In this document: piece by piece, positions 1 through 64,000 of the stretch | Numbering within the stretch: position 1 is the first letter of the stretch | Layout of the letters: the number at the start of each line of letters is the position of its first letter | Source of the DNA: Mesoterricola sediminis | GTDB taxonomy: Bacteria; Acidobacteriota; Holophagae; Holophagales; Holophagaceae | NCBI RefSeq assembly: GCF_030295425.1 | Contig: NZ_AP027081.1 | Coordinates: 3,641,001 to 3,705,000, forward strand | Direction of reading: 5' to 3' | DNA: 64,000 nt | Translations under genes and position numbers: made by a program | Notes under the pieces: generated by a model | The model's database searches: none | The model's input: only the letters and a program-made list of their open reading frames with translations | What the model was told of the DNA's origin: nothing

Positions 1-1
1 C

Positions 2-1042
2 GCCAACAGCGGCCCCAAGGCCCTCGCCGTGGCCGCCGCGGACCCAGCGCCCGACCTCATCCTGCTGGACATCATGATGCCCGGCATGGACGGCTACGAG
101 GTCTGCCGCGGCCTGAAGGCCGACCCCCGCACCCGCGACATCCCGGTGATCTTCCTGACGGCCATGACCGCGGAGGAGAGCGAGGAGAAGGGCCTCGCCC
201 TGGGCGCGGTCGACTACATCACCAAGCCCATCAGCCCCCCCATCGTCCTGGCCCGGGTGGAGGCCCATCTGCGCCTCAAGGAGAGCGCGGACTTCCTGCG
301 GGACAAGGCCGTCTTCCTGGAGTCCGAGGTGGCGCGGCGGACCCGGGACATCACCGCCATCCAGGACGTGACCATCCTGGCGATGGCCTCCCTGGCCGAG
401 ACCCGGGACACGGACACCGGGAACCACATCCGCCGCACCCAGGCCTACGTGAAGGCCCTGGCCGAGCACCTCGCCGGCAACCCCCGCTTCTCGGGGGAGC
501 TGGACCCCGGCCGCATCGCCATGCTCTTCAAGTCGGCCCCCCTGCACGACATCGGCAAGGTGGGCATCCCCGACCGCATCCTCCTCAAGCCCGGACGCTT
601 CACCCCCGAGGAGTTCGAGATCATGAAGACCCACGCCGCCCTGGGGCGGGAGGCCATCGAGCACGCCGAACGCGCCCTCGGCACCCCCGTGGAGTTCCTG
701 GCCCTGGCCAAGGAGATCGCCTACGCCCACCACGAGAAGTGGGACGGCACCGGCTACCCCGAGGGCCTGAGCGGGGACGACATCCCCGTCTCGGCCCGCC
801 TCATGGCCCTGGCCGACGTGTACGACGCCCTGATCAGCCGCCGGGTCTACAAGCAGGGCCTCCCCCACGCCGAAGCCGCCGGGATCATCCTCGCCGGGGC
901 CGGCAGCCACTTCGACCCCGACGTGGCAGCCGCCTTCGACGCCCTCCAGCCCGAATTCCAGGCCATCGCCGCCGCCTTCGCCGACGCCGACTCCGACATG
1001 GAGCGCAAGAAGGCCTATCTCGACCTCTCGTCAGGAACCTAG
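2..1042 (+). CDS. Response regulator with HD-GYP phosphodiesterase domain (5' partial)
   Basis: The reading frame is open from the first bases, so the true start lies upstream of the window. The visible part begins inside a CheY-like receiver domain, with the phosphoacceptor context LLDIMMPGMDGYE, then the conserved T and K positions (FLTAM, ITKPI). A short linker follows, then a complete HD-GYP domain with HDIGKVGIPD and HHEKWDGTGYP, the metal-binding signature. HD-GYP proteins hydrolyse the second messenger c-di-GMP in the cytosol, so this is probably a two-component output that lowers c-di-GMP on phosphorylation. The stop codon overlaps the stop of the convergent ThrE-type exporter gene in the shared bases CTAG. 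The partner kinase is not in the window. Confidence 0.93.
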   Translation, partial: ANSGPKALAVAAADPAPDLILLDIMMPGMDGYEVCRGLKADPRTRDIPVIFLTAMTAEESEEKGLALGAVDYITKPISPPIVLARVEAHLRLKESADFLRDKAVFLESEVARRTRDITAIQDVTILAMASLAETRDTDTGNHIRRTQAYVKALAEHLAGNPRFSGELDPGRIAMLFKSAPLHDIGKVGIPDRILLKPGRFTPEEFEIMKTHAALGREAIEHAERALGTPVEFLALAKEIAYAHHEKWDGTGYPEGLSGDDIPVSARLMALADVYDALISRRVYKQGLPHAEAAGIILAGAGSHFDPDVAAAFDALQPEFQAIAAAFADADSDMERKKAYLDLSSGT

Positions 1043-2250
1043 AATCGGCGCCTCGGGACGAGGACGTTGGCCAGGAGGAGGCCCAGCATCAGGGCCACCG
1101 CCACGAAGATCGACTGGAATCCCGCCTGGAGGCCCTCCAGGGTCTGCTTGTGCAGCATGAGCAGGAAGCTCCGGAAGCCGAGGCTGCCGGGGAGGATGAG
1201 CATGAGGGATGGCAGCAGGAGGACGGCCCCTGGGCGCCGGGTGAGCTTGGCGTAGTGGTTGCAGGCGGCCCCCAGGGCCAGGGCGGCCGCGCCGGCCCCC
1301 ACCTCGGGGCCCAGGAGGGCGGCGCCCGCCTTGGCGGCGGCGTAGGCCAGGAGGCTCGCCAGGAAGGTCCAGGGATAGTCGCGGCGGGCGCCCCGGAAGA
1401 CCATGAGGAAGCCGAGGGAGGCGAGGGCGATGGCGGGCAGGACGGCCCAGGCCGGCAGGGGCGCCGGATCCGGCGGCGTCCCCCGCAGCCAGCCGCCGCC
1501 GATGCGCTGGCCGAGGGCCACGCCCGAAGCCATCAGGAGGAGGACGAAGCCCGTCCCCATCAGCCGGGAGGTGCCCGCGACCAGGTTCCCCGTGCCCAGT
1601 TCCTGCATGGAGACCAGGAGGCCCAGGCCGGGCACCAGCACGATGAAGCCGCTGAGGATGAGCACCGGATTCGACACGGCGGGGAAGAGGGCCCCCAGGG
1701 CCAGCCCGCCCAGGCTGCTGATGAGGCCCCCGGCGAGGGGCAGCAGGCTGATCTGGGTGCGGTGGCGGTCCAGCACCTGGGCGGCGATGCCCACCAGCAG
1801 GCCGATGACGGCGCTGAGGAGGGCTTCCCGCCAGCCGCCCCCGAACACCACGGCCATGCCCAGGGCCGACAGCGCGTAGGCGCCGGCCATGCGCCCCGGC
1901 CCGTGGCGGGGGGGCCGCGCGGTGAGGGCCTCCAGCTCCCGCAGGGCGGCCTCGGCCCCGATGCGGTCCGCCAGGACGCGGTCCACGAGGTCGCCCGTCT
2001 CGGCCAGCCGCTCCAGATCCGCCCCGTAGGCCGCCGTGCGGATGAGGTCCGTGCGCGCCGGGGCCCCGTCCCGGCCAAAGGTGGTCAGGAGGCCGGTCGG
2101 CGTGGCGTACACCGCCCCCTCCAGGCCCAGGTGCCGGGCGACCCGGCCCAGGGCCTCCTCCACCGTCTGGGCGCTCTCCCCGAAGGCCTGCAGGGTCTGC
2201 CCGAGGCGGAGGGTGAAGGCCAGTTCTGGGGAAGGGGCGGGCTGGGTCAT
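1039..2250 (-). CDS. Threonine/serine exporter family membrane protein (ThrE-like)
   Basis: About 403 residues. A soluble N-terminal domain of roughly 120 residues (ThrE N-terminal type, formerly DUF1212) is followed by about ten hydrophobic segments forming the two membrane halves. The arrangement matches ThrE of Corynebacterium, an inner-membrane proton-motive-force driven exporter of threonine and serine, in the version where both halves are one chain. I placed the start at the ATG giving MTQPAPSPELAF; an in-frame GTG eight codons upstream is possible, and neither has a strong ribosome binding site. It is convergent with the HD-GYP gene and divergent from the CCG-domain gene. Substrate assignment is by family only. 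Confidence 0.8.
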   Translation of the reverse strand: MTQPAPSPELAFTLRLGQTLQAFGESAQTVEEALGRVARHLGLEGAVYATPTGLLTTFGRDGAPARTDLIRTAAYGADLERLAETGDLVDRVLADRIGAEAALRELEALTARPPRHGPGRMAGAYALSALGMAVVFGGGWREALLSAVIGLLVGIAAQVLDRHRTQISLLPLAGGLISSLGGLALGALFPAVSNPVLILSGFIVLVPGLGLLVSMQELGTGNLVAGTSRLMGTGFVLLLMASGVALGQRIGGGWLRGTPPDPAPLPAWAVLPAIALASLGFLMVFRGARRDYPWTFLASLLAYAAAKAGAALLGPEVGAGAAALALGAACNHYAKLTRRPGAVLLLPSLMLILPGSLGFRSFLLMLHKQTLEGLQAGFQSIFVAVALMLGLLLANVLVPRRRF

Positions 2251-2324
2251 GGCGGGACTCGAAGAGGGTAACACCCCGCAAGAATCGGGTCGCCACGGGA
2301 GCGGGCCGGCCCGAAGATGAATCC

Positions 2325-2990
2325 ATGCTGAGATCCGATGCCCCCCACGTCTTCGCGCCCGGCTGCGCTCTCCTCCTTCACAAGCCCCACCTGGCAGCCC
2401 GCATCGGCGCCTTCCTGGGCCGCCCGGACCCGATGCCCGAGCACCTGACCTGCTGCCACCACACCCCGGACCTGGCCCCCGGCACCGTGGTCATCAACGT
2501 CTGTCCGGGTTGCGACCGGCGCTACCGGCAGGACTACCCGGGCATCCGCACCGTGTCCCTGTGGGAGGTCCTGGCCGAGTCCCTGGACTTCCCCTTCCCC
2601 GACTATGGGGGCCGCGCCATGGCCATCCAGGACGCCTGCCCCACCCGCACGGAGGACCGGGTCCACGCCGCCGTGCGGACCCTCCTCTCCCGCATGAACA
2701 TCCGGGTGGTGGAGCCGGACCAGACGCGCACCCGGTCCGTGTGCTGCGGGGACAGCGCCTACGGCGCCCTGCCCGTGGACCAGGTGAAGGCCCAGATGAC
2801 CCGCCGTGCCGCCTCCATGCCCTGCCCCGAAGTCGTGGTGTACTGCGTCTCCTGCGTCAAATCCATGCACCTGGGCGGCCGGAGGCCCCGCCACCTGGTG
2901 GATCTGCTCTTCGGCGAACCGACCCCCGTGGGCACCTGCGACCCCGACGCCTGGCACGCGGAGGTCCAGGCCTTCATCGACAGCCACTGA
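2325..2990 (+). CDS. CCG-domain (Fe-S)-binding protein, HdrB/GlpC-like
   Basis: 221 residues with two cysteine clusters of the CCG type (CX(n)CCX(n)CXXC): CC followed by CPGC in the first half, CCG followed by CVSC in the second. This repeat occurs in heterodisulfide reductase subunit B, GlpC and LutA, where it binds an iron-sulfur cluster or mediates electron transfer to disulfides or quinones. The protein here carries only the CCG module, with no ferredoxin domain and no flavin partner beside it, so its redox partner is unknown. The next gene starts only 9 bases after its stop, so the two may be cotranscribed although the functional link is unclear. Confidence 0.75.
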   Translation: MLRSDAPHVFAPGCALLLHKPHLAARIGAFLGRPDPMPEHLTCCHHTPDLAPGTVVINVCPGCDRRYRQDYPGIRTVSLWEVLAESLDFPFPDYGGRAMAIQDACPTRTEDRVHAAVRTLLSRMNIRVVEPDQTRTRSVCCGDSAYGALPVDQVKAQMTRRAASMPCPEVVVYCVSCVKSMHLGGRRPRHLVDLLFGEPTPVGTCDPDAWHAEVQAFIDSH

Positions 2991-2999
2991 GAGGCTCCC

Positions 3000-3839
3000 A
3001 TGTCCGACAGCGACTACAGCCGGGTGGCCCGGGTCATCCGGCACCTGGAAGAGCAGGCGGAAGACCAGCCCGATCTCGCCCGTCTGGCCAGCCTCGTGGG
3101 TCTGAGCCCCTTCCATGTGCAACGCATGTTCCACCGCTGGGCCGGCATCACCCCCAAGGCCTTCCTCCAGTGCCTGACCCTGGCCCGCGCCAAGGCGCAG
3201 TTGGCGGAGGCCCGGAGCCTCCTGGAGGCCAGCCAGGCCGTTGGCCTTTCGGGCACCGGCCGGCTCCATGACCTCTTCCTCAGCCTCGAGGCCATGACCC
3301 CCGGCGACTACAAGCGGGGCGGCGCTGGCCTGGTCCTGCGCTGGGGCCTCCACCCCACCCCCTTCGGCCCGGCCCTCTTCACGGCCACTCCCCGGGGTCT
3401 CTGCGGCCTCGCCTTCGTGGACGGGGACCCGGGACCCGCCCTCGCGGAGGTCCAGGCCGCCTGGCCCGGGGCCGTCCTCCGGGAGGACCCGGCCGCCACC
3501 GCCCCCCTGGCCCGGGAGGTGGATGCCCGGATGTCCGGCGGAACCCCCGGCCCCCTCGCCCTGGTCCTGAAGGGTTCCCCCTTCCAGGTCCAGGTGTGGA
3601 AGGCCCTGCTCCGCATCCCCGAAGGGCGGCTGGCCTCGTACCAGGTGCTCGCGGACCTGGCCGGCCACCCAGGGGCCGCCCGAGCTGCCGGCGGCGCCCT
3701 GGCCGCCAATCCCATCGCCTACCTCATCCCCTGCCACCGGGTCATCCGCAGCACCGGCGCCGTGGGCGACTACCACTGGGGTTCCGAGCGCAAGCGCCTC
3801 CTCCTGGCCGTGGAAGGCGCCCGGGCCCTCGCCGGGTGA
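3000..3839 (+). CDS. AraC-type HTH / methylated-DNA-protein cysteine methyltransferase fusion (Ada-like)
   Basis: 279 residues. Residues about 5-100 form an AraC/XylS helix-turn-helix domain (SPFHVQRMFHRWAG; the second helix region ends TPGDYKRGG). Residues about 185-275 are an O6-alkylguanine-DNA alkyltransferase domain with the active-site motif PCHRVI and the preceding asparagine-containing segment. This is E. coli Ada without the N-terminal zinc domain that senses methylphosphotriesters. The protein repairs O6-methylguanine by suicidal alkyl transfer to its cysteine; whether it still acts as a transcription activator is uncertain. It may form an operon with the CCG-domain gene 9 bases upstream. 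Confidence 0.9.
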   Translation: MSDSDYSRVARVIRHLEEQAEDQPDLARLASLVGLSPFHVQRMFHRWAGITPKAFLQCLTLARAKAQLAEARSLLEASQAVGLSGTGRLHDLFLSLEAMTPGDYKRGGAGLVLRWGLHPTPFGPALFTATPRGLCGLAFVDGDPGPALAEVQAAWPGAVLREDPAATAPLAREVDARMSGGTPGPLALVLKGSPFQVQVWKALLRIPEGRLASYQVLADLAGHPGAARAAGGALAANPIAYLIPCHRVIRSTGAVGDYHWGSERKRLLLAVEGARALAG

Positions 3840-3890
3840 CCCACCCCTCCGCCCCGGGACCGGAGCGTTGAAATTCCCCCTTCCCAAATC

Positions 3891-3918
3891 AGAATTCAAA
3901 TTCTAGAATTGGAATTCT
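3891..3918. promoter_or_regulatory. 28-bp near-perfect palindrome, likely TetR operator
   Basis: The 28 bases read almost identically on both strands, with one mismatched pair, and are centred on CTAG at 3903-3906; the arms begin AGAATTC. The site ends 15 bases before the tetR start codon, where a dimeric TetR regulator would bind to repress its own operon. It is strikingly AT-rich in GC-rich DNA. Binding is inferred from position and symmetry. Confidence 0.7.
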
Positions 3919-3933
3919 GAAGGTGGGTGAGTC

Positions 3934-4545
3934 ATGCGCATCTCCCGGAAAGACCTGGAACGCCAGCAGCGGAGGACCCTCCTCCTGGACGCGGCAGCCC
4001 GAGTGTTCGGACGCAAACCCTTCGACGAAGCGACCATGCAGGAGGTCGCCACCGAGGCCGAGATCGGCATGCAGGGGCTGTACGAGCACTTCCCGTCCAA
4101 GCAGGACCTGTACGAGCAACTCATGGAACGCCGGGCGGACATGTTCCGGCACCTGGCCGAGGAGGCGCTGGCGGGCCTCACCGAGCCCCTGGACCAGCTG
4201 TGGGCCCTGGCCCACGTCTACGCGCGCCAGTTCCGGGAGCAGCCCATGCTCCTGCCCATGTTCATCCGGGACCGGGTGAACCACGACTGGGGGGTCCAGT
4301 CCCGCTTCGGGGAGCGCCTCCAGGGCATCTACCAGGACGAGATCCGGCGCCTGAGGAACATCCTCCAGGCCGCCATCGACCGCGGCGCCGTGCGCCCCCT
4401 GGATCCCGGATTCCTGGCCCAGCTCTGCATGGCGGGCCTCGAGGCCTCCATGAACTTCAGCCACCACCATCCCGAGGAAGAGGTGACCACATGCGTAACC
4501 CGAGCCATGGACAGCCTGCTCTGCGGCGTGGGAGCCCGGCCGTGA
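3934..4545 (+). CDS. TetR/AcrR family transcriptional regulator
   Basis: 203 residues. The N-terminal 60 residues carry the TetR helix-turn-helix (AARVFGRKPFDEATMQEVA, then GLYEHFPSKQDLY). The C-terminal ligand-binding domain is divergent, as usual. The ATG is preceded by GGTGGGTGA as ribosome binding site. It is the first gene of a four-gene efflux operon; its stop TGA overlaps the GTG start of the tolC-type gene in the bases GTGA, implying translational coupling. A palindromic operator lies just upstream. It probably represses the operon until a toxic compound exported by the pump binds it. Confidence 0.92.
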   Translation: MRISRKDLERQQRRTLLLDAAARVFGRKPFDEATMQEVATEAEIGMQGLYEHFPSKQDLYEQLMERRADMFRHLAEEALAGLTEPLDQLWALAHVYARQFREQPMLLPMFIRDRVNHDWGVQSRFGERLQGIYQDEIRRLRNILQAAIDRGAVRPLDPGFLAQLCMAGLEASMNFSHHHPEEEVTTCVTRAMDSLLCGVGARP

Positions 4546-5879
4546 GGGCCCTCCTCACCGGCGCCGCGCTGCTCCTGGCCGCGGCCCAGCTCCCCGCCGC
4601 CCCCCTCACCCTGCCGGAGGCCCTGCGCACCGCGGCCCGGAACAGCCTCAAGGCCGAGACGGCCCGGGTGGAGCGGGCCAAGGCCCTGGAGGAGACCGCG
4701 CAGGTCAAGAGCCTCTACCTCCCCGAGGTCGAGCTGGACGGCGGGCACCTCAACCTCCAGCACCAGCCCAAGCTCATGGGCGAGCCCCTCACCATCGCGG
4801 GCATGCACGTGGGCCCCCTGGTGAGTCCCCTGGCCGACACCTCCTCCTGGCGCTGGAAGCTCTCGGTCAACTACCTGGTCTACGACTTCGGCAAGCGCGG
4901 CCGCGCCCTGGACGCGGTCCGGAGCAAGGAGGCCGCCATCGGCGCCCGCGAGGACGGCGAGGTCCGCCGGACCCAGGCGGAGGTCGCCTCCCGCTACGTG
5001 GGCCTCCTGCACCTCAAGGCCCAGCGCCGGGTGCTCGCCCAGCGGCGGAAGGCCATCGAGGACCACCTGAAGATCGTGAAGGACCTGTACCAGCAGGGCG
5101 TGGTGGCCCGCAACGACCTCCTGCGCACGGAGGTGGCCCTGCGCACCGTGGGCGACGCCGAGCGCGCCCTCGACAGCGCCGAGTCCGGCGCCCGCGAGGC
5201 CCTCAACGTGGCCATGGGGCTCGATCCCGCCGCCGCGCTGGAACTCCCCGACGACCTCGCCGCGCCGCCGGCGGTGCCCTGGACCGAGACCGAGGCCCGG
5301 GCCCGCGCCGAGGCCGCCAACGAGGGCGTGAAGGCCCTCCAGGCCAAGGTGAAGGCCCTGGACAGCCAGGTCGCCCTGAAGCGCGGCGACTACACGCCCA
5401 ATATCGTCGCCTCCGCCTTCCATTCGTACGAGCAGAACACCTGGACCCCCAACCCCAACCAGAACGGGCTCTACCTGGGGGTTTCCTGGAAACTCTTCGA
5501 CGGCGCCCGGGCCTCGCGGGTCCGCGCCGCGGCCAGCGAGGCCGAGCTGGGCCGGCGGCAGCTCCGGGAGGCCGGTCACCAGGCCGGCAATGCCGCGGCC
5601 GCCGCCTGGCGCGAGTACCAGGTGGCCCTCCAGGAGGCCCGCACCTCCGAGGCCAACGTGGCGGCCTCCGAGGAGAACTTCCGCATCCTCGAGGACCAGT
5701 ACCGGGAGGGCCTGGCCCCGAGCTCGGACGCCCTCGACGCGGAGGCCCTGCTCGCCGACAGCCGCTTCGCCCTCGCCGCCCGCCGCTACCGCGCCTACGC
5801 CCAGCAGGCCGCCCTGCTCGCCGTGATCGGCGAGGACCTGCCCGCCTTCTACGAACGTTCGACCGTCAAGGAGCCGTGA
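4542..5879 (+). CDS. TolC-family outer membrane efflux protein
   Basis: About 445 residues from the GTG that overlaps the tetR stop. It starts with a clear signal peptide (RALLTGAALLLAAAQLPAA, cleavage after AA), followed by two repeated outer-membrane-efflux halves rich in long helices. An in-frame ATG at 4491 is possible but would overlap tetR by 55 bases and place extra residues before the signal peptide. It should form the trimeric outer-membrane channel and periplasmic tunnel of the tripartite pump with the EmrA- and EmrB-like proteins encoded directly downstream (1-base and 7-base gaps). Confidence 0.9.
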   Translation: MRALLTGAALLLAAAQLPAAPLTLPEALRTAARNSLKAETARVERAKALEETAQVKSLYLPEVELDGGHLNLQHQPKLMGEPLTIAGMHVGPLVSPLADTSSWRWKLSVNYLVYDFGKRGRALDAVRSKEAAIGAREDGEVRRTQAEVASRYVGLLHLKAQRRVLAQRRKAIEDHLKIVKDLYQQGVVARNDLLRTEVALRTVGDAERALDSAESGAREALNVAMGLDPAAALELPDDLAAPPAVPWTETEARARAEAANEGVKALQAKVKALDSQVALKRGDYTPNIVASAFHSYEQNTWTPNPNQNGLYLGVSWKLFDGARASRVRAAASEAELGRRQLREAGHQAGNAAAAAWREYQVALQEARTSEANVAASEENFRILEDQYREGLAPSSDALDAEALLADSRFALAARRYRAYAQQAALLAVIGEDLPAFYERSTVKEP

Positions 5880-5880
5880 C

Positions 5881-6873
5881 ATGCTTTCGAAGAAGTGGAT
5901 CTCACTCGCCGCCATCCTCGCCGTCGCCGCCGCCGGGACCGCCTGGGGCGTGGCCCGGTGGCGCCACGGCCAGGTCTTCATCGGGACCGACAACGCCTAC
6001 GTCAAGGGGCACGTCACCTCCGTGGCCTCCCGCATCCCGGGGCCCCTGCTCACGGTGGAGGTGACCGACAACCAGTTCGTGCGGGCCGGCCAGGTCCTGG
6101 CCACCGTCGATCCCCGCGATTTCGACGCCAACGCCGCCCGGGCCGAGGCCTCCCTGCAGGAGGCGAGCTCCTCCGTGACCCTCGACCAGGCCCGCGTGGC
6201 CCAGGCCCAGGCCCAGGTCGAGGCCGCGCTCAGCCAGAAGAAGCTGGCGGAGACCGAACTCGCCCGGTTCAAGGCCCTCTACGAGCGCCAGTCCATCGCC
6301 AAGCAGAAGTTCGACCACGTCCAGACCCAGGCGGAGGTCGCCGGCGCGCAGGTGGACGCCGCCCGCAAGCAGGTCGCCGCCGCCCAGGGCCTCCTGAGCG
6401 TCAGCCGCGGCAAGGTCGCCGGCGCCCAGGCCGCGCTGGCCGCCGCCAAGCTCCAGCGCTCCTACTGCACCATCGTCGCCCCCTGCGACGGCTACGTGAG
6501 CCGCAAGATGGGCGAGGCCGGCATGGTCGTCGCCCCCGGCCAGCCCATCTGCGCCATCGTCCCCCTGGGCCAGGAGGAGGTCTGGATCGAGGCCAACTTC
6601 AAGGAGACCCAGCTCCGCCGCGTCCGCCCCGGCCAGCCCGTGAAGCTCGTGGCCGACCTGGACGAGAAGGCGGTCTTCGGGGGCCGGGTGGAGAGCATCT
6701 CCGCCGGCACCGGCGCCGCGTTCTCCCTGCTCCCCGCCGAGAACGCCACCGGCAACTGGGTGAAGGTCGTCCAGCGCGTGCCCGTGCGCATCAAGCTCGA
6801 CCCGGGCGCGGATCCCGCGCACAGGCTGCGCCTGGGCCTCACCGTCAGCGCCGAGATCGACACCCGCGACTGA
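5881..6873 (+). CDS. HlyD/EmrA-type membrane fusion (periplasmic adaptor) protein
   Basis: 330 residues. One N-terminal membrane helix (residues about 7-25) is followed by the biotinyl-lipoyl-like half motif (DNAYVKGHVTSVASRIPG), a long alpha-hairpin coiled coil (about 75-190) rich in A, Q and K, the second lipoyl half (IVAPCDGYVSRKMGEAG) and a beta-barrel (WIEANFKETQLRRVRPGQPV). This is the EmrA/VceA layout that couples a 14-TM MFS transporter to TolC. The start codon is one base after the tolC-type stop, so translation is coupled. Confidence 0.93.
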   Translation: MLSKKWISLAAILAVAAAGTAWGVARWRHGQVFIGTDNAYVKGHVTSVASRIPGPLLTVEVTDNQFVRAGQVLATVDPRDFDANAARAEASLQEASSSVTLDQARVAQAQAQVEAALSQKKLAETELARFKALYERQSIAKQKFDHVQTQAEVAGAQVDAARKQVAAAQGLLSVSRGKVAGAQAALAAAKLQRSYCTIVAPCDGYVSRKMGEAGMVVAPGQPICAIVPLGQEEVWIEANFKETQLRRVRPGQPVKLVADLDEKAVFGGRVESISAGTGAAFSLLPAENATGNWVKVVQRVPVRIKLDPGADPAHRLRLGLTVSAEIDTRD

Positions 6874-6880
6874 GCCCCCC

Positions 6881-8458
6881 ATGAACGGCACCCTCTCCCT
6901 CGCCGCCAAGCACGGCCCGAGCTACAAGTGGCTGGTGGGCATCACGTGCATGCTCGGCACCTTCATGGAGGTGCTCGACACCTCCGTGGCCAACGTCGCG
7001 CTCCCCCACATCCAGGGGAACTTCGCGGCGGGCACCGACGAGATCACGTGGGTCATCACGAGCTACCTCGTGGCCAACGCCATCGTCCTGCCCATCACGG
7101 GGTGGCTGGCCAACCAGTTCGGCCGGAAGCGCTTCTACCTCGTCTGCCTGGCGGTCTTCACCCTGGCCTCCCTGGCCTCGGGCCTGGCCCCCACCCTCTG
7201 GTTCCTCATCCTCATGCGGGTGATCCAGGGCCTCGCGGGCGGCGCCATGGTCCCCATGTCCCAGGCCATCACCCTGGACGCCTTCCCCGAGGAGGAGAAG
7301 GGCTACGGCGCCGCCCTCTACGGCATGGGCGCCATCTGCGGCCCCATCGCCGGGCCCCTCCTGGGCGGCTGGCTCACCGACAACTGGTCCTGGCCGTGGA
7401 TCTTCTACATCAACATCCCGGCCGGCCTCATCGCCTTCTACATGGCCTACACCCTCATCGAGGACCCGCCCTACCTGGAGAAGCCCGAAGGCAGGGTGGA
7501 CTGGCAGAGCCTGGTCTTCATCGCCGTGGGCCTGGGCTGCCTCGAAGTCTTCCTCAACCGGGGCGACCGCTACGACTGGTTCGAGAGCACCTTCATCCAG
7601 GTCTTCGCGGGCACGGCCTTCCTGGGCCTCGCCCTCTTCATCTGGCGCTCCTTCACGGCCGAGAACCCCCTGGTGGACCTGCGGGTGTTCAAGCTCCGGG
7701 AATTCTCCAGCGGCATGATCCTGATCTTCCTGGCCAGCTTCGGGATGTACGGGGCCTTCGTGTGCCTGCCCCTGTTCGTGCAGACCCTCCTGAACTACAC
7801 CCCGACCTGGGCCGGCATCATCCTCGCGCCGGCCGGCGTCGCCTCCATCGTGGCCATGGGCCTCGCGGGGGCCAGCGCGGGCCGGGTGGACGTGCGCATC
7901 CTCGTCGGCACGGGCTTCGCGGCCCTCATCATCAGCATGTGGATGCTCACCCACCTGAGCCTGGGCGTGGGCATCTCCTGGATGATCATCGCCTGGATCT
8001 TCCAGGGCTTCGGCCTGGGCCTCGTCCTCGTCCCCCTCGCCACCGAGACCATCATCCGGGTGCCGCCCAAGCTCATCGGCGTCTCCTCGGGCATGTTCAA
8101 CCTCCTGCGCAACGAGGGCGGCAGCGTGGGCATCGCCATCTGCACCACGATCCTCACCCAGCGGGCCCAGTTCCACCACGCCCGCCTCGCGGAGTGGATC
8201 ACCCCCTACAATCCCGTGGCCCAGCACGGCCTCGTGGCCATGACCGCGGGCCTCTATCCCCGGGCGGGCATGGACCCGCTGACCACCGGCAAGCTCTCCG
8301 TGGGGCTCGTCGGGGGCGAGGTGACGCGCCAGGCCTTCGTGATGAGCTTCAACGACGTCTTCGCCTTCATCGTGCTGGTCTTCGTGGTGGCCGTGCCCTT
8401 CGTGCTGTTCTGCAAGAGCCCCGGCAAGCGCCAGGCCGGCGCCGTGATGGTGCACTAA
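6881..8458 (+). CDS. DHA2-family MFS drug exporter (EmrB/QacA type, 14 TM)
   Basis: 525 residues with about 14 hydrophobic segments. MFS signatures are visible: motif A (GWLANQFGRKRFY), motif D1 (LDTSVANVALPHI) and the antiporter motif C region (GAICGPIAGPLLGGWL). Inner-membrane proton/drug antiporter that would pass substrates through the adaptor and outer-membrane protein encoded upstream. It is the last gene of the tetR-tolC-emrA-emrB operon. The family exports lipophilic weak acids, uncouplers and some antibiotics; the actual substrate cannot be read from sequence. Confidence 0.93.
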   Translation: MNGTLSLAAKHGPSYKWLVGITCMLGTFMEVLDTSVANVALPHIQGNFAAGTDEITWVITSYLVANAIVLPITGWLANQFGRKRFYLVCLAVFTLASLASGLAPTLWFLILMRVIQGLAGGAMVPMSQAITLDAFPEEEKGYGAALYGMGAICGPIAGPLLGGWLTDNWSWPWIFYINIPAGLIAFYMAYTLIEDPPYLEKPEGRVDWQSLVFIAVGLGCLEVFLNRGDRYDWFESTFIQVFAGTAFLGLALFIWRSFTAENPLVDLRVFKLREFSSGMILIFLASFGMYGAFVCLPLFVQTLLNYTPTWAGIILAPAGVASIVAMGLAGASAGRVDVRILVGTGFAALIISMWMLTHLSLGVGISWMIIAWIFQGFGLGLVLVPLATETIIRVPPKLIGVSSGMFNLLRNEGGSVGIAICTTILTQRAQFHHARLAEWITPYNPVAQHGLVAMTAGLYPRAGMDPLTTGKLSVGLVGGEVTRQAFVMSFNDVFAFIVLVFVVAVPFVLFCKSPGKRQAGAVMVH

Positions 8459-8541
8459 GGCCGGCGTTATGGGTCCATCCGGAATTCGAAAACGGGGGCC
8501 GGTCCGTGGACCCGGGCCGGGGCGGGGGCGAGAATGGGGCC

Positions 8542-8613
8542 ATGACCGTCCTCCCCCCCGCCGCCGCCTCCGCCCGCCAGGGCCGGACGATCCGCATTCG
8601 CATTCCCGGGTGA
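8542..8613 (+). CDS. Putative ilvA leader peptide (23 aa, Ile-containing)
   Basis: A 23-codon frame beginning MTVLPPAAASAR and ending with a run of alternating arginine and isoleucine: Thr-Ile-Arg-Ile-Arg-Ile-Pro-Gly. It lies 80 bases before ilvA and is followed by a strong GC hairpin. Three isoleucine codons and a threonine codon near its end are what ribosome-mediated attenuation of an isoleucine pathway gene needs: a ribosome stalled at these codons when Ile-tRNA is short would favour the antiterminator pairing. The ribosome binding site (AGAATGGGG) is weak. The role is inferred from position, codon content and the hairpins; expression is not shown. Confidence 0.62.
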   Translation: MTVLPPAAASARQGRTIRIRIPG

Positions 8614-8622
8614 TCCGGACGG

Positions 8623-8670
8623 CCCGCCGCGGCCCCGATCACCGCCCCGACCCGCTCCGGCGGGTCGTTT
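8623..8670 (+). promoter_or_regulatory. Attenuator: competing antiterminator and terminator hairpins before ilvA
   Basis: Bases 8648-8655 and 8660-8667 form a perfect 8-bp GC stem with loop TCCG, followed by TTT: a short intrinsic-type terminator. Bases 8623-8629 (CCCGCCG), just past the leader peptide stop, can pair instead with 8658-8664 (CGGCGGG), which would break the terminator stem. Two mutually exclusive structures between an Ile-containing leader and ilvA are the signature of amino-acid attenuation. The U tract is short, so termination strength is uncertain. Confidence 0.6.
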
Positions 8671-8693
8671 CATGTCACCCCCAGGACCCGCCC

Positions 8694-10199
8694 ATGCCCG
8701 CCGCCCCGATCCTTTCCGCCATGCTGACCGCCCCCGTGTACGAGGTGGCCCTGGAGACCCCCCTGCAGGCGGCCCCCATCCTCTCGGCGGCCCTGGGCCA
8801 CCGGGTCTGGCTGAAACGGGAGGACCTGCAGCCGGTCCACTCGTTCAAGCTCCGGGGCGCCTATGTGAAGATGGCCCGCCTGTCCCCCGAGGCCCGGGCC
8901 CGGGGGGTGGTGGCCGCCTCGGCGGGGAACCACGCCCAGGGGGTGGCCCTGGCCGCAAGCCGGCTGGGATGCCAGGCCGTCATCGTCATGCCCGTCACCA
9001 CCCCCGTCCTCAAGGTGGAAGCCGTCCGCAGGCTGGGCGCGGAGGTGCGCCTCCACGGCGACACCTTCGACGAAGCCGCCGCCTTGGCCCGGACCCTGGC
9101 GGAGGGCGGCCTCACCCCCGTGCCCCCCTACGACGATCCCGACGTCATCGCCGGCCAGGGGACGGTGGGCCTGGAACTGCTCCGCCAGCGGCCCGGGGGC
9201 CTCGACGCGGTGTTCGTCCCGGTGGGCGGGGGCGGCCTCATCGCGGGCGTGGCCACCTGCCTGAAGCAGCTCGCGCCCCAGGTGAAGGTGATCGGCGTGG
9301 AGCCGGCCGACTCCGACTGCCTCGCCCGGGCGCTGGAGGCGGGACGCCCCGTGAGCCTCGATCATCCGGGGCTCTTCGCGGACGGGGTGGCGGTGCGCCA
9401 GGTCGGGGCCCTGCCCTTCACCCTCTGCCGGGACACGGTGGACGAGGTGGTGCGCGTGGGCACGGACGAGATCTGCGCGGCCATCAAGGACGTGTTCTGC
9501 GAGAACCGCTCCCTCCTGGAGCCCAGCGGGGCCCTCGCGGTGGCGGGACTCCGGACCTGGGCCGCGGGCCGGCGGAACCTGGACCTGGCCGCCATCCTCA
9601 GCGGGGCCAACCTGGACTTCGACCGGCTCCGCTTCGTGGCGGAGCGCGCCGGCACCGGCGACTCGGTGGAGGCGGTGCTGGCCGTCACCATCCCCGAGCG
9701 CCCCGGGAGCTTCCTGGCCTTCTGCGAGCTGATCGGCCAGCGCCCCATCACCGAATTCAACTACCGGCGCTCGGATCCCGAGGCCGCGCACGTCTTCGTG
9801 GGGGTGAAGGCCGGGGGCCGCGCCGAGGCCCGGGAGCTCGTGGATCGCCTGCGCGGCGCTGGCCTCGGGGCCCTGGACCTCACCGACGACGAGCTCGCCA
9901 AGACCCACCTCCGGCACATGACCTGGGGCCGGGCCCCGGACCCCGGCCGGGAGCATCTCTTCCGGTTCGAGTTCCCCGAGCGCCCCGGCGCCCTCCTCAA
10001 GTTCCTCCGCCGCATGGCGCCGGGCTGGGACATCACCCTGTTCCACTACCGCAACCACGGCGCGGACGTGGGGCGCGTCCTGGCGGGCCTCCTCGTCCCC
10101 CCCGAGGACGAGGCGGACCTCCTCGACGCCCTCGCCGACCTGGGCTATCCCTGGGTGGACGAGACGGCCAGTCCCGCCTACCGGGCCCTGCTGCTCTAG
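8694..10199 (+). CDS. ilvA: Threonine ammonia-lyase, biosynthetic (threonine deaminase)
   Basis: 501 residues from the ATG giving MPAAPILSAML. Fold-type II PLP enzyme: the Schiff-base lysine is K52 in HSFKLRGA, the phosphate-binding glycine loop GGGGLIAG is at 178-185, and SAGNH is also present. Two ACT-like regulatory domains follow (about 325-400 and 418-495, the second starting near FRFEFPERPG), as in the long biosynthetic enzyme that isoleucine inhibits and valine activates, rather than the short catabolic TdcB. It converts threonine to 2-oxobutanoate, the first step of isoleucine synthesis. A leader peptide and attenuator precede it; its stop lies inside a bidirectional terminator hairpin shared with the convergent PilZ gene. 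Confidence 0.96.
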   Translation: MPAAPILSAMLTAPVYEVALETPLQAAPILSAALGHRVWLKREDLQPVHSFKLRGAYVKMARLSPEARARGVVAASAGNHAQGVALAASRLGCQAVIVMPVTTPVLKVEAVRRLGAEVRLHGDTFDEAAALARTLAEGGLTPVPPYDDPDVIAGQGTVGLELLRQRPGGLDAVFVPVGGGGLIAGVATCLKQLAPQVKVIGVEPADSDCLARALEAGRPVSLDHPGLFADGVAVRQVGALPFTLCRDTVDEVVRVGTDEICAAIKDVFCENRSLLEPSGALAVAGLRTWAAGRRNLDLAAILSGANLDFDRLRFVAERAGTGDSVEAVLAVTIPERPGSFLAFCELIGQRPITEFNYRRSDPEAAHVFVGVKAGGRAEARELVDRLRGAGLGALDLTDDELAKTHLRHMTWGRAPDPGREHLFRFEFPERPGALLKFLRRMAPGWDITLFHYRNHGADVGRVLAGLLVPPEDEADLLDALADLGYPWVDETASPAYRALLL

Positions 10200-10248
10200 A
10201 CATCATGGAGTGGCCCCGCAATGAATGAGGGGCCACTGCATGGTGTCT
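10198..10248. terminator. Bidirectional hairpin terminator, copy 1 of a dispersed 50-bp hairpin
   Basis: Arms 10198-10217 and 10229-10248 pair over 20 positions with few mismatches around loop GCAATGAATGA. It overlaps the stop codons of both ilvA (+) and the PilZ gene (-), as expected of a two-way terminator. Core and loop resemble the hairpin at 23342-23390 behind the porin gene (shared GGCCCCGCAA and GATG/AATG-AGGGGCCA). Confidence 0.75.
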
Positions 10249-11359
10249 AGGAGCCCGGCTCCTGGGCGAACAGGCCCTGGGCGAGGCGGCGGAGGGGGGC
10301 CCCGCCGTCCCGGTCCAGGGTGGTGCCGAGGACGGCCTCCCAGTCGTTGGCCAGGGCCATCATCCGGGCCGGCTCGACCCCTTCGCCCAGCAGGGCGAAG
10401 GGGCGCTTCCCGCGGAGGGGCTCCAGCAGGATGGCCAGGCGCCGGACCTGGTCCGGATCCAGGGACGCCACGTGGCAGAGCACGAGGACGCGGGCCCGCT
10501 CCCCCAGGATCCGGACGCCCTGGACCGTCGCCGGCAGGCGCCGCACCGGCGGCAGCCCCTCGAAGAGCTCCCTCAGCCGGGCCTCCAGTTCCGGGCCCCC
10601 GCCCAGGAGCCCGATCACGGGGACCTCCGGGGCCAGGTCCAGGGCCTCGCGGGGGGCGGGCCGGGGCCCCTCCTCCTCCGTTTCCAGGAACTGCGCGAGG
10701 GCCTCCTCCCGCTTCTGGAAGGTCCAGCGCGCGAGGTCGTCCAGGAGGGCCCCGTGGAGGGTCGGGCGGAACTCCATCCCCACGCTGTTGCCGCGCCGGT
10801 GCCGGACCCGGGCGCGGCCGTTGATGGTGATCGCGGGCGTCAGGGGGATCGACACGTGGATCTCGTCGTCGATCTGCACGTCCTCGTCGCCCAGGTTCTG
10901 CCCCGCGAAGACCCGAGCCCCCCCGGTGCTGATGTTCACCAGGCTCCCCCGGAGCAGTTCGTAGCGCCGCGAGCTGAAGGTGACCTGGACCCGCCCCACC
11001 TTCTCCACCCGGTACGCCCGCCGGAAATCGTCGTTCTCCAGCTCCTCGGGAATGGCCAGGCGCAGGGAGCGCCGGCCCCGGGCCACGCCGAGGCCCGCCA
11101 GCCGCGTCCCGGCGCTGAAGATCCGCGGGCCGAAGGGGAACCGCACCTTGAGGCCGGGCGCCTTCAGCGCGAAGAGCGCCTCATCGCGGCTCATGGTCGC
11201 GGTCACATGGAAGACCTCCTGGTCCAGCCAGAGGAAGTTCAGGTCGAACTTGGCGTTCGGCGTGACGAGGATGGCGAGTTCATTGCGATCGCAGACGCGC
11301 TTCAGGGTGTCCCGGATGACGGCGGGATTGCGGACGAAGGCGTTGTCGTCGCTGGCCAA
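10247..11359 (-). CDS. PilZ-domain protein with YcgR-like N-terminal domain
   Basis: About 370 residues from a TTG start (LASDDNAFVRNP) preceded by GGGAGGG; the frame is open further upstream but has no better site. Residues 1-105 resemble the flagellar-brake N-terminal domain of YcgR. A PilZ domain follows at about 111-220, with the c-di-GMP motifs RRAYR (113-117) and NISTGG (142-147, consensus D/NxSxxG). The C-terminal 130 residues form an extra domain I do not recognise. PilZ proteins bind c-di-GMP and modulate motility or export machinery. This effector shares the window with an HD-GYP and a GGDEF-EAL protein. Confidence 0.85.
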   Translation of the reverse strand: MASDDNAFVRNPAVIRDTLKRVCDRNELAILVTPNAKFDLNFLWLDQEVFHVTATMSRDEALFALKAPGLKVRFPFGPRIFSAGTRLAGLGVARGRRSLRLAIPEELENDDFRRAYRVEKVGRVQVTFSSRRYELLRGSLVNISTGGARVFAGQNLGDEDVQIDDEIHVSIPLTPAITINGRARVRHRRGNSVGMEFRPTLHGALLDDLARWTFQKREEALAQFLETEEEGPRPAPREALDLAPEVPVIGLLGGGPELEARLRELFEGLPPVRRLPATVQGVRILGERARVLVLCHVASLDPDQVRRLAILLEPLRGKRPFALLGEGVEPARMMALANDWEAVLGTTLDRDGGAPLRRLAQGLFAQEPGS

Positions 11360-11553
11360 GGGTCCCTCCCGTGCGGATCGGATTGGGCCCAGTATCCACG
11401 AGGCGGGGGCGAACTGGTGAAAATTCGTGCCCAGCCAGGACCGTCCCCCCTTTTCTGCTCCGCCCGCCCCCGGGAACCCTGGAATATAATCCATTTACCT
11501 TCATCAAGTTTCCTCGTTTCCCCCGGCCGGAATTCGGCCATAATCGCCGCGTG

Positions 11554-12396
11554 ATGCCCCCGCACGAACCGGACACCCCCCTGGCCCAGGTCCAGCGCAG
11601 GCACCGGCTTACCGTCCTCGGCGCCGGGGGTCCCCCCATGCTCTTCTGCCACGGCTTCGGCACGGACCAGAGCCTGTGGCGCCTGCTGGCGCCGCGCTTC
11701 GGGAACACGCACCAGGTCGTCCTCATGGACCACGTGGGCACCGGCGGCTCGGACACCTCCGCCTACCGCAAGGAGCGCTACGCCTCGCTGGACGGGTACG
11801 TGGAGGACGTGCTCGAGGTCTGCCGCGTCCTGGATCTCCGGAACCTCGTCTACGTGGGCCATTCGGTGAGCGCCATGATCGGGCTGCGGGCCGCCCTGGC
11901 CGAACCTGAGCGCTTCGCCTGCCTCGCCATGGTGGGGGCCTCGCCCCGCTACCTGGAGGACGCGGACTACCACGGCGGGTTCACCGCCTCCGACGTGGAG
12001 GAGCTGCTGGAGGCCTTCGACCTCAACCGGGAGGTGTGGGCCAGCCACCTGGCCGTGACCGCCGCCGCGGCCCCGGAACAGCCCTGGATCGTCCAGGAGA
12101 TCGAGGCCCAGTTCCTGCACGCGGTGCCCGCCATCCTCCGCCAGTTCGCCCGCGTCACCTTCTCGGTGGACGATCGTCCCCTGCTGGGCCGGTGCCCGGT
12201 GCCCGTGCTCCTGCTCCAGTCCCGCGAGGACCCCATCGTTCCCGAGGCGGTCAGCCACTACCTCGCCGCTGGCCTCCCGGAGGCCCACCTGGTCTTCCTC
12301 GATACGGCGGGCCACTTCGCCCAGCTCAGCGCCCCCGACGAGGTGGAACGCCACCTGCGCGCCTTCCTCGCCAACGGGAGAGGCGCCCGTGGATGA
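11554..12396 (+). CDS. Alpha/beta hydrolase, RsbQ-like
   Basis: 280 residues; ATG at 11554 (an adjacent GTG at 11551 is possible). Alpha/beta-hydrolase fold with oxyanion region FCHGFGTDQS, nucleophile S104 in GHSVSAMIG, the acidic residue in SREDPIVP and the catalytic histidine in TAGHFAQLS. The length and motifs match RsbQ of Bacillus, which supports the PAS-domain phosphatase RsbP in energy-stress signalling, and the KAI2/D14 relatives. The stop overlaps the next gene, a PAS histidine kinase, by 8 bases. That pairing supports the idea that the hydrolase generates or processes a ligand for the PAS domain. Confidence 0.85.
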   Translation: MPPHEPDTPLAQVQRRHRLTVLGAGGPPMLFCHGFGTDQSLWRLLAPRFGNTHQVVLMDHVGTGGSDTSAYRKERYASLDGYVEDVLEVCRVLDLRNLVYVGHSVSAMIGLRAALAEPERFACLAMVGASPRYLEDADYHGGFTASDVEELLEAFDLNREVWASHLAVTAAAAPEQPWIVQEIEAQFLHAVPAILRQFARVTFSVDDRPLLGRCPVPVLLLQSREDPIVPEAVSHYLAAGLPEAHLVFLDTAGHFAQLSAPDEVERHLRAFLANGRGARG

Positions 12397-13558
12397 CCGG
12401 CCTCCCGACCTGACCGCCTGGTTCGACGCGATCCCCGTGGGCCTGGTGGAGGCCCATCCCGACGGCCGGATCCGGCGGGTCAATGCCACCCTCCTGGGCT
12501 GGACCGGCTACGCCGCCGCGGACCTGCTGGACCAGGTCTGGTACGACCGCCTCCTCTCCCCGGGCGCCCGGGTCCTCGCCCGAACCCACATCCTGCCCAT
12601 CCTCGCCCGGGAAGGACGGCTCGACCGCCTCATCCTGGACCTCCTGGCCCGGGACGGCCGCCGGATCCACGCGGTGGTCCACGTGGCCCGGGTGGCTGGA
12701 ACCGAGGGGGACCCGCCCCACGACCGCCTGACCTTCATCGAGGCGCCGGAACGCCGGGCCTGGGAGGAGCAGCTCATCAAGGCCAACCGGGCCGCGGAGG
12801 ACGCCCTGGAGGCCCTCCGGGAGCTGAACCTGGACCTGGAGGCCAAGGTCGCGGAGCGCACGGAGGCCTTGGCCAGCGCCAACAAGGACCTGGACGCCTA
12901 CGCCCGGAGCGTGGCCCACGACCTGCGCGGCCCCCTCCAGGCCATCCTGGCCCTGGGCCAGGCCCTGGAAGCCAGCGCCGGGCCCACCCTGGCGGCGCCC
13001 GACGCCACCCGCCTGACCAAGCTCCTGCGGGCGGCCGGCTCCATGGAGACCCTCATCGGCGGCCTGCTCCAGTTGGCCCGGGCCAGCGGTTCGCCCCTGA
13101 CCCGCCAGCCCGTGGACCTCTCCGCCATCGCCGCCCGGGTCTGCGGCGAACTCCAGGCCGGCCACCCCGGCCGCGCCGTGGCCCTGACCGTGGCCTCCGG
13201 CCTCCACGCCTGGGGGGACCCCGCCCTCCTGGAAGTGGTGCTCCGCAACCTCCTGAGCAACGCCTGGAAGTACACGGCCGCCACCCCCGAGGCCCGCATC
13301 GCCTTCGAGCGGGAGGGGGACGGGGCCTTCGTCGTGCGGGACAACGGGGCGGGCTTCGACATGGCCGTCTCCGACCGCCTCTTCCAGCCCTTCCAGCGCC
13401 TCCACGACGCCCAGGCCTTCCCCGGCATCGGCCTGGGCCTCGTCGCCGTCAAGCGCATCATCGAGCGCCACGGCGGCCACCTGCGGGTGCTGGCCGCCCC
13501 CGGGCGGGGGGCCGCCTTCCACTTCACGCTCGGGGATCCGCCGGAGCCCGGAGCCTGA
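12389..13558 (+). CDS. PAS-domain sensor histidine kinase
   Basis: 389 residues from GTG, with GGGAGAGG just upstream. PAS domain at about 8-118, a short coiled coil at about 120-170, a HisKA domain with phosphoacceptor H177 in VAHDLRGPL, and a HATPase domain with the N box (NLLSNAWKYT), G1 (DNGAGFD) and G2 (GIGLGLVAVKRII). No transmembrane segments, so it is cytosolic. It is translated with the RsbQ-like hydrolase, which probably supplies or modifies the PAS ligand. No response regulator is adjacent. Confidence 0.92.
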   Translation: MDDRPPDLTAWFDAIPVGLVEAHPDGRIRRVNATLLGWTGYAAADLLDQVWYDRLLSPGARVLARTHILPILAREGRLDRLILDLLARDGRRIHAVVHVARVAGTEGDPPHDRLTFIEAPERRAWEEQLIKANRAAEDALEALRELNLDLEAKVAERTEALASANKDLDAYARSVAHDLRGPLQAILALGQALEASAGPTLAAPDATRLTKLLRAAGSMETLIGGLLQLARASGSPLTRQPVDLSAIAARVCGELQAGHPGRAVALTVASGLHAWGDPALLEVVLRNLLSNAWKYTAATPEARIAFEREGDGAFVVRDNGAGFDMAVSDRLFQPFQRLHDAQAFPGIGLGLVAVKRIIERHGGHLRVLAAPGRGAAFHFTLGDPPEPGA

Positions 13559-13595
13559 CCACCTTTCCCGGGGCCGGGGCCCCGGCGAGAATGGC

Positions 13596-14006
13596 ATGCG
13601 GGGAGGCGGCGCGGTGGACGCATCGGTGATCGAAGTCGTGGCGGCGGTGGCGGTCCGGGAGGGGCGCCACCTGGTGTGCCAGCGACCCGCCCACAAGCGC
13701 CACGGGGGACTCTGGGAGTTTCCCGGCGGCAAGCTGGAACCGGGGGAAACCCTCCAGGAGGCCGTCCGGCGCGAGCTGGCGGAGGAGTTGGGGGTGGAAG
13801 GGACGGAGGCGGGTCCCTGCCTGGCCACCTTCCACGATCCCGGGTCCCCCTACCGGGTCGCCTTCCACCCCGTGACCTTCCGGGGCGAGCCCCGGTGCCT
13901 GGAGCACGCGGCCCTCGCCTGGGCGACTCCCGCGGAACTGGCCGCCCTGCCCCTGGCGCCCTCGGACCGGCGCTTCGTGGAGACGGTGCTCCTGGCGGGG
14001 GCCTGA
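13596..14006 (+). CDS. NUDIX hydrolase, MutT-like (8-oxo-dGTP diphosphatase type)
   Basis: 136 residues (or 130 from the GTG at 13614). The Nudix box is complete: GGKLEPGETLQEAVRRELAE followed by ELG, matching GX5EX7REUXEEXGU. The start VIEVVAAVAVREGRHLVCQR and LWEFPGGK match MutT, which sanitises 8-oxo-dGTP in the nucleotide pool. It follows the PAS kinase by 37 bases on the same strand. Confidence 0.9.
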   Translation: MRGGGAVDASVIEVVAAVAVREGRHLVCQRPAHKRHGGLWEFPGGKLEPGETLQEAVRRELAEELGVEGTEAGPCLATFHDPGSPYRVAFHPVTFRGEPRCLEHAALAWATPAELAALPLAPSDRRFVETVLLAGA

Positions 14007-14061
14007 GGCCCCGGGGGGTGCTACAACGGAAGGGGGCCCCGCCCCGGAAGAAAGGAATCCC

Positions 14062-14871
14062 ATGCCGAACCTCCAAGCCCTGGGCGCGGGAGACGCCCTC
14101 GCGGCCGTCCGCGCGAAGGCCCCCCTTGTCCACAACATCACGAACTTCGTCGTCATGAACACCACGGCCAACGCCCTGCTGGCCCTGGGCGCCTCCCCCG
14201 TGATGGCCCACGCCGAGGCCGAGATGGCCGACATGGTCGCCCTGGCCTCCGCCCTGGTGCTCAACCTCGGCACACTCACGCCGGCCTGGGTGGCGGCGAT
14301 GGTCAAGGCCGGCGAGGCCGCCAACGCCAAGGGCATCCCCATCGTGCTGGACCCCGTGGGCGCCGGCGCCACCCCCTACCGCACCGCCACCGCCCGGGAG
14401 CTCCTCCAGGCCCTGCGCCCGGCCATCCTGCGCGGCAACGCCTCCGAGATCCAGGCCGTCGCCGGGGAGCAGGTGCGCACCAAGGGCGTGGACGCCACCT
14501 CCGCCTCGGACGACGCCCTGGCCGCGGCCCAGGCCCTGCAGGCGGCCTACGGCTGCGCGGTGGCCGTCAGCGGCCCCACCGACCACATCCTCGGCGGGGG
14601 CCGCGCCTGGCGGATCCACAACGGCCACCCCCTCATGCCCCGGGTGACGGGCCTCGGCTGCACCGCCACCGCCCTTTGCGGGGCCTTCGCGGCGGTGACG
14701 CCGGATCCCGGGACCGCCGCCGCCCAGGCCATGGCCGTCATGGGCGTGGCGGGCGAGATCGCCGCCGAGGGTGCCCAGGGCCCGGGCACCCTCCAACTCG
14801 CATTCCTGGACGCCCTCTACAACCTGGAGCCCGCCACCCTGGAGGCCCGTCTGCGGGCGGACGTGCGATGA
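14062..14871 (+). CDS. thiM: Hydroxyethylthiazole kinase
   Basis: 269 residues. Recognised from PLVHNITNFVVMNTTANALLALGASPVMAHA near the N-terminus, the segment LDPVGAGATPYR, and the catalytic ATP-binding region GLGCTATALCGAF. It phosphorylates 4-methyl-5-hydroxyethylthiazole for thiamine salvage. Its stop overlaps the thiE start in ATGA, so the two are translationally coupled. The 55-base gap upstream is too short for a TPP riboswitch, and none is seen. Confidence 0.96.
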   Translation: MPNLQALGAGDALAAVRAKAPLVHNITNFVVMNTTANALLALGASPVMAHAEAEMADMVALASALVLNLGTLTPAWVAAMVKAGEAANAKGIPIVLDPVGAGATPYRTATARELLQALRPAILRGNASEIQAVAGEQVRTKGVDATSASDDALAAAQALQAAYGCAVAVSGPTDHILGGGRAWRIHNGHPLMPRVTGLGCTATALCGAFAAVTPDPGTAAAQAMAVMGVAGEIAAEGAQGPGTLQLAFLDALYNLEPATLEARLRADVR

Positions 14872-15476
14872 AGGGCCTCTGCCTGGTGACGGACCGGGCC
14901 CTCTGCGCCCCCCGGACCGTGGAGGAGGTGGTGCGCCTCGCCGTGCAGGGCGGCGCCACCTCCGTCCAGCTCCGGGACAAGGACCTCCCCACCCGGGCCT
15001 TCCTGGAAACGGCTGAACGCCTCCACGCCTTCCTCCGCCCCCGGGGGGTCCCCCTCATCATCAATGACCGGGTGGACATCGCCCTGGCCGTGGGGGCCGA
15101 AGGCATCCACGTGGGCCAGGACGACCTGCCGCCCGAGGTGGTGCGCCGCCTGGCCGGCCCCGGCGTCCTGGTGGGCCTGTCGGTGGAGACCTGGGAGGAC
15201 GTCGTCCGGGCCCAGGACCAGCCCGTGGATTACCTGGGCGTCAGCCCCGTCTATGGCACCCCCACCAAGACCGACACCAAGGGCGCCTGGGGCCTGGACG
15301 GCCTGGCCCGCATCCGGGCCTTCAGCCGGCACCCCCTGGTGGCCATCGGCGGCCTCCACGCCGGCACCATCCCCGGGGTGGTGCAGGCGGGCGCGGACGG
15401 CATCGCCGTCGTCTCCGCCCTCTGCGCCGCCCCCGACCCCGAGCGCGCGGCCCGGGAACTCGCGGCCCTCTGCTAA
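14868..15476 (+). CDS. thiE: Thiamine-phosphate synthase
   Basis: 202 residues, TIM-barrel. Signatures: VQLRDKD, IINDRVDIALAVGAEGIHVGQDDLP, and GVSPVYGTPTKTD for pyrophosphate/thiazole binding, then AIGGLHAG. It joins HMP-PP and thiazole phosphate to give thiamine phosphate. It is coupled to thiM by a 4-base overlap, so the pair completes thiazole salvage and the condensation step. A structured repeat element begins 5 bases after the stop. Confidence 0.96.
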   Translation: MKGLCLVTDRALCAPRTVEEVVRLAVQGGATSVQLRDKDLPTRAFLETAERLHAFLRPRGVPLIINDRVDIALAVGAEGIHVGQDDLPPEVVRRLAGPGVLVGLSVETWEDVVRAQDQPVDYLGVSPVYGTPTKTDTKGAWGLDGLARIRAFSRHPLVAIGGLHAGTIPGVVQAGADGIAVVSALCAAPDPERAARELAALC

Positions 15477-15480
15477 TGCA

Positions 15481-15674
15481 GCGTCCGCCAAGTTGCCTGA
15501 ATCATCCGAGGGGAGCGGCCGCTGCAGGTCCATCGGGGGCATCGCCCCCTATGGCGTCGGGAAGGCCGTGCCTTCCCGACTGTCGCCCCCTGGGGGCCCG
15601 GCAAAGGGCCCCCAGACCCCCGGCAAGTGCCGCTCCCATCGCGTACGGATGATCCAAGAGACCTGGCGGACGCG
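15481..15674. repeat. Structured 194-bp element bounded by 28-bp imperfect inverted repeats
   Basis: The left end (15481-15508, starting GCGTCCGCCAAGTTGCCTGA) and right end (15646-15674, read on the minus strand) match at about 23 of 28 positions. Between them are three strong hairpins: GGGGGC/GCCCCC near 15535-15549; a 10-bp stem GTCGGGAAGG/CCTTCCCGAC at about 15556-15580; and a 10-bp stem CTGGGGGCCC/GGGCCCCCAG at about 15590-15615. There is no convincing ORF. A third copy of the end sequence lies at 59221. It fills the gap between the convergent thiE and IPT/TIG genes and looks like a small non-coding mobile or 3'-end element. Confidence 0.7.
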
Positions 15675-15677
15675 GCG

Positions 15678-16610
15678 CTAGTCGACGGTCACCCGGAAGG
15701 GTTGGCTCGTCACCCCGTTGGACACGTGCACCTCCAGCTCCCGCCCGGGGGCCTGGAAGGTGGCCGAACCGCCTTCGCCAAAGGCCAGCACCTGGCCCGT
15801 GGCGGGGTCCCGCACCATCACGCCGACGCCCACCTCGCCGTTCCAGGTCAGGTGCACCCGGCCCGCGCCGAGCGAAACCGCCTTCGGGGGCCGGGGCGCC
15901 GCCTGCCAGCCACCCTGGCGCGCCGCGGCGACGGCGCCCCCGGCGCGGATGCGGAGCCCCGCCAGGCGCCGCGTCGTGGCCCCGTCCAGGGGCAGGGCGA
16001 AGCTGAACTGGGTCTCCCCCCCCGGCAGGTCCGCGACCTCGGCGGGGGTGAAGGGGAAGGAACGGAGCGGGGTCCCGTGGGCGTCGGTGAGTTCCAGGAC
16101 GGCCTCGCCTCCCGTGGGCATGGCCGGCAGGGCCAGGAGGGTGTAGGCGGGGGCGAGGGTCCACCGCCCCTGGCGACAGCGGCCGGAAACCAGGAGGCAG
16201 GGGACGCCCGCCACCGGCGCCTCCGGGCCCGTCGCCGCGGCGCTCCGCCCCGGACCGGGAACGGGCGGACCCCCTGCCAACGGGGCCGGCACGGGGTCGA
16301 CGGTGAAGGCGCCCGGCGCCCGGAAGGTCCCCGCGGCGGTCGCCACCACGATGGGCCCCGTGGCCGCGTCGTCCGGGACCACGAGCAGGAGCCGCCGGTC
16401 ATCCAGCACCTGGAAGGGGGCGTTGGCCTTCCCCACCGCCACGGCCTTCACCTGCTCCAGGCCGGTGCCGTAGACGGTGACCCGGGTGCCGGGGGCCCCG
16501 TGCCGGGGCAGGAAGAAGAATAGGAGCGGCCGGGAAGCGGGCGCGACGGCCATCGCGACCCAGCCGATGGACATCAGGAGGCTGGCGCGGAACAGGCGGG
16601 GACAGGCCAT
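15678..16610 (-). CDS. IPT/TIG-domain secreted protein of unknown role
   Basis: 310 residues. An N-terminal hydrophobic stretch (LFRASLLMSIGWVAMAVAPA) looks like a signal peptide. Residues about 28-105 form an IPT/TIG immunoglobulin-like fold (PRHGAPGTRVTVYGTGLEQVKAVAVG and the closing PGAFTVDPV). The C-terminal 200 residues look beta-rich, with a possible fibronectin-like end (VHLTWNGEVGVGVMVRDP). Probably periplasmic or surface exposed. No enzyme motif is seen and no function is assigned. Confidence 0.7.
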   Translation of the reverse strand: MACPRLFRASLLMSIGWVAMAVAPASRPLLFFFLPRHGAPGTRVTVYGTGLEQVKAVAVGKANAPFQVLDDRRLLLVVPDDAATGPIVVATAAGTFRAPGAFTVDPVPAPLAGGPPVPGPGRSAAATGPEAPVAGVPCLLVSGRCRQGRWTLAPAYTLLALPAMPTGGEAVLELTDAHGTPLRSFPFTPAEVADLPGGETQFSFALPLDGATTRRLAGLRIRAGGAVAAARQGGWQAAPRPPKAVSLGAGRVHLTWNGEVGVGVMVRDPATGQVLAFGEGGSATFQAPGRELEVHVSNGVTSQPFRVTVD

Positions 16611-16759
16611 GGGGGATCACCTGGACAAGGAGCTGAAAGGGTGGCCGGACAGGAGCCGGCCGTTCTGAAAAGGGCTTCAAAAAGCGCGCCGGGGGCGGAG
16701 GTGCGAAAATCGCAACATGGTGCGGCGCCGCCGCCCTGTCAAGGCGGCCCGCGCCGGGC

Positions 16760-17620
16760 TCAGGCCCGCCGGGCCGGCCTCGGGGGCCAGGGGATCTGCA
16801 CCAGGAGCACCCCCGCGAGGATCAGGACCAGGCCCGGAACCATGCGGGCCGGAATGGCCTCGTGGCGGACGGCCCACCCCAGGACCACCGCCACCACGGG
16901 GTTCCAGTACGCGTAGGTGCCCGCCCGGGCCGCGGGCCAGGCGCGGGTCAGGTGGTGGTAGGCCGAGTAGGCCACGATGGACCCGGCCAGGATCAGGTAG
17001 GCCAGGGCCAGCAGGCTCGGCCTCCCGACGGGCCCGTGGGTGAAGCCCCCGGCCCAGGGGGCCGCGGCCAGGGACAGCAGGCCCGCCGTGAGCATCTCCA
17101 CGGCCACCTGGCTGAAGTGGCCGGCGCCGCAGGGGTGGCGCTTGCCGTACAGGGTCCCGAAGGACCAGATGAACGCGGAGAGGACCAGCACCCCGGCGCC
17201 CAGCAGGTCCGGCCCCCGGCCCCCCGGCCAGAGGAGGACGGCGACCCCCAGGAAGCCCACCCCCAGCCCCAGCCACCCCTTGGGGCCGAGGCCCCGGGGC
17301 TCCTGGGCCCCCAGGAACAGGGGCACCGTGGCCCCCAGGGTGGCCGCGACGCCGCTGCTCACCCGTCCCTCGGCCCAGGCGAGGAGGGCCATGCACAGCG
17401 CCAGCAGGAGGGCCCCCTGCCCCATCAGCGGTCCCAGCTCCCGGCGGCTGGGCATCCGCTCCCCGCGCAGGCGGGCCAGGATGAGGGCGATCAGGCCCGC
17501 CGGCAGGAACCGCGCGGCCGACAGCCCGAAGGGCGTGAAGGCGTCCACGGCGTAGGCGATGCCGAGGAAGGTGGAGCCCCACACCAGGGATACCGTGAGG
17601 TAGGAGAGCCAGGCGCCCAT
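16760..17620 (-). CDS. EamA/DMT-family metabolite transporter
   Basis: 286 residues from the ATG giving MGAWLSYLTVSLVWGSTFLG. About ten hydrophobic segments in two EamA halves; typical motifs are VWGSTFLGIAYAV at the start and AGSIVAYSAYHHLTRAWPA and YAYWNPVVAVVLGW in the second half. Inner-membrane drug/metabolite exporter of the RhaT/YdcZ group; substrate unknown. It starts 2 bases after the marR stop on the same strand, so the two form an operon and the exporter is likely controlled by that MarR protein. Confidence 0.9.
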   Translation of the reverse strand: MGAWLSYLTVSLVWGSTFLGIAYAVDAFTPFGLSAARFLPAGLIALILARLRGERMPSRRELGPLMGQGALLLALCMALLAWAEGRVSSGVAATLGATVPLFLGAQEPRGLGPKGWLGLGVGFLGVAVLLWPGGRGPDLLGAGVLVLSAFIWSFGTLYGKRHPCGAGHFSQVAVEMLTAGLLSLAAAPWAGGFTHGPVGRPSLLALAYLILAGSIVAYSAYHHLTRAWPAARAGTYAYWNPVVAVVLGWAVRHEAIPARMVPGLVLILAGVLLVQIPWPPRPARRA

Positions 17621-17622
17621 GG

Positions 17623-18054
17623 CTAGGCCCGCGCCGCCAGGGCCCGCTGCAGTTTGTCCAGGAGCCGGAGCAGTTCCTTCTGCTCGCTGGGCTCCAGGCA
17701 GGCCTCGGGATCGAAGGCCGTCCGGCCGCTCCGCCACAGGACCTCCGGCACCGAAGCCAGTTTGTCGGCCCCTTCGGGAGTCAGGGAGACGATCACCCGC
17801 TTCCCGTTCTCCGGATCCCGCCCGCGGCGGATCCAGCCCGCCCGCTGGAGGGTGTCCAGCAGGGAGGTGACACTGGGCCGGTCCGCGTGCAGCAGGTCCG
17901 CGATGGCGCTGGGGGCCAGCCCTCCCGCCTCCTTCAGCCGGCGCAGCAGGAAGATCTGCTTGGGGCTGATGCCGTGGGGCGCCAGGGCCCGGGCCACCTG
18001 GCGCTTCCAGTCCAGGTGGATCCGGGCCACGAGCTCGAGGATGCGTCCGCTCAT
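17623..18054 (-). CDS. MarR-family transcriptional regulator
   Basis: 143 residues with the winged-helix core (SPKQIFLLRRLKEAGG, then SAIADLLHADRPSVTSLLDTL, then the wing GWIRRGRDPENGKRVIVSLT). The start codon lies inside a perfect 32-bp palindrome, so the protein probably binds its own translation-start region to repress itself and the EamA exporter gene 2 bases downstream. With the operator spanning the ATG, the transcript must be leaderless or very short-leadered, or the site blocks elongation. The inducer is unknown. Confidence 0.92.
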   Translation of the reverse strand: MSGRILELVARIHLDWKRQVARALAPHGISPKQIFLLRRLKEAGGLAPSAIADLLHADRPSVTSLLDTLQRAGWIRRGRDPENGKRVIVSLTPEGADKLASVPEVLWRSGRTAFDPEACLEPSEQKELLRLLDKLQRALAARA

Positions 18055-18078
18055 AATTAGAATTCTAATTATGAGCGG
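18047..18078. promoter_or_regulatory. 32-bp perfect palindrome over the marR start codon (operator)
   Basis: Bases 18047-18078 equal their own reverse complement; the centre is TAGAATTCTA and the outer arms are CCGCTCATAA and its complement. AT-rich inside GC-rich DNA, it covers the marR ATG (18052-18054 on the minus strand) and lies 10 bases downstream of the ubiX-like stop. Size and symmetry suit a MarR dimer; binding is inferred. Confidence 0.75.
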
Positions 18079-18087
18079 TCCCCCGGG

Positions 18088-18672
18088 TCAAGCCCCGGCC
18101 GGCCCCTGCCAGCGGCGGAACCGGGCGTATTCCAGCCCGAATTCGGCCATCACCTTGCCCACGATGTGGTCCTCCAGGTCCGCCACGGAGGCGGGCCCGT
18201 GGTACGAGGTCAGGACGGGCGGCAGGATGACGACGCCCTGCCCCGCCAGGTCCAGCATGTTGCGGAGATGGATGACGCCCAGGGGCGCCTCCCGGGCCAC
18301 GAGCACCAGCTTCCGCCGCTCCTTGAGGGTGACGTCGGCGGCGCGCAGGAGGAGGTTGTCCGAGTAGCCGTGGGCGATCCCGGCGAGGGTCTTCATGCTG
18401 CAGGGCACGACCGCCATGCCGGCGGTGCGGAAGGTCCCGCTGGCGATGCTCGCGCCGATGTCCCGGAGGTCGTGGGCGCAGGTGGCCAGGGCCTCCAGCT
18501 CCCCGGGGCCGATGCCGGCCTCGTGGGCCAGCGTCCGACGCGCGCCCTCGGTGACGACGAGGTGGGTCTCCCAGCCGGGCTGGTCCTGCATCGCCTTCAG
18601 GAGGCGCACTGCGAGATTGGCGCAGCTCGCGCCGCTGACGCCCACCACGAGGCGCCTGGATTCCTGGATCAT
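18088..18672 (-). CDS. UbiX-family flavin prenyltransferase
   Basis: 194 residues. Features: VVGVSGASCANLAVRLLKAM at the N-terminus (flavin/phosphate binding), the conserved SIASGTF segment, PCSMKTLAGIAHGYSDNLLLRAADV and REAPLGVIHLRNML. UbiX/Pad1/LpdB proteins attach dimethylallyl phosphate to FMN to make the prenylated FMN cofactor of UbiD decarboxylases. A UbiD gene lies in the same minus-strand run (ubiD, DUF554, ubiX), so the protein most likely supplies that enzyme. It could equally serve ubiquinone or menaquinone synthesis, but the context favours aromatic acid decarboxylation. Confidence 0.9.
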   Translation of the reverse strand: MIQESRRLVVGVSGASCANLAVRLLKAMQDQPGWETHLVVTEGARRTLAHEAGIGPGELEALATCAHDLRDIGASIASGTFRTAGMAVVPCSMKTLAGIAHGYSDNLLLRAADVTLKERRKLVLVAREAPLGVIHLRNMLDLAGQGVVILPPVLTSYHGPASVADLEDHIVGKVMAEFGLEYARFRRWQGPAGA

Positions 18673-18727
18673 GGTCTTCCGTGCATGGAAAGGCCGGGGG
18701 AGGCGGACCTCCCCCGGCGGTTCGGGA

Positions 18728-19447
18728 CTAGTGGACGAAGAAGCGCACCCAGAGGGCGGTGACCGGCATGGCCAGGAACAGCGCCGGCAGCATGTTCGCG
18801 ACCGCGAACGGCTTGATGCCCGCGATGCGGAACCCGGTCGCGACCATGATCAGGCCGCCGCAGGCCGAGAAGTCCGCGATCATGACCGGGGAGGTCATGG
18901 GCAGGATCCGGGTGGCCAGCAGGAACAGGGAGCTCTGGATGATGAACTGGGGCACGGCGAGGGTGGCCACCGAGAACCCCAGGGCCGTGGCGAAGATCGC
19001 GGCCGTGAAGAGGTCCAGGAAGGACTTCACCATCAGGAGCGAGGAATCGCCCGTCATGCCCTCGTTCATGGCCCCGAAGATCCCCGTGCCGCTCGCGCAG
19101 AAGAGGACCAGGATGGCCACGAACTTGCTGAGGAACTCGTCGTGGGGGAGGTTCGCGTCGGCGGGCTTGGCGATGCGGTCGATGAAGCCGCGGGTCTTCC
19201 CGGCCAGCTTCATGATCGCGTCCTCCAGGTGGAGGAGCTCGCCGATCATGGTGCCCACCAGCAGCGAGAGGATCACGGCCGGCAGGTACTTCACCTTGAC
19301 GATCATGGCGATGCCGAGGCCCATGGACGACACCCCGAAGACCAGGGGCATCTTGGTGCGGAGGTTCTCGCTGATCCGGTTGCCGGCGGCGGCGCCCGTG
19401 AGGCTGCCCACGATGACGGAGGCGCCGTTGACGAAGGGTCCGATCAT
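18728..19447 (-). CDS. DUF554-family integral membrane protein
   Basis: 239 residues with about seven hydrophobic segments and the DUF554 layout: GPFVNGASVIVGSLTGAAAGNRI at the N-terminus, GIAMIV, and the middle acidic LVGTMIGELLHLEDAI. The family (YdfK/YqgA) has no established biochemical role. Here it lies between a UbiD decarboxylase (9-base gap) and a UbiX protein, which suggests transport of the aromatic acid or its phenolic product. That is an inference from position only. Confidence 0.82.
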   Translation of the reverse strand: MIGPFVNGASVIVGSLTGAAAGNRISENLRTKMPLVFGVSSMGLGIAMIVKVKYLPAVILSLLVGTMIGELLHLEDAIMKLAGKTRGFIDRIAKPADANLPHDEFLSKFVAILVLFCASGTGIFGAMNEGMTGDSSLLMVKSFLDLFTAAIFATALGFSVATLAVPQFIIQSSLFLLATRILPMTSPVMIADFSACGGLIMVATGFRIAGIKPFAVANMLPALFLAMPVTALWVRFFVH

Positions 19448-19456
19448 GTGCTGCTC

Positions 19457-20938
19457 CTATTTCACGAAACGGGTGGGGTCGACGTCCAGGAACGGGGCGC
19501 GCTGGAACCGGGACTTCAGCTCGAAGGGGACCGTCGCGTCGAAGATCGCCTTCGTGGTGATGCCCTTGCCGCGGATGGAGGGGCTCATCTCGGGGCACTG
19601 GGAGGGATCCAGCGGATGGCAGCGCACGCCCGGGATGGCCACCACGTCCGTGTCGGCCTGGAAGCGGGTGGTCATGGCCCAGAGCACGTCATTGGTGTCG
19701 AAGGGGTCCACGTCCTCGTCCACGAGGATCACGTGCTTCAGCTCCGAGAAGGCCGAGAAGGCCAGGAGCGCGGCCTGCCGCTGCCGCCCCTCGTCGACGG
19801 GGATGCGCTTGTTGACCTGGAGCACGGCGAGATACTTGCCGCCGCCCGAGGGATGCGCGTAGACGTTCTTCAGGAAGCCCGGCAGGGCCCGGTTGACCAT
19901 GGTGATGATGCTCGCCTCGGTGGGGATGCCGGCGAGGCTCACGTGCTCCTCGGAGGGGCCGATGCAGGTCTGCATGATCGGGTGGACCCGGTGGGTCACG
20001 GCCGTCACCTTGATGACCGGGAGGCTGGGGTTGGCGGGGCCGTTGTAGCCGGGGAATTCGGGCATCGCCTTGCCGGTCCTGGAATTGGCGTCCTCCACCA
20101 TCCGGACGTCAGGCAGCAGCTCGCCCTCGATGACGATCTCGGCCCGGGCCAGGGCCTTGGCCTTGATGGTAAGGCAGTCCACCAGCTCGACGGGGCGGTT
20201 GCGCAGGGCGCCGGCGATGGTGAGCTCGTTGAAGCCCAGGGGCGTGCTGGGGGGTTCGAAGCAGGCCGCGATGTACACCGCGGGGTCCAGGCCGATGCTG
20301 ATGGAGATGGGCTGGGCCTTGCCGGCCTTCTCGGCCTTGATGCGGAAGGCGTCCAGGTGGCGGCCCGGGACGAAGTACATCGAGATCGTGTCGGGCCCTT
20401 GGACGCAGAGGCGGTGGATGGTGACGTCCTCCTCGCCGGTCTCGGGATCCTGGCCGTAGCAGAGGCCCATGGTGATGTACGGGCCCGCGTCCTCGGGGGT
20501 GTTGGTGGGGGCGGGGATCAGCTTGCGGATGTCGAACCCGGCGTCGCTGGCGCGGTGCACGACTTCCTGGCAGGGGGCCGCGCCCTGGGGCACCTTGACG
20601 GGCTCCACGGGGTTGTTGAGGGCCTCGCACATGTGGAAACCGAGGCGTTCGGGCTCCGTGCCGAGGAGCAGGGCCACCCGCTTGCGGTCGGCCAGCATGC
20701 CGATGCTGACGCGGGCATCGTCGTAGCCCTTGATGCGGTTGAAGAGCATCGCGGGTCCCGACCGGGTGGGCCGCATCACGGTGCCGCCCGCGCCGACGTG
20801 GCGGTAGACGCCGGAGAGCTCGGCGTGGGGGTCCACTTCCACGTCCGTGGAGAGGAGCTGCCCCTCGTGCTGCGCCAGCAGCTCGAGGGCGCTCCTGAGG
20901 TCGTTGACCGCGGCGGCCGCGGAATGGGTTTGGGTCAT
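19457..20938 (-). CDS. UbiD-family aromatic acid decarboxylase (gallate/protocatechuate type)
   Basis: 493 residues from the ATG giving MTQTHSAAAAVNDLRS. UbiD fold with conserved segments VMRPTRSGPAMLFNRIKGY, EDVTIHRLCVQGPDTISMYF and, near the C-terminus, VDEDVDPFDTNDVLWAMTTRF. These enzymes use prenylated FMN and Mn for reversible, non-oxidative decarboxylation. The length and operon partners resemble the LpdC type, which acts on gallate and protocatechuate. The order lysR-ubiD-DUF554-ubiX supports an inducible catabolic role. The exact substrate cannot be read; some Holophagae degrade gallate-type methoxylated aromatics, which fits. Confidence 0.88.
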   Translation of the reverse strand: MTQTHSAAAAVNDLRSALELLAQHEGQLLSTDVEVDPHAELSGVYRHVGAGGTVMRPTRSGPAMLFNRIKGYDDARVSIGMLADRKRVALLLGTEPERLGFHMCEALNNPVEPVKVPQGAAPCQEVVHRASDAGFDIRKLIPAPTNTPEDAGPYITMGLCYGQDPETGEEDVTIHRLCVQGPDTISMYFVPGRHLDAFRIKAEKAGKAQPISISIGLDPAVYIAACFEPPSTPLGFNELTIAGALRNRPVELVDCLTIKAKALARAEIVIEGELLPDVRMVEDANSRTGKAMPEFPGYNGPANPSLPVIKVTAVTHRVHPIMQTCIGPSEEHVSLAGIPTEASIITMVNRALPGFLKNVYAHPSGGGKYLAVLQVNKRIPVDEGRQRQAALLAFSAFSELKHVILVDEDVDPFDTNDVLWAMTTRFQADTDVVAIPGVRCHPLDPSQCPEMSPSIRGKGITTKAIFDATVPFELKSRFQRAPFLDVDPTRFVK

Positions 20939-21037
20939 GGGAAGCCTCCTGATGGGGATGTCCCATGAGAGCCGGGGCCGGACCACGAGAAAAATACCGT
21001 TTTCCTCTGCCGGCCATCGCGCTTCGATATGGACCCG

Positions 21038-21922
21038 TCAGCCCTCGACCACGGACCGGATGACCTCCTGCGCCGCCCGGCTCAGGTAGCGGTCGCGGAG
21101 GTGGATCAGCACCGGATGGAAGACCACCTCGGGGAGGTCGATGGCGTGGACCGCGTAGCGGCGGGCGATCTCGAAGGGCACCTCGTCGGTGGGCAGCAGG
21201 AAGGCCGCCCGCAGGCCCCGGTCCAGGCTGGCGATGAGGGTCCGGACGTCCGGGGTGTCCAGGATGATGTTGGGTTGGATGTGCTTGCGCTGGAATTCCT
21301 TGAGCAGGAGGTCATAGGTCCCGCCCCCCTGCCACCGCCTGAGGCACGCGATCGGCATGTCCGCCAGATGTTCCACACCCAGGCAGGTGGGCAGGCCAGG
21401 CCGGGCGAGCTCGGGGGGCAGGATGACCGAGAAGTTGTCCACCGGCATCACGTGGGTGACGCAGGCGTCCGTCTTCACGGGCATGAGGAGGAGGGCGAAG
21501 TCCAGGTCCCGCTCCAGCACGTGGGCCTCCAGGTCGCCGCTGTCCGTGATGAGCAGGCTGTAGCGCAGCTTGGGAAACCGCTGCGTGAGCTTGGGCAGGA
21601 CGCGCAGGAGCCTGGATACGCAGGTGCTGGACGCGCCGATGCGGAGCACCCCGCCGGCGCCCCCTTCGGCCTGCTTGACCTCCGTGGGGATGTCCGAGAG
21701 CTGGTTGAGGATCGCGCGGGCCCGGTCGTACAGCACCCGCCCGGCCTCGGTGACCTGCCACGCGTGGCCCTCCCGGATGATCAGCTGCACCCCCAGGTCG
21801 TCCTCGAGCTCCTTGAGGCGCTGGCTCAGCGGAGGCTGGGACATGTGGAGGAGACGCGCGGCCCGGCTGATCTGGCCCTGCTCGACGATCGTGCAGAAGT
21901 AGTGGAGGCGCTTGAGGTCCAT
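21038..21922 (-). CDS. LysR-family transcriptional regulator
   Basis: 294 residues. The N-terminal winged helix (LHYFCTIVEQGQISRAARLL, then SQPPLSQRLKELEDDLG) is typical of LTTRs; the rest is the periplasmic-binding-like co-inducer domain (GGVLRIGASSTCVSRLLRVLP). It is the first gene of the minus-strand run lysR-ubiD-DUF554-ubiX and is divergent from a porin gene 172 bases away. It is positioned to control the decarboxylase genes, the porin, or both, with an aromatic acid as likely co-inducer. Confidence 0.92.
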   Translation of the reverse strand: MDLKRLHYFCTIVEQGQISRAARLLHMSQPPLSQRLKELEDDLGVQLIIREGHAWQVTEAGRVLYDRARAILNQLSDIPTEVKQAEGGAGGVLRIGASSTCVSRLLRVLPKLTQRFPKLRYSLLITDSGDLEAHVLERDLDFALLLMPVKTDACVTHVMPVDNFSVILPPELARPGLPTCLGVEHLADMPIACLRRWQGGGTYDLLLKEFQRKHIQPNIILDTPDVRTLIASLDRGLRAAFLLPTDEVPFEIARRYAVHAIDLPEVVFHPVLIHLRDRYLSRAAQEVIRSVVEG

Positions 21923-22094
21923 GGGATCCCTATATCAGCCCGAAATGCCGGCCATCGCCAATTGGTATTGGTGCCCTGCTGGCTTTGGGGATGAAGTCAA
22001 CGGTATCGCAACCTGCCAGGATGGCCCACCTCCCCCGGTCCGCGGGGCCCACGGGGCGGCCGTCTGGCCGTCGTCCACCCCTCCGGAGCCCACC

Positions 22095-23342
22095 ATGCGC
22101 CGAACCCTCCTCCCCCTCGCCGGGGCAGCCCTGCTGCCCGCCATCGCTTCCGCCCAGAGCGTGAACGTCCAGATCTACGGCACGCTGCTGCCCTTCCTCG
22201 ACACCGCCCGCACCTCGGGCGCGACCGCCCCGGGCCTCTCCCCCGCCTCCGGCGGAGCCAGCCAGGTCCCCGCCTCGGCCTACACCGGCCAGGACCTGCC
22301 CGAGCGCCGCCGCATCACCTCCGGCACCTCCAACCTCGGCTTCCGGGGCACCGTGCCCCTCTCCGACGACCTGAAGGTGGTCTGGCAGATCGAGAGCGCC
22401 GTCAGCCCCGACGGCGACGCCCCCAACACCCTGGCCGGACGCAACACCCGCCTGGGCCTCGAGGGGTCCTGGGGCACCGTGTTCTACGGCAACTGGGACA
22501 CCCCCTACAAGTTCCCCCTCCTCGCCGTGGGCCCCCTGCGCGGCCTCAGCCCCTTCGACAACAACCTCACCGCCAACCCCGGTTTCAACGTCCCCGGCAC
22601 CACCACCCAGTCGGGCCGCGCCAACGCCAAGGCCGACGCGGCCTTCAACCGCCGCCAGGGCAACAGCGTCCAGTACTGGAGCCCCGACCTCTCGGGCCTC
22701 AGCTTCCGCCTGGCCTACAGCGTCGGCGAGGGCCGCACCGCGGCCACCACGGCGGCGCCCTCCGTGAACCCGGAGGTGATCTCGGCCCTGGCCAGCTACA
22801 AGGCCGGCCCCCTCACCGTCAGCGTGGGCTTCGAGCAGCACAACGACTACTTCGGCCTGGCCCAGCTGGGCGGCGCCGCCGGCGCCACCCTCACCAACGC
22901 CTCCAGCCGCGACACCGGCGTGGAGCTGGTGGCCTCGTACAGCTTCCCCACCGGCACGCGGCTCTCCGTCATCGGGGAACAGCTGCGGTACCGCACCGAC
23001 GACACGGTGGCCGGGAACATCAACGCCTACAAGCGCGCCGCCTGGTACGCCCTCCTCCAGCAGCGCGCCGGCGCCCACCAGGTATGGGCGGCCTTCGGCA
23101 GCGCCGCCGCGGGCAGCTGCGGCCGCGTCGGCGGGGGCGCCGCGAGCACGGACGGCCTGGGCGGCCGCGAATATTCCCTCGGATATTCCTACAGCCTGAG
23201 CCGCGCCGCGGACCTCTTCGCGGCCTGCTACGGCATGCGCAACGACCGCTCCGCCCAGTACGCCGTCTTCCCCAGCCCGGGCACCGTCGCCCCCGGCGCG
23301 GATACCCGCGGCCTCGGCGTGGGCCTGCTCTTCACCTTCTAG
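22095..23342 (+). CDS. Outer membrane porin (Gram-negative general porin type)
   Basis: 415 residues. Signal peptide RRTLLPLAGAALLPAIASAQS, then a 16-strand-type porin: SVNVQIYGTLLPFLDTAR at the start, SNLGFRGTVPLSDDLKVVWQIE, the constriction-region signature GRNTRLGLEGSWGTVFYGNWD, and a C-terminal strand ending in phenylalanine (GLGVGLLFTF), the signal for BAM insertion. This is the class common in Betaproteobacteria. It is divergent from the lysR gene of the UbiD operon, so it may take up the aromatic substrate. The stop codon lies at the base of a terminator hairpin. Confidence 0.9.
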   Translation: MRRTLLPLAGAALLPAIASAQSVNVQIYGTLLPFLDTARTSGATAPGLSPASGGASQVPASAYTGQDLPERRRITSGTSNLGFRGTVPLSDDLKVVWQIESAVSPDGDAPNTLAGRNTRLGLEGSWGTVFYGNWDTPYKFPLLAVGPLRGLSPFDNNLTANPGFNVPGTTTQSGRANAKADAAFNRRQGNSVQYWSPDLSGLSFRLAYSVGEGRTAATTAAPSVNPEVISALASYKAGPLTVSVGFEQHNDYFGLAQLGGAAGATLTNASSRDTGVELVASYSFPTGTRLSVIGEQLRYRTDDTVAGNINAYKRAAWYALLQQRAGAHQVWAAFGSAAAGSCGRVGGGAASTDGLGGREYSLGYSYSLSRAADLFAACYGMRNDRSAQYAVFPSPGTVAPGADTRGLGVGLLFTF

Positions 23343-23390
23343 ACATCGTGGATGGGCCCCGCAACGGATGAGGGGCCAATCCACGATGTC
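23342..23390. terminator. Hairpin terminator behind the porin, copy 2 of the dispersed hairpin
   Basis: Arms 23342-23360 and 23372-23390 pair over 19 positions with one mismatch; the loop is GCAACGGATGA. It starts on the last base of the porin stop codon. It shares core and loop with the hairpin behind ilvA (10198-10248), so the two are members of one repeat family used as 3' ends. Confidence 0.75.
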
Positions 23391-23755
23391 CTGCCGCGCC
23401 CGGGGGGCCGGACTTCCCCGGAATCACAAGGGGATTCCGGCCTTTCGCCCCGGAGTGAAAAACTTTGCGAAACGGCGTGGCGCCTAGGTTTTCCGCGGCA
23501 TTGCCGAGGTTTCCGCAGGCCCTGCGGAAACCGGTGCCGCCGGTTCCTTCGGTTCCCATGCGAGGCAACGCCAGGACCGGATTGCACACTTTTGAGGGCA
23601 CCCCGACCCGCGAAGAGGTCTCAAGGGGCGCGGGATCCCGCACCGGGCCGGCCCCGGGAAAGCAGGCCGAGGGGGCCGCCAGGAAAAAGCCGCTGGCCGC
23701 CCCTTCGGCCTCACTCCCTGGCCCCTCGCCAGGGGCCTTTCCGGCACACTGGTGG
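23391..23755. other. Gene-free stretch with a 25-bp palindrome
   Basis: About 365 bases between the porin terminator and the histidine kinase gene without a credible ORF. It contains a palindrome at 23508-23532 (12-bp arms beginning GGTTTCCGCAGG around one central C), which may be an operator or transcript hairpin, and a run of repeated GGTT/GGAA words next to it. A promoter for the kinase is expected here, but I see no clear -35/-10 pair. Confidence 0.5.
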
Positions 23756-25204
23756 ATGATGCATCTCGACTTGCCTTCCCTGGTCTTCCTTCAGGGGCTC
23801 TTCATCCTGGCCCAGGTCACAGCGCTCGCGGTCCAGTACCGGGGGAGCCGGGCCTATGCCGGAACGGGCTGGTGGCTGGCGGGGTCCACCGCCTTCGCGG
23901 CGGGGTTCTTCTTCCTGATCGCGAACCATGCCCTGGGCTGGTGGGTGCTCGGCGTCCTCGGCAACCCCATGCTGATGGTGGCCCATCTGGGCTTCCTGGT
24001 GGGCACCCTGCGCTTCCTGGAACGGCCGGACCGCTTGCGGTGGGCCCTGGCGGCCCTGGGGGCCGCGGTGGCCGTCTACGAGGTCTTCCTCATCCTCTTC
24101 CCGTCCATCACCCTCCGCACGGCCCTGGTCTCCGCCGTCATCGGCGGGTTCGACCTGGCCACGGCCCGGGCCCTCCTGGGCCTCCAGGGGCGCCGGATCG
24201 CCCAGCCGGCCCGCTTCACGGCCATCGTGTTCCTGGCCCACGGCGCCTTCCTGCTGATCGTGGCCGGCTTCACCCTCGTCCGGACCCCCATCCAGACCTA
24301 CCACGACTACGCGCTGGTCCAGCGGCTCGTATTCGTGCTGCCGGCCGTCGCCAGCACCCTGTGGACCTTCGGATTCATCCTCCTCCTGAACAAGCGCCTG
24401 GACGCCGAACGCCTGGATTCCCAGACCCAATGGCGCCGGACCCTGCAGGAAAAGGCGGACCTGGAGCTCCGGAACCAGCAATTGCAGAAGGCGGAGAGCC
24501 TGGCCCGCATGGCCGGAGCCATCGCCCACCACTACAACAACCGCCTGCAGGCCGTCATGACGGGCCTGGACCTCCTGGAGACCGCGGCCCCCGGCCCCGC
24601 CTTCGAGCGGGCCCTGGCCAAGACCAAACGCGCCACGGAACACGCCTCGGAGATGGCCCGGCACATGCTCTTCTACCTGGGCCGCGCCTCCCTTGACCTG
24701 GCGTCGCAGGACCTTTCCGCCCTCTGCCGGCCCCACCTGGCCGCGATGGAACCCACCCTGCCGCCCCAGGTCCACCTCCGGACCCTCCTGCCCGACCCCG
24801 GCCCCCGCGTCCACGCCAACGCCGAGCACCTCCTGGTGGCCCTGGCCAACCTGGCCGAGAACGCCCTGGAGGCCATGGGCGAGGCCGGCGGGGACCTGCG
24901 GGTCCAGGTCGGCCAGGGTCCCGCCGCCGCCATCCCCGCCGCCCACCGCTTCCCGGTGGGATGGCAGCCCGAGGCCGGGGACCACGCCTGGCTGGAGGTG
25001 GCGGACGCGGGCGTCGGCATCGAGCCCGCCGACATGGAGAAGCTCTGCGACCCCTTCTACTCCACCAAGTTCACCGGCCGCGGCCTGGGCCTGGCCGTGG
25101 TGCTGGGCATCGCCCAGGCCCACGGCGGAGGCATGACGGTGACGAGCCGGCCGGGTGGCGGCAGCGCGTTCCGGATCCATCTGCCGGTGGCCGGGGAAGC
25201 CTGA
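23756..25204 (+). CDS. Membrane-bound sensor histidine kinase (HWE/HDFNN-like H box)
   Basis: 482 residues from the first of two adjacent ATGs. Residues 1-215 hold about six or seven transmembrane helices; then a short coiled coil (about 215-250), the phosphoacceptor region AIAHHYNNRLQAVMTGLDLLE with H258 (the HDFNN-type box of hybrid and NtrB-like kinases), and a HATPase domain with the N box NLAENALEAMGE, G1 DAGVGIEPAD and G2 GRGLGLAVVLGIAQAHGG. It looks like a multi-TM sensor for a membrane or small-molecule signal. No response regulator is adjacent. Confidence 0.9.
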   Translation: MMHLDLPSLVFLQGLFILAQVTALAVQYRGSRAYAGTGWWLAGSTAFAAGFFFLIANHALGWWVLGVLGNPMLMVAHLGFLVGTLRFLERPDRLRWALAALGAAVAVYEVFLILFPSITLRTALVSAVIGGFDLATARALLGLQGRRIAQPARFTAIVFLAHGAFLLIVAGFTLVRTPIQTYHDYALVQRLVFVLPAVASTLWTFGFILLLNKRLDAERLDSQTQWRRTLQEKADLELRNQQLQKAESLARMAGAIAHHYNNRLQAVMTGLDLLETAAPGPAFERALAKTKRATEHASEMARHMLFYLGRASLDLASQDLSALCRPHLAAMEPTLPPQVHLRTLLPDPGPRVHANAEHLLVALANLAENALEAMGEAGGDLRVQVGQGPAAAIPAAHRFPVGWQPEAGDHAWLEVADAGVGIEPADMEKLCDPFYSTKFTGRGLGLAVVLGIAQAHGGGMTVTSRPGGGSAFRIHLPVAGEA

Positions 25205-25291
25205 GGGCGATCGCGCCCCAGCGGAGCAAGGCTGGACGGCACGCCCCTGGGTGTCGGAAACTGGGTGCCTCCACCTCCATCCGGTTCCCCG

Positions 25292-26908
25292 ATGCTCCGA
25301 TCCGCCCTCGCTCTGCCGTTGGCCGTGGCTTGCGCCGCGACCCCTCCGCCGGCCCCGAAGCTGTTCCTGGCGGATGCCCGCAGCATCGCGCTCTTCCCCG
25401 GACCCGACCGGGACACCTGGCTCGTGTCCAGGAACGTGTCCGATCTCCAGGTGGCCCACCGGGAGGGGACCGGGTGGAGCGTCCCCGCGCCCCTGCCCTT
25501 CTGCGGCCCCCACCGGTACGGCGATCCCTGGTTCTCGCCGGACGGCGCCTGGCTCTATTTCTGGTCCAACCGCCACCCGGATCCGGCCCACACCGCGCCG
25601 GACAGCACCACGCACCTCTGGCGGGCCCGGCGCGCCGCGGAGGGCTGGGGCCCCGCCGAACACCTCCCCGTCACCGTGCAGGGCCAACCGGGAGGGCTGG
25701 TATTCCCGTCCCTGGCCCCGGACGGCGACCTGTACTTCACGAGCCAGCGGGGCTCCCTGGGACGCCGGGACCTCTTCCGGGCCCGCAAGACCGGCGAGGG
25801 CTTCGCGGCCCCGGAGAACCTCGGCCCCCCCGTGAACTCCGCGGCCGACGAGTTCGACGCGGCCCTGGATCCCACCGGCCAATGCCTGGTCTTCACCCGG
25901 GCCGACGCCACCGGCTGCGACCTGTTCCTGAGCCGCCGCGAGGGCGGCGGCTGGGGCGCGCCCCGCAAGCTTGGGCCCGAGGTGAACGGCAGCCACGGCG
26001 CCTACTGCCCCTCCTTCTCCCCCGATGGGAAGACTTTCTTCTTCACCACCCCGGGCGGAAGCGGCTGGGCGCCGGGCATCTACCAGGTGGGCGCCGAGGT
26101 CCTGGCCTTCCGCGCCCCCGCGGCGCCGGCGGTCCCCGTCGCGCCCGGGCGGATCTCGGTCCCCGGCGCCTTCGGCATCACCTTCAGTCCCGACGGGAAC
26201 ACCGTCTGCTTCGCCAGCGCCCGCGCCCAGATCAACCTCGCCCGGCGCCGGGCGCGGGTGGAGGAGCAGCTGGACCTGCCGTTCACCCAGGCCTACCACA
26301 ACCTCTCGCCGGCCCTGTCCCCGGACGGCGCCACCGCCATCTTCGCCTCCAACCGCCCGGGGCCCGGGGCCCGGTCCGACGCCAGCGCCCACCACGCCGC
26401 CTTCTGGATGACCCGCCGCGAGGCCGGGACCTGGGGCCCGCCCCGCTACCTGGACAACCTGGTGGACCCGTCCCGGGACCTCTTCATCGACTCCCCGTCC
26501 CTGGCCGCCGACGGCACCCTCTACTTCACCGCGGTCTCGGTGCCCGGCTCCAACCGCTCCCACCTGTTCTGCGCCGTGCCCGACGGCGACGGCTATCGCG
26601 CGCGCCCCCTGGGCCCCGAGCTGGACCGGCCCGATTCGGACCAATCCGACGTGGCCGTCTCCCCCGCCGGAGACCTCCTCGTGTTCTCCAGCGATCGCCC
26701 CGGAGGCGCCGGAGGCCTCGACCTCTACCAGAGCCGCCGCAGACCCGACGGCACCTGGGAACCCGCCCAGCCCCTGCACGCCTTGAACACCCCCGGGCCC
26801 GACGCGAACCCGCGGATCACCCCCGATGGGAAGACCCTGCTGTTCTTCAGCATCCGGGACGGAAAGCCCGGCATCTACGAGGTGCCGCTCCAGGCGTGCG
26901 GCCGCTAG
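25292..26908 (+). CDS. PD40 beta-propeller (TolB-like) lipoprotein
   Basis: 538 residues from the ATG giving MLRSALALPLAVACAAT; the cysteine after AVA could be a lipidation site. At least six PD40/WD40-like blades are visible by their repeated SPDG motif and following strands: WFSPDGAWLYFWSN, SLAPDGDLYFTSQR, SFSPDGKTFFFTT, TFSPDGNTVCFAS, ALSPDGATAIFASN and ITPDGKTLLFFS. The family includes TolB and OmpA-linked periplasmic propellers that mediate protein-protein contacts. No enzymatic residues are recognised. It follows the histidine kinase by 87 bases on the same strand. Confidence 0.85.
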   Translation: MLRSALALPLAVACAATPPPAPKLFLADARSIALFPGPDRDTWLVSRNVSDLQVAHREGTGWSVPAPLPFCGPHRYGDPWFSPDGAWLYFWSNRHPDPAHTAPDSTTHLWRARRAAEGWGPAEHLPVTVQGQPGGLVFPSLAPDGDLYFTSQRGSLGRRDLFRARKTGEGFAAPENLGPPVNSAADEFDAALDPTGQCLVFTRADATGCDLFLSRREGGGWGAPRKLGPEVNGSHGAYCPSFSPDGKTFFFTTPGGSGWAPGIYQVGAEVLAFRAPAAPAVPVAPGRISVPGAFGITFSPDGNTVCFASARAQINLARRRARVEEQLDLPFTQAYHNLSPALSPDGATAIFASNRPGPGARSDASAHHAAFWMTRREAGTWGPPRYLDNLVDPSRDLFIDSPSLAADGTLYFTAVSVPGSNRSHLFCAVPDGDGYRARPLGPELDRPDSDQSDVAVSPAGDLLVFSSDRPGGAGGLDLYQSRRRPDGTWEPAQPLHALNTPGPDANPRITPDGKTLLFFSIRDGKPGIYEVPLQACGR

Positions 26909-27060
26909 GCCCCCCCTGACCGAAGCCCGCAGCCAGGGCGGCGCGCGGGCCTTCCAGAGGCCCCCTCTCGGGGCACGTCCACCTACACCCATCCACCCAC
27001 CTGCCCTACACTGAGGGCTGCCTTCCGCTCGCTCGCTCAACCTCCCTTGCCGGGCCTCCC

Positions 27061-27600
27061 ATGACGCACACATCACCCTCCCGGTGGGGTTTCCCCCGGC
27101 CTGATTTCTCGGACCGCACCTTTTCCGCGCCCCGCGTGCATCCGGGGCAGCTGCCGGAGGGCACGCCCCTCGCACCGTTCTGGCGCCGCTTCCTGGCCCT
27201 GCTGGCCGACCTGGGGATCCTGCTCGCGGCCTGGCTGCCGTTGGCGCTGCTGGTCGCCCTGGCCCTCAGCCGCGGCGCCGCAGGCCATGCGCCCCACCGG
27301 GACATCGTCCTGGCCGCCAACGCCGGCCCCGGCAGCTGGGTGTTCCTCCCCCTGGCCCTGGGGTATTTCACCCTCGGCACATGGCTGGGCCATGGGCGAA
27401 CCCTGGGCAAGCGCCTCCTGGGAATCCGGGTCGTGCCGCTGGAGCACCCCCACCTGACCTTCTGGGCCTGCCTGGAGCGCACCCTGGGCTACTTCGCGTC
27501 CATGCTCGAGGGCGGGTTCGGCTTCCTTCAGTTCTTCATCCATCCGAACCGCCAGACCGTGCACGACCGCATCGCGGAGACGGTCGTCATCCGGCAGTAG
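27061..27600 (+). CDS. RDD-family membrane protein
   Basis: 179 residues. The RDD signature is present: FWRRFLALLADLGILLAAW (arginine and aspartate in the first helix) and, before the third helix, GRTLGKRLLGIRVV, with a typical closing segment VHDRIAETVVI. Three to four transmembrane helices. The family function is uncertain; some members affect ion tolerance. It is the last core gene before the island. Confidence 0.88.
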   Translation: MTHTSPSRWGFPRPDFSDRTFSAPRVHPGQLPEGTPLAPFWRRFLALLADLGILLAAWLPLALLVALALSRGAAGHAPHRDIVLAANAGPGSWVFLPLALGYFTLGTWLGHGRTLGKRLLGIRVVPLEHPHLTFWACLERTLGYFASMLEGGFGFLQFFIHPNRQTVHDRIAETVVIRQ

Positions 27601-27601
27601 C

Positions 27602-27857
27602 GGAACAGGTCCAGACCCCCCCTCCCCCGACGTCGCCTTCATCGAGGGCGCGAACCGCACCCGAAAGGGCCATGGACCCGCGTGCAGCGCGATCCTGCGT
27701 CCTATCGTCCTCAACCTCCTGCGGCAGGCCCCTGCGCCCGCGGGGAGCATCAAGTTCAGTCGGCTGTATGCCGCCATGTCCCCCGACCACCGGCTAGCGG
27801 CGCTCCTTCGGGTTCCCGCTCGCGAATTCGTCGATCCTGCGAAACCCCTCCCGGCAT
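27602..27857 (+). pseudogene. Possible gene remnant at the left edge of the island
   Basis: No start or complete gene is present, but one plus-strand frame reads protein-like for about 70 codons (for example RPIVLNLLRQAPAPAGSIKF, later LAALLRVPAREFVDP) and then runs into the transposase gene on the other strand. It may be the end of a gene destroyed by insertion of the IS5-type element or of the island. I cannot name it. Confidence 0.3.
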
Positions 27858-29222
27858 TCAGAGGGCCCCAGAGGCCTCCCGATCGAGCCGGAGCACCTCC
27901 AGGTGACGACAGAGGGCTTGTAGGGCCTCCCAGGCGTTGCCGGTGAGCATGTACAAAAGGGCCCTGAGGCGGGCCAGGATCTTCCGGAGGTTGTGCCCGG
28001 CCCCGCAGAGGATCGCGTTGATCGCGTCCCCTGCCATGCCTTTGAGGAAGTTCCGTCCCAGCAACCCGTCTGCTTTCATGTGCCCGATCTCCGGCTCCAC
28101 CGCGGATCGCCGTCGCAGGTGGCGCTTGAGGGTGTAGCCGAGCTTCCGGGTGCCGCTGATGAGGACCCGGCTTCGTTCCTCGGGAACTCCATGCCCCTTG
28201 TATCCTCGGTCAACGAAGGTGTGGGCCGGAACCTTGCCTATGAGCCGCTCGACCTGGTCGAGTTGACCTTCCAAGGTGTGGCCATCGTAGGGGTTGTCCG
28301 GGCAGGTCTGAATGCCGACGATGAAGCCTTCCTTGTGCGTGACGGCGAGGCTGACCTTCACCCCGAACTCGTAGGGGCGGTGGGCCTTCCCTTTGGCGAT
28401 GCACGCCACCTCGGGTGCATGCAGGCTGTAGATCTTGCCCTTGGTGAGCCGGGTCTGACCGAGAATGAGCTCCGCCAGAATCATGGTCCGCTTGTTGCGG
28501 TCGAAGGCGACATCGGACATCTTCCGCTCGACATCGCGCATCACCCGGCCGGCCATGGTCTTCAGGCTCTTCAGGACCTTCTTGGCGCGCTTGAATTGCC
28601 TGGCCTTGGAATGGCCGCCGTGCTTGCGGAAGGCCCGGTCCATCATCCGGCGGTAGCTCTGGCGCAGGACCAGACCTTCGTCCTTGGCCACGCGGAGCAT
28701 GGCTGCATGAACCTTGCGGTAGAGGCGCGCGTCGGTGGGGTGCTGCACATTCTTCGGCTGGACGGTGGTGTCCACGATGACCTTGTCGAAGCTCGTCTCG
28801 GTGATGGTCCGGGTGGCCTTGCCCGCCTCGATCGTGATCTGGAGCAGCTTCTCCACGCCCTTCTCGCCGATCCGCTGCCGCCAGCGGGTCATCTGGGTCG
28901 GATGAACGGGCAAGTCATGGCGGAAGAACTCCTCGCCGCAGAAGAACTGCCAGTAGGGGATCTCAACCCAGCGGGCAACGGTCAGCTCGTCGGAGAGGTT
29001 GAAGGTGTGCTTGAGGAGTTGGAGGCCGGCCATGAGCCGGGTGGGGACCGCCGGTCTGCCGTTGTTGGGGCAGTACATGGGCCGGAATTCAGCGGCGATT
29101 GCATCCCAATCGATGGCCGCGGCAAGGCGGACCAGCTCGTGGTTCATGTCCAGGGCTAGGTCCAGGCGCATGGTTCCCATCAGGGGGCGTTCGTGGGTGG
29201 TTGCCTTGGGCTTGGGCTTCAT
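27858..29222 (-). CDS. IS5-superfamily (IS1478-like) DDE transposase
   Basis: About 454 residues from the ATG giving MKPKPKATTHERPLMG; further in-frame codons lie upstream. Recognised by the N-terminal domain typical of the group (YCPNNGRPAVPTRLMAGLQL, then LSDELTVARWVEIPYWQFF), the first catalytic aspartate in VIVDTTVQPKN, and the C-terminal DRGYKGH and EPEIGHMKADGLLGRN segments carrying the other acidic residues. It appears intact. I could not identify matching terminal inverted repeats; the right end may have been hit by the IS21-family element, which begins about 105 bases away. The codon use is close to that of the host. Confidence 0.9.
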   Translation of the reverse strand: MKPKPKATTHERPLMGTMRLDLALDMNHELVRLAAAIDWDAIAAEFRPMYCPNNGRPAVPTRLMAGLQLLKHTFNLSDELTVARWVEIPYWQFFCGEEFFRHDLPVHPTQMTRWRQRIGEKGVEKLLQITIEAGKATRTITETSFDKVIVDTTVQPKNVQHPTDARLYRKVHAAMLRVAKDEGLVLRQSYRRMMDRAFRKHGGHSKARQFKRAKKVLKSLKTMAGRVMRDVERKMSDVAFDRNKRTMILAELILGQTRLTKGKIYSLHAPEVACIAKGKAHRPYEFGVKVSLAVTHKEGFIVGIQTCPDNPYDGHTLEGQLDQVERLIGKVPAHTFVDRGYKGHGVPEERSRVLISGTRKLGYTLKRHLRRRSAVEPEIGHMKADGLLGRNFLKGMAGDAINAILCGAGHNLRKILARLRALLYMLTGNAWEALQALCRHLEVLRLDREASGAL

Positions 29223-29398
29223 CGGTACACCGGAATCCGGGGGGTCGCCCCCTACTATCTTGTGTACCTCATACATGAAAAGTTTCATCAAGTTACTGAT
29301 TTATTTGTTGGTTGTACGTATTGCAGGTATCGGGCGACATCCGAAACTGACCCACTTGCGACACGAATTCTGACCCACCCCCCCGAAAGGAGGAGGGC

Positions 29399-30652
29399 AT
29401 GGAGTTCGAACCGCGGGACGCTGGTCTCCATAAGCCGGAGGCCAGGATGCTCGGAGACGGTGCAGTGGCCCAAATATTTGCTTTGCTGAACTTGGGCTGG
29501 TCGATCCGAAAGATCGCCCGGGAGGTCGGCCTCTCTCGGAATACGGTTCGGGACTGGGTTCGCGGAGGGCCGGACAGAAGCTATGGAAACGGCTCCCGGG
29601 CCGGCCTCCTGGACAGGTATTACTTCTGGTTCCAGAACCAGTTCAACGCCGGGGTGCGCAACGCCGATGTCCTCCGCCAGGAACTGGAGGCCATCGGCGT
29701 TTCCGTGAGCCTGCGGACCGTCGAGAGAGCCCTCCGCCCTTTCCGGCAGAGCTACGAAAGGGCTGAGCAGGCCACGGTCCGGTTCGAGACCCCGCCAGGC
29801 AAGCAGATGCAGGTGGACTTCGGGGAGAAGTGGTTGCAGATCGGGGGCGTCCGTCAGAAGCGTTATGTGTTCGTGGCGACCCTCGGCTACAGTCGGCGGT
29901 GCCATATCGAGATCTCCGGAAGCCTCCGCCAGCGGGATTGGATCATGGGCATCGAACGGGCCTTCCAGCACTTCGAGGGCGTCCCGGAGATCCTCCTAAC
30001 CGACAATGCCAAGCCACTGGTGGACAGGCGCAAGGCTGGTATCCCCGTCTTCCACCCGGAATTCGACGCCTTCTGCCGGCACTGGGGCACAGTTCCCAGG
30101 GCCTGCCAGCCGTTCCGGGCGAAAACGAAAGGCAAGGTGGAACGGAGCGTCGGCTATGCCAAAGGGAATGCCCTTGGCCGCGAGGGCTGGGAATCCGATG
30201 AGGCCCTGGACGAGCACCTGGTCTGGTGGATGCTCAACGTGGCCGACACCCGGATCCACGGGACCACCGGCGAGAGGCCGATAGATCGATTCCCGGCGGA
30301 GAAGGCGGCCTTGCGCCCGATGGGAAACCATCCCAGCTACCTCCGGGTGCGCCACCTGTCCAGGACGGTGGCCGCGGATGGGCGGATCGATGTGGATACC
30401 AACCGCTACAGCGTCCCGCCCCAGTTCATCGGGGCCACCCTGGAGGTGACCATTGAGGCCGACACCATCCAGGTGTTCTGCCAGGACCAAGTGATCGCGG
30501 AGCATCCGGTCCATCCTGGACGCCGCCAGGTCATCGAGGATCCCGGTCACGTCGTCAGCTTCACCAACGGCATCGCCCGGGTGGGCAAACCCGGCGAGAT
30601 CCGGCGGCCGCTCTCCCACTATGCCGCCATCGTGGGAGGTGAGGCATGGTAG
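29399..30652 (+). CDS. istA: IS21-family transposase IstA
   Basis: 417 residues. N-terminal helix-turn-helix (IFALLNLGWSIRKIAREVGL), then the rve/DDE integrase core with MQVDFGEKW (first aspartate), LLTDNAK (second aspartate) and the glutamate in GKVERSVGYAKGN, followed by a beta-rich C-terminal DNA-binding region (RYSVPPQFIGATLEVTI). The ATG follows GGAGGAGGGC. It overlaps istB by 7 bases, as usual in this family. Complete and probably functional. Confidence 0.95.
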   Translation: MEFEPRDAGLHKPEARMLGDGAVAQIFALLNLGWSIRKIAREVGLSRNTVRDWVRGGPDRSYGNGSRAGLLDRYYFWFQNQFNAGVRNADVLRQELEAIGVSVSLRTVERALRPFRQSYERAEQATVRFETPPGKQMQVDFGEKWLQIGGVRQKRYVFVATLGYSRRCHIEISGSLRQRDWIMGIERAFQHFEGVPEILLTDNAKPLVDRRKAGIPVFHPEFDAFCRHWGTVPRACQPFRAKTKGKVERSVGYAKGNALGREGWESDEALDEHLVWWMLNVADTRIHGTTGERPIDRFPAEKAALRPMGNHPSYLRVRHLSRTVAADGRIDVDTNRYSVPPQFIGATLEVTIEADTIQVFCQDQVIAEHPVHPGRRQVIEDPGHVVSFTNGIARVGKPGEIRRPLSHYAAIVGGEAW

Positions 30653-31422
30653 ATCCCCGCCTCGAACGCCTGGAGCGTCACCTGACCCGGCTGAAGCTGG
30701 TCAGCACCCGGGAACGCCTGGACACCCTCCTGGACCGCGGAGCTCAGAACGAAATGAGTTTCCTCGACTTCCTGGACCTGGTGATCAAGGAGGAAATCGA
30801 GAGCAAGGACCAGAAGCGCGCCCGGATGCGGATCCAGATGGCCAAGTTCCCCTTGGACCGGCGCATGGAGGACTACGACTTCAGCCTGCAGCCCAGCCTG
30901 GACCGGCGCCTTGTGGCGGAGCTGGAGACGGGACGCTACGTCGCCAACGCAACGAATGTCCTGCTCCTGGGGCCGCCGGGCGTGGGAAAGACCCATCTGG
31001 CCATCGCCCTAGCCCGGAAAGCCATCGAGCAGGGCTACAGCGCCCGGTTCATCCATGCCGCGGACCTGGTCTACCAGTTGGCGGCGGCCTCGGACCACGG
31101 GGCGCTGGATGAGGCCCTCAGGGTTTTCGCCCGCCCCCATGTCCTGGTCGTCGACGAGCTCGGCTACCTGCCCATGGAGCGCAGGTCAGGGCATCTGTTC
31201 TTTCATCTGGTGAGGAAGCGATACGAGAAGGGCAGCCTGATGATCACCAGCAACCAGCCCGTGGGCTCCTGGGGGGAGATGCTGGGGGACGAGGTGGTCG
31301 CGACGGCCATCCTGGACAGGCTCCTGCACCACAGCCACATCGTGACGATCAAGGGCGAGAGCTACCGCCTCAAGGAAAAGCGCCGGGCTGGCGTCGTGCC
31401 AGCCAAGGAAGTGGCCGGATGA
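30646..31422 (+). CDS. istB: IS21-family helper ATPase IstB
   Basis: 258 residues, DnaC-like AAA+ ATPase. Walker A GPPGVGKTHLA, Walker B VLVVDELGYLPM, and the sensor region MITSNQPVGSWGEMLGD are intact. IstB oligomerises on DNA and activates IstA at the target site. The start overlaps the istA stop. The element's right inverted repeat follows about 85 bases after the stop. Confidence 0.96.
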   Translation: MVDPRLERLERHLTRLKLVSTRERLDTLLDRGAQNEMSFLDFLDLVIKEEIESKDQKRARMRIQMAKFPLDRRMEDYDFSLQPSLDRRLVAELETGRYVANATNVLLLGPPGVGKTHLAIALARKAIEQGYSARFIHAADLVYQLAAASDHGALDEALRVFARPHVLVVDELGYLPMERRSGHLFFHLVRKRYEKGSLMITSNQPVGSWGEMLGDEVVATAILDRLLHHSHIVTIKGESYRLKEKRRAGVVPAKEVAG

Positions 31423-31557
31423 TGGTCGCGCCCGCCGGGATGTCCTCCGCTACGGCCTACGGCCTCCGCTCCGGACACCCCGGCGGCTTCAATTTCCAAC
31501 TACCAGGTGGGTCAGTTTTCGTGTCGCCTGGTGGGTCGATTCTGATGTCGCTTGACA

Positions 31558-31849
31558 GCAGGGCCGACTACACAAGGTCTGGGAGGAGGTGTGCACCCGA
31601 GCTGGCGTGGAGGACCTGAACATCCACGACTTCCGATCGTTGGCAGCCAGTGAGGCCGAGGCGCAGGGCCTCGGGCCCAAGACCGGCGCGGCTATCCTCG
31701 GACACAAGGACATCCGAACCACCCTGAAACATTACACCCGGGCCAGGAAGACCCGAGAGGCCGCTGCCAAGGTGGCGGCGCCCATCGCAAGGGCGCTTTC
31801 CGGGAAGGCACCCGGCCCAAGAAAAACCCCGGAAGAGGAGCAAGAATAG
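31558..31849 (+). pseudogene. Tyrosine recombinase/integrase, C-terminal fragment
   Basis: About 95 codons remain, beginning inside the catalytic domain next to the IS21 end: RLHKVWEEVCTRAG, then HDFRSLAASEAEAQGLG with the H-x-x-R of the active site, ILGHKDIRTTLKHYTR with the second histidine and the nucleophile tyrosine, and a charged tail to the stop. The N-terminal and arm-binding domains are missing. Reading across the original junction (IS21 removed) does not restore integrase sequence, so the gene was already broken, probably by the IS5-type element. It is the likely integrase of the genomic island that follows. Confidence 0.82.
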
Positions 31850-31876
31850 AAAATCTATAGAGAAAGTTCATTTATT

Positions 31877-34800
31877 TCAGTTACTACATGCTATTACCAA
31901 CTCACAATCAACTGTCTCTTTCAAATAGGTTGCAGTTGAGGCTAACACCATATTCTGCTCGGACGTCCTATTCATTACAGATAACCCAGGCTGAACAATG
32001 ACAATTTCGAAGCCAATTTCTTTGTACTTTGAGTTCTTTAGAAGATGATTCAAGACCAACCTATCTCCCCGGAGAAATCTCGAGACCGGGAGAGGGAATT
32101 TGCTCTCGCGGTTAATCAAATGATTCCTGAGGTCTTTAAAGCGCCATTTCCACTTAGAGGACCTGACCGCCTGAGAGCATACTTTGTCGACATCCGAAAT
32201 CCGACTTCCAACTGTGTCTGAACCAGCAAATTTGCAATGAACAAGGGTTAATTGGATCTTCGTTTCTGCTTCCTTCAAGCAAACCAGATCAGCGGCTTCG
32301 CCTGCCCCATCATCATTAAAAACGATATCAAAGTCATTTTCGATAAAGTATGAAGCCGCCTTATTCTGAATGGAATCCGACCTCGAAAAACCATTTTTCC
32401 ATATCGATTCTTTTTTAAAATCTACCCCGTCCCACTCCCAAATATCAAATCTCCAATCTTCGACATGAATATCTTTGGGATCCTTTGGCTTGATCAGCAA
32501 ACCGCCATCCATTTCCCATAAATTAACGAACCTCACAATTGGAGGATAGTCCGAGAAATATTGTTCTGCCGTAACACATAGTGAGCCTATCTCGACATAC
32601 AATTTCTCTCCATCAATCTGAGTTACCCTGTGGCCAAATTCAGCCCCGAGTTCTATTCTAAATATTCCAAGAGCCGAATCGCCATCAACACACAAAATAA
32701 AATCGACGGATATTGCGGTAGAATCATTATATTGAATGTCAATCAAATACAATGGCCAACTACTGCCAATATCACCGCCATGGGAAAACTTAACTCTTTC
32801 CTCAGATACGCCCAACAACTCCACTGGCCAATCAACACCCAACACAGCAATCTGAGGGATTGAGACAATTGGTTCGGGTATAAGAACATTAGAAATGATA
32901 TTATCCACTGAAATATTATCATCTATCAACTTTGCCCCAATTTCTCCAAACCACCCGACAAGCTGCGGAATAGTTCCAGCATCTTTTGACCAAACGCGTC
33001 CTTTAGCTGAACAACCAATTGCGATTCTCTTTCCATTTTCCCAGCCCGCACCACTCACATTATTCTTAACCGAGCCAGCTCCTTCTGTTACAGTAAGAGC
33101 CTGCATAACATCAGCGCCTGTATACATTGCATAGCTTAGATTTCGCCGCCCATATTTTTTAACACCCATGGACTGGAAAATTAGCCTCTTGATTCCTCCA
33201 AGAGAACGAAAAACTTGTTCACCTGCCACTAAATTTGCTTCTCCAGAGACAGCCATTGCCATTTCACCAAAACAAGAGTCCTTATTAGAAGAAGCCAAGA
33301 AGAGTAAGGATTTTTTTTCATCGAAATGCAATACAAATAGATCCCAAGAGCTATCCCAAAGAACTTTCGTTTTTAGCCAACCTGGTTTCCCTACAGATTT
33401 GGTGACGAAGAATAAAGTATTATCCTTCTCATTCAACCATGCCGCCTTAACCTGGAAGTCATCACTTAACCCATTGAAAAATCTTTTCGGGAAAAATTCT
33501 TTAGCCCTGTACACCAAAGCACTGTACACAGGCCGCAAAACCCTTGGAGAAATAACTTCCTCTCTATCTAAATCTACCAACTTTTGAGAATTAGCTAAAA
33601 ATTCAACAAGTGCTTGGTGTTCCCTTACTGCCGAGGAGCTCATCTCTCTTAAAAGTTTATTCCAATCAGCATCTTGGCTATATAGACATTCTAATGCTGA
33701 AGAGATATTTTCTTCTGCGATATTTCCAATTACTTTTGCGTTTCCTATATTAGCATCTGAAACACGTGTAAAGCGCCCAATAAATTGAAGAAATACACTT
33801 AAGCTTTGCACCATATCATGAATTGCGGCAATCTTAAGCCTTGGCATATCAAAACCCTCACCGAGCATGCCAACACACACCACAATTCGACAACCACCCG
33901 AATACAATACCCCCAATCGCTCTGAAATGTTTTCAAGGTTGGCATACAGTATCATTGGGTTTAGATCGTCAGCGATTGACTTATATTCTTGAAACACCAA
34001 TTTAGCTCGAGCAACCGTTTTACATTTGGCCATCAAAATGTGGTCATAACCATTTTCTAGATCCAGTCTTAACTCTTCAACTGCTTTTTCAGAAATAGCC
34101 CTGTCAGCATATTCCGGTACAAGCTCAAAAATGGGTATAAATTCGATGGGCTTAAAGTATGAATCTTTTTGAGCTGTGCCTAACGGATAATTAAAAATTA
34201 CTTTTCCATCAACCAATTCACCATCTCGCCTAAAAGGCGTGGCAGTAAATTGCAAAATCTTCTTGCCGTCGAAAGCTCGCTTGATTTGATCCCAGCCACT
34301 TGCGGCAAGGTGATGCGCCTCATCAAAGATCACAGCTTCGCATTTGGATGCCACTTCCTGAAGCAGCCCAGGGTTTATTCCAGCCAATGAACTGGCGGTA
34401 CATATAACAACATTGCATTGATCAAAGATTGAGATTGATTCAAACGATTTAATCTTTTTATATATTATACCAACGATTGGGTTCTTAGAGTTTTCTCTCA
34501 AAATACCTAATTTTTTTAAAATTCCATGTTGTATAAATTTTTTCATCGCCTGAGTCCGCAATGCATCCCATGGCACAACCACAAGTAGCGGACCTCGCAA
34601 ATAGGCCGCCATTGTGGCCAACATTGTCTCGGTCTTACCAGTGCCTGTTGGCATAACGATCGTTGCAGGAGATTCGTCAAGGCTCCAATGAGAACCGATA
34701 GCATGTAATGCGCCTAGCTGTGGAGGTCGGAGACCATTAGAGACCAGGCATCCATCCGCACCCATTCGCTGTGCCGAGAAGGAAAAATTTTTAGCCCATT

Positions 34801-35140
34801 CCCCAGCATTTTCTTCTGCAATTTCGCCAAGCCCGCGATCGGCAACCCTCTCACGAAATTGGTCCAGCAACCGATGCGAAAGCCATTTGCTCGATTCACC
34901 ATCGCCTACAAATAGAACGCCCTCTATATCATCTGGTCTTTCAATTTTTCTTCTTTCGGTAACAATGATTTTATCCCCAGACTGAAGGGAAATAACCTTT
35001 TCTTTTATCCGTGGAGAAATATTAATATATTCTTCACCGACAATATTCTGATTCTCTCCCAATCTGAGGAGGCACACAATGTTACCGACCGGATGTTTTT
35101 TTTGAAAGATAATCGCAGGAAGCCAGAGGGATTGAAGCAT
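31877..35140 (-). CDS. SF2 DEAH-box helicase with C-terminal nuclease-like domain (putative phage defence)
   Basis: 1087 residues from the ATG (MLQSLWLPAIIF) that has GGAGG 5 bases upstream; a longer in-frame start is less likely. Superfamily 2 helicase core: Walker A MPTGTGKT (163-170), DEAH box FDEAHH (about 273), motif III TATPFRRD (about 299), motif VI QFIGRFTRV (about 452), similar to HsdR-type and phage-defence helicases. The middle 450 residues match nothing I recognise. Near 945-970, AADLVCLKE followed by LTLVHCKFA resembles a PD-(D/E)xK nuclease core with His in place of the acidic residue. The gene is very AT-rich, far from its neighbours, and so was acquired horizontally. No partner gene adjoins it, so it may act alone in degrading foreign DNA. 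Confidence 0.75.
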   Translation of the reverse strand: MLQSLWLPAIIFQKKHPVGNIVCLLRLGENQNIVGEEYINISPRIKEKVISLQSGDKIIVTERRKIERPDDIEGVLFVGDGESSKWLSHRLLDQFRERVADRGLGEIAEENAGEWAKNFSFSAQRMGADGCLVSNGLRPPQLGALHAIGSHWSLDESPATIVMPTGTGKTETMLATMAAYLRGPLLVVVPWDALRTQAMKKFIQHGILKKLGILRENSKNPIVGIIYKKIKSFESISIFDQCNVVICTASSLAGINPGLLQEVASKCEAVIFDEAHHLAASGWDQIKRAFDGKKILQFTATPFRRDGELVDGKVIFNYPLGTAQKDSYFKPIEFIPIFELVPEYADRAISEKAVEELRLDLENGYDHILMAKCKTVARAKLVFQEYKSIADDLNPMILYANLENISERLGVLYSGGCRIVVCVGMLGEGFDMPRLKIAAIHDMVQSLSVFLQFIGRFTRVSDANIGNAKVIGNIAEENISSALECLYSQDADWNKLLREMSSSAVREHQALVEFLANSQKLVDLDREEVISPRVLRPVYSALVYRAKEFFPKRFFNGLSDDFQVKAAWLNEKDNTLFFVTKSVGKPGWLKTKVLWDSSWDLFVLHFDEKKSLLFLASSNKDSCFGEMAMAVSGEANLVAGEQVFRSLGGIKRLIFQSMGVKKYGRRNLSYAMYTGADVMQALTVTEGAGSVKNNVSGAGWENGKRIAIGCSAKGRVWSKDAGTIPQLVGWFGEIGAKLIDDNISVDNIISNVLIPEPIVSIPQIAVLGVDWPVELLGVSEERVKFSHGGDIGSSWPLYLIDIQYNDSTAISVDFILCVDGDSALGIFRIELGAEFGHRVTQIDGEKLYVEIGSLCVTAEQYFSDYPPIVRFVNLWEMDGGLLIKPKDPKDIHVEDWRFDIWEWDGVDFKKESIWKNGFSRSDSIQNKAASYFIENDFDIVFNDDGAGEAADLVCLKEAETKIQLTLVHCKFAGSDTVGSRISDVDKVCSQAVRSSKWKWRFKDLRNHLINRESKFPLPVSRFLRGDRLVLNHLLKNSKYKEIGFEIVIVQPGLSVMNRTSEQNMVLASTATYLKETVDCELVIACSN

Positions 35141-35370
35141 TGGTCCTCCAATTTTCATTTCCCACATCCCTTCGCATGGAGATGCGACAAAAGAAAGGCC
35201 ATCGTTTCACAAACCTGTATAATTCATAAGATCAGACCTAGCATACACTCCTCCATTCTCCTAAACCATCAGAATTTCCTAGCCATCAGAAGCAAAAAAG
35301 GCCTATCGGCCGCGAATCAGAGTGCTTCTGGGACTGGGAGATCAATATATTTGTACGTGGACCTCCTGAC

Positions 35371-35670
35371 CTATATCCCATTGGAAAGGGTGGTAACGAC
35401 CACGATTAAGAACGGTAACATCCACAAGAGGACCAGGAGCCAAACCCCAACGGGACGGTTCCCTACCTCCCGCCGAGTCCAGCCCGGGCCAAATCGATAG
35501 ACTGCAATGGTTGCGGCAGCCAAGAACCGACTTATCAGCCTGGAAGTAGTTTGGCCTTGGGTCCTCTTTTTCCTCTGCCAAGTCCTGCCAAGAAGCCTAA
35601 CCAGGCGCCGGTTCGCCCCCACTCCTGCTCCTTCGCTGGCCGCCATTCTCAGGCTCGCCCACAATCGCAT
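35371..35670 (-). CDS. Small membrane protein of unknown function
   Basis: 99 residues from an ATG with a perfect AGGAGG 7 bases upstream. The first 60 residues are basic and soluble-looking (RLVRLLGRTWQRKKRTQGQT); residues about 75-95 form one strong transmembrane helix (GVWLLVLLWMLPFLIVVVTT). It lies between the helicase gene and the mcrBC-like pair, directly downstream of the 48-bp inverted repeat. Tail-anchored small membrane proteins occur in some defence loci as effectors, but no family is recognised; it could also be a chance ORF with a good ribosome binding site. Confidence 0.5.
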   Translation of the reverse strand: MRLWASLRMAASEGAGVGANRRLVRLLGRTWQRKKRTQGQTTSRLISRFLAAATIAVYRFGPGWTRREVGNRPVGVWLLVLLWMLPFLIVVVTTLSNGI

Positions 35671-35691
35671 CTGCACTCCTCCTATTACCGC

Positions 35692-35799
35692 TGCCCCGTT
35701 CCCGCCAGACAAGTTGACAGTTTGAGGTGAAGGAAATCCCCCAACAGGAGAGGATTTCCTTCACCTCAAACTGTCAACTTGTCTGGCGGGAACGGGGCA
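35692..35799. repeat. Perfect 48-bp inverted repeat with 12-base loop
   Basis: Arms 35692-35739 and 35752-35799 are exact reverse complements; the loop 35740-35751 reads CCCAACAGGAGA. The left arm begins TGCCCCGTTCCCGCCAGACA. It lies 22 bases upstream of the small membrane protein gene (-) and about 250 bases upstream of the McrB-like gene (+), in the divergent region. Such a long perfect cruciform may be a recombination or transposon end, a transcript hairpin, or a joined end of two inverted copies. Confidence 0.85.
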
Positions 35800-36045
35800 C
35801 TGTGGAAATCCTGGCCGGATCCACCGTGGGTCGGGAGAGGCCAGAATGGGCTCCTCCCGACCGGAACCTGATGGCAAAACAGGATTTCCATGGGAGGGGC
35901 CCAGCTGTCCATGGGAAATCCGCGCCCGAGCAGGGGATGCGGAATGCTGGCCGGAACTTTGGTCAGCGTTCGCATGCTCACCCATGCCTGCGTTGTGATG
36001 GAATGATAATAAGTCCCCGATCATCACCCGCGCAGGAGGTGTGCC
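35800..36045. promoter_or_regulatory. Upstream region of the mcrBC-like operon with repeated GGAAATCC octamers
   Basis: No gene. The octamer GGAAATCC or its complement GGATTTCC occurs at 35732, 35752, 35804, 35882 and 35914, the last two forming an imperfect hairpin (35882-35921, arms about 13 bases). These could be sites for a regulator of the restriction genes. A strong AGGAGGTG precedes the mcrB-like ATG at 36046. No certain -35/-10 pair is visible. Confidence 0.45.
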
Positions 36046-38508
36046 ATGGTTGAGCGTTCGCCTGGAAGCCCGAACCTTTCCGAACTCTTGCAGGAATTCT
36101 CTCTGGTCGCCGAAGCGTGGTTCCATGAGCGGCCTTTCGTCCAGGAATTCCATCGCTTCGTGAAAGATTTCTTTCGTCCGGAGAACCTGCAGGCCGCCGA
36201 GTGGCCTGCCTTCCAGGCTCTTGCGAACCACTTGCATAGCCTTAACAGCCTTGCGATCGCCAAAGGCAACGCATTCGGCAACCCGAATTACCCGATCGAG
36301 CGCTATCGGGAGTCCTTTCGTTTTCTAGCCCACGGTCCAGGCACCGTCGAAGAGCGGATGCGTCTGTTCATGGACGACAACGAAACCTATGCAAGTAAGT
36401 ACCTCGGCATCGCGGTGGTTTCCGAGTTTATAGGCCAGCTCTTCGCCGAACAGTTCGTGTTCATGAACCGCCGGGACTTGGAAGCAGCCGAATACTTGGG
36501 AATCCATCCGTCCTACCCCAAAGGAGCGGACTTTCCAGCAAGGTTCGTTGCGTTCAACGCAGCCTTGACGCTGGTTTTCTCAAAGTACAACGAGGTCGTT
36601 GGCTGCCACACAGGGGTGCCAATTGGACTTGAAGTGGACCAGTTCCTCAGCTGGATCTATGAGACCAAGCTGCCCAAGGAGGGAACTGAAACCAAGAAGG
36701 ACCTACCCAAAGGGCAACAGGTCTGGGTGTTCGCCCCAGGTCGCCAGGCGAAGTACTGGGAGGAGTGCCTTCAAGACCAGGTGGCGGTGATGGGATGGGA
36801 CGAACTAGGCCCGCTGAACTCCTACCCGAACAAGGAGGCGGTACAGAGCCGCCTCCAAGAGCTATGGCCTTCAGAAGGGGTCCAAACGAATAACGCCAGG
36901 ACGACATGGGACTTCTGCCATGTCATGAAGGATGGGGACATCGTCCTGGTGAAGAAGGGCAACAAGAAAATTATCGGCGCCGGATATGTCCGTGGAGACT
37001 ACCGGTTCGACCCATCCCGCCCGGAATACCGGCATGTTCGCGACATGGAATGGGTCAAAAAGGGAGAGTGGGCCGTCCCTTCCGAGGATGGGGCGCTTGC
37101 CACCAAGACCCTCACGAACATCACACGTTTTAAAGACTCCACAAGAAAACTCCTAGACACCATTGGGATCCAATCCCACGCGGTTGCAACGGTCGCTGGC
37201 CCTAACCACTATTGGCTCAACTGTTCGCCGGATATCTGGAAGGTCTCCGAGTGCCTTCCCGGTTCGGAAGAATCCTACACGACCCACAACGATGAGGGAA
37301 ACAAGCGCCAGGTCTACGCTTGCTTCAAGGAATCCAAGCCCGGTGACCTGGTAATCGGATATGAAACATCCCCGGTCAGGAAGGTCACAACCATCCTTGA
37401 GATCGTACAAGGGATCCATGACCATCCAGTGGCAGGAGAGACCATCACATTCCGGGTTCTGAAGCAGCTAAAGGAGCCTCGAAGCCTGGAAACCCTCCGA
37501 GACATCAAAGCCCTGTCCGACTGCAGCCCTGTGATGGATAAGCGGCAAGGCAGCCTCTTCAGGATCACGAAGCCCGAATATGAGGCCATTCTTGGAGAGG
37601 AGCCGGTGGAGGCCCCAGGTGAGCCCGAACCGGAGGTTGCCGAAGAGAGCTATTCCATCGAGGAGGCCCTGGAGGGCCTCTTTGTCAGCGAGGAGACGTT
37701 CCGGGGTTGGCTAAGGCAGTGGGCGGACGGGAAAAACCTTGTGCTCCAGGGACCTCCTGGGGTGGGAAAGACCTTCGTGGCCCGAAGGCTAGCGTATGCC
37801 CTCATGGAAGCCGAGGATCCGAAGAGAGTCGCCATGGTCCAGTTCCACCAGTCCTATGGCTACGAAGACTTTGTCCAAGGATACCGGCCGACCAAGGAGA
37901 AGGGGTTCGAGCTCCGTAAGGGCGCCTTCTACGAGTTCTGCTTGAAGGCCAAGGAGGAACGGAACAAGCCCTATGTCTTCGTCATCGATGAGATCAACCG
38001 GGGCAACATCTCCAGGATCTTCGGGGAACTCCTGATGCTCATAGAGAAGGACAAGCGGGGAGAGGACAACGCTCTGAGGCTGGCCTACCAGGAAGAAGGG
38101 CAGACCTTCTTCGTGCCGGAGAATGTACACATTCTCGGCCTGATGAACACAGCCGATCGTTCTCTCGCAATGGTCGACTATGCCCTGCGCAGGCGCTTCC
38201 GCTTCGCTTCCCTCAAGGCGGCCCTTGATTCAAAGCCCTTCCGGGAACATCTGGTCGAGTCCTGCGAAAGTGATGACCTGGCCGACCGAATCATCACCCG
38301 CATCGGAAGGTTGAATGCGGATATCGCCAAGGATGTAGCCAACCTTGGCCCGGGCTTCTGCATCGGCCACAGTTACTTCTGCAAGCTAAAATCACGGGAA
38401 GAATACCTGGACATCATCGGTTACCAGATCGCGCCCCTGCTGCGGGAGTACTGGTTCGACGCACCCAAGGTGGCGGAAGGCTGGATCCAGGATCTCCTTG
38501 GGATCTGA
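36046..38508 (+). CDS. McrB-like AAA+ GTPase with N-terminal PUA/EVE-type modified-base domains
   Basis: 820 residues. Residues 1-220 are of unknown fold. About 225-345 (WVFAPGRQAKYWEECLQDQ, later GDIVLVKKGNKKIIGAGYV) looks like a PUA-superfamily module; about 385-515 (AGPNHYWLNCSPDIW, later GDLVIGYETSP) is an EVE domain, the reader of modified cytosine in several McrBC relatives. The McrB motor follows: GPPGVGKT at 569-576, VFVIDEINRGN at 644-654 and MNTADRS at 700-706. It should assemble a hexamer that recognises modified DNA and recruits McrC. The mcrC-like gene starts 1 base after its stop. GC content is lower than the core. Confidence 0.9.
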   Translation: MVERSPGSPNLSELLQEFSLVAEAWFHERPFVQEFHRFVKDFFRPENLQAAEWPAFQALANHLHSLNSLAIAKGNAFGNPNYPIERYRESFRFLAHGPGTVEERMRLFMDDNETYASKYLGIAVVSEFIGQLFAEQFVFMNRRDLEAAEYLGIHPSYPKGADFPARFVAFNAALTLVFSKYNEVVGCHTGVPIGLEVDQFLSWIYETKLPKEGTETKKDLPKGQQVWVFAPGRQAKYWEECLQDQVAVMGWDELGPLNSYPNKEAVQSRLQELWPSEGVQTNNARTTWDFCHVMKDGDIVLVKKGNKKIIGAGYVRGDYRFDPSRPEYRHVRDMEWVKKGEWAVPSEDGALATKTLTNITRFKDSTRKLLDTIGIQSHAVATVAGPNHYWLNCSPDIWKVSECLPGSEESYTTHNDEGNKRQVYACFKESKPGDLVIGYETSPVRKVTTILEIVQGIHDHPVAGETITFRVLKQLKEPRSLETLRDIKALSDCSPVMDKRQGSLFRITKPEYEAILGEEPVEAPGEPEPEVAEESYSIEEALEGLFVSEETFRGWLRQWADGKNLVLQGPPGVGKTFVARRLAYALMEAEDPKRVAMVQFHQSYGYEDFVQGYRPTKEKGFELRKGAFYEFCLKAKEERNKPYVFVIDEINRGNISRIFGELLMLIEKDKRGEDNALRLAYQEEGQTFFVPENVHILGLMNTADRSLAMVDYALRRRFRFASLKAALDSKPFREHLVESCESDDLADRIITRIGRLNADIAKDVANLGPGFCIGHSYFCKLKSREEYLDIIGYQIAPLLREYWFDAPKVAEGWIQDLLGI

Positions 38509-38509
38509 A

Positions 38510-39568
38510 ATGACGGGAATCCCAATCCGGAATCTCTACTATCTGCTCGGTTACGCCTGGGACCTTTTGGAGGAGGCCGAGACGTGGCAGGTAGAGTTGG
38601 AGAACCTGCCTACCGGACTCGACCTCCTCACTCGGCTGATCCTCCGCGGGACCCAGCGTTTACTGAGAAGGGGAATTGATCATGGGTACATGGCACAGGC
38701 GGATGTCCTAACCACGATCCGCGGGCGAATCGATTTCACGGCTTCAGCCCGACGCATGTTGATGGAACGGGCAAAGGTGCAATGCGACTTCGAGGAATTC
38801 CTGCCCGACCTGCTCCACAACCGAATTCTCAAATCGACCCTCAGGAATCTACAGGCATATCCAGAGGTTGCTCAACGGCAGAGATCCGAAGTCCATGTTC
38901 TGCTGAGGCGAATGGAGGGGATCACGCCCTTGAAGATCAGGTCCACCCATTTCGGCTCGGTCCGTCTTCACCGGAACAATGCTCATTACGCCCTCCTGAT
39001 GCACCTCTGCCGGCTGGTGAATGCCAATCTCCTGGTATGTGAGGAGACCGGGAAAACCACATTCAAGAACTTCATGCGGGAGAAGGGTCAGATGGCGAAG
39101 CTTTTCCAAAGCTTTGTCTATAACTTCTACCGCAAAGAAACTCAGTTCGTTGTTAGCCAGGAGGTCCCCATCGACTGGGATAGTCAGGAGCCCAACCCTC
39201 TGCTCCCTAGCATGAAGGCGGACTTGATCCTCAAGAGGAAAGACCGCACCATCGTGGTGGAGTGCAAGTTCTATGAAGAGGCTCTTCAGACCCACTACCT
39301 AGGCACCTCGCCGAAGCTCCATTCCACCCATCTCTACCAGCTATCGACCTACCTCCAGCACTTGCAGCCAGGGCTTGATGGTACCCCACCCGAAGGGCTT
39401 CTCATCTACCCTGCCACTGGCATTCAGTTCTCCACCGACTTGGTCCTCGCCGGTAAGCGTATTCGCGCCTGCACCCTTGATCTGATGGAGCCTTGGAACC
39501 TGATCGCCGAGCAAATGCACAGGTTCCTGGTCCAAGGTCACAGCTATCCCCATATTGGGTATTCCTAG
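38510..39568 (+). CDS. McrC-like nuclease subunit of the type IV restriction system
   Basis: 352 residues from the ATG one base after the mcrB-like stop. The N-terminal part (IPIRNLYYLLGYAWD) is the McrC domain that docks on the McrB ring. The PD-(D/E)xK nuclease core is near the centre: ADLILKRKDRTIVVECKFY, with the aspartate, glutamate and lysine in place. Together with the EVE-McrB protein it forms a modification-dependent restriction system that cuts DNA carrying modified bases, such as phage hydroxymethylated genomes. Both subunits are intact. Confidence 0.92.
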   Translation: MTGIPIRNLYYLLGYAWDLLEEAETWQVELENLPTGLDLLTRLILRGTQRLLRRGIDHGYMAQADVLTTIRGRIDFTASARRMLMERAKVQCDFEEFLPDLLHNRILKSTLRNLQAYPEVAQRQRSEVHVLLRRMEGITPLKIRSTHFGSVRLHRNNAHYALLMHLCRLVNANLLVCEETGKTTFKNFMREKGQMAKLFQSFVYNFYRKETQFVVSQEVPIDWDSQEPNPLLPSMKADLILKRKDRTIVVECKFYEEALQTHYLGTSPKLHSTHLYQLSTYLQHLQPGLDGTPPEGLLIYPATGIQFSTDLVLAGKRIRACTLDLMEPWNLIAEQMHRFLVQGHSYPHIGYS

Positions 39569-39613
39569 GCGGTTGCCAAAACCCCAATACATACACCACC
39601 CGCGGACGCTCGA

Positions 39614-41221
39614 TCACGCCAAGTCCCTTGTGAGCGCCGAGACACACTCGATGGCGATGCCAATGACCGCCACGGCGAAACTCGTCGTAGGAGGGCACTC
39701 GGGGTAGTCCTTCAAGTGCTGGCCGAAATCACCGATCGACCGCAGATTGTCCAGCAATAGGAACGTTGACCTCGTCAGTGCCTTTGCCTTCCTATCAATC
39801 AATCTGGGGCCTATCTTTTTGCCGGTGAGCAAATCGAGGGCGTGCATTTGCTCGCCGTCACCGGAAGGGAGTCGCTTCCTATCGTCGAGCCATCTTGGAG
39901 TCGCACCACCGTATTGCCATTCCATGATCCAGTCGTCTGGGAATGTCCGACTAGAATCAAGTTCTTTTGCCCAAATCAGTTGGAGTGCTCGCTGCACAAG
40001 GCTCCTGATGGCTACTAGGCTCATCTCGGGCGAGGTCGCGACATCGCGAATGGAGTGCTTCAGGTAGGTGACCAACTGCTGATCTGCACCTTGGGAGGCC
40101 AAATGGCCGACTCGCAATTCGAGGAATCCCTCAACGTTTGCCATGTAGTCGGTCATGGCGCCGAACAATCGCTTCAGATCGGCCACTACCGGCCCCTGCT
40201 CTAACGAATACTTCGCCATGAGCCGGCAAGCCGACCGAATCTTGTTCCCTGATGGCAACCCATAGCCGCGGCCTTCAAGCGCGCGCTGCCTCGGAGCAGA
40301 CAGCTCGGAAAGGGCAATGCCTTCGCTCTCGGAGACAGCGGCAATATCACCGCGCAGTTCGACACTACAGTCATCCCAGAGTTGCTCCAGGTGGGCGGGG
40401 GGCTGCTCCAGCATCCTCGTCGCGATAATATCGACGTTGTTCTTCGTTACCGCTTGCCCGCTTTGCGCCGTCTCGGCAATGCGCTCAAGAAGCGCAGCTG
40501 CTAGAACTGGCACGCCACCGGACCAATTCATTAGCTCCTTCCTTGCCGATGAGTCTACTGCGACACCATTGGCAATCAGCGGTGCAAGCAGGTCGTCCCA
40601 GTCGTCTTCTATAAAAGGTCCGATGAGAATCGGCGCATCGTAAAAGATTTCCCAAAAATCAGAGGTACGGGATTCCTCCGTACGACAAAGCTCTCGCAAT
40701 GGCTGTCTGCTTCCGGTAACGAGACGTAAGCTGGATTTCTGTGCGAGCGACCGGAGCTGATCCCACAACGTTCTCGTGATCCCTGCCCCCGAGAGGACAT
40801 GGTCGAAGCCGTCGAGAACGACCAGCATGCGGGCTTGTCGCTGCTCCAGTTCCTGGAATGCTAGATCCAGGAGCTCATGAAGGCCACCGTCGGCCAAGTC
40901 GATGAATTCCGCCACTTCGGGAAACACGGGCGCGAGGGCCACCTTGACCGTTTCGGCGAATCGTCGCCGAAAATTTGCATCGTCTGCGGGCGGAGCGTGG
41001 CGCAAGTCAACGTAGGCTGCCGTTGCATATTGGGTCTTCCCCGTCTTATGGCGCCCAGCCAGATCCGCAAGCAGCACAGACTTTCCGTACAACCTCGGCC
41101 CAACAATCTGGACGTGGTCGGGAGATGGCTTCGAGACGTGACGTTCGATCTGTTCAATGAGGCGGCGCCGGCCGAGCATCTTTGGCACCGTTGTGCCCAT
41201 CACCTGGTAGGGGTGGTTCAT
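39614..41221 (-). CDS. P-loop NTPase (AAA/STAND-like), last gene of the restriction operon
   Basis: 535 residues. N-terminal GRRRLIEQIERH (the domain-entry motif seen in Orc/STAND ATPases), Walker A GPRLYGKS at 41-48, Walker B MLVVLDGFD at 132-140 (aspartate-glycine replaces the usual aspartate-glutamate), and a sensor-like VTGSR. A winged-helix region probably follows at about 230-330. The C-terminal 200 residues are unrecognised and could hold the effector or target sensor. Its start overlaps the stop of the 1376-residue fusion gene in ATGA, so the two are cotranslated and likely interact. Confidence 0.75.
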   Translation of the reverse strand: MNHPYQVMGTTVPKMLGRRRLIEQIERHVSKPSPDHVQIVGPRLYGKSVLLADLAGRHKTGKTQYATAAYVDLRHAPPADDANFRRRFAETVKVALAPVFPEVAEFIDLADGGLHELLDLAFQELEQRQARMLVVLDGFDHVLSGAGITRTLWDQLRSLAQKSSLRLVTGSRQPLRELCRTEESRTSDFWEIFYDAPILIGPFIEDDWDDLLAPLIANGVAVDSSARKELMNWSGGVPVLAAALLERIAETAQSGQAVTKNNVDIIATRMLEQPPAHLEQLWDDCSVELRGDIAAVSESEGIALSELSAPRQRALEGRGYGLPSGNKIRSACRLMAKYSLEQGPVVADLKRLFGAMTDYMANVEGFLELRVGHLASQGADQQLVTYLKHSIRDVATSPEMSLVAIRSLVQRALQLIWAKELDSSRTFPDDWIMEWQYGGATPRWLDDRKRLPSGDGEQMHALDLLTGKKIGPRLIDRKAKALTRSTFLLLDNLRSIGDFGQHLKDYPECPPTTSFAVAVIGIAIECVSALTRDLA

Positions 41222-44200
41222 GCGCGCGACTCCTCTGCTTCTTCCCGGGCGCGGGCAACCGCGTCATCAAAATCGATTGAGGTTCGAATCCACATGCCGA
41301 GCAAAGGCACGGCAATCCGGTACGTGCCTCCACGATATGCCTTATCAAATTCTATCAATTCAAGTTCGCGCAAATACTCCAGGTCGTCGCCGATCTGACT
41401 GTCCAGATCGACATGGACGCCCAGGGCTTCGAGTTGGGCAGAAAACAAAGCAAGGTTTATTGGGTCCGGACCATCGGCGAGACGGTCACATAACACAAGA
41501 AGCAACCGGCGCCTGTGCGTCTGTGCGTAGCCCCAGAGTGTCCGAAAATGCTCATTGTCGCGAACCATTTCGGCAGCGGCCTCATTCACCGCCGCAAGCG
41601 TGATGATGCGCTCTTTGGTTTTTGCGGCCCGCTCGAACACACGGTTGCAAAGGGACTGCACAAGGAACGGCTGGCGTGCGCAGAGATCAACAAGCAGATC
41701 TCGTGCGGCCGGTAGGTAACTCAGTCGATCAACAACGGGCTCGATGACAAGGCGCTGCGCATCCTCAGGTGGGAGTGCACTGATACCGATCCGGTACCCA
41801 AGCCCGAAAAGTGCTGACCAGTACTCTTCACGAAGACGTTTAAACCTGCGCGACCCTGTAAGAACGGCCGATAGTCCCGCATGATGCTGCAGGAGGTGAC
41901 GAATGTTCTCAGGAACCTGAGGGCTCGTTACCCCGCTATCGATACCTTCCTGCAGTTTGTCAAACTCATCGAGCATAAGGAGTACGCGTCGAGGTCGTGC
42001 TGCTTCAAGTGCGGCTGAGAGGTACTCCTCAAAGATCTCGAATGGGTGGGGCCCGGAGAATGCATGATCAAGCGCAGCACGAAACTCCACCTTAAAGGGA
42101 CGGTCGCCTTCAAGTTTAGGACCACCGGGGAACCAGGTGCGTATGCCTGCATCGGAAAGAGTCCATCCAAGCATCCTTGCCATTAGTCTATAAACGCTCT
42201 GGGTCGTGATCCCTGCCTTGGATTCGTCACCCTCAGTATTTTGGAATGAGCAATAGACCGGTATCCAGCCTGGTAGCGCGCCCTTCTTCATCAACTGCTT
42301 GAGAACTGAAGTCTTACCCGTCCGCCGGTTGCCTTCCAGCAGGATGACATTGGCGTTAGCCTCAGAGCCCAGCTGTCGCCTGATGCGCTCAATCACTTCG
42401 GCACGGCCGAAGAACATGTCATCCCGATCGATTGGGTTTCCAACGATGTACGGACTCGGTCCAAGATCTCCCGCTAGGACGGCCTGCCTGGTGGACCGCA
42501 CGAGGATTTCGATGGTTTCGTCACCGCGCACAGGCATCCCATCCAGTCGCATAGCCTCCCAACGCACTCGGATCTCAAGAGCCCTACTCGAGTCGATCGC
42601 GTGGATGGTGAGCGGGACCCGCATCATACTGCCCTCTGCCACATAGGACGCGTTTCCCGTCCCGACATCGGGATCAGTGAAAACGCGAACTGCACGTAGA
42701 CCGAATGTTGATGCGTTTTCTAATTCAAGTCGCACCTCTGTTGGAACCCCCACAACCACCTCAGGGGGCTCGGCTTTCAATCTGAGCTTGGCAGGCCCAA
42801 GCATCTCTGCCGTTGCCGCGTCGAGAAGATGTTCCAGTGCGGCCATCAAGCTTCTAAGGCGTATAACGAGCAACCTCGATCGCGAATGCGACCCCAATTC
42901 ATGTTTCGATCCCGACTGTGATCCGCGCGTGATCAATTCCTCGTCACCGTCGAATCCAAGCGCGCGCCGAGCGATTTCCAGCCGGCTCTTTGCTAACTCG
43001 AGCACAGCAATTCGCGGAGCTCCTTCTGGAACGGTGTCGATGCCCACAAGGATTGGAGCCAATTCAGCGGCCGCGATCAGCCAATGCCTCACTGCGTCCG
43101 TCAGCACTATTTCCTTACCATGAACAATGCGATTCCGAAGGGACCGAAGTTCCTGAAGTTCGTGGCCAGCACCTGAGAGTGCGTGAGTGACATCAGTCGT
43201 TTGTGCTTTGTCGGACAGGAGTGAGACAACTCCTGGTCGCTCAAGCCATGCGGCCATAGGATCAGAGGTGCCACCGGCAGCAAATCTGAGGAGGAGCAAG
43301 AGAGCATCCCCTCGAGGTTCAAGCGTCCTAAGGACAGCGTCCTGGATTGCGATCGGCAACACAGGCACCGGCAAGTTCCCGAGCGTTCGCACAGATAAGT
43401 GCTGGATCGTCACGCCTCGGGCATGGCCGTGCATCCACGATTGGTAGGCAGGAGACCTAAGCAGTGCTGCCAGGAAGGACGCTTGAACATCCGCATTGCA
43501 CCGAACAACCGCGACGCTCTTTGCGGGGACAGATCCGACGGTGCCAGCCGCATCGGAAATGACCGCTGCCTTCCCGACGGTGCCCGACAATGTGACTGCG
43601 ACATCACCGGCGCGCAGAAGTTGCTTTTCTTTCAGCCGAATGGCCCCTTCTCGGGTGAGGCGCATGCCGGGGATCTTTGCCCCGAAGTCGGAAAAGTCAC
43701 CGACACGCAGTAGCCCCAATGTCCCTTCTTCCTTCGGGTTTGTTGAAGTGACCGATTTGTCGTACGTCACCCCGAGCGCAAGATCAGCCACTTGGCGGAG
43801 GGGGACAACTTTGATGGAAGGATCAGTGGCAACAATGCGCTCAAGCGTGGCACGTAACTCATCTGCTCCGGTGTGCTTCGCGAGTAGCTCGTAATCGCGC
43901 GCTGCGAGGGCTGAAACGTCAACATCCCATGCATCCACACCGGGAGCTAGCCCGATGGAATCAATTCGCTCATGCCGGATGAGCATCGGGAGGTCACGGA
44001 ATAAGCTATGCGAAGGGGCACTTAAAGTAGGGCTTCCAGGTTGCCCTTCACTGGAATCAATTCCATCACCTGATCGGCTTTGGCCACCTGCCGCAACATA
44101 GCCGTCGCCATCGCCGAATCTGGCGCCAGCGTTGACACGCCAAGCCTTTCCAGGGACGGTGACAAAACGCACGTTGGAGCGGGGGGCCTCACGCCGAAAG

Positions 44201-45348
44201 ACAACCAGGCTCGACGGGACGGCGGTACATGGGGCGAATGCCCCTTCGGGTAACGCGATGATGCCATCTACGCGGTACTCATCGAGCAGCACCTTTCGAA
44301 CCAGCCGATCAGGACCCGTGCGAAAGAGTGTACCTTCGGGAAGAGCGATAACCGCGCGTCCTCCCGGCCGGAGGTTTGCCATCACATGCTGAAGGAAGAG
44401 ATTTTCTATGCCTCCTGATGGGACTGGATACTGGCGAGATCTGGCATCCAAAAGACGGCCGCCCCATGGCGGTGCCGCTAAAATGCAATCAAACCCCTCC
44501 ACTGCCCGGTTTCTTGGAAGCGGACGCTCAAGAGCGTCGCCGAGCTCGAGCCCGGGCTTGTCAATGCCCGCAAGGACCATACGGCACAACCCGATGACAA
44601 ACGGCGCAGCGTTGATCTCGACACCGAAGATGCCGTTGTTGCGCACGTCGTCCCAGCGCTGGAGACCTTGGGTAGCAATAGTCTTCCACAGTCGCCGCGA
44701 GGCTTCGACGAGCAGACCACCGACACCGAAGCATGGGTCGTAGACTCGATCACCAGGCTTCGGGTTGACGAGGTCAACCATGAGGCTAACTACGGAATTC
44801 GGGGTTGTATACTCACCACCAAATTTTCCCTGCCCCTCCATGACCTTCTCTAGCAGTTCGTCGAAGGCTGCCGCTGCAATATTCCGCCCATCGGCCCCGT
44901 CAAATGGCAATCCTGCCACCCATTCCACAAGGCCCGCGAATACCTCACGGTGCCGCGTATAGCACTCCAGCACGGGAGGGGCAGCTGCGGCAACATATCG
45001 GCCGATCGTGGCTTGATGGCCCGGGCCCACTTCGAGCAGGCCTGTGCTCAGCCGTGCCACAAGCCCCTGAGCATCACACCAGGAAACCTGCCTAAGCGTC
45101 TCAGGAAGTTGCGGCACGAATGGCGTGTCGTCGAACGCAGACACTGCCTCCATTTCCGCATCCATGAAAGCCGCCCAGCGAACCACGAGGAGGCCCGCCA
45201 GCGGCGACAGAAATTCGACAACGTTTGCAGCAGATGAAGACCGCCATCGGTCTGCCACAGCCCAAATGGCATCAGAAGCCTTCCGGGCATCGGTGCTGTG
45301 GGTGCCTCTTGTCATGGCTTGCGAGACCTCGAGGCCATCATAGTTCAC
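41218..45348 (-). CDS. Fusion: N6-methylase-like + HsdS-like + HEPN-type motif + Ig-like + STAND-like ATPase
   Basis: 1376 residues from GTG (an ATG at 45315 is an alternative). Residues about 160-400 are an HsdM-type N6-adenine methylase fold with motif I DPCFGVGG (204-211), but motif IV reads AAPPW (291-295) instead of NPPY/F, so catalysis is doubtful. About 510-680 is an HsdS-like target recognition domain (VVPLRQVADLALG, then HLSVRTLGNLPVPVLPI). RNRIVH at 738-743 matches the HEPN Rx4-6H motif. About 855-950 is a predicted immunoglobulin-like beta domain. About 970-1345 is an AAA/STAND NTPase: FGRAEVIERIRRQL, Walker A EGNRRTGKTS (1005-1014), Walker B VLLMLDEFDK (1122-1131). It overlaps hsdS by 11 bases upstream and the second ATPase gene by 4 bases downstream. 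I infer a DNA-sequence-recognising switch tied to the type I enzyme. Confidence 0.8.
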   Translation of the reverse strand: MNYDGLEVSQAMTRGTHSTDARKASDAIWAVADRWRSSSAANVVEFLSPLAGLLVVRWAAFMDAEMEAVSAFDDTPFVPQLPETLRQVSWCDAQGLVARLSTGLLEVGPGHQATIGRYVAAAAPPVLECYTRHREVFAGLVEWVAGLPFDGADGRNIAAAAFDELLEKVMEGQGKFGGEYTTPNSVVSLMVDLVNPKPGDRVYDPCFGVGGLLVEASRRLWKTIATQGLQRWDDVRNNGIFGVEINAAPFVIGLCRMVLAGIDKPGLELGDALERPLPRNRAVEGFDCILAAPPWGGRLLDARSRQYPVPSGGIENLFLQHVMANLRPGGRAVIALPEGTLFRTGPDRLVRKVLLDEYRVDGIIALPEGAFAPCTAVPSSLVVFRREAPRSNVRFVTVPGKAWRVNAGARFGDGDGYVAAGGQSRSGDGIDSSEGQPGSPTLSAPSHSLFRDLPMLIRHERIDSIGLAPGVDAWDVDVSALAARDYELLAKHTGADELRATLERIVATDPSIKVVPLRQVADLALGVTYDKSVTSTNPKEEGTLGLLRVGDFSDFGAKIPGMRLTREGAIRLKEKQLLRAGDVAVTLSGTVGKAAVISDAAGTVGSVPAKSVAVVRCNADVQASFLAALLRSPAYQSWMHGHARGVTIQHLSVRTLGNLPVPVLPIAIQDAVLRTLEPRGDALLLLLRFAAGGTSDPMAAWLERPGVVSLLSDKAQTTDVTHALSGAGHELQELRSLRNRIVHGKEIVLTDAVRHWLIAAAELAPILVGIDTVPEGAPRIAVLELAKSRLEIARRALGFDGDEELITRGSQSGSKHELGSHSRSRLLVIRLRSLMAALEHLLDAATAEMLGPAKLRLKAEPPEVVVGVPTEVRLELENASTFGLRAVRVFTDPDVGTGNASYVAEGSMMRVPLTIHAIDSSRALEIRVRWEAMRLDGMPVRGDETIEILVRSTRQAVLAGDLGPSPYIVGNPIDRDDMFFGRAEVIERIRRQLGSEANANVILLEGNRRTGKTSVLKQLMKKGALPGWIPVYCSFQNTEGDESKAGITTQSVYRLMARMLGWTLSDAGIRTWFPGGPKLEGDRPFKVEFRAALDHAFSGPHPFEIFEEYLSAALEAARPRRVLLMLDEFDKLQEGIDSGVTSPQVPENIRHLLQHHAGLSAVLTGSRRFKRLREEYWSALFGLGYRIGISALPPEDAQRLVIEPVVDRLSYLPAARDLLVDLCARQPFLVQSLCNRVFERAAKTKERIITLAAVNEAAAEMVRDNEHFRTLWGYAQTHRRRLLLVLCDRLADGPDPINLALFSAQLEALGVHVDLDSQIGDDLEYLRELELIEFDKAYRGGTYRIAVPLLGMWIRTSIDFDDAVARAREEAEESRA

Positions 45349-46561
45349 CCCTGAACGCCTTTCGAAGGACAGCCGGCTTCAGCCCATCGCAGCCATGGGA
45401 CCTCTCCATCTGTTCACTAGCTATCTGCCAGATGATTTCTCTCTGCCTTTGTAGGAGCTCAGCGACTTCTTCCTGTTTAGGCAAGGGCGGTAAGGGCAGC
45501 TTGATGCTCCGCAGGTTCTCGGAATTGATGTTGTACTGACCGGCAGATGTACGCCGTATCGCAGAGATTGCATCGCGCCCAAGGGTTGACATCAGAAAAA
45601 AGGCGACAAATCGAGGATCCGCCTTGCTCGCATCGACTCGCAATCTAATCAAGTACGAGGCGAAAGCCATCGTCACATCGCAAGGGAGGTCGTACACCGC
45701 GCATCGGCCCACAAGCTCTGGGCTTCCGTTAGTCCGCACAATCAAAATGTCACCCGATTTGAGGGCCAACCGAGCCTGCTCATTCTCTTCGAGAGCGCAG
45801 TATTTCAGGTCTGTTGTATTGACCCGTCCACCGGCCACATTTGGAATCCGGAGGACGGGGGTGGCATCCTCACTGGCATTACATTTTTTGCTCGTGCCAT
45901 ACCTGCTATCTGCGAGGACTGTTCCGAGGCCAGCCGTTTGATACGCCAGCGAAAGCTCATGGAACACTGAAGCCAACGATGATGGCAGAAGCGCGCGAGC
46001 CTCACGTTGTGCACAATAGTTCAAATCACACATTTCTTCGATTCGTCCGAGGCACTCAGACGTTCGTGCAAGAATGCGGCGCTGCTCGTCGATGGGTGGA
46101 ACCGGGATAAGAGCCGCCTCAAGGAATTCGGCTGGAACCCGCTGTTGGCCGGCCGAACCCTTGAAGTGCCTCCGCGCCTCCTCTAGGAATGATGGTTGGC
46201 GAATAAAGTGCCAGAGCCATTCTGGCAGTACCTTGTCCCCTGCACGCAGGACGTGGAACTCGGTAGACCCAAAGCCAATGCCGTTACGAAGGTTGCGGGC
46301 CACCGCCGATTTCCCGTTCTGCATACAGGGCGTAATTTTTGCAAAAATCACGTCCCCTTCGCAGAAGTGCGTGAACCCCTTACGCACATCACAATATGCG
46401 CGCATCTCAGGTCGAGATATGATTCCGGACGCTTCGTCCACCGCAGACATGGGGACGAACGTCACCTCTGTCTTGGCTTCGAGGTTTTTGAATCGCTTCC
46501 CTCGGCCAGGATTAACGTCTGCAATGTCTCGGATTGGCGCTACACGCCACCCTGGCTTCAT
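45338..46561 (-). CDS. hsdS: Type I restriction-modification specificity subunit
   Basis: 407 residues with two target recognition domains, each followed by a conserved helix: WRVAPIRDIADVNPG... to PVPPIDEQRRIL, and LGTVLADSRYGTSKKC... to LPLPPLPKQEEVAELL. HsdS directs the HsdM and HsdR subunits to a bipartite DNA site. The start overlaps the hsdM stop (ATGA) and the stop overlaps the start of the fusion gene. The second specificity-like module in the fusion protein means two recognition specificities could exist in this operon. Confidence 0.93.
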   Translation of the reverse strand: MKPGWRVAPIRDIADVNPGRGKRFKNLEAKTEVTFVPMSAVDEASGIISRPEMRAYCDVRKGFTHFCEGDVIFAKITPCMQNGKSAVARNLRNGIGFGSTEFHVLRAGDKVLPEWLWHFIRQPSFLEEARRHFKGSAGQQRVPAEFLEAALIPVPPIDEQRRILARTSECLGRIEEMCDLNYCAQREARALLPSSLASVFHELSLAYQTAGLGTVLADSRYGTSKKCNASEDATPVLRIPNVAGGRVNTTDLKYCALEENEQARLALKSGDILIVRTNGSPELVGRCAVYDLPCDVTMAFASYLIRLRVDASKADPRFVAFFLMSTLGRDAISAIRRTSAGQYNINSENLRSIKLPLPPLPKQEEVAELLQRQREIIWQIASEQMERSHGCDGLKPAVLRKAFRGEL

Positions 46562-48066
46562 ACCGTCTCCTCCAGGAGCGCCTCAAGTTCCTCGAGAAGA
46601 TCAAAGACCCGTTCCTCTCGGGCTCGGATGGACTGTACCAGTTCGAGTGCAGGTCGATGTTCGTCATCACTTTCACGGTGCGGGTTACGAGCAGAAAGGT
46701 CGTAGCCGCGTTTGACGATTTCGCTGGCCGAAACAACCCAAGAATTATCTGCCTTCGGCCTTGCATTGAATTGCTTCACGAACTCGGGCAATTGGTCCCC
46801 TTCGATCGGGCGACGCGTTTGCTTCAATTCAAAGCCATCGTTCTTAACCTCGTAGAACCACACATCATTGGTTCCCCTGCCGTCTTCCCGGCGGTTAAAG
46901 AAAATTACATTTGTCTTAACCCCGGTGTATGGCAAGAAGCAGCCAGCTGGCAAGGATAGGATAGTGTGAACATCGAATTCCGTTAGCAGACGTTCACGTA
47001 CTTTCGCGTCAGGCCCGCCACGGAAAAGCACACCCTCGGGAACAATCACCGCTGCTCGGCCACCCTTTTTAAGATTCGCCATAATGTGTTGTAGGAACAG
47101 GATCTCGGTGGCGCCAGAGTGGATCGTGAAATTTGTCTGCAGTTCGCGGGCCAGCTTTCCGCCATAGGGCGGATTGGAGAGGATGACGTCGTACTTGTTC
47201 TTTTCGGGAACATTGGCTGAGTGCAATTCCAACGTATTCGCCTGCTCGAGGTTTGCACCCTCGATACGGTGCAAAATCATGTTCATGATGCCAAGCAGGT
47301 AGGTAAGCGGCTTTAGCTCGACCCCAAAGAAGGTTTTCCGATTCAATGTATCGTTGTCTTTGCGGCTCAAGGTACCGGAGTTCGCCCGAATGAACTTGGC
47401 GGACTCTGAGAGAAAGCCGGCTGTTCCAAAGCATGGGTCGTAAATCCTGTCTCCAACTTTTGGCTCTACCACAGCTACCATTGCCCTGATGATGTGTCGC
47501 TGGGTATAGAACTCACCCGCATATCCGGCAGAGTCGCTGGCAACTCGCTTGAGAAGATCCTCGTATAGCTCCGATAGAACGATTACGTCGGTCTCATCCG
47601 AGAAGTGCAGCCGGTTCACCTGCTGAACAACCCGAGCGAAGCTGGCACCACGGCGAGAGTGATTGCGTACAGTCGAGAAGATGCGCCGGAATCGCTCTGC
47701 AATTGGGTCTTCGGTAAACTGCTTGGTTCCGGCCGTCGTGCCGAAGCTCTGGAGGTAGTGCCAGAGCTTCCCATCGACGAATTCGAGCATGGCGTCGGGC
47801 TTGTTGGTCCAGCTTGACCAGACAGACCATCGGAAGTCGCCATCGATACGGCGTGTGTATGCGTTGTCCTCGAAGGTCGCTTCTTTTTCATGGCGAGTTT
47901 CGGCTTCGTCAAATGCTTTGAGGAAAAATAGCCATGCAAGCTGTTCCACGTAGTCACGGGGCGTGACGCCATCGCTGTTGAGTTGGTCGCATGCGTTTTT
48001 GACAGCTTGCTGTACTTCCTGCCGTCGGTGCTCCGCCTGGCCATTGCCGTTGTTCAGGGTTGCCAT
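46558..48066 (-). CDS. hsdM: Type I restriction-modification N6-adenine methyltransferase subunit
   Basis: 502 residues. The N-terminal helical domain (AWLFFLKAFDEAE) is followed by the class gamma methyltransferase core: motif I DPCFGTAGF (210-218) and motif IV NPPYGG (298-303), both intact, plus VPEGVLFRGGPDAKVRERLL. It methylates adenine at the HsdS-defined site using S-adenosylmethionine, protecting host DNA. It starts 12 bases after hsdR and is coupled to hsdS by ATGA. Confidence 0.95.
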   Translation of the reverse strand: MATLNNGNGQAEHRRQEVQQAVKNACDQLNSDGVTPRDYVEQLAWLFFLKAFDEAETRHEKEATFEDNAYTRRIDGDFRWSVWSSWTNKPDAMLEFVDGKLWHYLQSFGTTAGTKQFTEDPIAERFRRIFSTVRNHSRRGASFARVVQQVNRLHFSDETDVIVLSELYEDLLKRVASDSAGYAGEFYTQRHIIRAMVAVVEPKVGDRIYDPCFGTAGFLSESAKFIRANSGTLSRKDNDTLNRKTFFGVELKPLTYLLGIMNMILHRIEGANLEQANTLELHSANVPEKNKYDVILSNPPYGGKLARELQTNFTIHSGATEILFLQHIMANLKKGGRAAVIVPEGVLFRGGPDAKVRERLLTEFDVHTILSLPAGCFLPYTGVKTNVIFFNRREDGRGTNDVWFYEVKNDGFELKQTRRPIEGDQLPEFVKQFNARPKADNSWVVSASEIVKRGYDLSARNPHRESDDEHRPALELVQSIRAREERVFDLLEELEALLEETV

Positions 48067-48078
48067 GAGTAATTCCTT

Positions 48079-50382
48079 TTAAGATGCCATTGGAATGTAT
48101 AAGTGCTGCTTCACTGCCTCAAGGTCATCCTTGAGTGCCACCGGACCACCGTAACGTTGAAGGAGGCTGCTGAAACTCCCGAACTGGTTCGTGAACTGTG
48201 GGGCGCTGTAGGTGGATCCCTGCTCCAGGTCGTCGATGCCGTAGAGCGCGTAGTGGTCGAGGCTCGTTTGCCAGAACGGTGCCTTGAAGCGCTTGTCAGC
48301 CGAAAGCGCCTGTTCCTTGAGCTGTGTGAGTAGCCATGCGTCGTCCTGGTCCCAGAAGCGCGTCACGCGGTCGTGGCGACTCGGCACGCGGACCAAGTCA
48401 AATCCCACCTTGGCTAGGATGTCGACATCGTCGGTAGCTTCGAGCCCGAAGAAATGCCTGAAAGCCGCCACATGGATATCGCGATCCTTGAGCTCCGCGC
48501 GCAAGTCGCGGCGTGTGGTCTTGTTAATCCAGATCTTGAGGAGATCAGAGATGCTCGCCGGCGCGATGCCGCGGATGACCTCCTTGGACTGTTCGCGATA
48601 TTCATCGAAGGGGATCTTCCTGCCGTCGGCAAGGCAGACATAGCGCTCCTCCCGTGCGATGAAGATATTAATGCCGTCGCCAATTGGCTTCTCGACAGGT
48701 CCGCCGGGCTTATTCTTCGATTTGGGCGAAAGCGCGGCCTTCTGGACGTTTGCCGGATGGCCGTCAAACTCGCTGTCCTCGAGCTGGGATGCTCCAACAT
48801 AGTCAAAAATGGTGAAGTAGCGCTTATCGATGTCGTCGCAGAGCCGCGTACCGCGGCCCTTCATCTGCTTGTAGAGGATGGAACTAAGCAGAGGTCGCGC
48901 GAAAATGATGTTCTTCACGTCGGGCGCATCGAAGCCCGTGGTGAGCAGGTCAACTGTTACCGCGACACGCGGCTTGGCGCGGCCGACTTCGGCGAAGTTA
49001 CGCTCGAGTTGGTGGGAGTTGCGCTCCGAACGGGTGATTCGAGCCGCGTAATCCGGATCGCCACTTAACCGACGCAACTCTGCGGCCATGAAGGCAGCAT
49101 GTGTGTCGTCAACGCAAAAGATGATGCTCTTCTCGTCGGTGAGCTGGTACTTGCCAAGCATCTGCCACAGGTCTTCGGCGATCAGTCGCGTCCTCTCCGG
49201 AAGCCGAATGTCCCGTTCGAAGTTCTTGGTTGTGTAGTGGCGACCATCAGGGCCAGTGTAGCCCTCGTCATCAACATTGCTGATTCGTTCCTCAAGCAGG
49301 TAAGGCACGAGGAAGCCGTCGTCGATCGCCTGTTTGAGGGAGTAGGTGTATGCGGGCTCACCGTCGGGACTGCCGGTGAAGTAATAGAACGTGTCCCGAC
49401 GGATTTCCTCATCGGTAAGTTCACGGCCGCTCTGGTCCAACTCGCGTGGCGTGGCCGTGAGGCCAAGCTGATAGGCGGTGCCGAAGTGTTCGAGGACCCC
49501 GAACCAGTCACCAAAGCCTGACCGGTGGCACTCGTCGACCACGACCAAGTCGAAGAAGTCCGGCTCGAAATGCTCGTAGATCTTCTTGCCCTGATACTCC
49601 TCGTCGAGGTTTTGGTAGTTCGCAAAGTAGATCTTGCCGACGGTGTGTTCGCCGCGAGCAACGGTGTCCTTGTCGACGACGACCCGCTCACGGGAGTCGA
49701 AGGCTGCGAACGCGCGGTATGCTTGGTCCTTGAGGCTATTGCGGTCCGTGAGGAAGAGAATACGGTTGTTCTTGAGGACGCTGCCGGCCAAGAGCTTCCA
49801 GGCCAACTGAAAGACAGTAAAGGTCTTTCCGGTGCCCGTCGCCATGAGCAGCAGCACGCGTTTCTCTCCCTGGGAGAAGCGGCACAGCGTCTCGAAGATG
49901 GCCATCTCCTGGTAGGGGCGGACTTTGCGTCTCGAGACTTGGTCCTCATACCAGGGTGCCTCGAAGACGGAACGCCACTCCTCCCAGACGATTTTCCTTC
50001 CAAGTAGACGGAGGACATCCCCCGGGCTCAGCGGCTTGTCGTGAGTCTCGTAGTTTCCAGTCTTGTTGTCAGTGACGATGTACTGACGGCCATTGCTGGA
50101 GATGGAGAAACGCAGGCCCAGGCGCATAGCGTAGCGAGCGCCCTGCTGAATCCCATCGGCAGCATCTTCACCCTCAGCCTTCGCCTCGAGAATGGCAAGG
50201 GGCATCTTCCAGAAACGCAGCACGTAGTCGGCAATGATTCGTTGCGAGTCGTCGTACATCGAATCACCGGTCAGGTTCACCCGACCAGGCCCGATCTCAA
50301 CCTGCGAATCCCAGCTCCAACCCGCCTTCTTGAGGGCGGGCTCGATGAGCTCTCGGCAGGTCTGTCTTTCGTTGCGACTCAT
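48079..50382 (-). CDS. hsdR: Type I restriction endonuclease motor/nuclease subunit
   Basis: 767 residues, EcoEI-like in size. The N-terminal nuclease has D52 in IADYVLRF and ExK at 66-68 in LAILEAKAEG. The SF2 translocase has Walker A ATGTGKT (181-187), DECH (283-286), LTATP, and the motif VI-like MKGRGTRLC. C-terminal residues form the HsdR_C-type domain that contacts HsdM. Its ATG lies 37 bases downstream of the sigma54 activator gene; a -24/-12-like promoter lies in that gap, so it is the first structural gene of the regulated operon. Confidence 0.94.
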   Translation of the reverse strand: MSRNERQTCRELIEPALKKAGWSWDSQVEIGPGRVNLTGDSMYDDSQRIIADYVLRFWKMPLAILEAKAEGEDAADGIQQGARYAMRLGLRFSISSNGRQYIVTDNKTGNYETHDKPLSPGDVLRLLGRKIVWEEWRSVFEAPWYEDQVSRRKVRPYQEMAIFETLCRFSQGEKRVLLLMATGTGKTFTVFQLAWKLLAGSVLKNNRILFLTDRNSLKDQAYRAFAAFDSRERVVVDKDTVARGEHTVGKIYFANYQNLDEEYQGKKIYEHFEPDFFDLVVVDECHRSGFGDWFGVLEHFGTAYQLGLTATPRELDQSGRELTDEEIRRDTFYYFTGSPDGEPAYTYSLKQAIDDGFLVPYLLEERISNVDDEGYTGPDGRHYTTKNFERDIRLPERTRLIAEDLWQMLGKYQLTDEKSIIFCVDDTHAAFMAAELRRLSGDPDYAARITRSERNSHQLERNFAEVGRAKPRVAVTVDLLTTGFDAPDVKNIIFARPLLSSILYKQMKGRGTRLCDDIDKRYFTIFDYVGASQLEDSEFDGHPANVQKAALSPKSKNKPGGPVEKPIGDGINIFIAREERYVCLADGRKIPFDEYREQSKEVIRGIAPASISDLLKIWINKTTRRDLRAELKDRDIHVAAFRHFFGLEATDDVDILAKVGFDLVRVPSRHDRVTRFWDQDDAWLLTQLKEQALSADKRFKAPFWQTSLDHYALYGIDDLEQGSTYSAPQFTNQFGSFSSLLQRYGGPVALKDDLEAVKQHLYIPMAS

Positions 50383-50403
50383 GGCTGCTCCGTCCGCTTC
50401 CTC

Positions 50404-50419
50404 ATCAAGGATCGTGCCA
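50404..50419 (-). promoter_or_regulatory. Sigma54 (-24/-12) promoter candidate for hsdRMS and the ATPase genes
   Basis: On the minus strand the bases read TGGCACGATCCTTGAT, against the RpoN consensus TGGCACG-N4-TTGC(A/T): the -24 element is exact, the spacing is right, and one base differs in the -12 element. It lies between the stop of an RtcR-like sigma54 activator gene and the hsdR start, 21 bases before the ATG. The activator's GAFTGA motif confirms it needs sigma54. Confidence 0.72.
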
Positions 50420-51925
50420 TTATAAAATTACTTCATAGCGAGCTAGCCAGTTGGTGAGTGTCTGATAGCTCGGCAGGCCTACCAACTCCGCGGCTTTGGT
50501 CTTATTGCCTGCTGCTTCATCCATCGCCCGGCCGAGGTAATGGCGGGCTACATCCTTGAGCAAATCCGGCAGATTCAGACCGCCACCTAAGGGCCGGCCA
50601 AGAACTCCTGTACGGGTTGCGGCGCTCGACGGGAGAAGGGCCTCCCTCATGTCCTCCGAACTGATGGTTGCTGAATCAGACCATATGACAGCACGACGAA
50701 GTGTGTTCGCCAATTCGCGAACGTTACCCGGCCAGGGATGTCCGAGCATAAGATTTCTTGCGCCTGCAGAAAGTTTTTTATTCTTGGCTCCGGGCTCGGA
50801 TGATGCCTCTCTGTTTACCTGCTCTAACAGAGTGTCAATGAGCAGGCTGATATCGCCAGTGCGCTCACGCAATGGCGGGATATTTAGAACCGCGACCGCT
50901 AATCTATAGAAGAGGTCTTCTCGAAACCGGCCAGCGCCAATCTCCTCGGTCAGCGTCTTATTGGTTGCCGCTATGACGCGCACATCGACCTTGGCCGGCT
51001 TGGTGGACCCGAGGCGAACGACCTCTCCCTCTTGGAGGACTCGAAGCAGCTTCACTTGCGCTGGTCCAGGCAACTCACCCAACTCGTCCAGGAACAAGGT
51101 GCCGCCATTGGCCGCTTCGAAGTATCCCTTGTGAGCCTGGGTAGCCCCAGTAAATGCGCCCTTCTCATGGCCGAACAACTCGGATTCCAATAGTTCACCG
51201 GGAATCGCGCCGCAGTTAACGGCAACAAACCGATTATCTCGGCGTGGGCTTGCACGGTGGATTGCCCGTGCGAGCATTTCCTTGCCGGTACCAGATTCAC
51301 CTTCGATGAGGACTGGCACGGTCCTGATGGCGACGCGACGCGCACGCTGGATAAGCCGGTCCATAACCCGACTCCGATGAACGATATCAGCGAACTCTGG
51401 AGCAGCTGGAGGCTCCACGGTGCTGAGCAAGCGCAAGCGCTCGTCCTGCTCCCGGAGAAGATCCGGAAGGAAGTCTGCCGAGATATCAAAAGGAACTGAG
51501 GCCGTCTGCACCCCCCTCTCGCGCGAGGACTCGATCAACTCGGCTGGGAATCGCGTCTTGGCGAGGATTATCCACACGGCAGCCATCGCAGGGGTGCCAG
51601 GACTGAGATGGTAGGTGAGCGACGTTGTGGTCCGCTGGTTGCCGAGCGCCTTGGCGCAGGCTTTGGCGGCAGCCTCATAGATTTCGCCGAAATTGGTGGG
51701 ACCCGATAGTTTCACGGTGAAGGTATCGATGCTTGTCGAGGTGCGCTGCTTGATCCACTCGACGAACGCCTTCACCTCCTCCTCGGGATAGTCGCTGACT
51801 AGGACGACCTTATCGAAGGCCCGGGCATCTAGCGCCTGCGCGATCGGCCCCACCCCGACCTTATCAGTCTCGGATGGGGCGCGAAGGTCGGTTTTGCCGA
51901 TCCAACTGACGAGAGCCCTTGTCAT
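50420..51925 (-). CDS. RtcR-like sigma54-dependent activator with N-terminal CARF-type sensor domain
   Basis: 501 residues from the ATG giving [10 protein letters not shown] (12 more in-frame codons lie upstream). Residues 1-150 form a Rossmann-like domain resembling the RtcR CARF domain: [30 protein letters not shown] and the ligand-loop-like [19 protein letters not shown] complete bacterial enhancer-binding AAA+ domain follows: Walker A GESGTGKE (208-215), the sigma54-contacting loop GAFTGA (256-261) and Walker B TLFLDE (276-281). A Fis-type HTH ends the protein ([11 protein letters not shown]). RtcR senses RNA ends to induce RNA repair; CARF domains bind cyclic oligonucleotides or related ligands. 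Here it sits directly before a type I restriction operon with a sigma54 promoter between them. Confidence 0.88.
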
Positions 51926-52253
51926 AGCTATATGCATACAAGAATTTTTACTTAAACACAAAACAATTTATACATAATGTTCTCTTCCAGGTTCTGTTCG
52001 CCTAAACCCTGAGCTTGGCATTCGCGAGAATGGATCGCAGGCGGAAACCAATTGTTTCTCCAGGCCTTATGGTTTCGCTTTGCAACCACACTTGACAAAC
52101 AAACCGAACCAACCAAATTTTTTCCAGTCCAGGTTGTGCTCCTTGCCCTTCCTGGTGATTCCAATCGATCCACATTCGCCATCGGGATCCTTCGGGTGGC
52201 GGTGATTGACTTTATTCAGAGCCCTTTGATCAACATTTCGACTAGAGAACCAC
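51926..52253. other. Gene-free stretch upstream of the sigma54 activator
   Basis: About 330 bases, locally AT-rich next to the activator gene (51945-51980). It should carry the divergent promoters of the activator (-) and the HTH gene (+). No certain promoter or operator is seen. A minus-strand frame ending near 52067 (containing NLDWKKFGWFGLFVKCGC) overlaps the HTH gene and is not a convincing gene. Confidence 0.4.
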
Positions 52254-52466
52254 ATGGCCTCGACAACGCCCGCCTTTACCCTGCTGGATACCGAGGCAGC
52301 TGCATCACTCCTCGGAGTATCACGCCATACCCTGGAGGACTGGCGTTGGAAGCGCCTCGGCCCGCCATGGATCCGCATCAGCCGGAGCTGCGTCCGTTAC
52401 GACCTGGATGCCCTGCGAAGGTGGCTGAGCGAGCACACCGTCGAGGAGATCACAGTCGCCTCCTAA
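52254..52466 (+). CDS. AlpA/excisionase-type helix-turn-helix protein
   Basis: 70 residues, a single winged HTH of the MerR_17/AlpA/Xis type: LLDTEAAASLLGVSRHTLED, then WRWKRLGPPWIRISRSCVRY and DLDALRRWLSEH. Such small proteins act as recombination directionality factors or regulators of integrases in genomic islands. It lies about 210 bases from the tRNA-Ser 3' end, at the opposite edge of the island from the integrase remnant, supporting the view that the region is an integrated element. Confidence 0.8.
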   Translation: MASTTPAFTLLDTEAAASLLGVSRHTLEDWRWKRLGPPWIRISRSCVRYDLDALRRWLSEHTVEEITVAS

Positions 52467-52607
52467 GGTGTAACCCATAGCGCTGCGATTGCCGCCTGGT
52501 GATGGCCGGCCTAAGCGTTCAGGCCTGAATGACTAGCGCGGCGTGCCGTTGTGCGCCATCATCGGCTGCCCATCCATCCCGACCCGCCCCCGCAAGGGGC
52601 ATTGGTT

Positions 52608-52635
52608 TGTCTGCCGCGTGGTAGACGGGTGGTAG
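52608..52635. repeat. Short direct repeats near the tRNA-Ser 3' end
   Basis: GTGGTAG occurs twice within about 20 bases (GCGTGGTAGACGGGTGGTAG), between the HTH gene and the tRNA-Ser terminator. Closely spaced direct repeats next to a tRNA 3' end can be arm-type or excisionase binding sites of an integrated element. The evidence is position and repetition only. Confidence 0.3.
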
Positions 52636-52650
52636 ATTGCCCAAAACGAA

Positions 52651-52670
52651 GCCCCCTCGGTTGAGGGGGC
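52651..52670 (-). terminator. Terminator of tRNA-Ser
   Basis: An 8-bp perfect stem (GCCCCCTC/GAGGGGGC, loop of 4), followed on the minus strand by TTCGTTTT. It begins 5 bases after the encoded CCA of tRNA-Ser and may also act on plus-strand transcripts. Confidence 0.82.
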
Positions 52671-52675
52671 TAAGT

Positions 52676-52766
52676 TGGCGGAGAGTGGGGGATTCGAACC
52701 CCCGATACGCTTTTGACGTATACACGATTTCCAGTCGTGCTCCTTCAACCACTCGGACAACTCTCC
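52676..52766 (-). tRNA. tRNA-Ser (anticodon GGA)
   Basis: 91 bases including the encoded CCA. The acceptor stem GGAGAGT pairs with ACTCTCC, the discriminator is G, the anticodon stem-loop is CACGACTGGAAATCGTG with anticodon GGA, the variable arm is long as in class II tRNAs, and the T loop is GGTTCGAATCC. It reads Ser codons UCC/UCU. Its 3' end faces the island, the usual orientation for an attachment site, but I found no second copy of the 3' end at the left border. Confidence 0.97.
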
Positions 52767-52944
52767 GGGGTGTCGTGGTCCGCTTGCGCGGGGACTTGAC
52801 AGCCTAACACGAAGGCCGCCGGGAACCAAGGAGGGATTCCTGGGCGGTCCCGGCTGGCCGGGTTGGGGACGATTTTGGGCTGGGACGGGGAGGATCTTTC
52901 CAAGTGCGGTATGCTCAACGGAACGGAAAGCGTTCGGAGGGTCT

Positions 52945-53442
52945 GTGGCCAAGCCCGACATGGTCATGTACGAGGAGGAATACCAGGCATTGCAGGCGAT
53001 CATCAGCCGTCTCCAGGTTGATTCCGCCAGCAAGGTCGTCTTCCTCGTCGACAAGAACGGGCAGCAGATTGCGGCCAGCGGGGATGTCCGCAGCATCGAC
53101 GCCACCAGCCTGGCCTCGCTGACGGCCGGAAACGTGGCGGCCACCGATGGGCTGGCGAAGCTCATCGGCGAGAAGGAATTCAGCCTCCTTTTCCACGAGG
53201 GAGAGAAGGACAACCTCCACATCTCCATCGTCGGCAAGCGGGGCATCCTGGTCGTGATCTTCGACCAGACGTCGAGCCTCGCCCTGGTGCGCCTGCGGGT
53301 GAAGCGGGCCAGCCGGGATCTCCAGGAGATCTTCGAGAAGGTGGAAGCGCGGGCCCAGGCCTCCAGCACGGACACCTCCAACTTCGAAAGCCCCTTCTCC
53401 GAGATCACGGACGAGGACATCGACAAGCTGTTCGGCGACTGA
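52945..53442 (+). CDS. mglB: Roadblock/LC7-domain protein (MglB-type GTPase-activating protein)
   Basis: 165 residues from GTG with GGAGGG upstream. The Roadblock/LC7 fold spans about 8-120 (VVFLVDKNGQQIAASGDV, then LVVIFDQTSSLALVRLRVK), with an acidic C-terminal tail (EITDEDIDKLFGD). MglB homodimers act as GAP and positioning factor for the small GTPase MglA in front-rear polarity and motility control. The mglA gene follows after 25 bases, which makes the assignment firm. Confidence 0.92.
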   Translation: MAKPDMVMYEEEYQALQAIISRLQVDSASKVVFLVDKNGQQIAASGDVRSIDATSLASLTAGNVAATDGLAKLIGEKEFSLLFHEGEKDNLHISIVGKRGILVVIFDQTSSLALVRLRVKRASRDLQEIFEKVEARAQASSTDTSNFESPFSEITDEDIDKLFGD

Positions 53443-53467
53443 TCAGGGCCCACGCGGACGGATCCCC

Positions 53468-54052
53468 ATGACCTTCATCAATTACGCATCACGGGAAATC
53501 AACTGCAAGATCGTCTACTACGGTCCGGGCCTGTGCGGGAAGACCACGAACATCCAGTGGATCCACGAGCAGGCCAATCCTGAGAAGCGGGGAAAGCTCG
53601 TGAGCCTGGCCACGGAGACGGACCGGACCCTCTTCTTCGACTTCCTGCCCCTGGACATGGGGACGGTGAAGGGCTTCAAGGTCCGGTTCCACCTCTACAC
53701 GGTGCCCGGCCAGGTCTTCTATGACGCCTCCCGGAAGCTGATCCTCCGGGGCTGCGACGGGGTCATTTTCGTCGCGGACAGCCAGCGTCCCCGCATGGAG
53801 GCCAACATCGAGTCCATCGCCAACCTGGCGACAAACCTCAAGGACAACGGCTTCGACATCCGCACCATGCCCTACGTCCTCCAGCTCAACAAGCGGGACA
53901 TGCCCACCGCCGCGCCCGTCCAGGAAATGGAAGAGCTGCTGCGCTTCCGCAACGAGCCGATGATCGAGGCGGTGGCCTCCCAGGGCACCGGGGTGATCGA
54001 CACCCTGAAGGCCTGCGCCCGCCAGATCCTCATGGAGCTACAGAGGAGTTGA
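53468..54052 (+). CDS. mglA: Ras-like small GTPase MglA
   Basis: 194 residues. P loop GPGLCGKT (19-26), the PM3 variant typical of MglA near TVPGQVFYDASRK (PG-Q in the switch II region), and the base-specificity motif LQLNKRDMP (NKxD). MglA is a cytosolic GTPase that marks the leading pole and controls type IV pilus- or gliding-dependent motility in Myxococcus and other bacteria. It is cotranscribed with mglB. The tRNA-Asn gene follows 38 bases after its stop. Confidence 0.95.
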   Translation: MTFINYASREINCKIVYYGPGLCGKTTNIQWIHEQANPEKRGKLVSLATETDRTLFFDFLPLDMGTVKGFKVRFHLYTVPGQVFYDASRKLILRGCDGVIFVADSQRPRMEANIESIANLATNLKDNGFDIRTMPYVLQLNKRDMPTAAPVQEMEELLRFRNEPMIEAVASQGTGVIDTLKACARQILMELQRS

Positions 54053-54076
54053 TTCCCGCCGGAGTTCCTGTAGAAT
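54049..54076 (+). promoter_or_regulatory. Promoter candidate for tRNA-Asn
   Basis: TTGATT (54049-54054) and TAGAAT (54071-54076) separated by 16 bases resemble sigma70 -35 and -10 boxes; the tRNA starts 15 bases after the -10. The -35 overlaps the end of mglA. Confidence 0.5.
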
Positions 54077-54090
54077 AGTCCTTCTACGTT

Positions 54091-54165
54091 TCCGGCGTAG
54101 CTCAGTGGTAGAGCAATCGGCTGTTAACCGATGGGTCGGGGGTTCAAATCCCTCCGCCGGAGCCA
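54091..54165 (+). tRNA. tRNA-Asn (anticodon GTT)
   Basis: 75 bases with encoded CCA. The acceptor TCCGGCG pairs with CGCCGGA, discriminator G, the anticodon arm is ATCGGCTGTTAACCGAT with anticodon GTT, and the T loop is GGTTCAAATCC. The 3' half of the gene and its terminator are repeated downstream at 54318-54403. Confidence 0.97.
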
Positions 54166-54403
54166 GATCGACAGGCCCCCGTCAGGGGGCCTTTCCTTTT
54201 GGCGGAGGGATTTGAATCGTCCCTGGCGCGCCGGTAGCCCAAGGCGGCCACGCATGCGTGGCCGACGGTCCGCCGAAGGCGGATGGGCGGGCGCAGCCAG
54301 GGCCGCGGCGCACAGCGAAATCCCTCCGCCGGAGCCAGATCGATAGGCCCCCGTCAGGGGGCCTTCCTTTTTGGCGGAGGGAGCTGAATCGTCCCTGGCG
54401 CGC
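54146..54403. repeat. Duplicated tRNA-Asn 3' end plus terminator (att-like direct repeats)
   Basis: Bases 54146-54231 (tRNA T-arm end, acceptor strand, CCA, terminator and flank to GTCCCTGGCGCGC) recur at 54318-54403 with few differences. Between them are about 86 bases of GC-rich hairpins, including the palindrome GGCCACGCATGCGTGGCC. Inside each copy, GGCGGAGGGA(TTTGA) is the inverse of the T-arm/acceptor sequence TCAAATCCCTCCGCC. A duplicated tRNA 3' end is the usual footprint of integrase-mediated insertion, here with nearly all cargo lost. Confidence 0.8.
54174..54200 (+). terminator. Terminator of tRNA-Asn
   Basis: Perfect 7-bp stem GGCCCCC/GGGGGCC with loop GTCA, followed by TTTCCTTTT. 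The same hairpin recurs in the downstream duplicate at about 54347-54372. Confidence 0.88.
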
Positions 54404-54409
54404 AGGCGG

Positions 54410-55018
54410 TCAAACGAGGGCTGGCGCGTCCTGGCTGGCGGCGGCGTGGCAGGCGAGGACGGTCTCGCGCAGGGTGGCGTAGGTGGCGGGGGTGCCCAGA
54501 CGCTCGACCCGGGAGAGGCTGATGGAGCGCTGGTCCAGTTCCTGGAGGACGGGCCGGGGGATCACCCAGAAGGCCCACTGGCCGAGGTCCAGGGGCCGCA
54601 GGTCGCCGGGATGGGTCGCGGTCTGGAGCGCGAAGACGTAGACGTCGGCCCGGAACTGGCGGCGGCCCTCGTAGGCGGCGCCGTCCCCGGTGACCGCCTG
54701 GCCCTTGAGCCCGGAGAAGACCACGGCGGAGCCCCGGCTGTCCCAGGACTGGACGCGTCCGCTGGCCTTGACTTCGACCTTGATGCCGTCGGGCGTCAGG
54801 AGATCGAAGTCGGCCCAGGGGTTGCGGGGCACGTCCATGGGACAGCCCAGGGCGGCTCCGACGAGGTACTCGGCCAGGATGCCCCGGATGGTGTTGTCGG
54901 CGAAGTTGGAGAAGGCCCACTGCCAGAAGCCGCCGACGGAGGCCTGGGACGGGGCGCCGTCGCCGCCGTGGAAGCCGTCGGCGGGGTCATGGGGGCGGGA
55001 TGGGAGGTAACGGGCCAT
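54410..55018 (-). CDS. Uncharacterised protein with PD-(D/E)xK-like core
   Basis: 202 residues. The segment ADFDLLTPDGIKVEVKASGR has the spacing of a PD-(D/E)xK nuclease active site (D, then E-x-K), preceded by a helix with a conserved-looking glutamate (GILAEYLVGAALG). This fold occurs in restriction enzymes, Holliday resolvases and inactive DNA-binding proteins. No partner is adjacent, though it directly follows the tRNA-Asn duplication, a typical place for defence cargo. Function unknown; nuclease activity is only suggested. Confidence 0.6.
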   Translation of the reverse strand: MARYLPSRPHDPADGFHGGDGAPSQASVGGFWQWAFSNFADNTIRGILAEYLVGAALGCPMDVPRNPWADFDLLTPDGIKVEVKASGRVQSWDSRGSAVVFSGLKGQAVTGDGAAYEGRRQFRADVYVFALQTATHPGDLRPLDLGQWAFWVIPRPVLQELDQRSISLSRVERLGTPATYATLRETVLACHAAASQDAPALV

Positions 55019-55081
55019 GCGGGGGATCCTGGGGGAGGGAGGACGGGGCTGGCCGGCCGCCCTCGGGCCGGCGGGGCGGGT

Positions 55082-57610
55082 TCAGCGCGCCGGCGCGCTG
55101 GCCGCGGCGGGGGCGGAGGCGCGGGGGTCCAGATAGCGGGCGATCTGGTCCTTGAGGTCGGCCTGGTGGATGGCGGTGGCGCGGTCCGCGGCGGGCCTGG
55201 CGCAGAGGGCCTGGATGGCCTTCAGTTCGGCCCGGACGGCGCCGCGGGTGTCGTCCAGGGGGTTCAGGCGCTGGCGAACGGGTCCCTGGGGACCGAGGAC
55301 CAGGGTCTGGGCGGGGGCGGGCGCCAGGCGGGAGGCCAGGACCTCCAGGAAGGCCCGCTGCAGGTTCCGGCGGTAGGGGTCCACGCGGGTCCCCGTCTGG
55401 AGTTCGCTGAAGATGCCTTTGCGCAGGTCGGCCAGGAGGTGGGCGGCGGTGTAGGCCTTGGCGCCCAGGACGGCCTCCTGGTCCTCCAGTCGGCTCGTGC
55501 GGCTGGGGGCCAGCAGGGCGTTCAGGAGGCCCCGCTGGACGCCCAGGAGCTGGACCTGGCCGCTGCCGGGTTCCAGTTTGCGGAGGATCTCCTCGCGCAG
55601 GATCCAGGCCGGGGTCCGGAAGAGCTGCTCGTTGAGGAAGCGCACGGCCTCCTGCTGGCGCTCCCGGGACACGGGGGTGAACTGGACGCCGGGATCGGTG
55701 CCGAACCGCGGGGTGCTGGTCCATCCGCCGACGAGGGCCGCCACGTGGCCGAGTTCCCGGCTCCACTGGTCGAGGAGGGCCTCGTAGCCGCGGGCGAGCT
55801 TGTCCAGGTTCTCGCCGGGCTTGAGGGTGGCGCCCGGCAGGAGGTCCATCACCCGCTTCAGGTTCCGCAGGCCCAGGGCCGTGGCCTTGACGGCGTCGAT
55901 GTCGCCCACGGCCTCGGCCTGGTCCCCGGGATCGGTGCCCTCGGCCCGGGGGTTGCTGAACTGGAGCCAGGGGGCGTTCTTCTGGGGCTCGAGGAGCTTC
56001 GCGAGGAAGGCCTTCTCGTCCTCGGGCCTGGCGGCGCCGGGAACAGGGGTGTAGCCCCACTGGATGGCGAGGCGGTCGTAGGCGCCGATGCGGGGGATCA
56101 GGTCGGCGGGGTCCAGGCCGTCCTCGGGCTGGGCCACGTAGTTGAAGCGGCTGTAGTCCATGATGGACGGCACGTGCCCGTTCCGCTTCACCCAGGCCTT
56201 GTCGCGGATCTGGGCCAGGGTGTAGGCCGAGCTGGCCTTGAAGTTGTGGGCGAGGCCAAGGCTGTGGCCCACCTCGTGGGTGACGACGAACGCCAGGATG
56301 TCGCCCATGAGGTCGTCGGGGAGCGGCAGGGTGCGGGCCCTCGGGTCCAGGGGCGCGACCTGGGTGAAGTACCAGTCCGAGGCGATCTGCAGGACGTTGT
56401 GGTAGATCTCGATCTTCGCCTCGAGGATCTCCCCGCTGCGCGGGTCGGAGACGTGGGGGCCCATGGCGTTGGCCGTGGTGGAGGGGATCCACCGGATGCA
56501 GGAGTAGCGGGCGTCATCCATGGACCAGGCCGGGTCGTCCCTGGGGGCCTCGCGGGCCTGGATGGCGTTCAGGAAGCCCGCGGCCTCGAAGGCCGGCTGC
56601 CACGCCTCCACGGCGCGCTTGATGAAGGGGACCCACTTGGCGGGGGTGGCCGGGTCGATGTAGAAGACGATGGGCTTGACGGGCTCGCTGCGCTCCGCGG
56701 CCGGATCCTTCTTCTCGAGGCGCCACCGGGCGATGAAGGCGCGGCGGGAGGCCTCGTGGTCCTCCTTGGCGAAATCGAGGACGCTCTGGCCGAAGTAGCC
56801 CACGCGCTCGTCGGCGAGGCGGGGCATCATGGGCGTCGCGGGAAGGCGGACCATGGAGTAGACCACCACCGCGGTGCGGGCCGGGGGCGACGGCAGGACC
56901 CCGGCGTGGCCCAGGACCCCGGGCAGCGGAGGCATGGCCGCAGGGTTGTAGGTGAGCAGCGTCTCGATGTTGAGGTTCTCGGGGAAGGCCCGCACCTGCT
57001 CGATGAAGGAGCGGCCCGGGTCGGCCATGGAGCCCTGGACGGCCTGCTTGACGTGGAGCTCTCCGATGTCCCCGCTGAAGAACCGGGTCAGGTCCACGAC
57101 GGGGGCGCCGTCCTTCCCGAAGGTCTCCACGGGGAAGGCGGCCATGATCGTCTCGGTGCCCATGGCCTTGACGCTGGGGGCGAGCTCGCTGGCGGGATCC
57201 ACCAGGGCGACGTGGCTGCAGAGGCGCAGGAGGACCTTGTGCTCCCGCAGTTCCCACCGCACCGTGATGCTGCCGGCGCCCTGGCCCGGGTAGCCCACGC
57301 CGGCGGGACTGGCCTTGACGCTGGCGATGAGCAGCATCTCGCGGCCCAGCTCGGCTTTGGGGATCTCGAAGAGGTGCCTGCCCTTGTGGCTGTGGACGCG
57401 GAAGAGCCCCTCCTGGGTCTTGAAGTCGGCGGTGACGACCTTGTCGAAGGGCCTGGGCTCGCCCTCCGGGCTCCGGGGGGCCTCGGGCCTGGGCGCGACG
57501 GCGGGGGGCGTCCGGGCTTCGCCCTTGGGCGCGGCCGGACGGGGCGGAGCGGCGCACAGGTTGGCGGCCACGAGCAGGGCCATGACGCGGGTCAGCGCCG
57601 GAATGGGCAT
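55082..57610 (-). CDS. Secreted zinc-dependent metalloprotease (DUF5117/DUF4953 type)
   Basis: 842 residues from the ATG preceded by AGGAGGACCCC. Signal peptide PIPALTRVMALLVAANLCAA. The DUF5118/DUF5117 regions (FDKVVTADFKTQEGLFRVHSHKG start) lead to a zincin active site, FVVTHEVGHSLGLAHNF, i.e. HExxHxxGxxH, the extended zinc-binding motif of metzincins, followed by the Met-turn-like SIMDYSRFNY. It is probably exported to the periplasm or outside the cell. The substrate is unknown. It is divergent from the AGE-fold gene, with 183 bases between the starts. Confidence 0.85.
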   Translation of the reverse strand: MPIPALTRVMALLVAANLCAAPPRPAAPKGEARTPPAVAPRPEAPRSPEGEPRPFDKVVTADFKTQEGLFRVHSHKGRHLFEIPKAELGREMLLIASVKASPAGVGYPGQGAGSITVRWELREHKVLLRLCSHVALVDPASELAPSVKAMGTETIMAAFPVETFGKDGAPVVDLTRFFSGDIGELHVKQAVQGSMADPGRSFIEQVRAFPENLNIETLLTYNPAAMPPLPGVLGHAGVLPSPPARTAVVVYSMVRLPATPMMPRLADERVGYFGQSVLDFAKEDHEASRRAFIARWRLEKKDPAAERSEPVKPIVFYIDPATPAKWVPFIKRAVEAWQPAFEAAGFLNAIQAREAPRDDPAWSMDDARYSCIRWIPSTTANAMGPHVSDPRSGEILEAKIEIYHNVLQIASDWYFTQVAPLDPRARTLPLPDDLMGDILAFVVTHEVGHSLGLAHNFKASSAYTLAQIRDKAWVKRNGHVPSIMDYSRFNYVAQPEDGLDPADLIPRIGAYDRLAIQWGYTPVPGAARPEDEKAFLAKLLEPQKNAPWLQFSNPRAEGTDPGDQAEAVGDIDAVKATALGLRNLKRVMDLLPGATLKPGENLDKLARGYEALLDQWSRELGHVAALVGGWTSTPRFGTDPGVQFTPVSRERQQEAVRFLNEQLFRTPAWILREEILRKLEPGSGQVQLLGVQRGLLNALLAPSRTSRLEDQEAVLGAKAYTAAHLLADLRKGIFSELQTGTRVDPYRRNLQRAFLEVLASRLAPAPAQTLVLGPQGPVRQRLNPLDDTRGAVRAELKAIQALCARPAADRATAIHQADLKDQIARYLDPRASAPAAASAPAR

Positions 57611-57793
57611 GGGGTCCTCCTGGGGAAGCCGGTCCGTCAGGCTGGACCGGCGCCTCATGGTGTGAGGCGAGGGTACAAGCAGAAGACCGTCCCAACAACC
57701 TGGGGGTTGGCTGATCCCGGGGGGCAGGATTCTGGATCGAGCCTCCCGAGGTCCAGGAGGGTCACCCGGCGCCCAGGGGGGCATACTGAAGGC

Positions 57794-59212
57794 ATGTCAC
57801 GCTCGATCCTTCGGCTCCTCATCCCCTCCCTGACGGCGGTGCTCAGCGCCGCGGTGCCCGGCCAGCGGTGGCTGGACCACTTCAATCAGGACCTGTTGCC
57901 GTACTGGAACGTTCCGGCGGCCTGGGGCACGCCCCGGGGGGACTTCCCCACCTTCCGCTGCAATGACGGTTCGCTGTTCAGCGCGGCCTCCCCCTGCCCC
58001 GAGCTGGGCGACGCGCCGGGCTGGATCAAGGCGAACCTCGGCATCGAGTTCACGCGGATGAAGTCGCGCCAGACCTACCTCTACGGGGTGGCCTACCACC
58101 TCACCGGGGACCCCGCCATGCTGGCCCTGGCCCGCGACGGCGTGCGCTTCATCCGGGAGCGCGCCCTGGAGAAGGAGACCGGCAGCGCCGTGTCCTGGTG
58201 GGAGGAAGGCCGGCCCGGACCCGCCGTCCTGGAGCGCACGAGCCAGGACCTGGCCTACGCCCAGCTGGGGCTCGCGATGTACTGGTACCTCACCCGCGAC
58301 CCGGAGGTGCTGGAGGACATCCTCCGCCTCAAGGCGCACATCTTCGAGCGGTACTGGAGCGCGGAATGGGGCATGCTCCGATGGGCCGCGGCCGGCCCCG
58401 CCGAGGAGACCTCCCGGCAGGAGCTGGTCGCCCAGCTGGACCAGGTCAACGCCTACATGCTCCTGCTGGCGCCGCTCCTGCCCGAGCCCCACCGGAAGGC
58501 GTGGATCGCCGACCTGGCGAAGCTGGCCCACGTGATGGTGGACAAGTACTTCGAACCCGGGCGGCACCTCTTCTGGGGCACGCTGCACGAGCCCCGGCGC
58601 CTGGGCTCGCGGCACACGGACTTCGGGCACACCGCCAAGGCGCTGTGGATGATCGGGCGCATCGGGCTCCTGGCCGGCGACAAGGACCTCCAGGCCTTCG
58701 CGCGGCGGGAGTCGGAACAGGTCCTCCGCATGGCGAAGCTGCCCGACGGGACCTGGGGCTCGCGCCTGCGCCGCGACGGCGAGGTGGAGACGTCGAAGGA
58801 ATGGTGGATCTACGCGGAGCTGGACCAGCTGGCCGAGACCCTGGCCCTGGCGGACCGGTCCTGGGCCGGTCCCCTGGACGCGACCGCCGCCTTCTGGCTG
58901 GAGAAGATGGTGGATCACCGCGGCCACGAGGTGTGGGGCTGGGTCGGTCCGAAGGGCGAGGCCCCGGAAGGGGCCCCCAAGATCCACATGTGGAAGAACG
59001 GCTACCACAGCGCCGAGCACGCCCTGGTGGGCTACCTCACCTCCAGCTTCCTGGAGGGGAAGGCCTCGCGGGTGTTCTTCGCGCTGCCGGGAGGACGCGG
59101 CGAGGCCAGGCCCTACATCTTCGAAGGCAGGGCCGTCTCGCGGCGCACCTCCGCCCTGCCCGGGTTCCCCGGCCTGGCGAAGGTGGAGGCTTCCTTCAAG
59201 GCGATCCGGTAG
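57794..59212 (+). CDS. AGE-family (alpha/alpha)6-barrel protein, exported
   Basis: 472 residues. The N-terminus SRSILRLLIPSLTAVLSAAVPG looks like a signal peptide. The body has the alternating helices of the N-acylglucosamine 2-epimerase / cellobiose 2-epimerase fold, with the conserved segments SRQTYLYGVAYHLTGD, GFGHTAKALWM-like SRHTDFGHTAKALWMIGRIG, ETSKEWWIYAELDQL and WKNGYHSAEHALVGYLT that carry the barrel histidines. These proteins epimerise or isomerise sugars; an exported member could process oligosaccharides. The exact reaction cannot be read. A dispersed repeat end (59221) lies directly behind the stop. Confidence 0.75.
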   Translation: MSRSILRLLIPSLTAVLSAAVPGQRWLDHFNQDLLPYWNVPAAWGTPRGDFPTFRCNDGSLFSAASPCPELGDAPGWIKANLGIEFTRMKSRQTYLYGVAYHLTGDPAMLALARDGVRFIRERALEKETGSAVSWWEEGRPGPAVLERTSQDLAYAQLGLAMYWYLTRDPEVLEDILRLKAHIFERYWSAEWGMLRWAAAGPAEETSRQELVAQLDQVNAYMLLLAPLLPEPHRKAWIADLAKLAHVMVDKYFEPGRHLFWGTLHEPRRLGSRHTDFGHTAKALWMIGRIGLLAGDKDLQAFARRESEQVLRMAKLPDGTWGSRLRRDGEVETSKEWWIYAELDQLAETLALADRSWAGPLDATAAFWLEKMVDHRGHEVWGWVGPKGEAPEGAPKIHMWKNGYHSAEHALVGYLTSSFLEGKASRVFFALPGGRGEARPYIFEGRAVSRRTSALPGFPGLAKVEASFKAIR

Positions 59213-59220
59213 CGAGTGCC

Positions 59221-59248
59221 GCGTCCGCCAAGTCTCCTGAAGGATCCG
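59221..59248. repeat. Third copy of the 28-bp dispersed repeat end
   Basis: Begins GCGTCCGCCAAGTCTCCTGA and matches the left end of the 15481-15674 element at about 24 of 28 positions. It lies 8 bases behind the AGE-fold gene stop and 17 bases before the MCP gene stop, again between convergent genes. GCGTCC and GGACGC in it can form a small hairpin. Confidence 0.7.
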
Positions 59249-59265
59249 GACGCAATGGGCGCGGA

Positions 59266-60834
59266 CTAGGTCCGGAACTGCTTGGCCAGGGCGGTGAGGC
59301 CTGCGGCGGTGAGGGCGAGGCCGTCGGAGCTGCGGCTGATGTTCTCCACCGTGCTGCTGAGCTGGACGCTGGCGCTTGCGTTCTCGGTGGCCTTCTGGGC
59401 GGTGAGGTCGACCTGCTTGGCGACCTCGGCGCTGGCGATGGACTGCTCTTCGGCGGCGGAGCTGATCTCCAGGGCCATGGAGGTGACCTGGCCGATGTGT
59501 TCGCGGATGTCGCCCAGGGACTGGACCGCCTCCTGGACGGTGTCCTTGCCGCGGGTGACGGCCTCGTTGCTGACCTCGATGAGCCCGGCGATCTCGCGGG
59601 CGCTCTGGGCGCTGCGCTCGGCCAGCTTGCGGACCTCCTCGGCCACGACGGCGAAGCCCTTGCCGGAGGCGCCGGCCTTGGCGGCCTCGATGGCGGCGTT
59701 GAGGCTGAGCAGGTTGGTCTGGCGCGCGATCTCCTGGATCACCCGCACGGCGTGGACGACCTTGGCGGCCGAATCCTCCACCTGGCCCATGGCGGCGATG
59801 GCGGCCTCGCCCGAACGATCGCCTGCCTCGGCGGCCTCCACGGCCTGCTGGGCCTGGCGCTGACTGGCCTTGACGTTGCCGGCCACCTCGACGATGGAGG
59901 CGGACAGCTCGGTCATGGCCGAGGCCATGCGCTCCACGGCCTCCCGCTCCTCCTCGGAGTTGCGGGCCACTTCCCGGCTGGTGGCGGCGATCTGGTGGGT
60001 GGCGGCGGCGAAGTGCTCGGCTGTCTCGGCGACGCGGACGCCATCGAAGCGGATGCGGTTGACCATGCCCTTGAGGTTGGACTGCATGACGCGCAGGGTG
60101 GCCAGGAGGCTCGTGGTGTCGCCGGGCGCGGTGTCGACTTCGACCCGCATGTCGCCGGCGGCGATGGCGCGCACGAGGCGGATGGCCTCGCCGGGATCGC
60201 CGCCCAGCTGGCCCTTGAGGCCCTTCATGAGCAGGACGCCGATGATTCCCGAGACCGCGACGCCGGCGATGCCCGCGCCCCAGGCCCAGGCGCCGCCCTG
60301 GGCGGCGATGGCCGCGACGGCGGCGACGAGGGCGGTCTTGATGCCGAGCCCGGCCCAGAAGCGGGTCTGGGTGGGGATGCCGGCGAAGGGGATCCAGGGG
60401 TGGATGGCGGTCTCGGCCAGGGTCTTGCCCTTGTTCGCGAGGGCGTAGACGCGCTGGGCCTCGCGGATCTGGGCGAGGCTGGGCTTGGAGCGGATGGAGA
60501 CGTAGCCGGCGACCTGGCCCCGCTCCATCACCGGCGTGACGTTGGCGTCGACCCAGTAGAAATCGCCGTTCTTGCAGCGGTTCTTCACGAGGCCGAACCA
60601 GGGCTTGCCCGCCTTCACGGTCGCCCAGAGATCGGCGAAGGCCGCCGCGGGCATCTCCGGGTGGCGCACCAGGTTGTGGGGCTGCCCGATCAATTCGGCT
60701 TCGGTGAAGCCGCTGATACGGATGAACTCATCATTCACGTAGGTGATCCGCCCCTGGGGATCCGTCATGGAGACGATGAACGCACCCTCCCGGAGTTGGT
60801 GCTCGACCTGCGTAATGGGCTGGTTATTCCGCAT
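59266..60834 (-). CDS. PAS-containing methyl-accepting chemotaxis protein (Aer-like)
   Basis: 522 residues from the ATG giving MRNNQPITQ, preceded by GAGGAA. An Aer-type PAS domain at about 10-115 ([22 protein letters not shown], then [13 protein letters not shown]) usually holds FAD and senses redox or oxygen. Two adjacent membrane helices follow at about 160-215, a HAMP-like stretch, and the cytoplasmic signalling hairpin ([20 protein letters not shown], then [15 protein letters not shown]). It would feed CheA through CheW in energy taxis. No che genes are in the window. Confidence 0.93.
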
Positions 60835-60878
60835 GCGTTCCTCGGGGGACGGCTGGCTTGGACGCCATGTTCCTATTA

Positions 60879-62201
60879 TCAATTATTTCCTGATCCTGGG
60901 GGATCAACCTTGTCACCTTTATGTAACTGACAGGCTTCAAAGTAGCTACCCAGGACCTGGCTGACGGCGAAGGGGGGAATCGCTCGGCCGGACGCCTCCA
61001 GGTGCCCGTCCAGGACGGCTTCGAGGGCCTGGGGCAGGTGGTGGCTGAGCAGCTGGAGGGGGAGCGGCCCTTCCGTGAGTTCGAAGAGGGCCTCCACCTC
61101 CCGCTCCACGGCGGGGTCGGTCCAGTAGTACCGGGAACGGTCGAAATAGCTGAAGAGGCGCGCGTAGGCCTGCTCCCGGGGGGTGCCCCGGTGATGGTCC
61201 TTCCAGCGGGCGGGATCCCGGCGCATGGCCTGGTCCAGCACCTCCCGCACCTGGACGGGGCCGGGCTCGCCCTCCAGGCGGGTCATGTCCCGCACCAGAT
61301 CCTCCAGGGCGAAGACGGCCTCCCGCCAGGCGTAGGTGAGCCAGGGGCCCACCTGGAGGATGCCGAAGCCGTCCTCGACCATCTCCCGCAGGGAGGCCGG
61401 GCTCTGGTAGTCCGTGAAGGGGACCTCGAAGAGCCAGGGGCCGCCCCGGAAGGCCCGCGCCAGCGGCAGGGAGCGGCGGGGGTTGTAGCGGTGGATGGCC
61501 GATTCCGTGAAGTCGGCGCCGCACCTGACGCGGAAGGCCACGACGCGCTCCCAGGCGCCGGCGATGCCTTCGGCCTCGAAGGCCTCGCGGTGCAGGTCGG
61601 CGGTCCGGAAGACGGTCTCCGGATCCGTGATGGGGGCCTGCTGTCCGGGGAGGAGGGCCGGCGCGGGCATCTCCGCGTCCAGGACGTAGACCGGGGCCGC
61701 GCCCGCCAGGGGGGCCGCCGCGTAGGCCTCCTCCGCGGCCCGGCAGAGCTGCGCGGCGCGGCGCGCGGCCACGGCGGGGCCGAAGTCGGGCCCGTCGCCG
61801 TTGCAGGGATGGCCGGTGTCCATGTGGAGCTTGCGGAAGCCCGCCGTCACGAAGGCCCGCGCCGTCTGCGCCGCCTTCTCCATGGCCTGCGCGGGGCCGT
61901 CGTGGCGGAAGGCCCCGGGGCCGAGGTGATCGACCCCGAGGATCAGGGCGCCTAGATCCAGGTCGGCCTGGACGGCCAGGGTGTGGAGCCGCTCGCGGTG
62001 TTCGGCCGGGGTCCGGCCCAGGTAGCCGCCCAGGTGGTTCACCTGACTGCAGGTGCAGGCGAGGATGAGGGGGGCGTCCCAGTCCCGGGCCACCCGGACG
62101 GCGGCGGCCAGGACCCCGGGATGCGTGGTCCGCACCGACGGAAGGCCCCGGTTCGTGCCGAGGCGGCGCTGGTCCAGCAAGGTGATTAGACGGTCGGGCA
62201 A
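60879..62201 (-). CDS. Tagatose-bisphosphate aldolase non-catalytic subunit type protein (GatZ/KbaZ family)
   Basis: 440 residues from a TTG with AGGAGGG 8 bases upstream (the in-frame ATG at 62249 lacks a ribosome binding site). Family segments: GIPSV-like [53 protein letters not shown] and [13 protein letters not shown], then [10 protein letters not shown] and LKVGP-like [18 protein letters not shown]. In enterobacteria GatZ/KbaZ stabilises the class II tagatose-1,6-bisphosphate aldolase GatY/KbaY. No GatY gene is adjacent, so this may be a stand-alone sugar-phosphate aldolase or isomerase-like protein. Confidence 0.85.
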
Positions 62202-62301
62202 GGGCTGGCCCTCCTGAGGGAAGGGACGTGCAACCGAATGATTGTTCATTCTAGCGTCACAACCTTTTTTTCATATCCTCCAGATGTTTTATAGTTCAAC
62301 C

Positions 62302-62874
62302 ATGTCTCCCTCCCAGACCTCCTCCGCCGACCCGGCCAAGGTCCGCCGTGTGCGCGGCACGGGCATCCCCCTGATGGTGGCCGCCGCCCGAGCGGCAGCG
62401 GGCGAAGCGGCCTGGCTCGAGCGCATCCAGGTCTTTTCACCGGAGGTCCAGGCCTTCCTGGAGGAGCCGGTCGGCCTCGACACCTGGGTGGACGCGGACC
62501 TGGTCGCCGAATGCCTGGCCCATCTGGCGGGCGTGGTGACCCTGGGCTCCATCCCCTCCGCCCTGGGCGCCGAAACCATGCGCCTCCGCCATCCGGAGGC
62601 CTTCCAGGATCCCGACGCCCTGATCGGCTTCCTGCCCAGGATCTGGGCGCATTCGGTGGAGGGCGGCCGGCTCGACGCGCACCGCACGGGCCCCGCCTCC
62701 GCGGAGGTGGAGGTGTGGGCGGACTGGGCGGTCCCCCTCTTCTTCGACACCCACCTCCCCGGGTGGCTGGGCCACGCGTTCCGCCTGGCCGGGGCCCCAG
62801 GGGCCGCAGTCGAGGCCTGCGCCGAGCCCCCCTGCCGCCACCGCTACCGCCTGACGTGGCCGGAGACACTATAA
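62302..62874 (+). CDS. Uncharacterised protein (possible DUF2378/V4R-like fold)
   Basis: 190 residues from the ATG giving MSPSQTSSADPAK; an ATG at 62284 is also possible. The C-terminal half (RIWAHSVEGGRLDAHRTGPA, then WLGHAFRLAGAPGAAVEACA and HRYRLTW) has the rhythm of heme-NO-binding/V4R-like and Myxococcus DUF2378 proteins, which are small-molecule sensors, but the resemblance is weak. The gene is divergent from the gatZ-type gene and 100 bases before the GGDEF-EAL gene. No function is assigned. Confidence 0.65.
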   Translation: MSPSQTSSADPAKVRRVRGTGIPLMVAAARAAAGEAAWLERIQVFSPEVQAFLEEPVGLDTWVDADLVAECLAHLAGVVTLGSIPSALGAETMRLRHPEAFQDPDALIGFLPRIWAHSVEGGRLDAHRTGPASAEVEVWADWAVPLFFDTHLPGWLGHAFRLAGAPGAAVEACAEPPCRHRYRLTWPETL

Positions 62875-62974
62875 TTTCCCAATTAATTTCTATCGCCTTG
62901 AGCGGCCGGGCCGGAGAAACTGGTCCCGGCCCCCAACGCCTTGATCCCGAGCAGGCACCCCAGGAGTCGCATCC

Positions 62975-64000
62975 GTGGCCTCTCCCCATCCCGAACCGGA
63001 ACCCCGTGACATGCTACTGAAGGACTCCGACGCCCTCGAGCTGGTGGAGCAGCTGGCCCAGGCCCGCAAGGAGGTCGCCCAGCTCAAGTCCCAGCTGGAA
63101 AGCCTGCGCGACCAGGACCCCCTGACGGGCCTGCCCAACCGCATCCGCCTCGCGGACCGCACGGGGCAGGCCATCCTCATGGCCCACCGCCAGGGCAACA
63201 TGGTGGCGGTGCTGTTCGTGGAGCTGGACCGGTTCAAGAGCGTCACCCAGACCCTCGGCTTCGCGGACGCGGACGACCTCTGCATGCAGCTCACCCGCAG
63301 GATCTCCGTGCTGCTCCGCCCCGGCGACACGCTGGCGCGGGTGGGCACGGACCAGTTCGCGGTCCTCCTGCCCGAGGTGCGTGATCCCCTCGAGCCCCTC
63401 AAGATCGCGCAGGGCATCCTCGACGCCCTCGCCATCCCCTACCGGGTCTCCCAGCGGGAGGTCCGGCTCACGGCGAGCATCGGCATCAGCCTCTCCCCCC
63501 AGGACGGCGACAACGCGGCGACCCTCCAGAAGGAGGCGGAGAACGCGTGCAACCGCGCCAAGAACGGCGGCGGCAACGCCATCCAGTGCACGACCCTCAC
63601 GCTCTCCGAGGCGGCCTTCGAGCGCCAGCAGATGGACGCGGCCCTGGGCGAGGCCCTCGCGAAGAACGAGATGCGGCTCTTCTACCAGCCGCAGTTCAAC
63701 ATGGAGGGCCACATCATCGGCATGGAGGCCCTCCTCCGCTGGCAGCACCCGGTGCTGGGCTCGGTGCCTCCCTCCAAGTTCGTGCCCCTGGCCGAGGAGA
63801 ACCTGCTCATCCACGCCCTGGGCGAATGGGCCCTGGCCACCGCGTGCCGGCAGGCCGCGGTCTGGCAGGCCCTCAGCCCCCGCCCCATCAAGCTGGCCGT
63901 CAACGTGAGCCCTGTGCAGCTCGCCCATCCCCGCCTGGTGGACCAGGTGGCGCGGGTGCTGCGCGAATCCAAGCTCAGCCCGTCCTGCCTGGAGCTGGAG
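62975..64000 (+). CDS. GGDEF-EAL protein with degenerate GGDEF (3' partial)
   Basis: 342 codons are visible from a GTG preceded by AGGAG; the gene runs off the window. After a short coiled coil, a diguanylate-cyclase-like domain starts at DPLTGLPNR (about 48), but its signature reads GTDQF (124-128) instead of GGDEF, so cyclase activity is unlikely. An EAL domain follows: LFYQPQFNMEG, EALLRWQHP (251-259) and NVSPVQL, with the metal-binding glutamate present, so it is probably a c-di-GMP phosphodiesterase, perhaps activated by GTP binding to the GGDEF-like domain. It lacks a transmembrane segment. Confidence 0.92.
   Translation, partial: MASPHPEPEPRDMLLKDSDALELVEQLAQARKEVAQLKSQLESLRDQDPLTGLPNRIRLADRTGQAILMAHRQGNMVAVLFVELDRFKSVTQTLGFADADDLCMQLTRRISVLLRPGDTLARVGTDQFAVLLPEVRDPLEPLKIAQGILDALAIPYRVSQREVRLTASIGISLSPQDGDNAATLQKEAENACNRAKNGGGNAIQCTTLTLSEAAFERQQMDAALGEALAKNEMRLFYQPQFNMEGHIIGMEALLRWQHPVLGSVPPSKFVPLAEENLLIHALGEWALATACRQAAVWQALSPRPIKLAVNVSPVQLAHPRLVDQVARVLRESKLSPSCLELE

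Follow-up and report, generated by a model that had tools for sequence, protein, structure and literature searches.

A stand-alone SF2 helicase–nuclease with a predicted RdgC/RexA-like fold is a candidate anti-phage protein in a defence island of Mesoterricola sediminis

The window, the stretch of 64,000 nucleotides from Mesoterricola sediminis that was analysed, carries an intact, uninterrupted open reading frame (31877–35167, minus strand) for a helicase–nuclease. Two ATG codons could open this frame. A Shine-Dalgarno sequence, GGAGG, sits 5–6 bases 5' of the inner ATG at 35140, and the 1087-aa product is therefore preferred; residue numbers throughout are counted from the upstream ATG (1096 aa), and subtracting 9 gives the 1087-aa numbering. 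GC content was 0.42 in the gene, compared with 0.55–0.58 in the downstream island (35–53 kb) and 0.70–0.75 in the genome (about 0.72), which bears out the strong A+T richness reported by a first-pass annotation of the sequence. A chance reading frame was ruled out because the family covers the entire protein and its motifs are invariant. Promoter and terminator scans gave results near chance.

An integrase remnant and IS21 genes flank the gene on one side and a divergently oriented McrBC operon flanks it on the other; a type I restriction–modification (RM) operon lies beyond. Its earlier description as a gene standing alone was correct in one respect: these flanks hold no partner nuclease such as HamA, and the family has no partner gene. 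The gene is not isolated, however, since it lies in a defence island beside the IS21/integrase remnants and McrBC. The right edge of the island is formed by a tRNA-Ser gene: the sequence becomes homologous to that of two further species of the genus at 52675/52676, exactly at the tRNA 3' end. No left attachment site repeating the tRNA-Ser end was found in the window, where the longest exact match was 11 bases. The left edge was probably lost to IS21 and DDE transposase insertions at 27.9–31.4 kb.

Other genes of the island showed features of their own. McrB (36046-38508) carries an EVE domain at residues 389–516 and a PDC-S02-like stretch at residues 225–339, likely a modified-base reader arrangement. 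Between 39614 and 51961, an RtcR-type CARF–sigma54 regulator (50420-51961) lies upstream of hsdR, hsdM and hsdS, which are followed by a 1376-aa fusion of an N6-methylase, an HsdS-like specificity domain and a STAND-type ATPase (41218-45348) and a 535-aa AAA/TniB-like ATPase. This region is an unusual, possibly signal-controlled extension of a type I RM system.

Table 1. Positions of the helicase–nuclease gene, its domains, island landmarks and helicase-free relatives (window positions, except where a locus label precedes them)
Feature	Position	Strand	Basis or remark
Helicase–nuclease gene, preferred start	31877..35140	-	1087 aa; GGAGG before ATG 35140
Alternative upstream ATG	35167	-	product 1096 aa
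N-terminal beta domain, residues 13–98	34874..35131	-	AlphaFold model; ORF lengths of relatives
SF2 helicase core, residues 146–485	33713..34732	-	Pfam ResIII/DEAD/Helicase_C; invariant residues; RadD Z about 27
Predicted RdgC/RexA-like DNA-binding fold, residues 545–754	32906..33535	-	VIA structure matches; Foldseek BFVD
Predicted beta-rich linker domain, residues 760–910	32438..32890	-	AlphaFold model
Predicted PD-(D/E)xK-fold nuclease domain, residues 925–1096	31880..32395	-	VIA matches to predicted model
Putative catalytic motif A-D960-(X16)-H977-C-K979	32231..32290	-	invariant residues, 40 members
Tyrosine integrase C-terminal remnant, just downstream of the gene	31589..31849	+	Pfam Phage_integrase 2.2e-6, profile 119–171
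McrBC operon (McrB with EVE domain; McrC), divergent	36046..39568	+	island neighbour, no partner
tRNA-Ser, 3' end at right island edge	52676..52766	-	ARAGORN; homology breakpoint
Helicase-free relatives near CBASS genes	L088:6986-8854, L089:6788-8665, L090:6566-8437, L095:6001-7860, L096:6001-7659
Helicase-free relative in the window's phylum	L082:7791-9602		pairs with DUF2235-like gene; CBASS cyclase not seen

AlphaFold models of the full-length protein (pLDDT 85.8) and of the C-terminal 577 residues, 520–1096 (pLDDT 89.6, pTM 0.87), gave a predicted order of N-terminal β domain, RadD-like SF2 core, RdgC/RexA-like fold, β-rich linker and PD-(D/E)xK nuclease. The N-terminal domain is missing in several relatives, whose reading frames begin just ahead of the helicase. 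The assignment to SF2 made at first pass was confirmed by Pfam matches to ResIII (E=1.3e-25), DEAD (1e-11) and Helicase_C (2.5e-4). Walker A (173–179), DEAH (282–285) and TAT (308–310) motifs are present, motifs V and VI are intact, and the SF2 motifs are invariant across the same 40 proteins in which the nuclease residues were compared.

The closest structures to the core were RadD and Mfd, both with Z about 27. RadD (YejH), the nearest solved core, has a length of about 586 aa and lacks both the middle and the nuclease domain; the NCBIfam model heli_RadD_YejH scored 36.3 bits against a cut-off of 720, over the core only, and a housekeeping RadD was rejected. XPB and Mfd were rejected as housekeeping identities on the same ground of core-only matches. 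A full-length match to a housekeeping helicase, named at first pass as a result that would count against defence, was thus absent. The PADLOC check proposed there recognised the family through the SF2 core only, and from about residue 500 to 1096 no Pfam, NCBIfam or PADLOC model covers the protein.

The middle region, first described as unrecognised, is indeed outside every library model; its predicted structure now largely accounts for it as an RdgC/RexA-like fold. By VIA, the model of residues 545–754 matched RdgC with Z 7.8 (rmsd 4.3, 187 residues aligned), and further matches were to Iml3, CENP-N/Chl4 and CENP-L, and weakly to RexA (Z 4.5, rmsd 13.3). Foldseek against a second library, BFVD, returned viral models named RdgC (prob 1.0, E 2.5e-4 to 1.4e-3). 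RdgC, IML3 and CHL4 are the published fold relatives of RexA (PMC11077077), which gives the RdgC-like assignment more weight than its Z score, marginal when taken alone. No sequence link to RdgC was detected by hhalign against the E. coli protein, a profile built on residues 520–1096 matched no PDB sequence at E<=10 when run against the full set, and Foldseek of the 520–1096 model against the PDB gave nothing below 1e-3, its top rows being meaningless long beta proteins. The likeness predicted here is therefore one of fold level only. RdgC and lambda RexA differ from the window protein in being stand-alone proteins without motor or nuclease. Structural matches to the linker that follows (residues 760–910) were weak. 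These structural comparisons extended to the families present in the fold lists used.

The C-terminal region was claimed at first pass to be PD-(D/E)xK-like, and the comparisons upheld this. Its predicted order is helix-strand-strand-strand-helix-strand. In VIA the model of residues about 925–1096 matched the CdiA-CT nuclease 4g6u (Z 9.0, top of the list), FokI (Z 8.6, 135 residues, rmsd 3.6), Nt.BspD6I (Z 8.0) and EndoMS (Z 7.0). Eight residues (D952, E957, A959, D960, H977, K979, Q999 and R1020) did not vary across 40 family proteins. The spacing D960-X16-H977-x-K979 is identical to that of the FokI site, D450-X16-D467-x-K469. Read against PD-X(n)-(D/E)xK, the family thus has Asp and Lys at FokI-like spacing and, in every member, His for the middle acid. 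Catalysis is uncertain because this His stands where Asp or Glu is usual.

To place the protein in a family, 84,980 bacterial and archaeal species genomes were scanned. The scan yielded 42 loci, most encoding proteins of ~950–1120 aa collinear with the query and the rest broken or cut by a contig end, at 24–50% identity and from Pseudomonadota, Actinomycetota and Bacteroidota. One relative (L083:7340-9184), close to the end of its contig, breaks off partway into the RdgC-like region, after its first part, and is either a truncated gene or an assembly edge. Matches were present in 180 plasmid records, with at least 80% of the protein covered in 56, and in a viral collection the matches on 10 contigs extended past the SF2 core, in nine cases over nearly the full length. 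Members occur in E. coli (WP_087602985 of NZ_CP082773 is an example), on Klebsiella plasmids and in soil bacteria. The distribution is patchy: one of six genomes of the window's genus has the gene, 4 of 396 genomes of its phylum have a match that spans the entire C-terminal half, and of 5426 genomes 14 carry one E. coli allele and 8 another. In a maximum-likelihood tree the window protein grouped with a Halomonas protein. Phylum labels changed three times on this tree against a minimum possible of two, suggesting inter-phylum transfer just once.

At most 3 of the 41 loci shared any one neighbour gene, so there is no HamA-like partner. Among 109 nearest neighbours from 37 loci, PADLOC found many different defence families, several of them matched over the full protein length: RT_UG6 (1303 bits), HsdR, NsnA, DndH, PD-Lambda-2, AbiEii, a type III methylase (MTase_III), RT-nitrilase and PDC-S08/S48. 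This tally counts families rather than proteins. The 102 control ORFs, from 20 arbitrary genomic places, matched only promiscuous kinase, UvrD-helicase and RtcR-type/sigma-54 models that cross-react with ordinary proteins; the contrast is qualitative because the control was drawn from other taxa. A defence neighbourhood is an association, not a function. In E. coli, the gene is located in integrase–tRNA islands. In two strains it begins 6–12 bases after hsdS, directly following hsdRMS, in two others it adjoins broken hsdR/hsdM and is itself intact, and at one locus it lies near retron Ec78–PtuAB.

One E. coli allele was accompanied by a protein of 416–421 aa, unassigned to a family and encoded 152 bases downstream in the same direction, in all five loci inspected (for example L046:11132-12397 and L072:15435-16700). 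It was not seen with the other allele.

The C-terminal half also occurs without the motor. A profile of residues 520–1096 found helicase-free proteins of 603–625 aa (E 2e-31 to 7e-15) that retain DDG, ExAD and HxK, the last as H-A-K or H-V-K. Five of these lie near CBASS genes (Table 1): four of the loci hold cyclase and SAVED-HNH type genes, with PADLOC support, and the fifth has an HNH-annotated gene at the same place, with no cyclase seen. The gene directly upstream was annotated DUF2235 in two loci and unnamed, of the same length, on the Khangiran2 plasmid; Roseibium has an unnamed gene there, and in A. pusense none was listed. Other helicase-free relatives are alone on plasmids, some adjoining integrases or restriction endonucleases, and none was found in viral contigs. 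A single CBASS region of one Roseibium plasmid holds both the helicase-free form (L090:6566-8437) and a full-length member (L090:869-4168; 31% identical over 1007 residues). Because helicase-free relatives lie in CBASS loci, the C-terminal half has a tie to antiviral loci that does not depend on the helicase, and these proteins are candidates for an unrecognised CBASS effector or accessory.

Among described systems, the closest in kind is Hna (S. meliloti SMa2245; PADLOC PDC-S28), which likewise is encoded by a single gene, carries its PD-(D/E)xK nuclease after an SF2 helicase and has a broad, patchy distribution. Hna acts by abortive infection (PMC12445080, PMC13381803); it has a 3'–5' exonuclease that ATP restrains and a phage SSB releases (PMC13381803). 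The two proteins differ in build: Hna has 845 aa, a DinG/XPD-like motor with a reduced Arch and a PD…ExK site (P712 D713 E727 K729), whereas the window protein has 1087 aa, a ResIII/RadD-like motor, a predicted RdgC/RexA-like insert and D960…H977-x-K979. A true Hna (L075:12345-14882, 845 aa) scored 1020 bits against PDC-S28 and the window protein gave no match at E<=1; hhalign against Hna aligned 130 helicase columns and nothing of the C-terminal half. Identity with Hna was therefore rejected, the single-gene feature being shared and the profile, the layout and the ExK site not. By analogy, Hna is the best working model for mode of action, not for identity.

Other known identities were rejected as well. 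Hachiman also sets a helicase and a PD-(D/E)xK-type nuclease against phage, but uses two genes with HamA as separate effector, whereas the window protein is one chain; no hamA (DUF1837) is adjacent, and HamB gave no match to the window protein at E<=1 (5 of 40 relatives matched at E<=0.001). A type III Res subunit was rejected on a REase_III match of E=0.0054 over about 105 residues and no adjoining mod gene, and PbeA, DinG, Cas3, DrmA and DpdF on matches confined to the helicase core. Nor is the protein left over from a known multi-gene system whose other parts are missing, the second outcome that the first-pass annotation had set against its proposal. Searches by protein accession or phrase found no paper on the family in a literature that scarcely covered preprints and subscription papers. 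One-protein helicase–nuclease defence is a known kind; a family with an RdgC/RexA-like part, as modelled, and an HxK site is unnamed in PADLOC 2023, Pfam, NCBIfam or the literature reached.

We consider it likely that the window protein is a stand-alone anti-phage (or anti-mobile-DNA) helicase–nuclease, probably one of the same kind as Hna that has yet to be described. The family strengthens the proposal of a single-gene defence system: across it, members have the nuclease tail, occur sporadically on mobile DNA among assorted defence genes and share no conserved partner. The evidence comprises an intact SF2 core, a predicted RdgC/RexA-like fold, a predicted FokI-like nuclease with invariant D960/H977/K979, the absence of an obligatory partner and locations mostly in mobile or defence islands.

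A modification-dependent, type IV-like enzyme comparable to SauUSI or McrBC, with a middle that would read foreign base modifications and an SF2 motor that would power the cutting of modified DNA, is unlikely. SauUSI-type enzymes are also single-chain, ATP-dependent SF2 proteins, they need no methylase partner, and McrBC adjoins the gene in the window. The PADLOC mREase_IV model matches 39 of the 40 members, but only over the SF2 core of the helicase. Beyond it, similarity to SauUSI stops: the SauUSI nuclease is of the phospholipase-D type, and no SRA, EVE or other known reader was found in the middle of the window protein, where the best fold is RdgC/RexA-like. Quite unlikely is an enzyme of DNA repair or mobile-element maintenance that joins a RadD-like motor to an RdgC-like recombination module and has no part in defence. 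Such a role would fit the RadD match (Z 27), the recombination-associated nature of RdgC and the frequent location on plasmids and islands; it fits poorly with a gene that is rare and patchy within species and genus, whose defence neighbours change between loci and whose helicase-free relatives sit inside CBASS loci.

The HxK that replaces (D/E)xK in all members could also mean a catalytically dead nuclease in a protein that only binds or remodels DNA. This is very unlikely: a decayed site would drift, whereas H977, K979, D952, E957 and D960 are invariant, and QxK or SxK sites of the PD-(D/E)xK fold can be active, as in Mrr and CdiA-CT EC869. Least probable is an accessory working with HsdRMS of type I RM systems. 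The gene follows immediately after hsdS in two islands of E. coli, adjoins hsdR/hsdM remnants in other E. coli and is 10 kb from a type I RM operon in the window, but most relatives are without an RM neighbour, and the helicase gene has stayed intact in the E. coli strains with broken hsdR/hsdM.

As a stand-alone defence protein, the helicase–nuclease would grip DNA with its RdgC/RexA-like domain, probably as a dimer like RdgC and RexA, and its SF2 core would move on or remodel DNA with ATP. With neither a protective methylase nor an immunity gene alongside, the nuclease would have to be restrained in healthy cells; most likely the ATP-driven DNA-binding motor keeps it in check until infection-type DNA is met. 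The nuclease would then cut upon this infection-specific DNA state, for which replication forks, recombination intermediates or single strands coated by phage SSB are possible triggers. As for Hna and Hachiman, the likely outcome would be that the phage DNA, or the phage and host genomes alike, is degraded.

More tentatively, the RdgC/RexA-type fold and HxK nuclease may together form a recurrent, undescribed defence module, which with an SF2 motor makes a stand-alone single-gene system and in the motor-less form of 600–625 aa, beside a DUF2235 gene, is recruited into CBASS loci. If the family is defensive, it would add a widespread one-protein helicase–nuclease system, present from E. coli and Klebsiella plasmids to soil bacteria. 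RexA is itself a DNA-binding protein of phage exclusion (PMC11077077), and a defensive family would also link the RexA/RdgC fold, whose part in Rex exclusion is a long-standing puzzle, to an effector nuclease; the sensing of phage replication or recombination DNA by this fold would become testable.

Follow-up and report, generated by a model that had tools for sequence, protein, structure and literature searches.

What kind of element leaves the 3' end of a tRNA gene, together with its terminator, standing twice behind that gene? The question is raised by the tRNA-Asn locus of Mesoterricola sediminis, a member of the Holophagaceae (Acidobacteriota), which lies in a 64,000-nucleotide stretch of the genome that was analysed as a whole and is called the window here. 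An earlier note on this DNA had taken the two copies for the attL/attR pair of an integrated element that had suffered a nearly complete deletion. We find that the duplication is real. Rather than the att remains of a lost island, it is a variant form, hitherto undescribed, of the tRNA-linked repeats (TLRs) known from E. coli.

The first description of TLRs dates from 1978. A paper of 2021 still gives them no known function before proposing one for three that are linked to rRNA (PMC8144298). It counts 22 units at ten E. coli loci, each unit with a 3' end of 18-19 bp that repeats the tRNA or rRNA gene upstream of it (PMC8144298). In the literature searched, which was mostly open-access, we found no report of TLRs beyond E. 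coli (PMC8144298 and PMC9245011, both in part).

Results

Layout of the unit behind tRNA-Asn

A single unit adjoins the tRNA-Asn gene of the window (Table 1). The repeat, given previously as 86 bp, recurs at the claimed spacing of 172 but is longer: positions 54146-54247 return at 54318-54419, over 102 nt, ungapped and with 88% identity, leaving 70 bp between the copies (86 bp between the 86-bp copies). As had been proposed, the repeats begin in the T arm, more precisely in the T loop, and the 20 nt from position 57 to the CCA are copied exactly; the 3' end of the unit is the 3' end of the upstream gene. Chance can be excluded as the source of this duplication because of the length of the repeat and the outcome of the model-free tRNA survey given below. 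The description of the enclosed DNA as hairpin-rich and part of a tRNA-linked element also holds. Folded as RNA, a 330-nt stretch gives z = -6.87 against shuffles, with 0/100 shuffles as good, and the interval between the copies is crossed only by overlapping ORFs of 71 and 74 aa on the + strand. Two features had been overlooked, namely an inverted copy (A') of the tRNA 3' end that is exact over 16 nt, and the identity of the DNA between the copies, which is a core common to other tRNA loci.

Table 1. Features of the tRNA-Asn locus (window coordinates)
Feature	Position	Strand	Basis
tRNA-Asn(gtt), host gene	54091-54165	+	ARAGORN; Rfam RF00005, 73.2 bits
A, the tRNA 3' end that is copied (20 nt, from T-loop position 57 to CCA)	54146-54165	+	
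T1, terminator-like hairpin GGCCCCC-GTCA-GGGGGCC and T-rich tract	54174-54200	+	By eye; within the folded stretch
A', inverted copy of the tRNA 3' end	54201-54216	+	Complementary 16/16 to 54143-54158
Core (91 nt): outer stem, GTAG..AAG junction, two inner hairpins	54218-54308	+	R1, covariation
Minihairpin CCGCC-GAA-GGCGG, C-GNA-G loop	54270-54282	+	By eye; loop class counted
A copy, direct copy of the tRNA 3' end, 20/20	54318-54337	+	Repeat comparison
T2, copy of the terminator region	54338-54372	+	Repeat comparison
Remnants of a second A' (16 nt, 88% complementary) and of a second core (its first ~14 nt)	54373-54403	+	

The window core scores 80.9 bits (E 1.3e-13 over the loci read) against R1, a covariance model of the core alone built from 22 sequences, the window core among them. 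An RNA family known to Rfam was rejected, with only the tRNA reaching its gathering score in the window and searches by E-value threshold giving the same outcome. The PD-(D/E)xK-like gene said to follow directly does adjoin the unit, but no Pfam match at E <= 0.001 accompanies that family label. The stop codon of this gene (54410-55018, -) lies a few bases beyond the truncated second core, from which we take the element to extend to the end of the gene.

Elsewhere in the window, the 3' side of tRNA-Ser(gga) (52676-52766, -) carries genes that by eye resemble Type I restriction-modification, together with a gene for a sigma-54 activator and a small excisionase-like one (HTH_17); this region, 45338-52766, is perhaps an island at that tRNA.

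One core behind many tRNAs

The cassettes of the family share one order, running from the tRNA 3' end through a terminator, A', a hairpin core of ~92 nt and A, after which the terminator often recurs. The core is common across tRNA loci, while A, A' and the terminator belong to each local tRNA. The DNA enclosed by the repeats is the element itself, with the same core behind many other tRNAs of the family; the proposed remainder of a deleted insertion is not supported.

The genome of M. sediminis (G000) holds three such loci, with one unit at tRNA-Asn, one at tRNA-Ser(gct) and three at tRNA-Pro(cgg), numbers that lie within the one to five units per locus of TLRs. The tRNA-Pro units follow one another at 196-bp steps and have identical cores, and the Asn and Pro cores share 81% over 93 nt. 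A model-free scan for copied tRNA ends, from which tRNAs with <90 bp free downstream were dropped, found the layout at 3/40 tRNAs of this genome and 3/30 of the sister genome G004, and at 0/26 and 0/24 tRNAs of G013 and G042; 30 loci each had been fetched from G004, G013 and G042 (44, 46 and 54 tRNAs listed), plus L141 (G004). A fourth locus in G004, at tRNA-Asn, shows a clear inverted copy and no clear direct copy. Two other arrangements occur in the M. sediminis genome. Behind tRNA-Thr(tgt) (L076, G000:C1:752331-752402), 30 nt of the tRNA 3' end recur in direct orientation ~105 nt downstream, past a hairpin-rich spacer and with no inverted partner, a different kind of tRNA-end duplication; behind tRNA-Arg(cct) (L070, G000:C1:3573627-3573699), an inverted partial tRNA copy begins ~51 nt downstream and runs towards the anticodon arm, with no core seen.

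R1, whose alignment leaves out 2/24 cores (the second Ser core of G015 and the Cys core of G017), matches 37/77 genomes of the family and 21/396 genomes drawn from the phylum, all 21 of them in the family. A search with a core pattern returned 12 named stretches, of which eight are from Geothrix or Holophagaceae, one from Holophagaceae UBA1801, one from an 'Acidobacteria bacterium' and two from Plantactinospora. The Plantactinospora matches (L228, L232) have no tRNA within 8 kb and were taken as chance, the stretch of L228 that was inspected showing no tRNA end. The pattern CGGCCCGNAGGGNNATCC occurs in 18/396 phylum genomes; a scan with this one pattern covered 18/20 of its loci (L243 and L244, known family loci, were omitted) and met a nearby tRNA only at L258, of the same family, so that its matches outside the family look like chance.

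Altogether 79 loci were inspected, 19 from the first searches, from which loci with other cores such as L041 and L050 were omitted, and 60 regions chosen among the R1 matches in the family, those left aside being mostly weaker than about E 1e-7 and a few stronger. They contain 106 cores, of which 50 start 23-78 nt past the end of a tRNA on the same strand; another 17 stand further along in such arrays, 21 are at contig edges and 18 are without a called tRNA. For these last, the 3' part of a tRNA is present upstream in some (L135, L169, L190) and none in L154, L158 and L173. Runs of N or contig ends fall within or beside arrays (L134, L038, L049, L162 and many draft contig ends), hence copy numbers in draft genomes may be underestimates. 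The 'tRNA-Gly' calls of ARAGORN on the reverse strand of L041 and L020 were set aside as artefacts of the inverted T arm.

Inheritance and movement among relatives

The same short duplication in all relatives would, according to the earlier note, have pointed to an old tandem duplication. Instead, tRNA-Asn is followed in different relatives by an empty site, by other cores or by arrays. In a comparison by eye of 19 loci, the window's own included, the tRNA and its terminator stand alone in G002, G007, G008, G011, G012, G013, G018, G019, G021, G030 and G035; G001 and G004 have a different core, G009 and G010 carry arrays, G026 shows a single type-1 core, and G014 and G036 retain short remnants. 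Larger insertions between tRNA and copy, which had been suggested as a check, were not seen: in the loci read in sequence, where copies beyond about 130-700 bp from the tRNA would have escaped notice, none is gene-sized and only small palindromic ones occur. In L039 (the tRNA-Asn array of G009), a GC-rich palindrome is inserted within a copy of the tRNA end, and in L037 (tRNA-Ser(tga) of G015) another within hairpin 1 of the core; these inserts are palindromic elements nested in units.

For 51 tRNA-labelled loci, with isoacceptors treated as different tRNAs, the nearest core belongs to a different tRNA in 33 cases (27 across genomes, six within the same genome) and to the same tRNA of another genome in 18. 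The latter, in which the same core is kept at the same tRNA in relatives, are best read as inheritance, and the two groups together indicate that cores are both inherited and moved between tRNAs. Array units are identical in some cases (Pro in G000, Gln in G004) and diverged in others (Asn in G009). The collection holds one genome per species, and thus no near-identical filled and empty strain pairs of Holophagaceae, and no insertion event was caught in it.

The core bears a DNA-type signature

Pairing in the core was assessed in 100 distinct cores fitted to the model (alignment A3), where 96.0% of the cells are paired and 589 carry double changes, values reached by 0/500 shuffles; sliding the alignment by 1-3 columns lowers pairing to 32.5-41.5%. 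The pair counts of A3 lean towards the model to which it was fitted, and an alignment based on sequence only (A2) agrees with it, with double changes in 20/31 pairs. Among the 3013 cells of A3, 2836 are Watson-Crick, 56 are G-T (1.9%) and 34 are A-C (1.1%). As a yardstick, 93 distinct tRNAs were taken from the family and from a few relatives in the class and phylum; their acceptor and T stems contain 77/1116 G-T (6.9%) and 1/1116 A-C (0.1%); the 42 tRNAs of the M. sediminis genome itself give 35/504 and 1/504. The balance of mismatches differs between core and tRNA stems with a Fisher p of 4e-10, which is only a guide as the rows are related. G-T is scarce, at a level close to that of A-C, so that the core avoids G-U and handles the two mismatches almost equally, as DNA would.

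The loop of hairpin 2 is C-GNA-G in 70/93 distinct cores with a callable hairpin (GAA 32, GCA 23, GGA 10, GTA 5). An additional C-GNA-G minihairpin is present in 34/99 distinct right flanks, taken as 46 nt from the end of the core, where shuffles give a mean of 2.4 and a maximum of 9 and other loop classes are found 0-6 times. These loops are located on the tRNA-sense strand. Minihairpins with GNA loops and at least two G-C pairs are described, in the part of the source used here, as extraordinarily stable DNA structures (PMC4686876). The new observations here are covariation in the core that consists almost entirely of Watson-Crick changes, and C-GNA-G loops like those of E. coli TLRs; the pattern suggests that the core works as folded single-stranded DNA.

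Copies of the tRNA end match the host gene

When each copy was compared with swapped tRNAs, A' fitted its own tRNA above the 95th percentile of the swaps in 46/50 first units and A did so in 36/50, with 14/50 not above. Host-matched ends with inverted copies occur at tRNAs for Asn, Pro, Ser, Gln, Glu, Cys, Gly, Val, Asp, Leu, Met and SeC. In the 36 first units in which both copies are clear, the inner edges of A and A', counted from the tRNA 3' end, fall at (20,23) in 21, (27,30) in seven, (18,21) in two and elsewhere in six. The edges are thus offset by 3 nt in 30/36 units, and the two main classes lie 7 nt apart. Where the edge of A' is at 23, its three additional bases are TTC, a conserved part of the T loop, and part of the offset may therefore be constant element sequence. 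Fixed edges and a 3-nt offset may speak for a specific enzyme instead of template switching. A' continues into the acceptor strand in 38/50 first units, whereas the inverted copy at E. coli lysV, and at the Met loci, is the T arm only.

Comparison with E. coli

The closest anatomical counterpart is found in E. coli K-12. At lysV and lysQ, the order is tRNA, terminator, GATTCGAACCTGC, hairpins, an exact 18-nt copy and the terminator again, and at tyrV an inverted T-arm copy at +59 accompanies an exact 19-nt direct copy. A direct copy is likewise present at lysT, lysW, lysY, lysZ, argQ, argZ and the rrnB 5S gene, where the inverted copy before the core is weak or absent. The layout is absent from the K-12 stretches inspected at the glyV, metT and leuQ operons, thrU-tyrU-glyT-thrT and argY. 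Across 13 E. coli stretches, argY included, there are 21 C-GNA-G minihairpins (shuffles: mean 0.5, maximum 3), which are not independent as the three tyrV units are near-identical; argY, which is no TLR since its tRNA end is not copied, is the sole stretch of the 13 without one. The lysV locus carries no unit in strain LR-50, where exactly 156 bp are missing, one in K-12 and two in LAM_HS, and the 0-unit allele could be a deletion instead of the ancestral state. Among the matches listed for tyrT (60 rows), up to four annotated RtT units are found and some match the tRNA only. RefSeq labels the lysV units (L239 and other E. coli records) as 'rtT sRNA, processed from tyrT transcript', despite their location at tRNA-Lys.

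Units of both bacteria stand directly behind a tRNA (in E. coli also a 5S rRNA) gene, singly or as several in tandem, and end in a copy of the end of the upstream gene, as does the 178-bp tyrT/RtT repeat. They also share the inverted T arm before the core (tyrV, lysV, lysQ), the duplicated terminator (lysV, lysQ) and the C-GNA-G minihairpins. They differ in core sequence, in the length of the copy, which is mostly 20 or 27 nt in Holophagaceae against 18-19 bp, and in A', which in Holophagaceae usually includes acceptor sequence. Although CGGCCCGAAGGG precedes the copy at some loci of both, no sequence model matches between them: the Rfam RtT model (RF00391) detected its E. coli control and found 0/60 relatives, and gave no match at E<=10 in window 54060-54480. 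Besides common descent, convergence on stable hairpins is a possible source of the likeness. The window feature is firmly a tRNA-linked repeat in the anatomical sense.

Discussion

The present work establishes the cassette layout, the common core, the tRNA-specific A and A' and differences in copy number by whole units. Several explanations can be set against these observations. The units could be read-through sRNAs whose core is kept for an RNA function, as reported for RrA, RrB and RrF behind E. coli rRNA operons (PMC8144298). The strong covariation of the core and the polarity of its loops fit such a reading, C-GNA-G loops on the sense strand being equally what a sense RNA would have, and E. 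coli TLRs are annotated as RtT sRNA; according to the sections of the source used here, the three rRNA-linked ones are transcribed, interact with Hfq and bind CsrA in vitro (PMC8144298). However, G-U pairs are far scarcer than in tRNA stems and nearly as rare as A-C, the loops are of a DNA triloop class, a terminator-like hairpin stands before the core in the loci inspected, and loci are patchy among relatives, down to the 0-2 units at lysV, which leaves a structured small RNA a rather unlikely explanation. We judge it somewhat less probable still that the repeats are of att type, either as attL/attR left behind by a deletion or as a minimal element that a tyrosine recombinase moves by acting on the T arm. 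The units do share with tRNA-integrating islands direct repeats that start in the T arm and continue into the terminator, and the discrete inner edges, with their 3-nt offset and two main classes, would suit a recombinase. Against this, the ends match the host alike across the tRNA kinds listed above, where a single attP would be expected to leave chimeric tRNAs; the cassette between the window copies holds neither integrase nor cargo and includes an inverted copy, which sets it apart from such islands, and E. coli K-12 has the same layout.

A REP/RAYT-type non-autonomous element, moved by a Y1 (HUH) transposase, was also considered and has become improbable. The GTAG at the foot of the inner hairpins recalls the GTAG-tagged REPs (PMC3733652); its TAG is nearly invariant in A2 and sits at an inner junction, not at the element end. 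The cassettes are, like them, short palindromic DNA repeats, their structure looks single-stranded, and Y1 transposase genes (PF01797), present in 13/77 family genomes, occur in 10/37 core-bearing genomes vs 3/40 others (p 0.03). Yet PF01797 is unmatched in 27/37 core-bearing genomes (some of them drafts), which include the core-rich G009, G017, G023 and G028 and the M. sediminis genome with its 0 matches, and a Y1 transposase was on this count rejected as a necessary mover, although it is commoner there than elsewhere. The cassettes, moreover, are bound to tRNA ends and copy them; we know of no REPs that do so. If the tRNA 3' end and its terminator had simply been duplicated long ago, two tandem copies would be accounted for, and the identical tRNA-Pro units do look like tandem duplication, but the inverted copy, the common core behind other tRNAs and the patchy distribution would stay unexplained; this reading was rejected because several tRNA loci have the core in common, and we consider it highly improbable. 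A further likeness is to integron attC sites and folded single-stranded attP, which have an imperfect stem and are thought to act as a folded single strand. They share with the core the imperfect stem, unpaired bases and variable terminal hairpins, whereas the cassette is linked to tRNA genes, lacks a cassette gene and has no attC boxes noticeable by eye.

We favour, with a probability of roughly 0.48 for the reading as a whole, that the window holds a unit of the TLR class that would be active as folded sense-strand single-stranded DNA, spread by template switching and persist as a passenger. The mechanism of spread that we infer would begin with the sense strand folding when exposed as single-stranded DNA behind RNA polymerase or on the lagging strand. 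Its hairpin foot of T-arm sequence could then let DNA synthesis switch between the core and the T arm of the host tRNA. Foldback at the terminator hairpin would write A', the T-arm sequence would bridge to the core, which would be copied, and the strand would return to the T arm and write A and the terminator a second time. Later, the direct repeats could recombine or slip against each other, adding or removing whole units. If foldback takes place, A' should run through the acceptor strand, as it does in the 38/50 units noted above but not at E. coli lysV or at the Met loci; inverted copies limited to the T arm do not require foldback. From the counts of Y1 genes, a dedicated enzyme for movement of the cassette is not evident, and we take the TLR cassette to be a selfish or neutral passenger, not a host gene. 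TLRs are thus perhaps single-stranded DNA hairpin elements that copy the end of the host tRNA by template switching. The wider proposition, that they form a cross-phylum class of folded single-stranded DNA whose ends are rewritten from each host tRNA, so that one core can colonise any tRNA in the absence of a dedicated transposase, is more doubtful and is offered tentatively.

The occurrence of TLR anatomy in Acidobacteriota provides a comparative handle on these repeats: the core can be aligned across 100 distinct sequences and shows a DNA-type structural signature, the inner edges are precise and linked, and E. coli lysV with its 0, 1 or 2 units is a natural locus for testing gain and loss. 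Draft contigs often end at arrays of this type. If the favoured reading is true, there would also be a warning for annotation, as TLR units may underlie RtT 'sRNA' calls as well as att-like repeats downstream of tRNA genes, and the Holophagaceae cassettes would represent an additional way for DNA to spread, with ends taken from the target.
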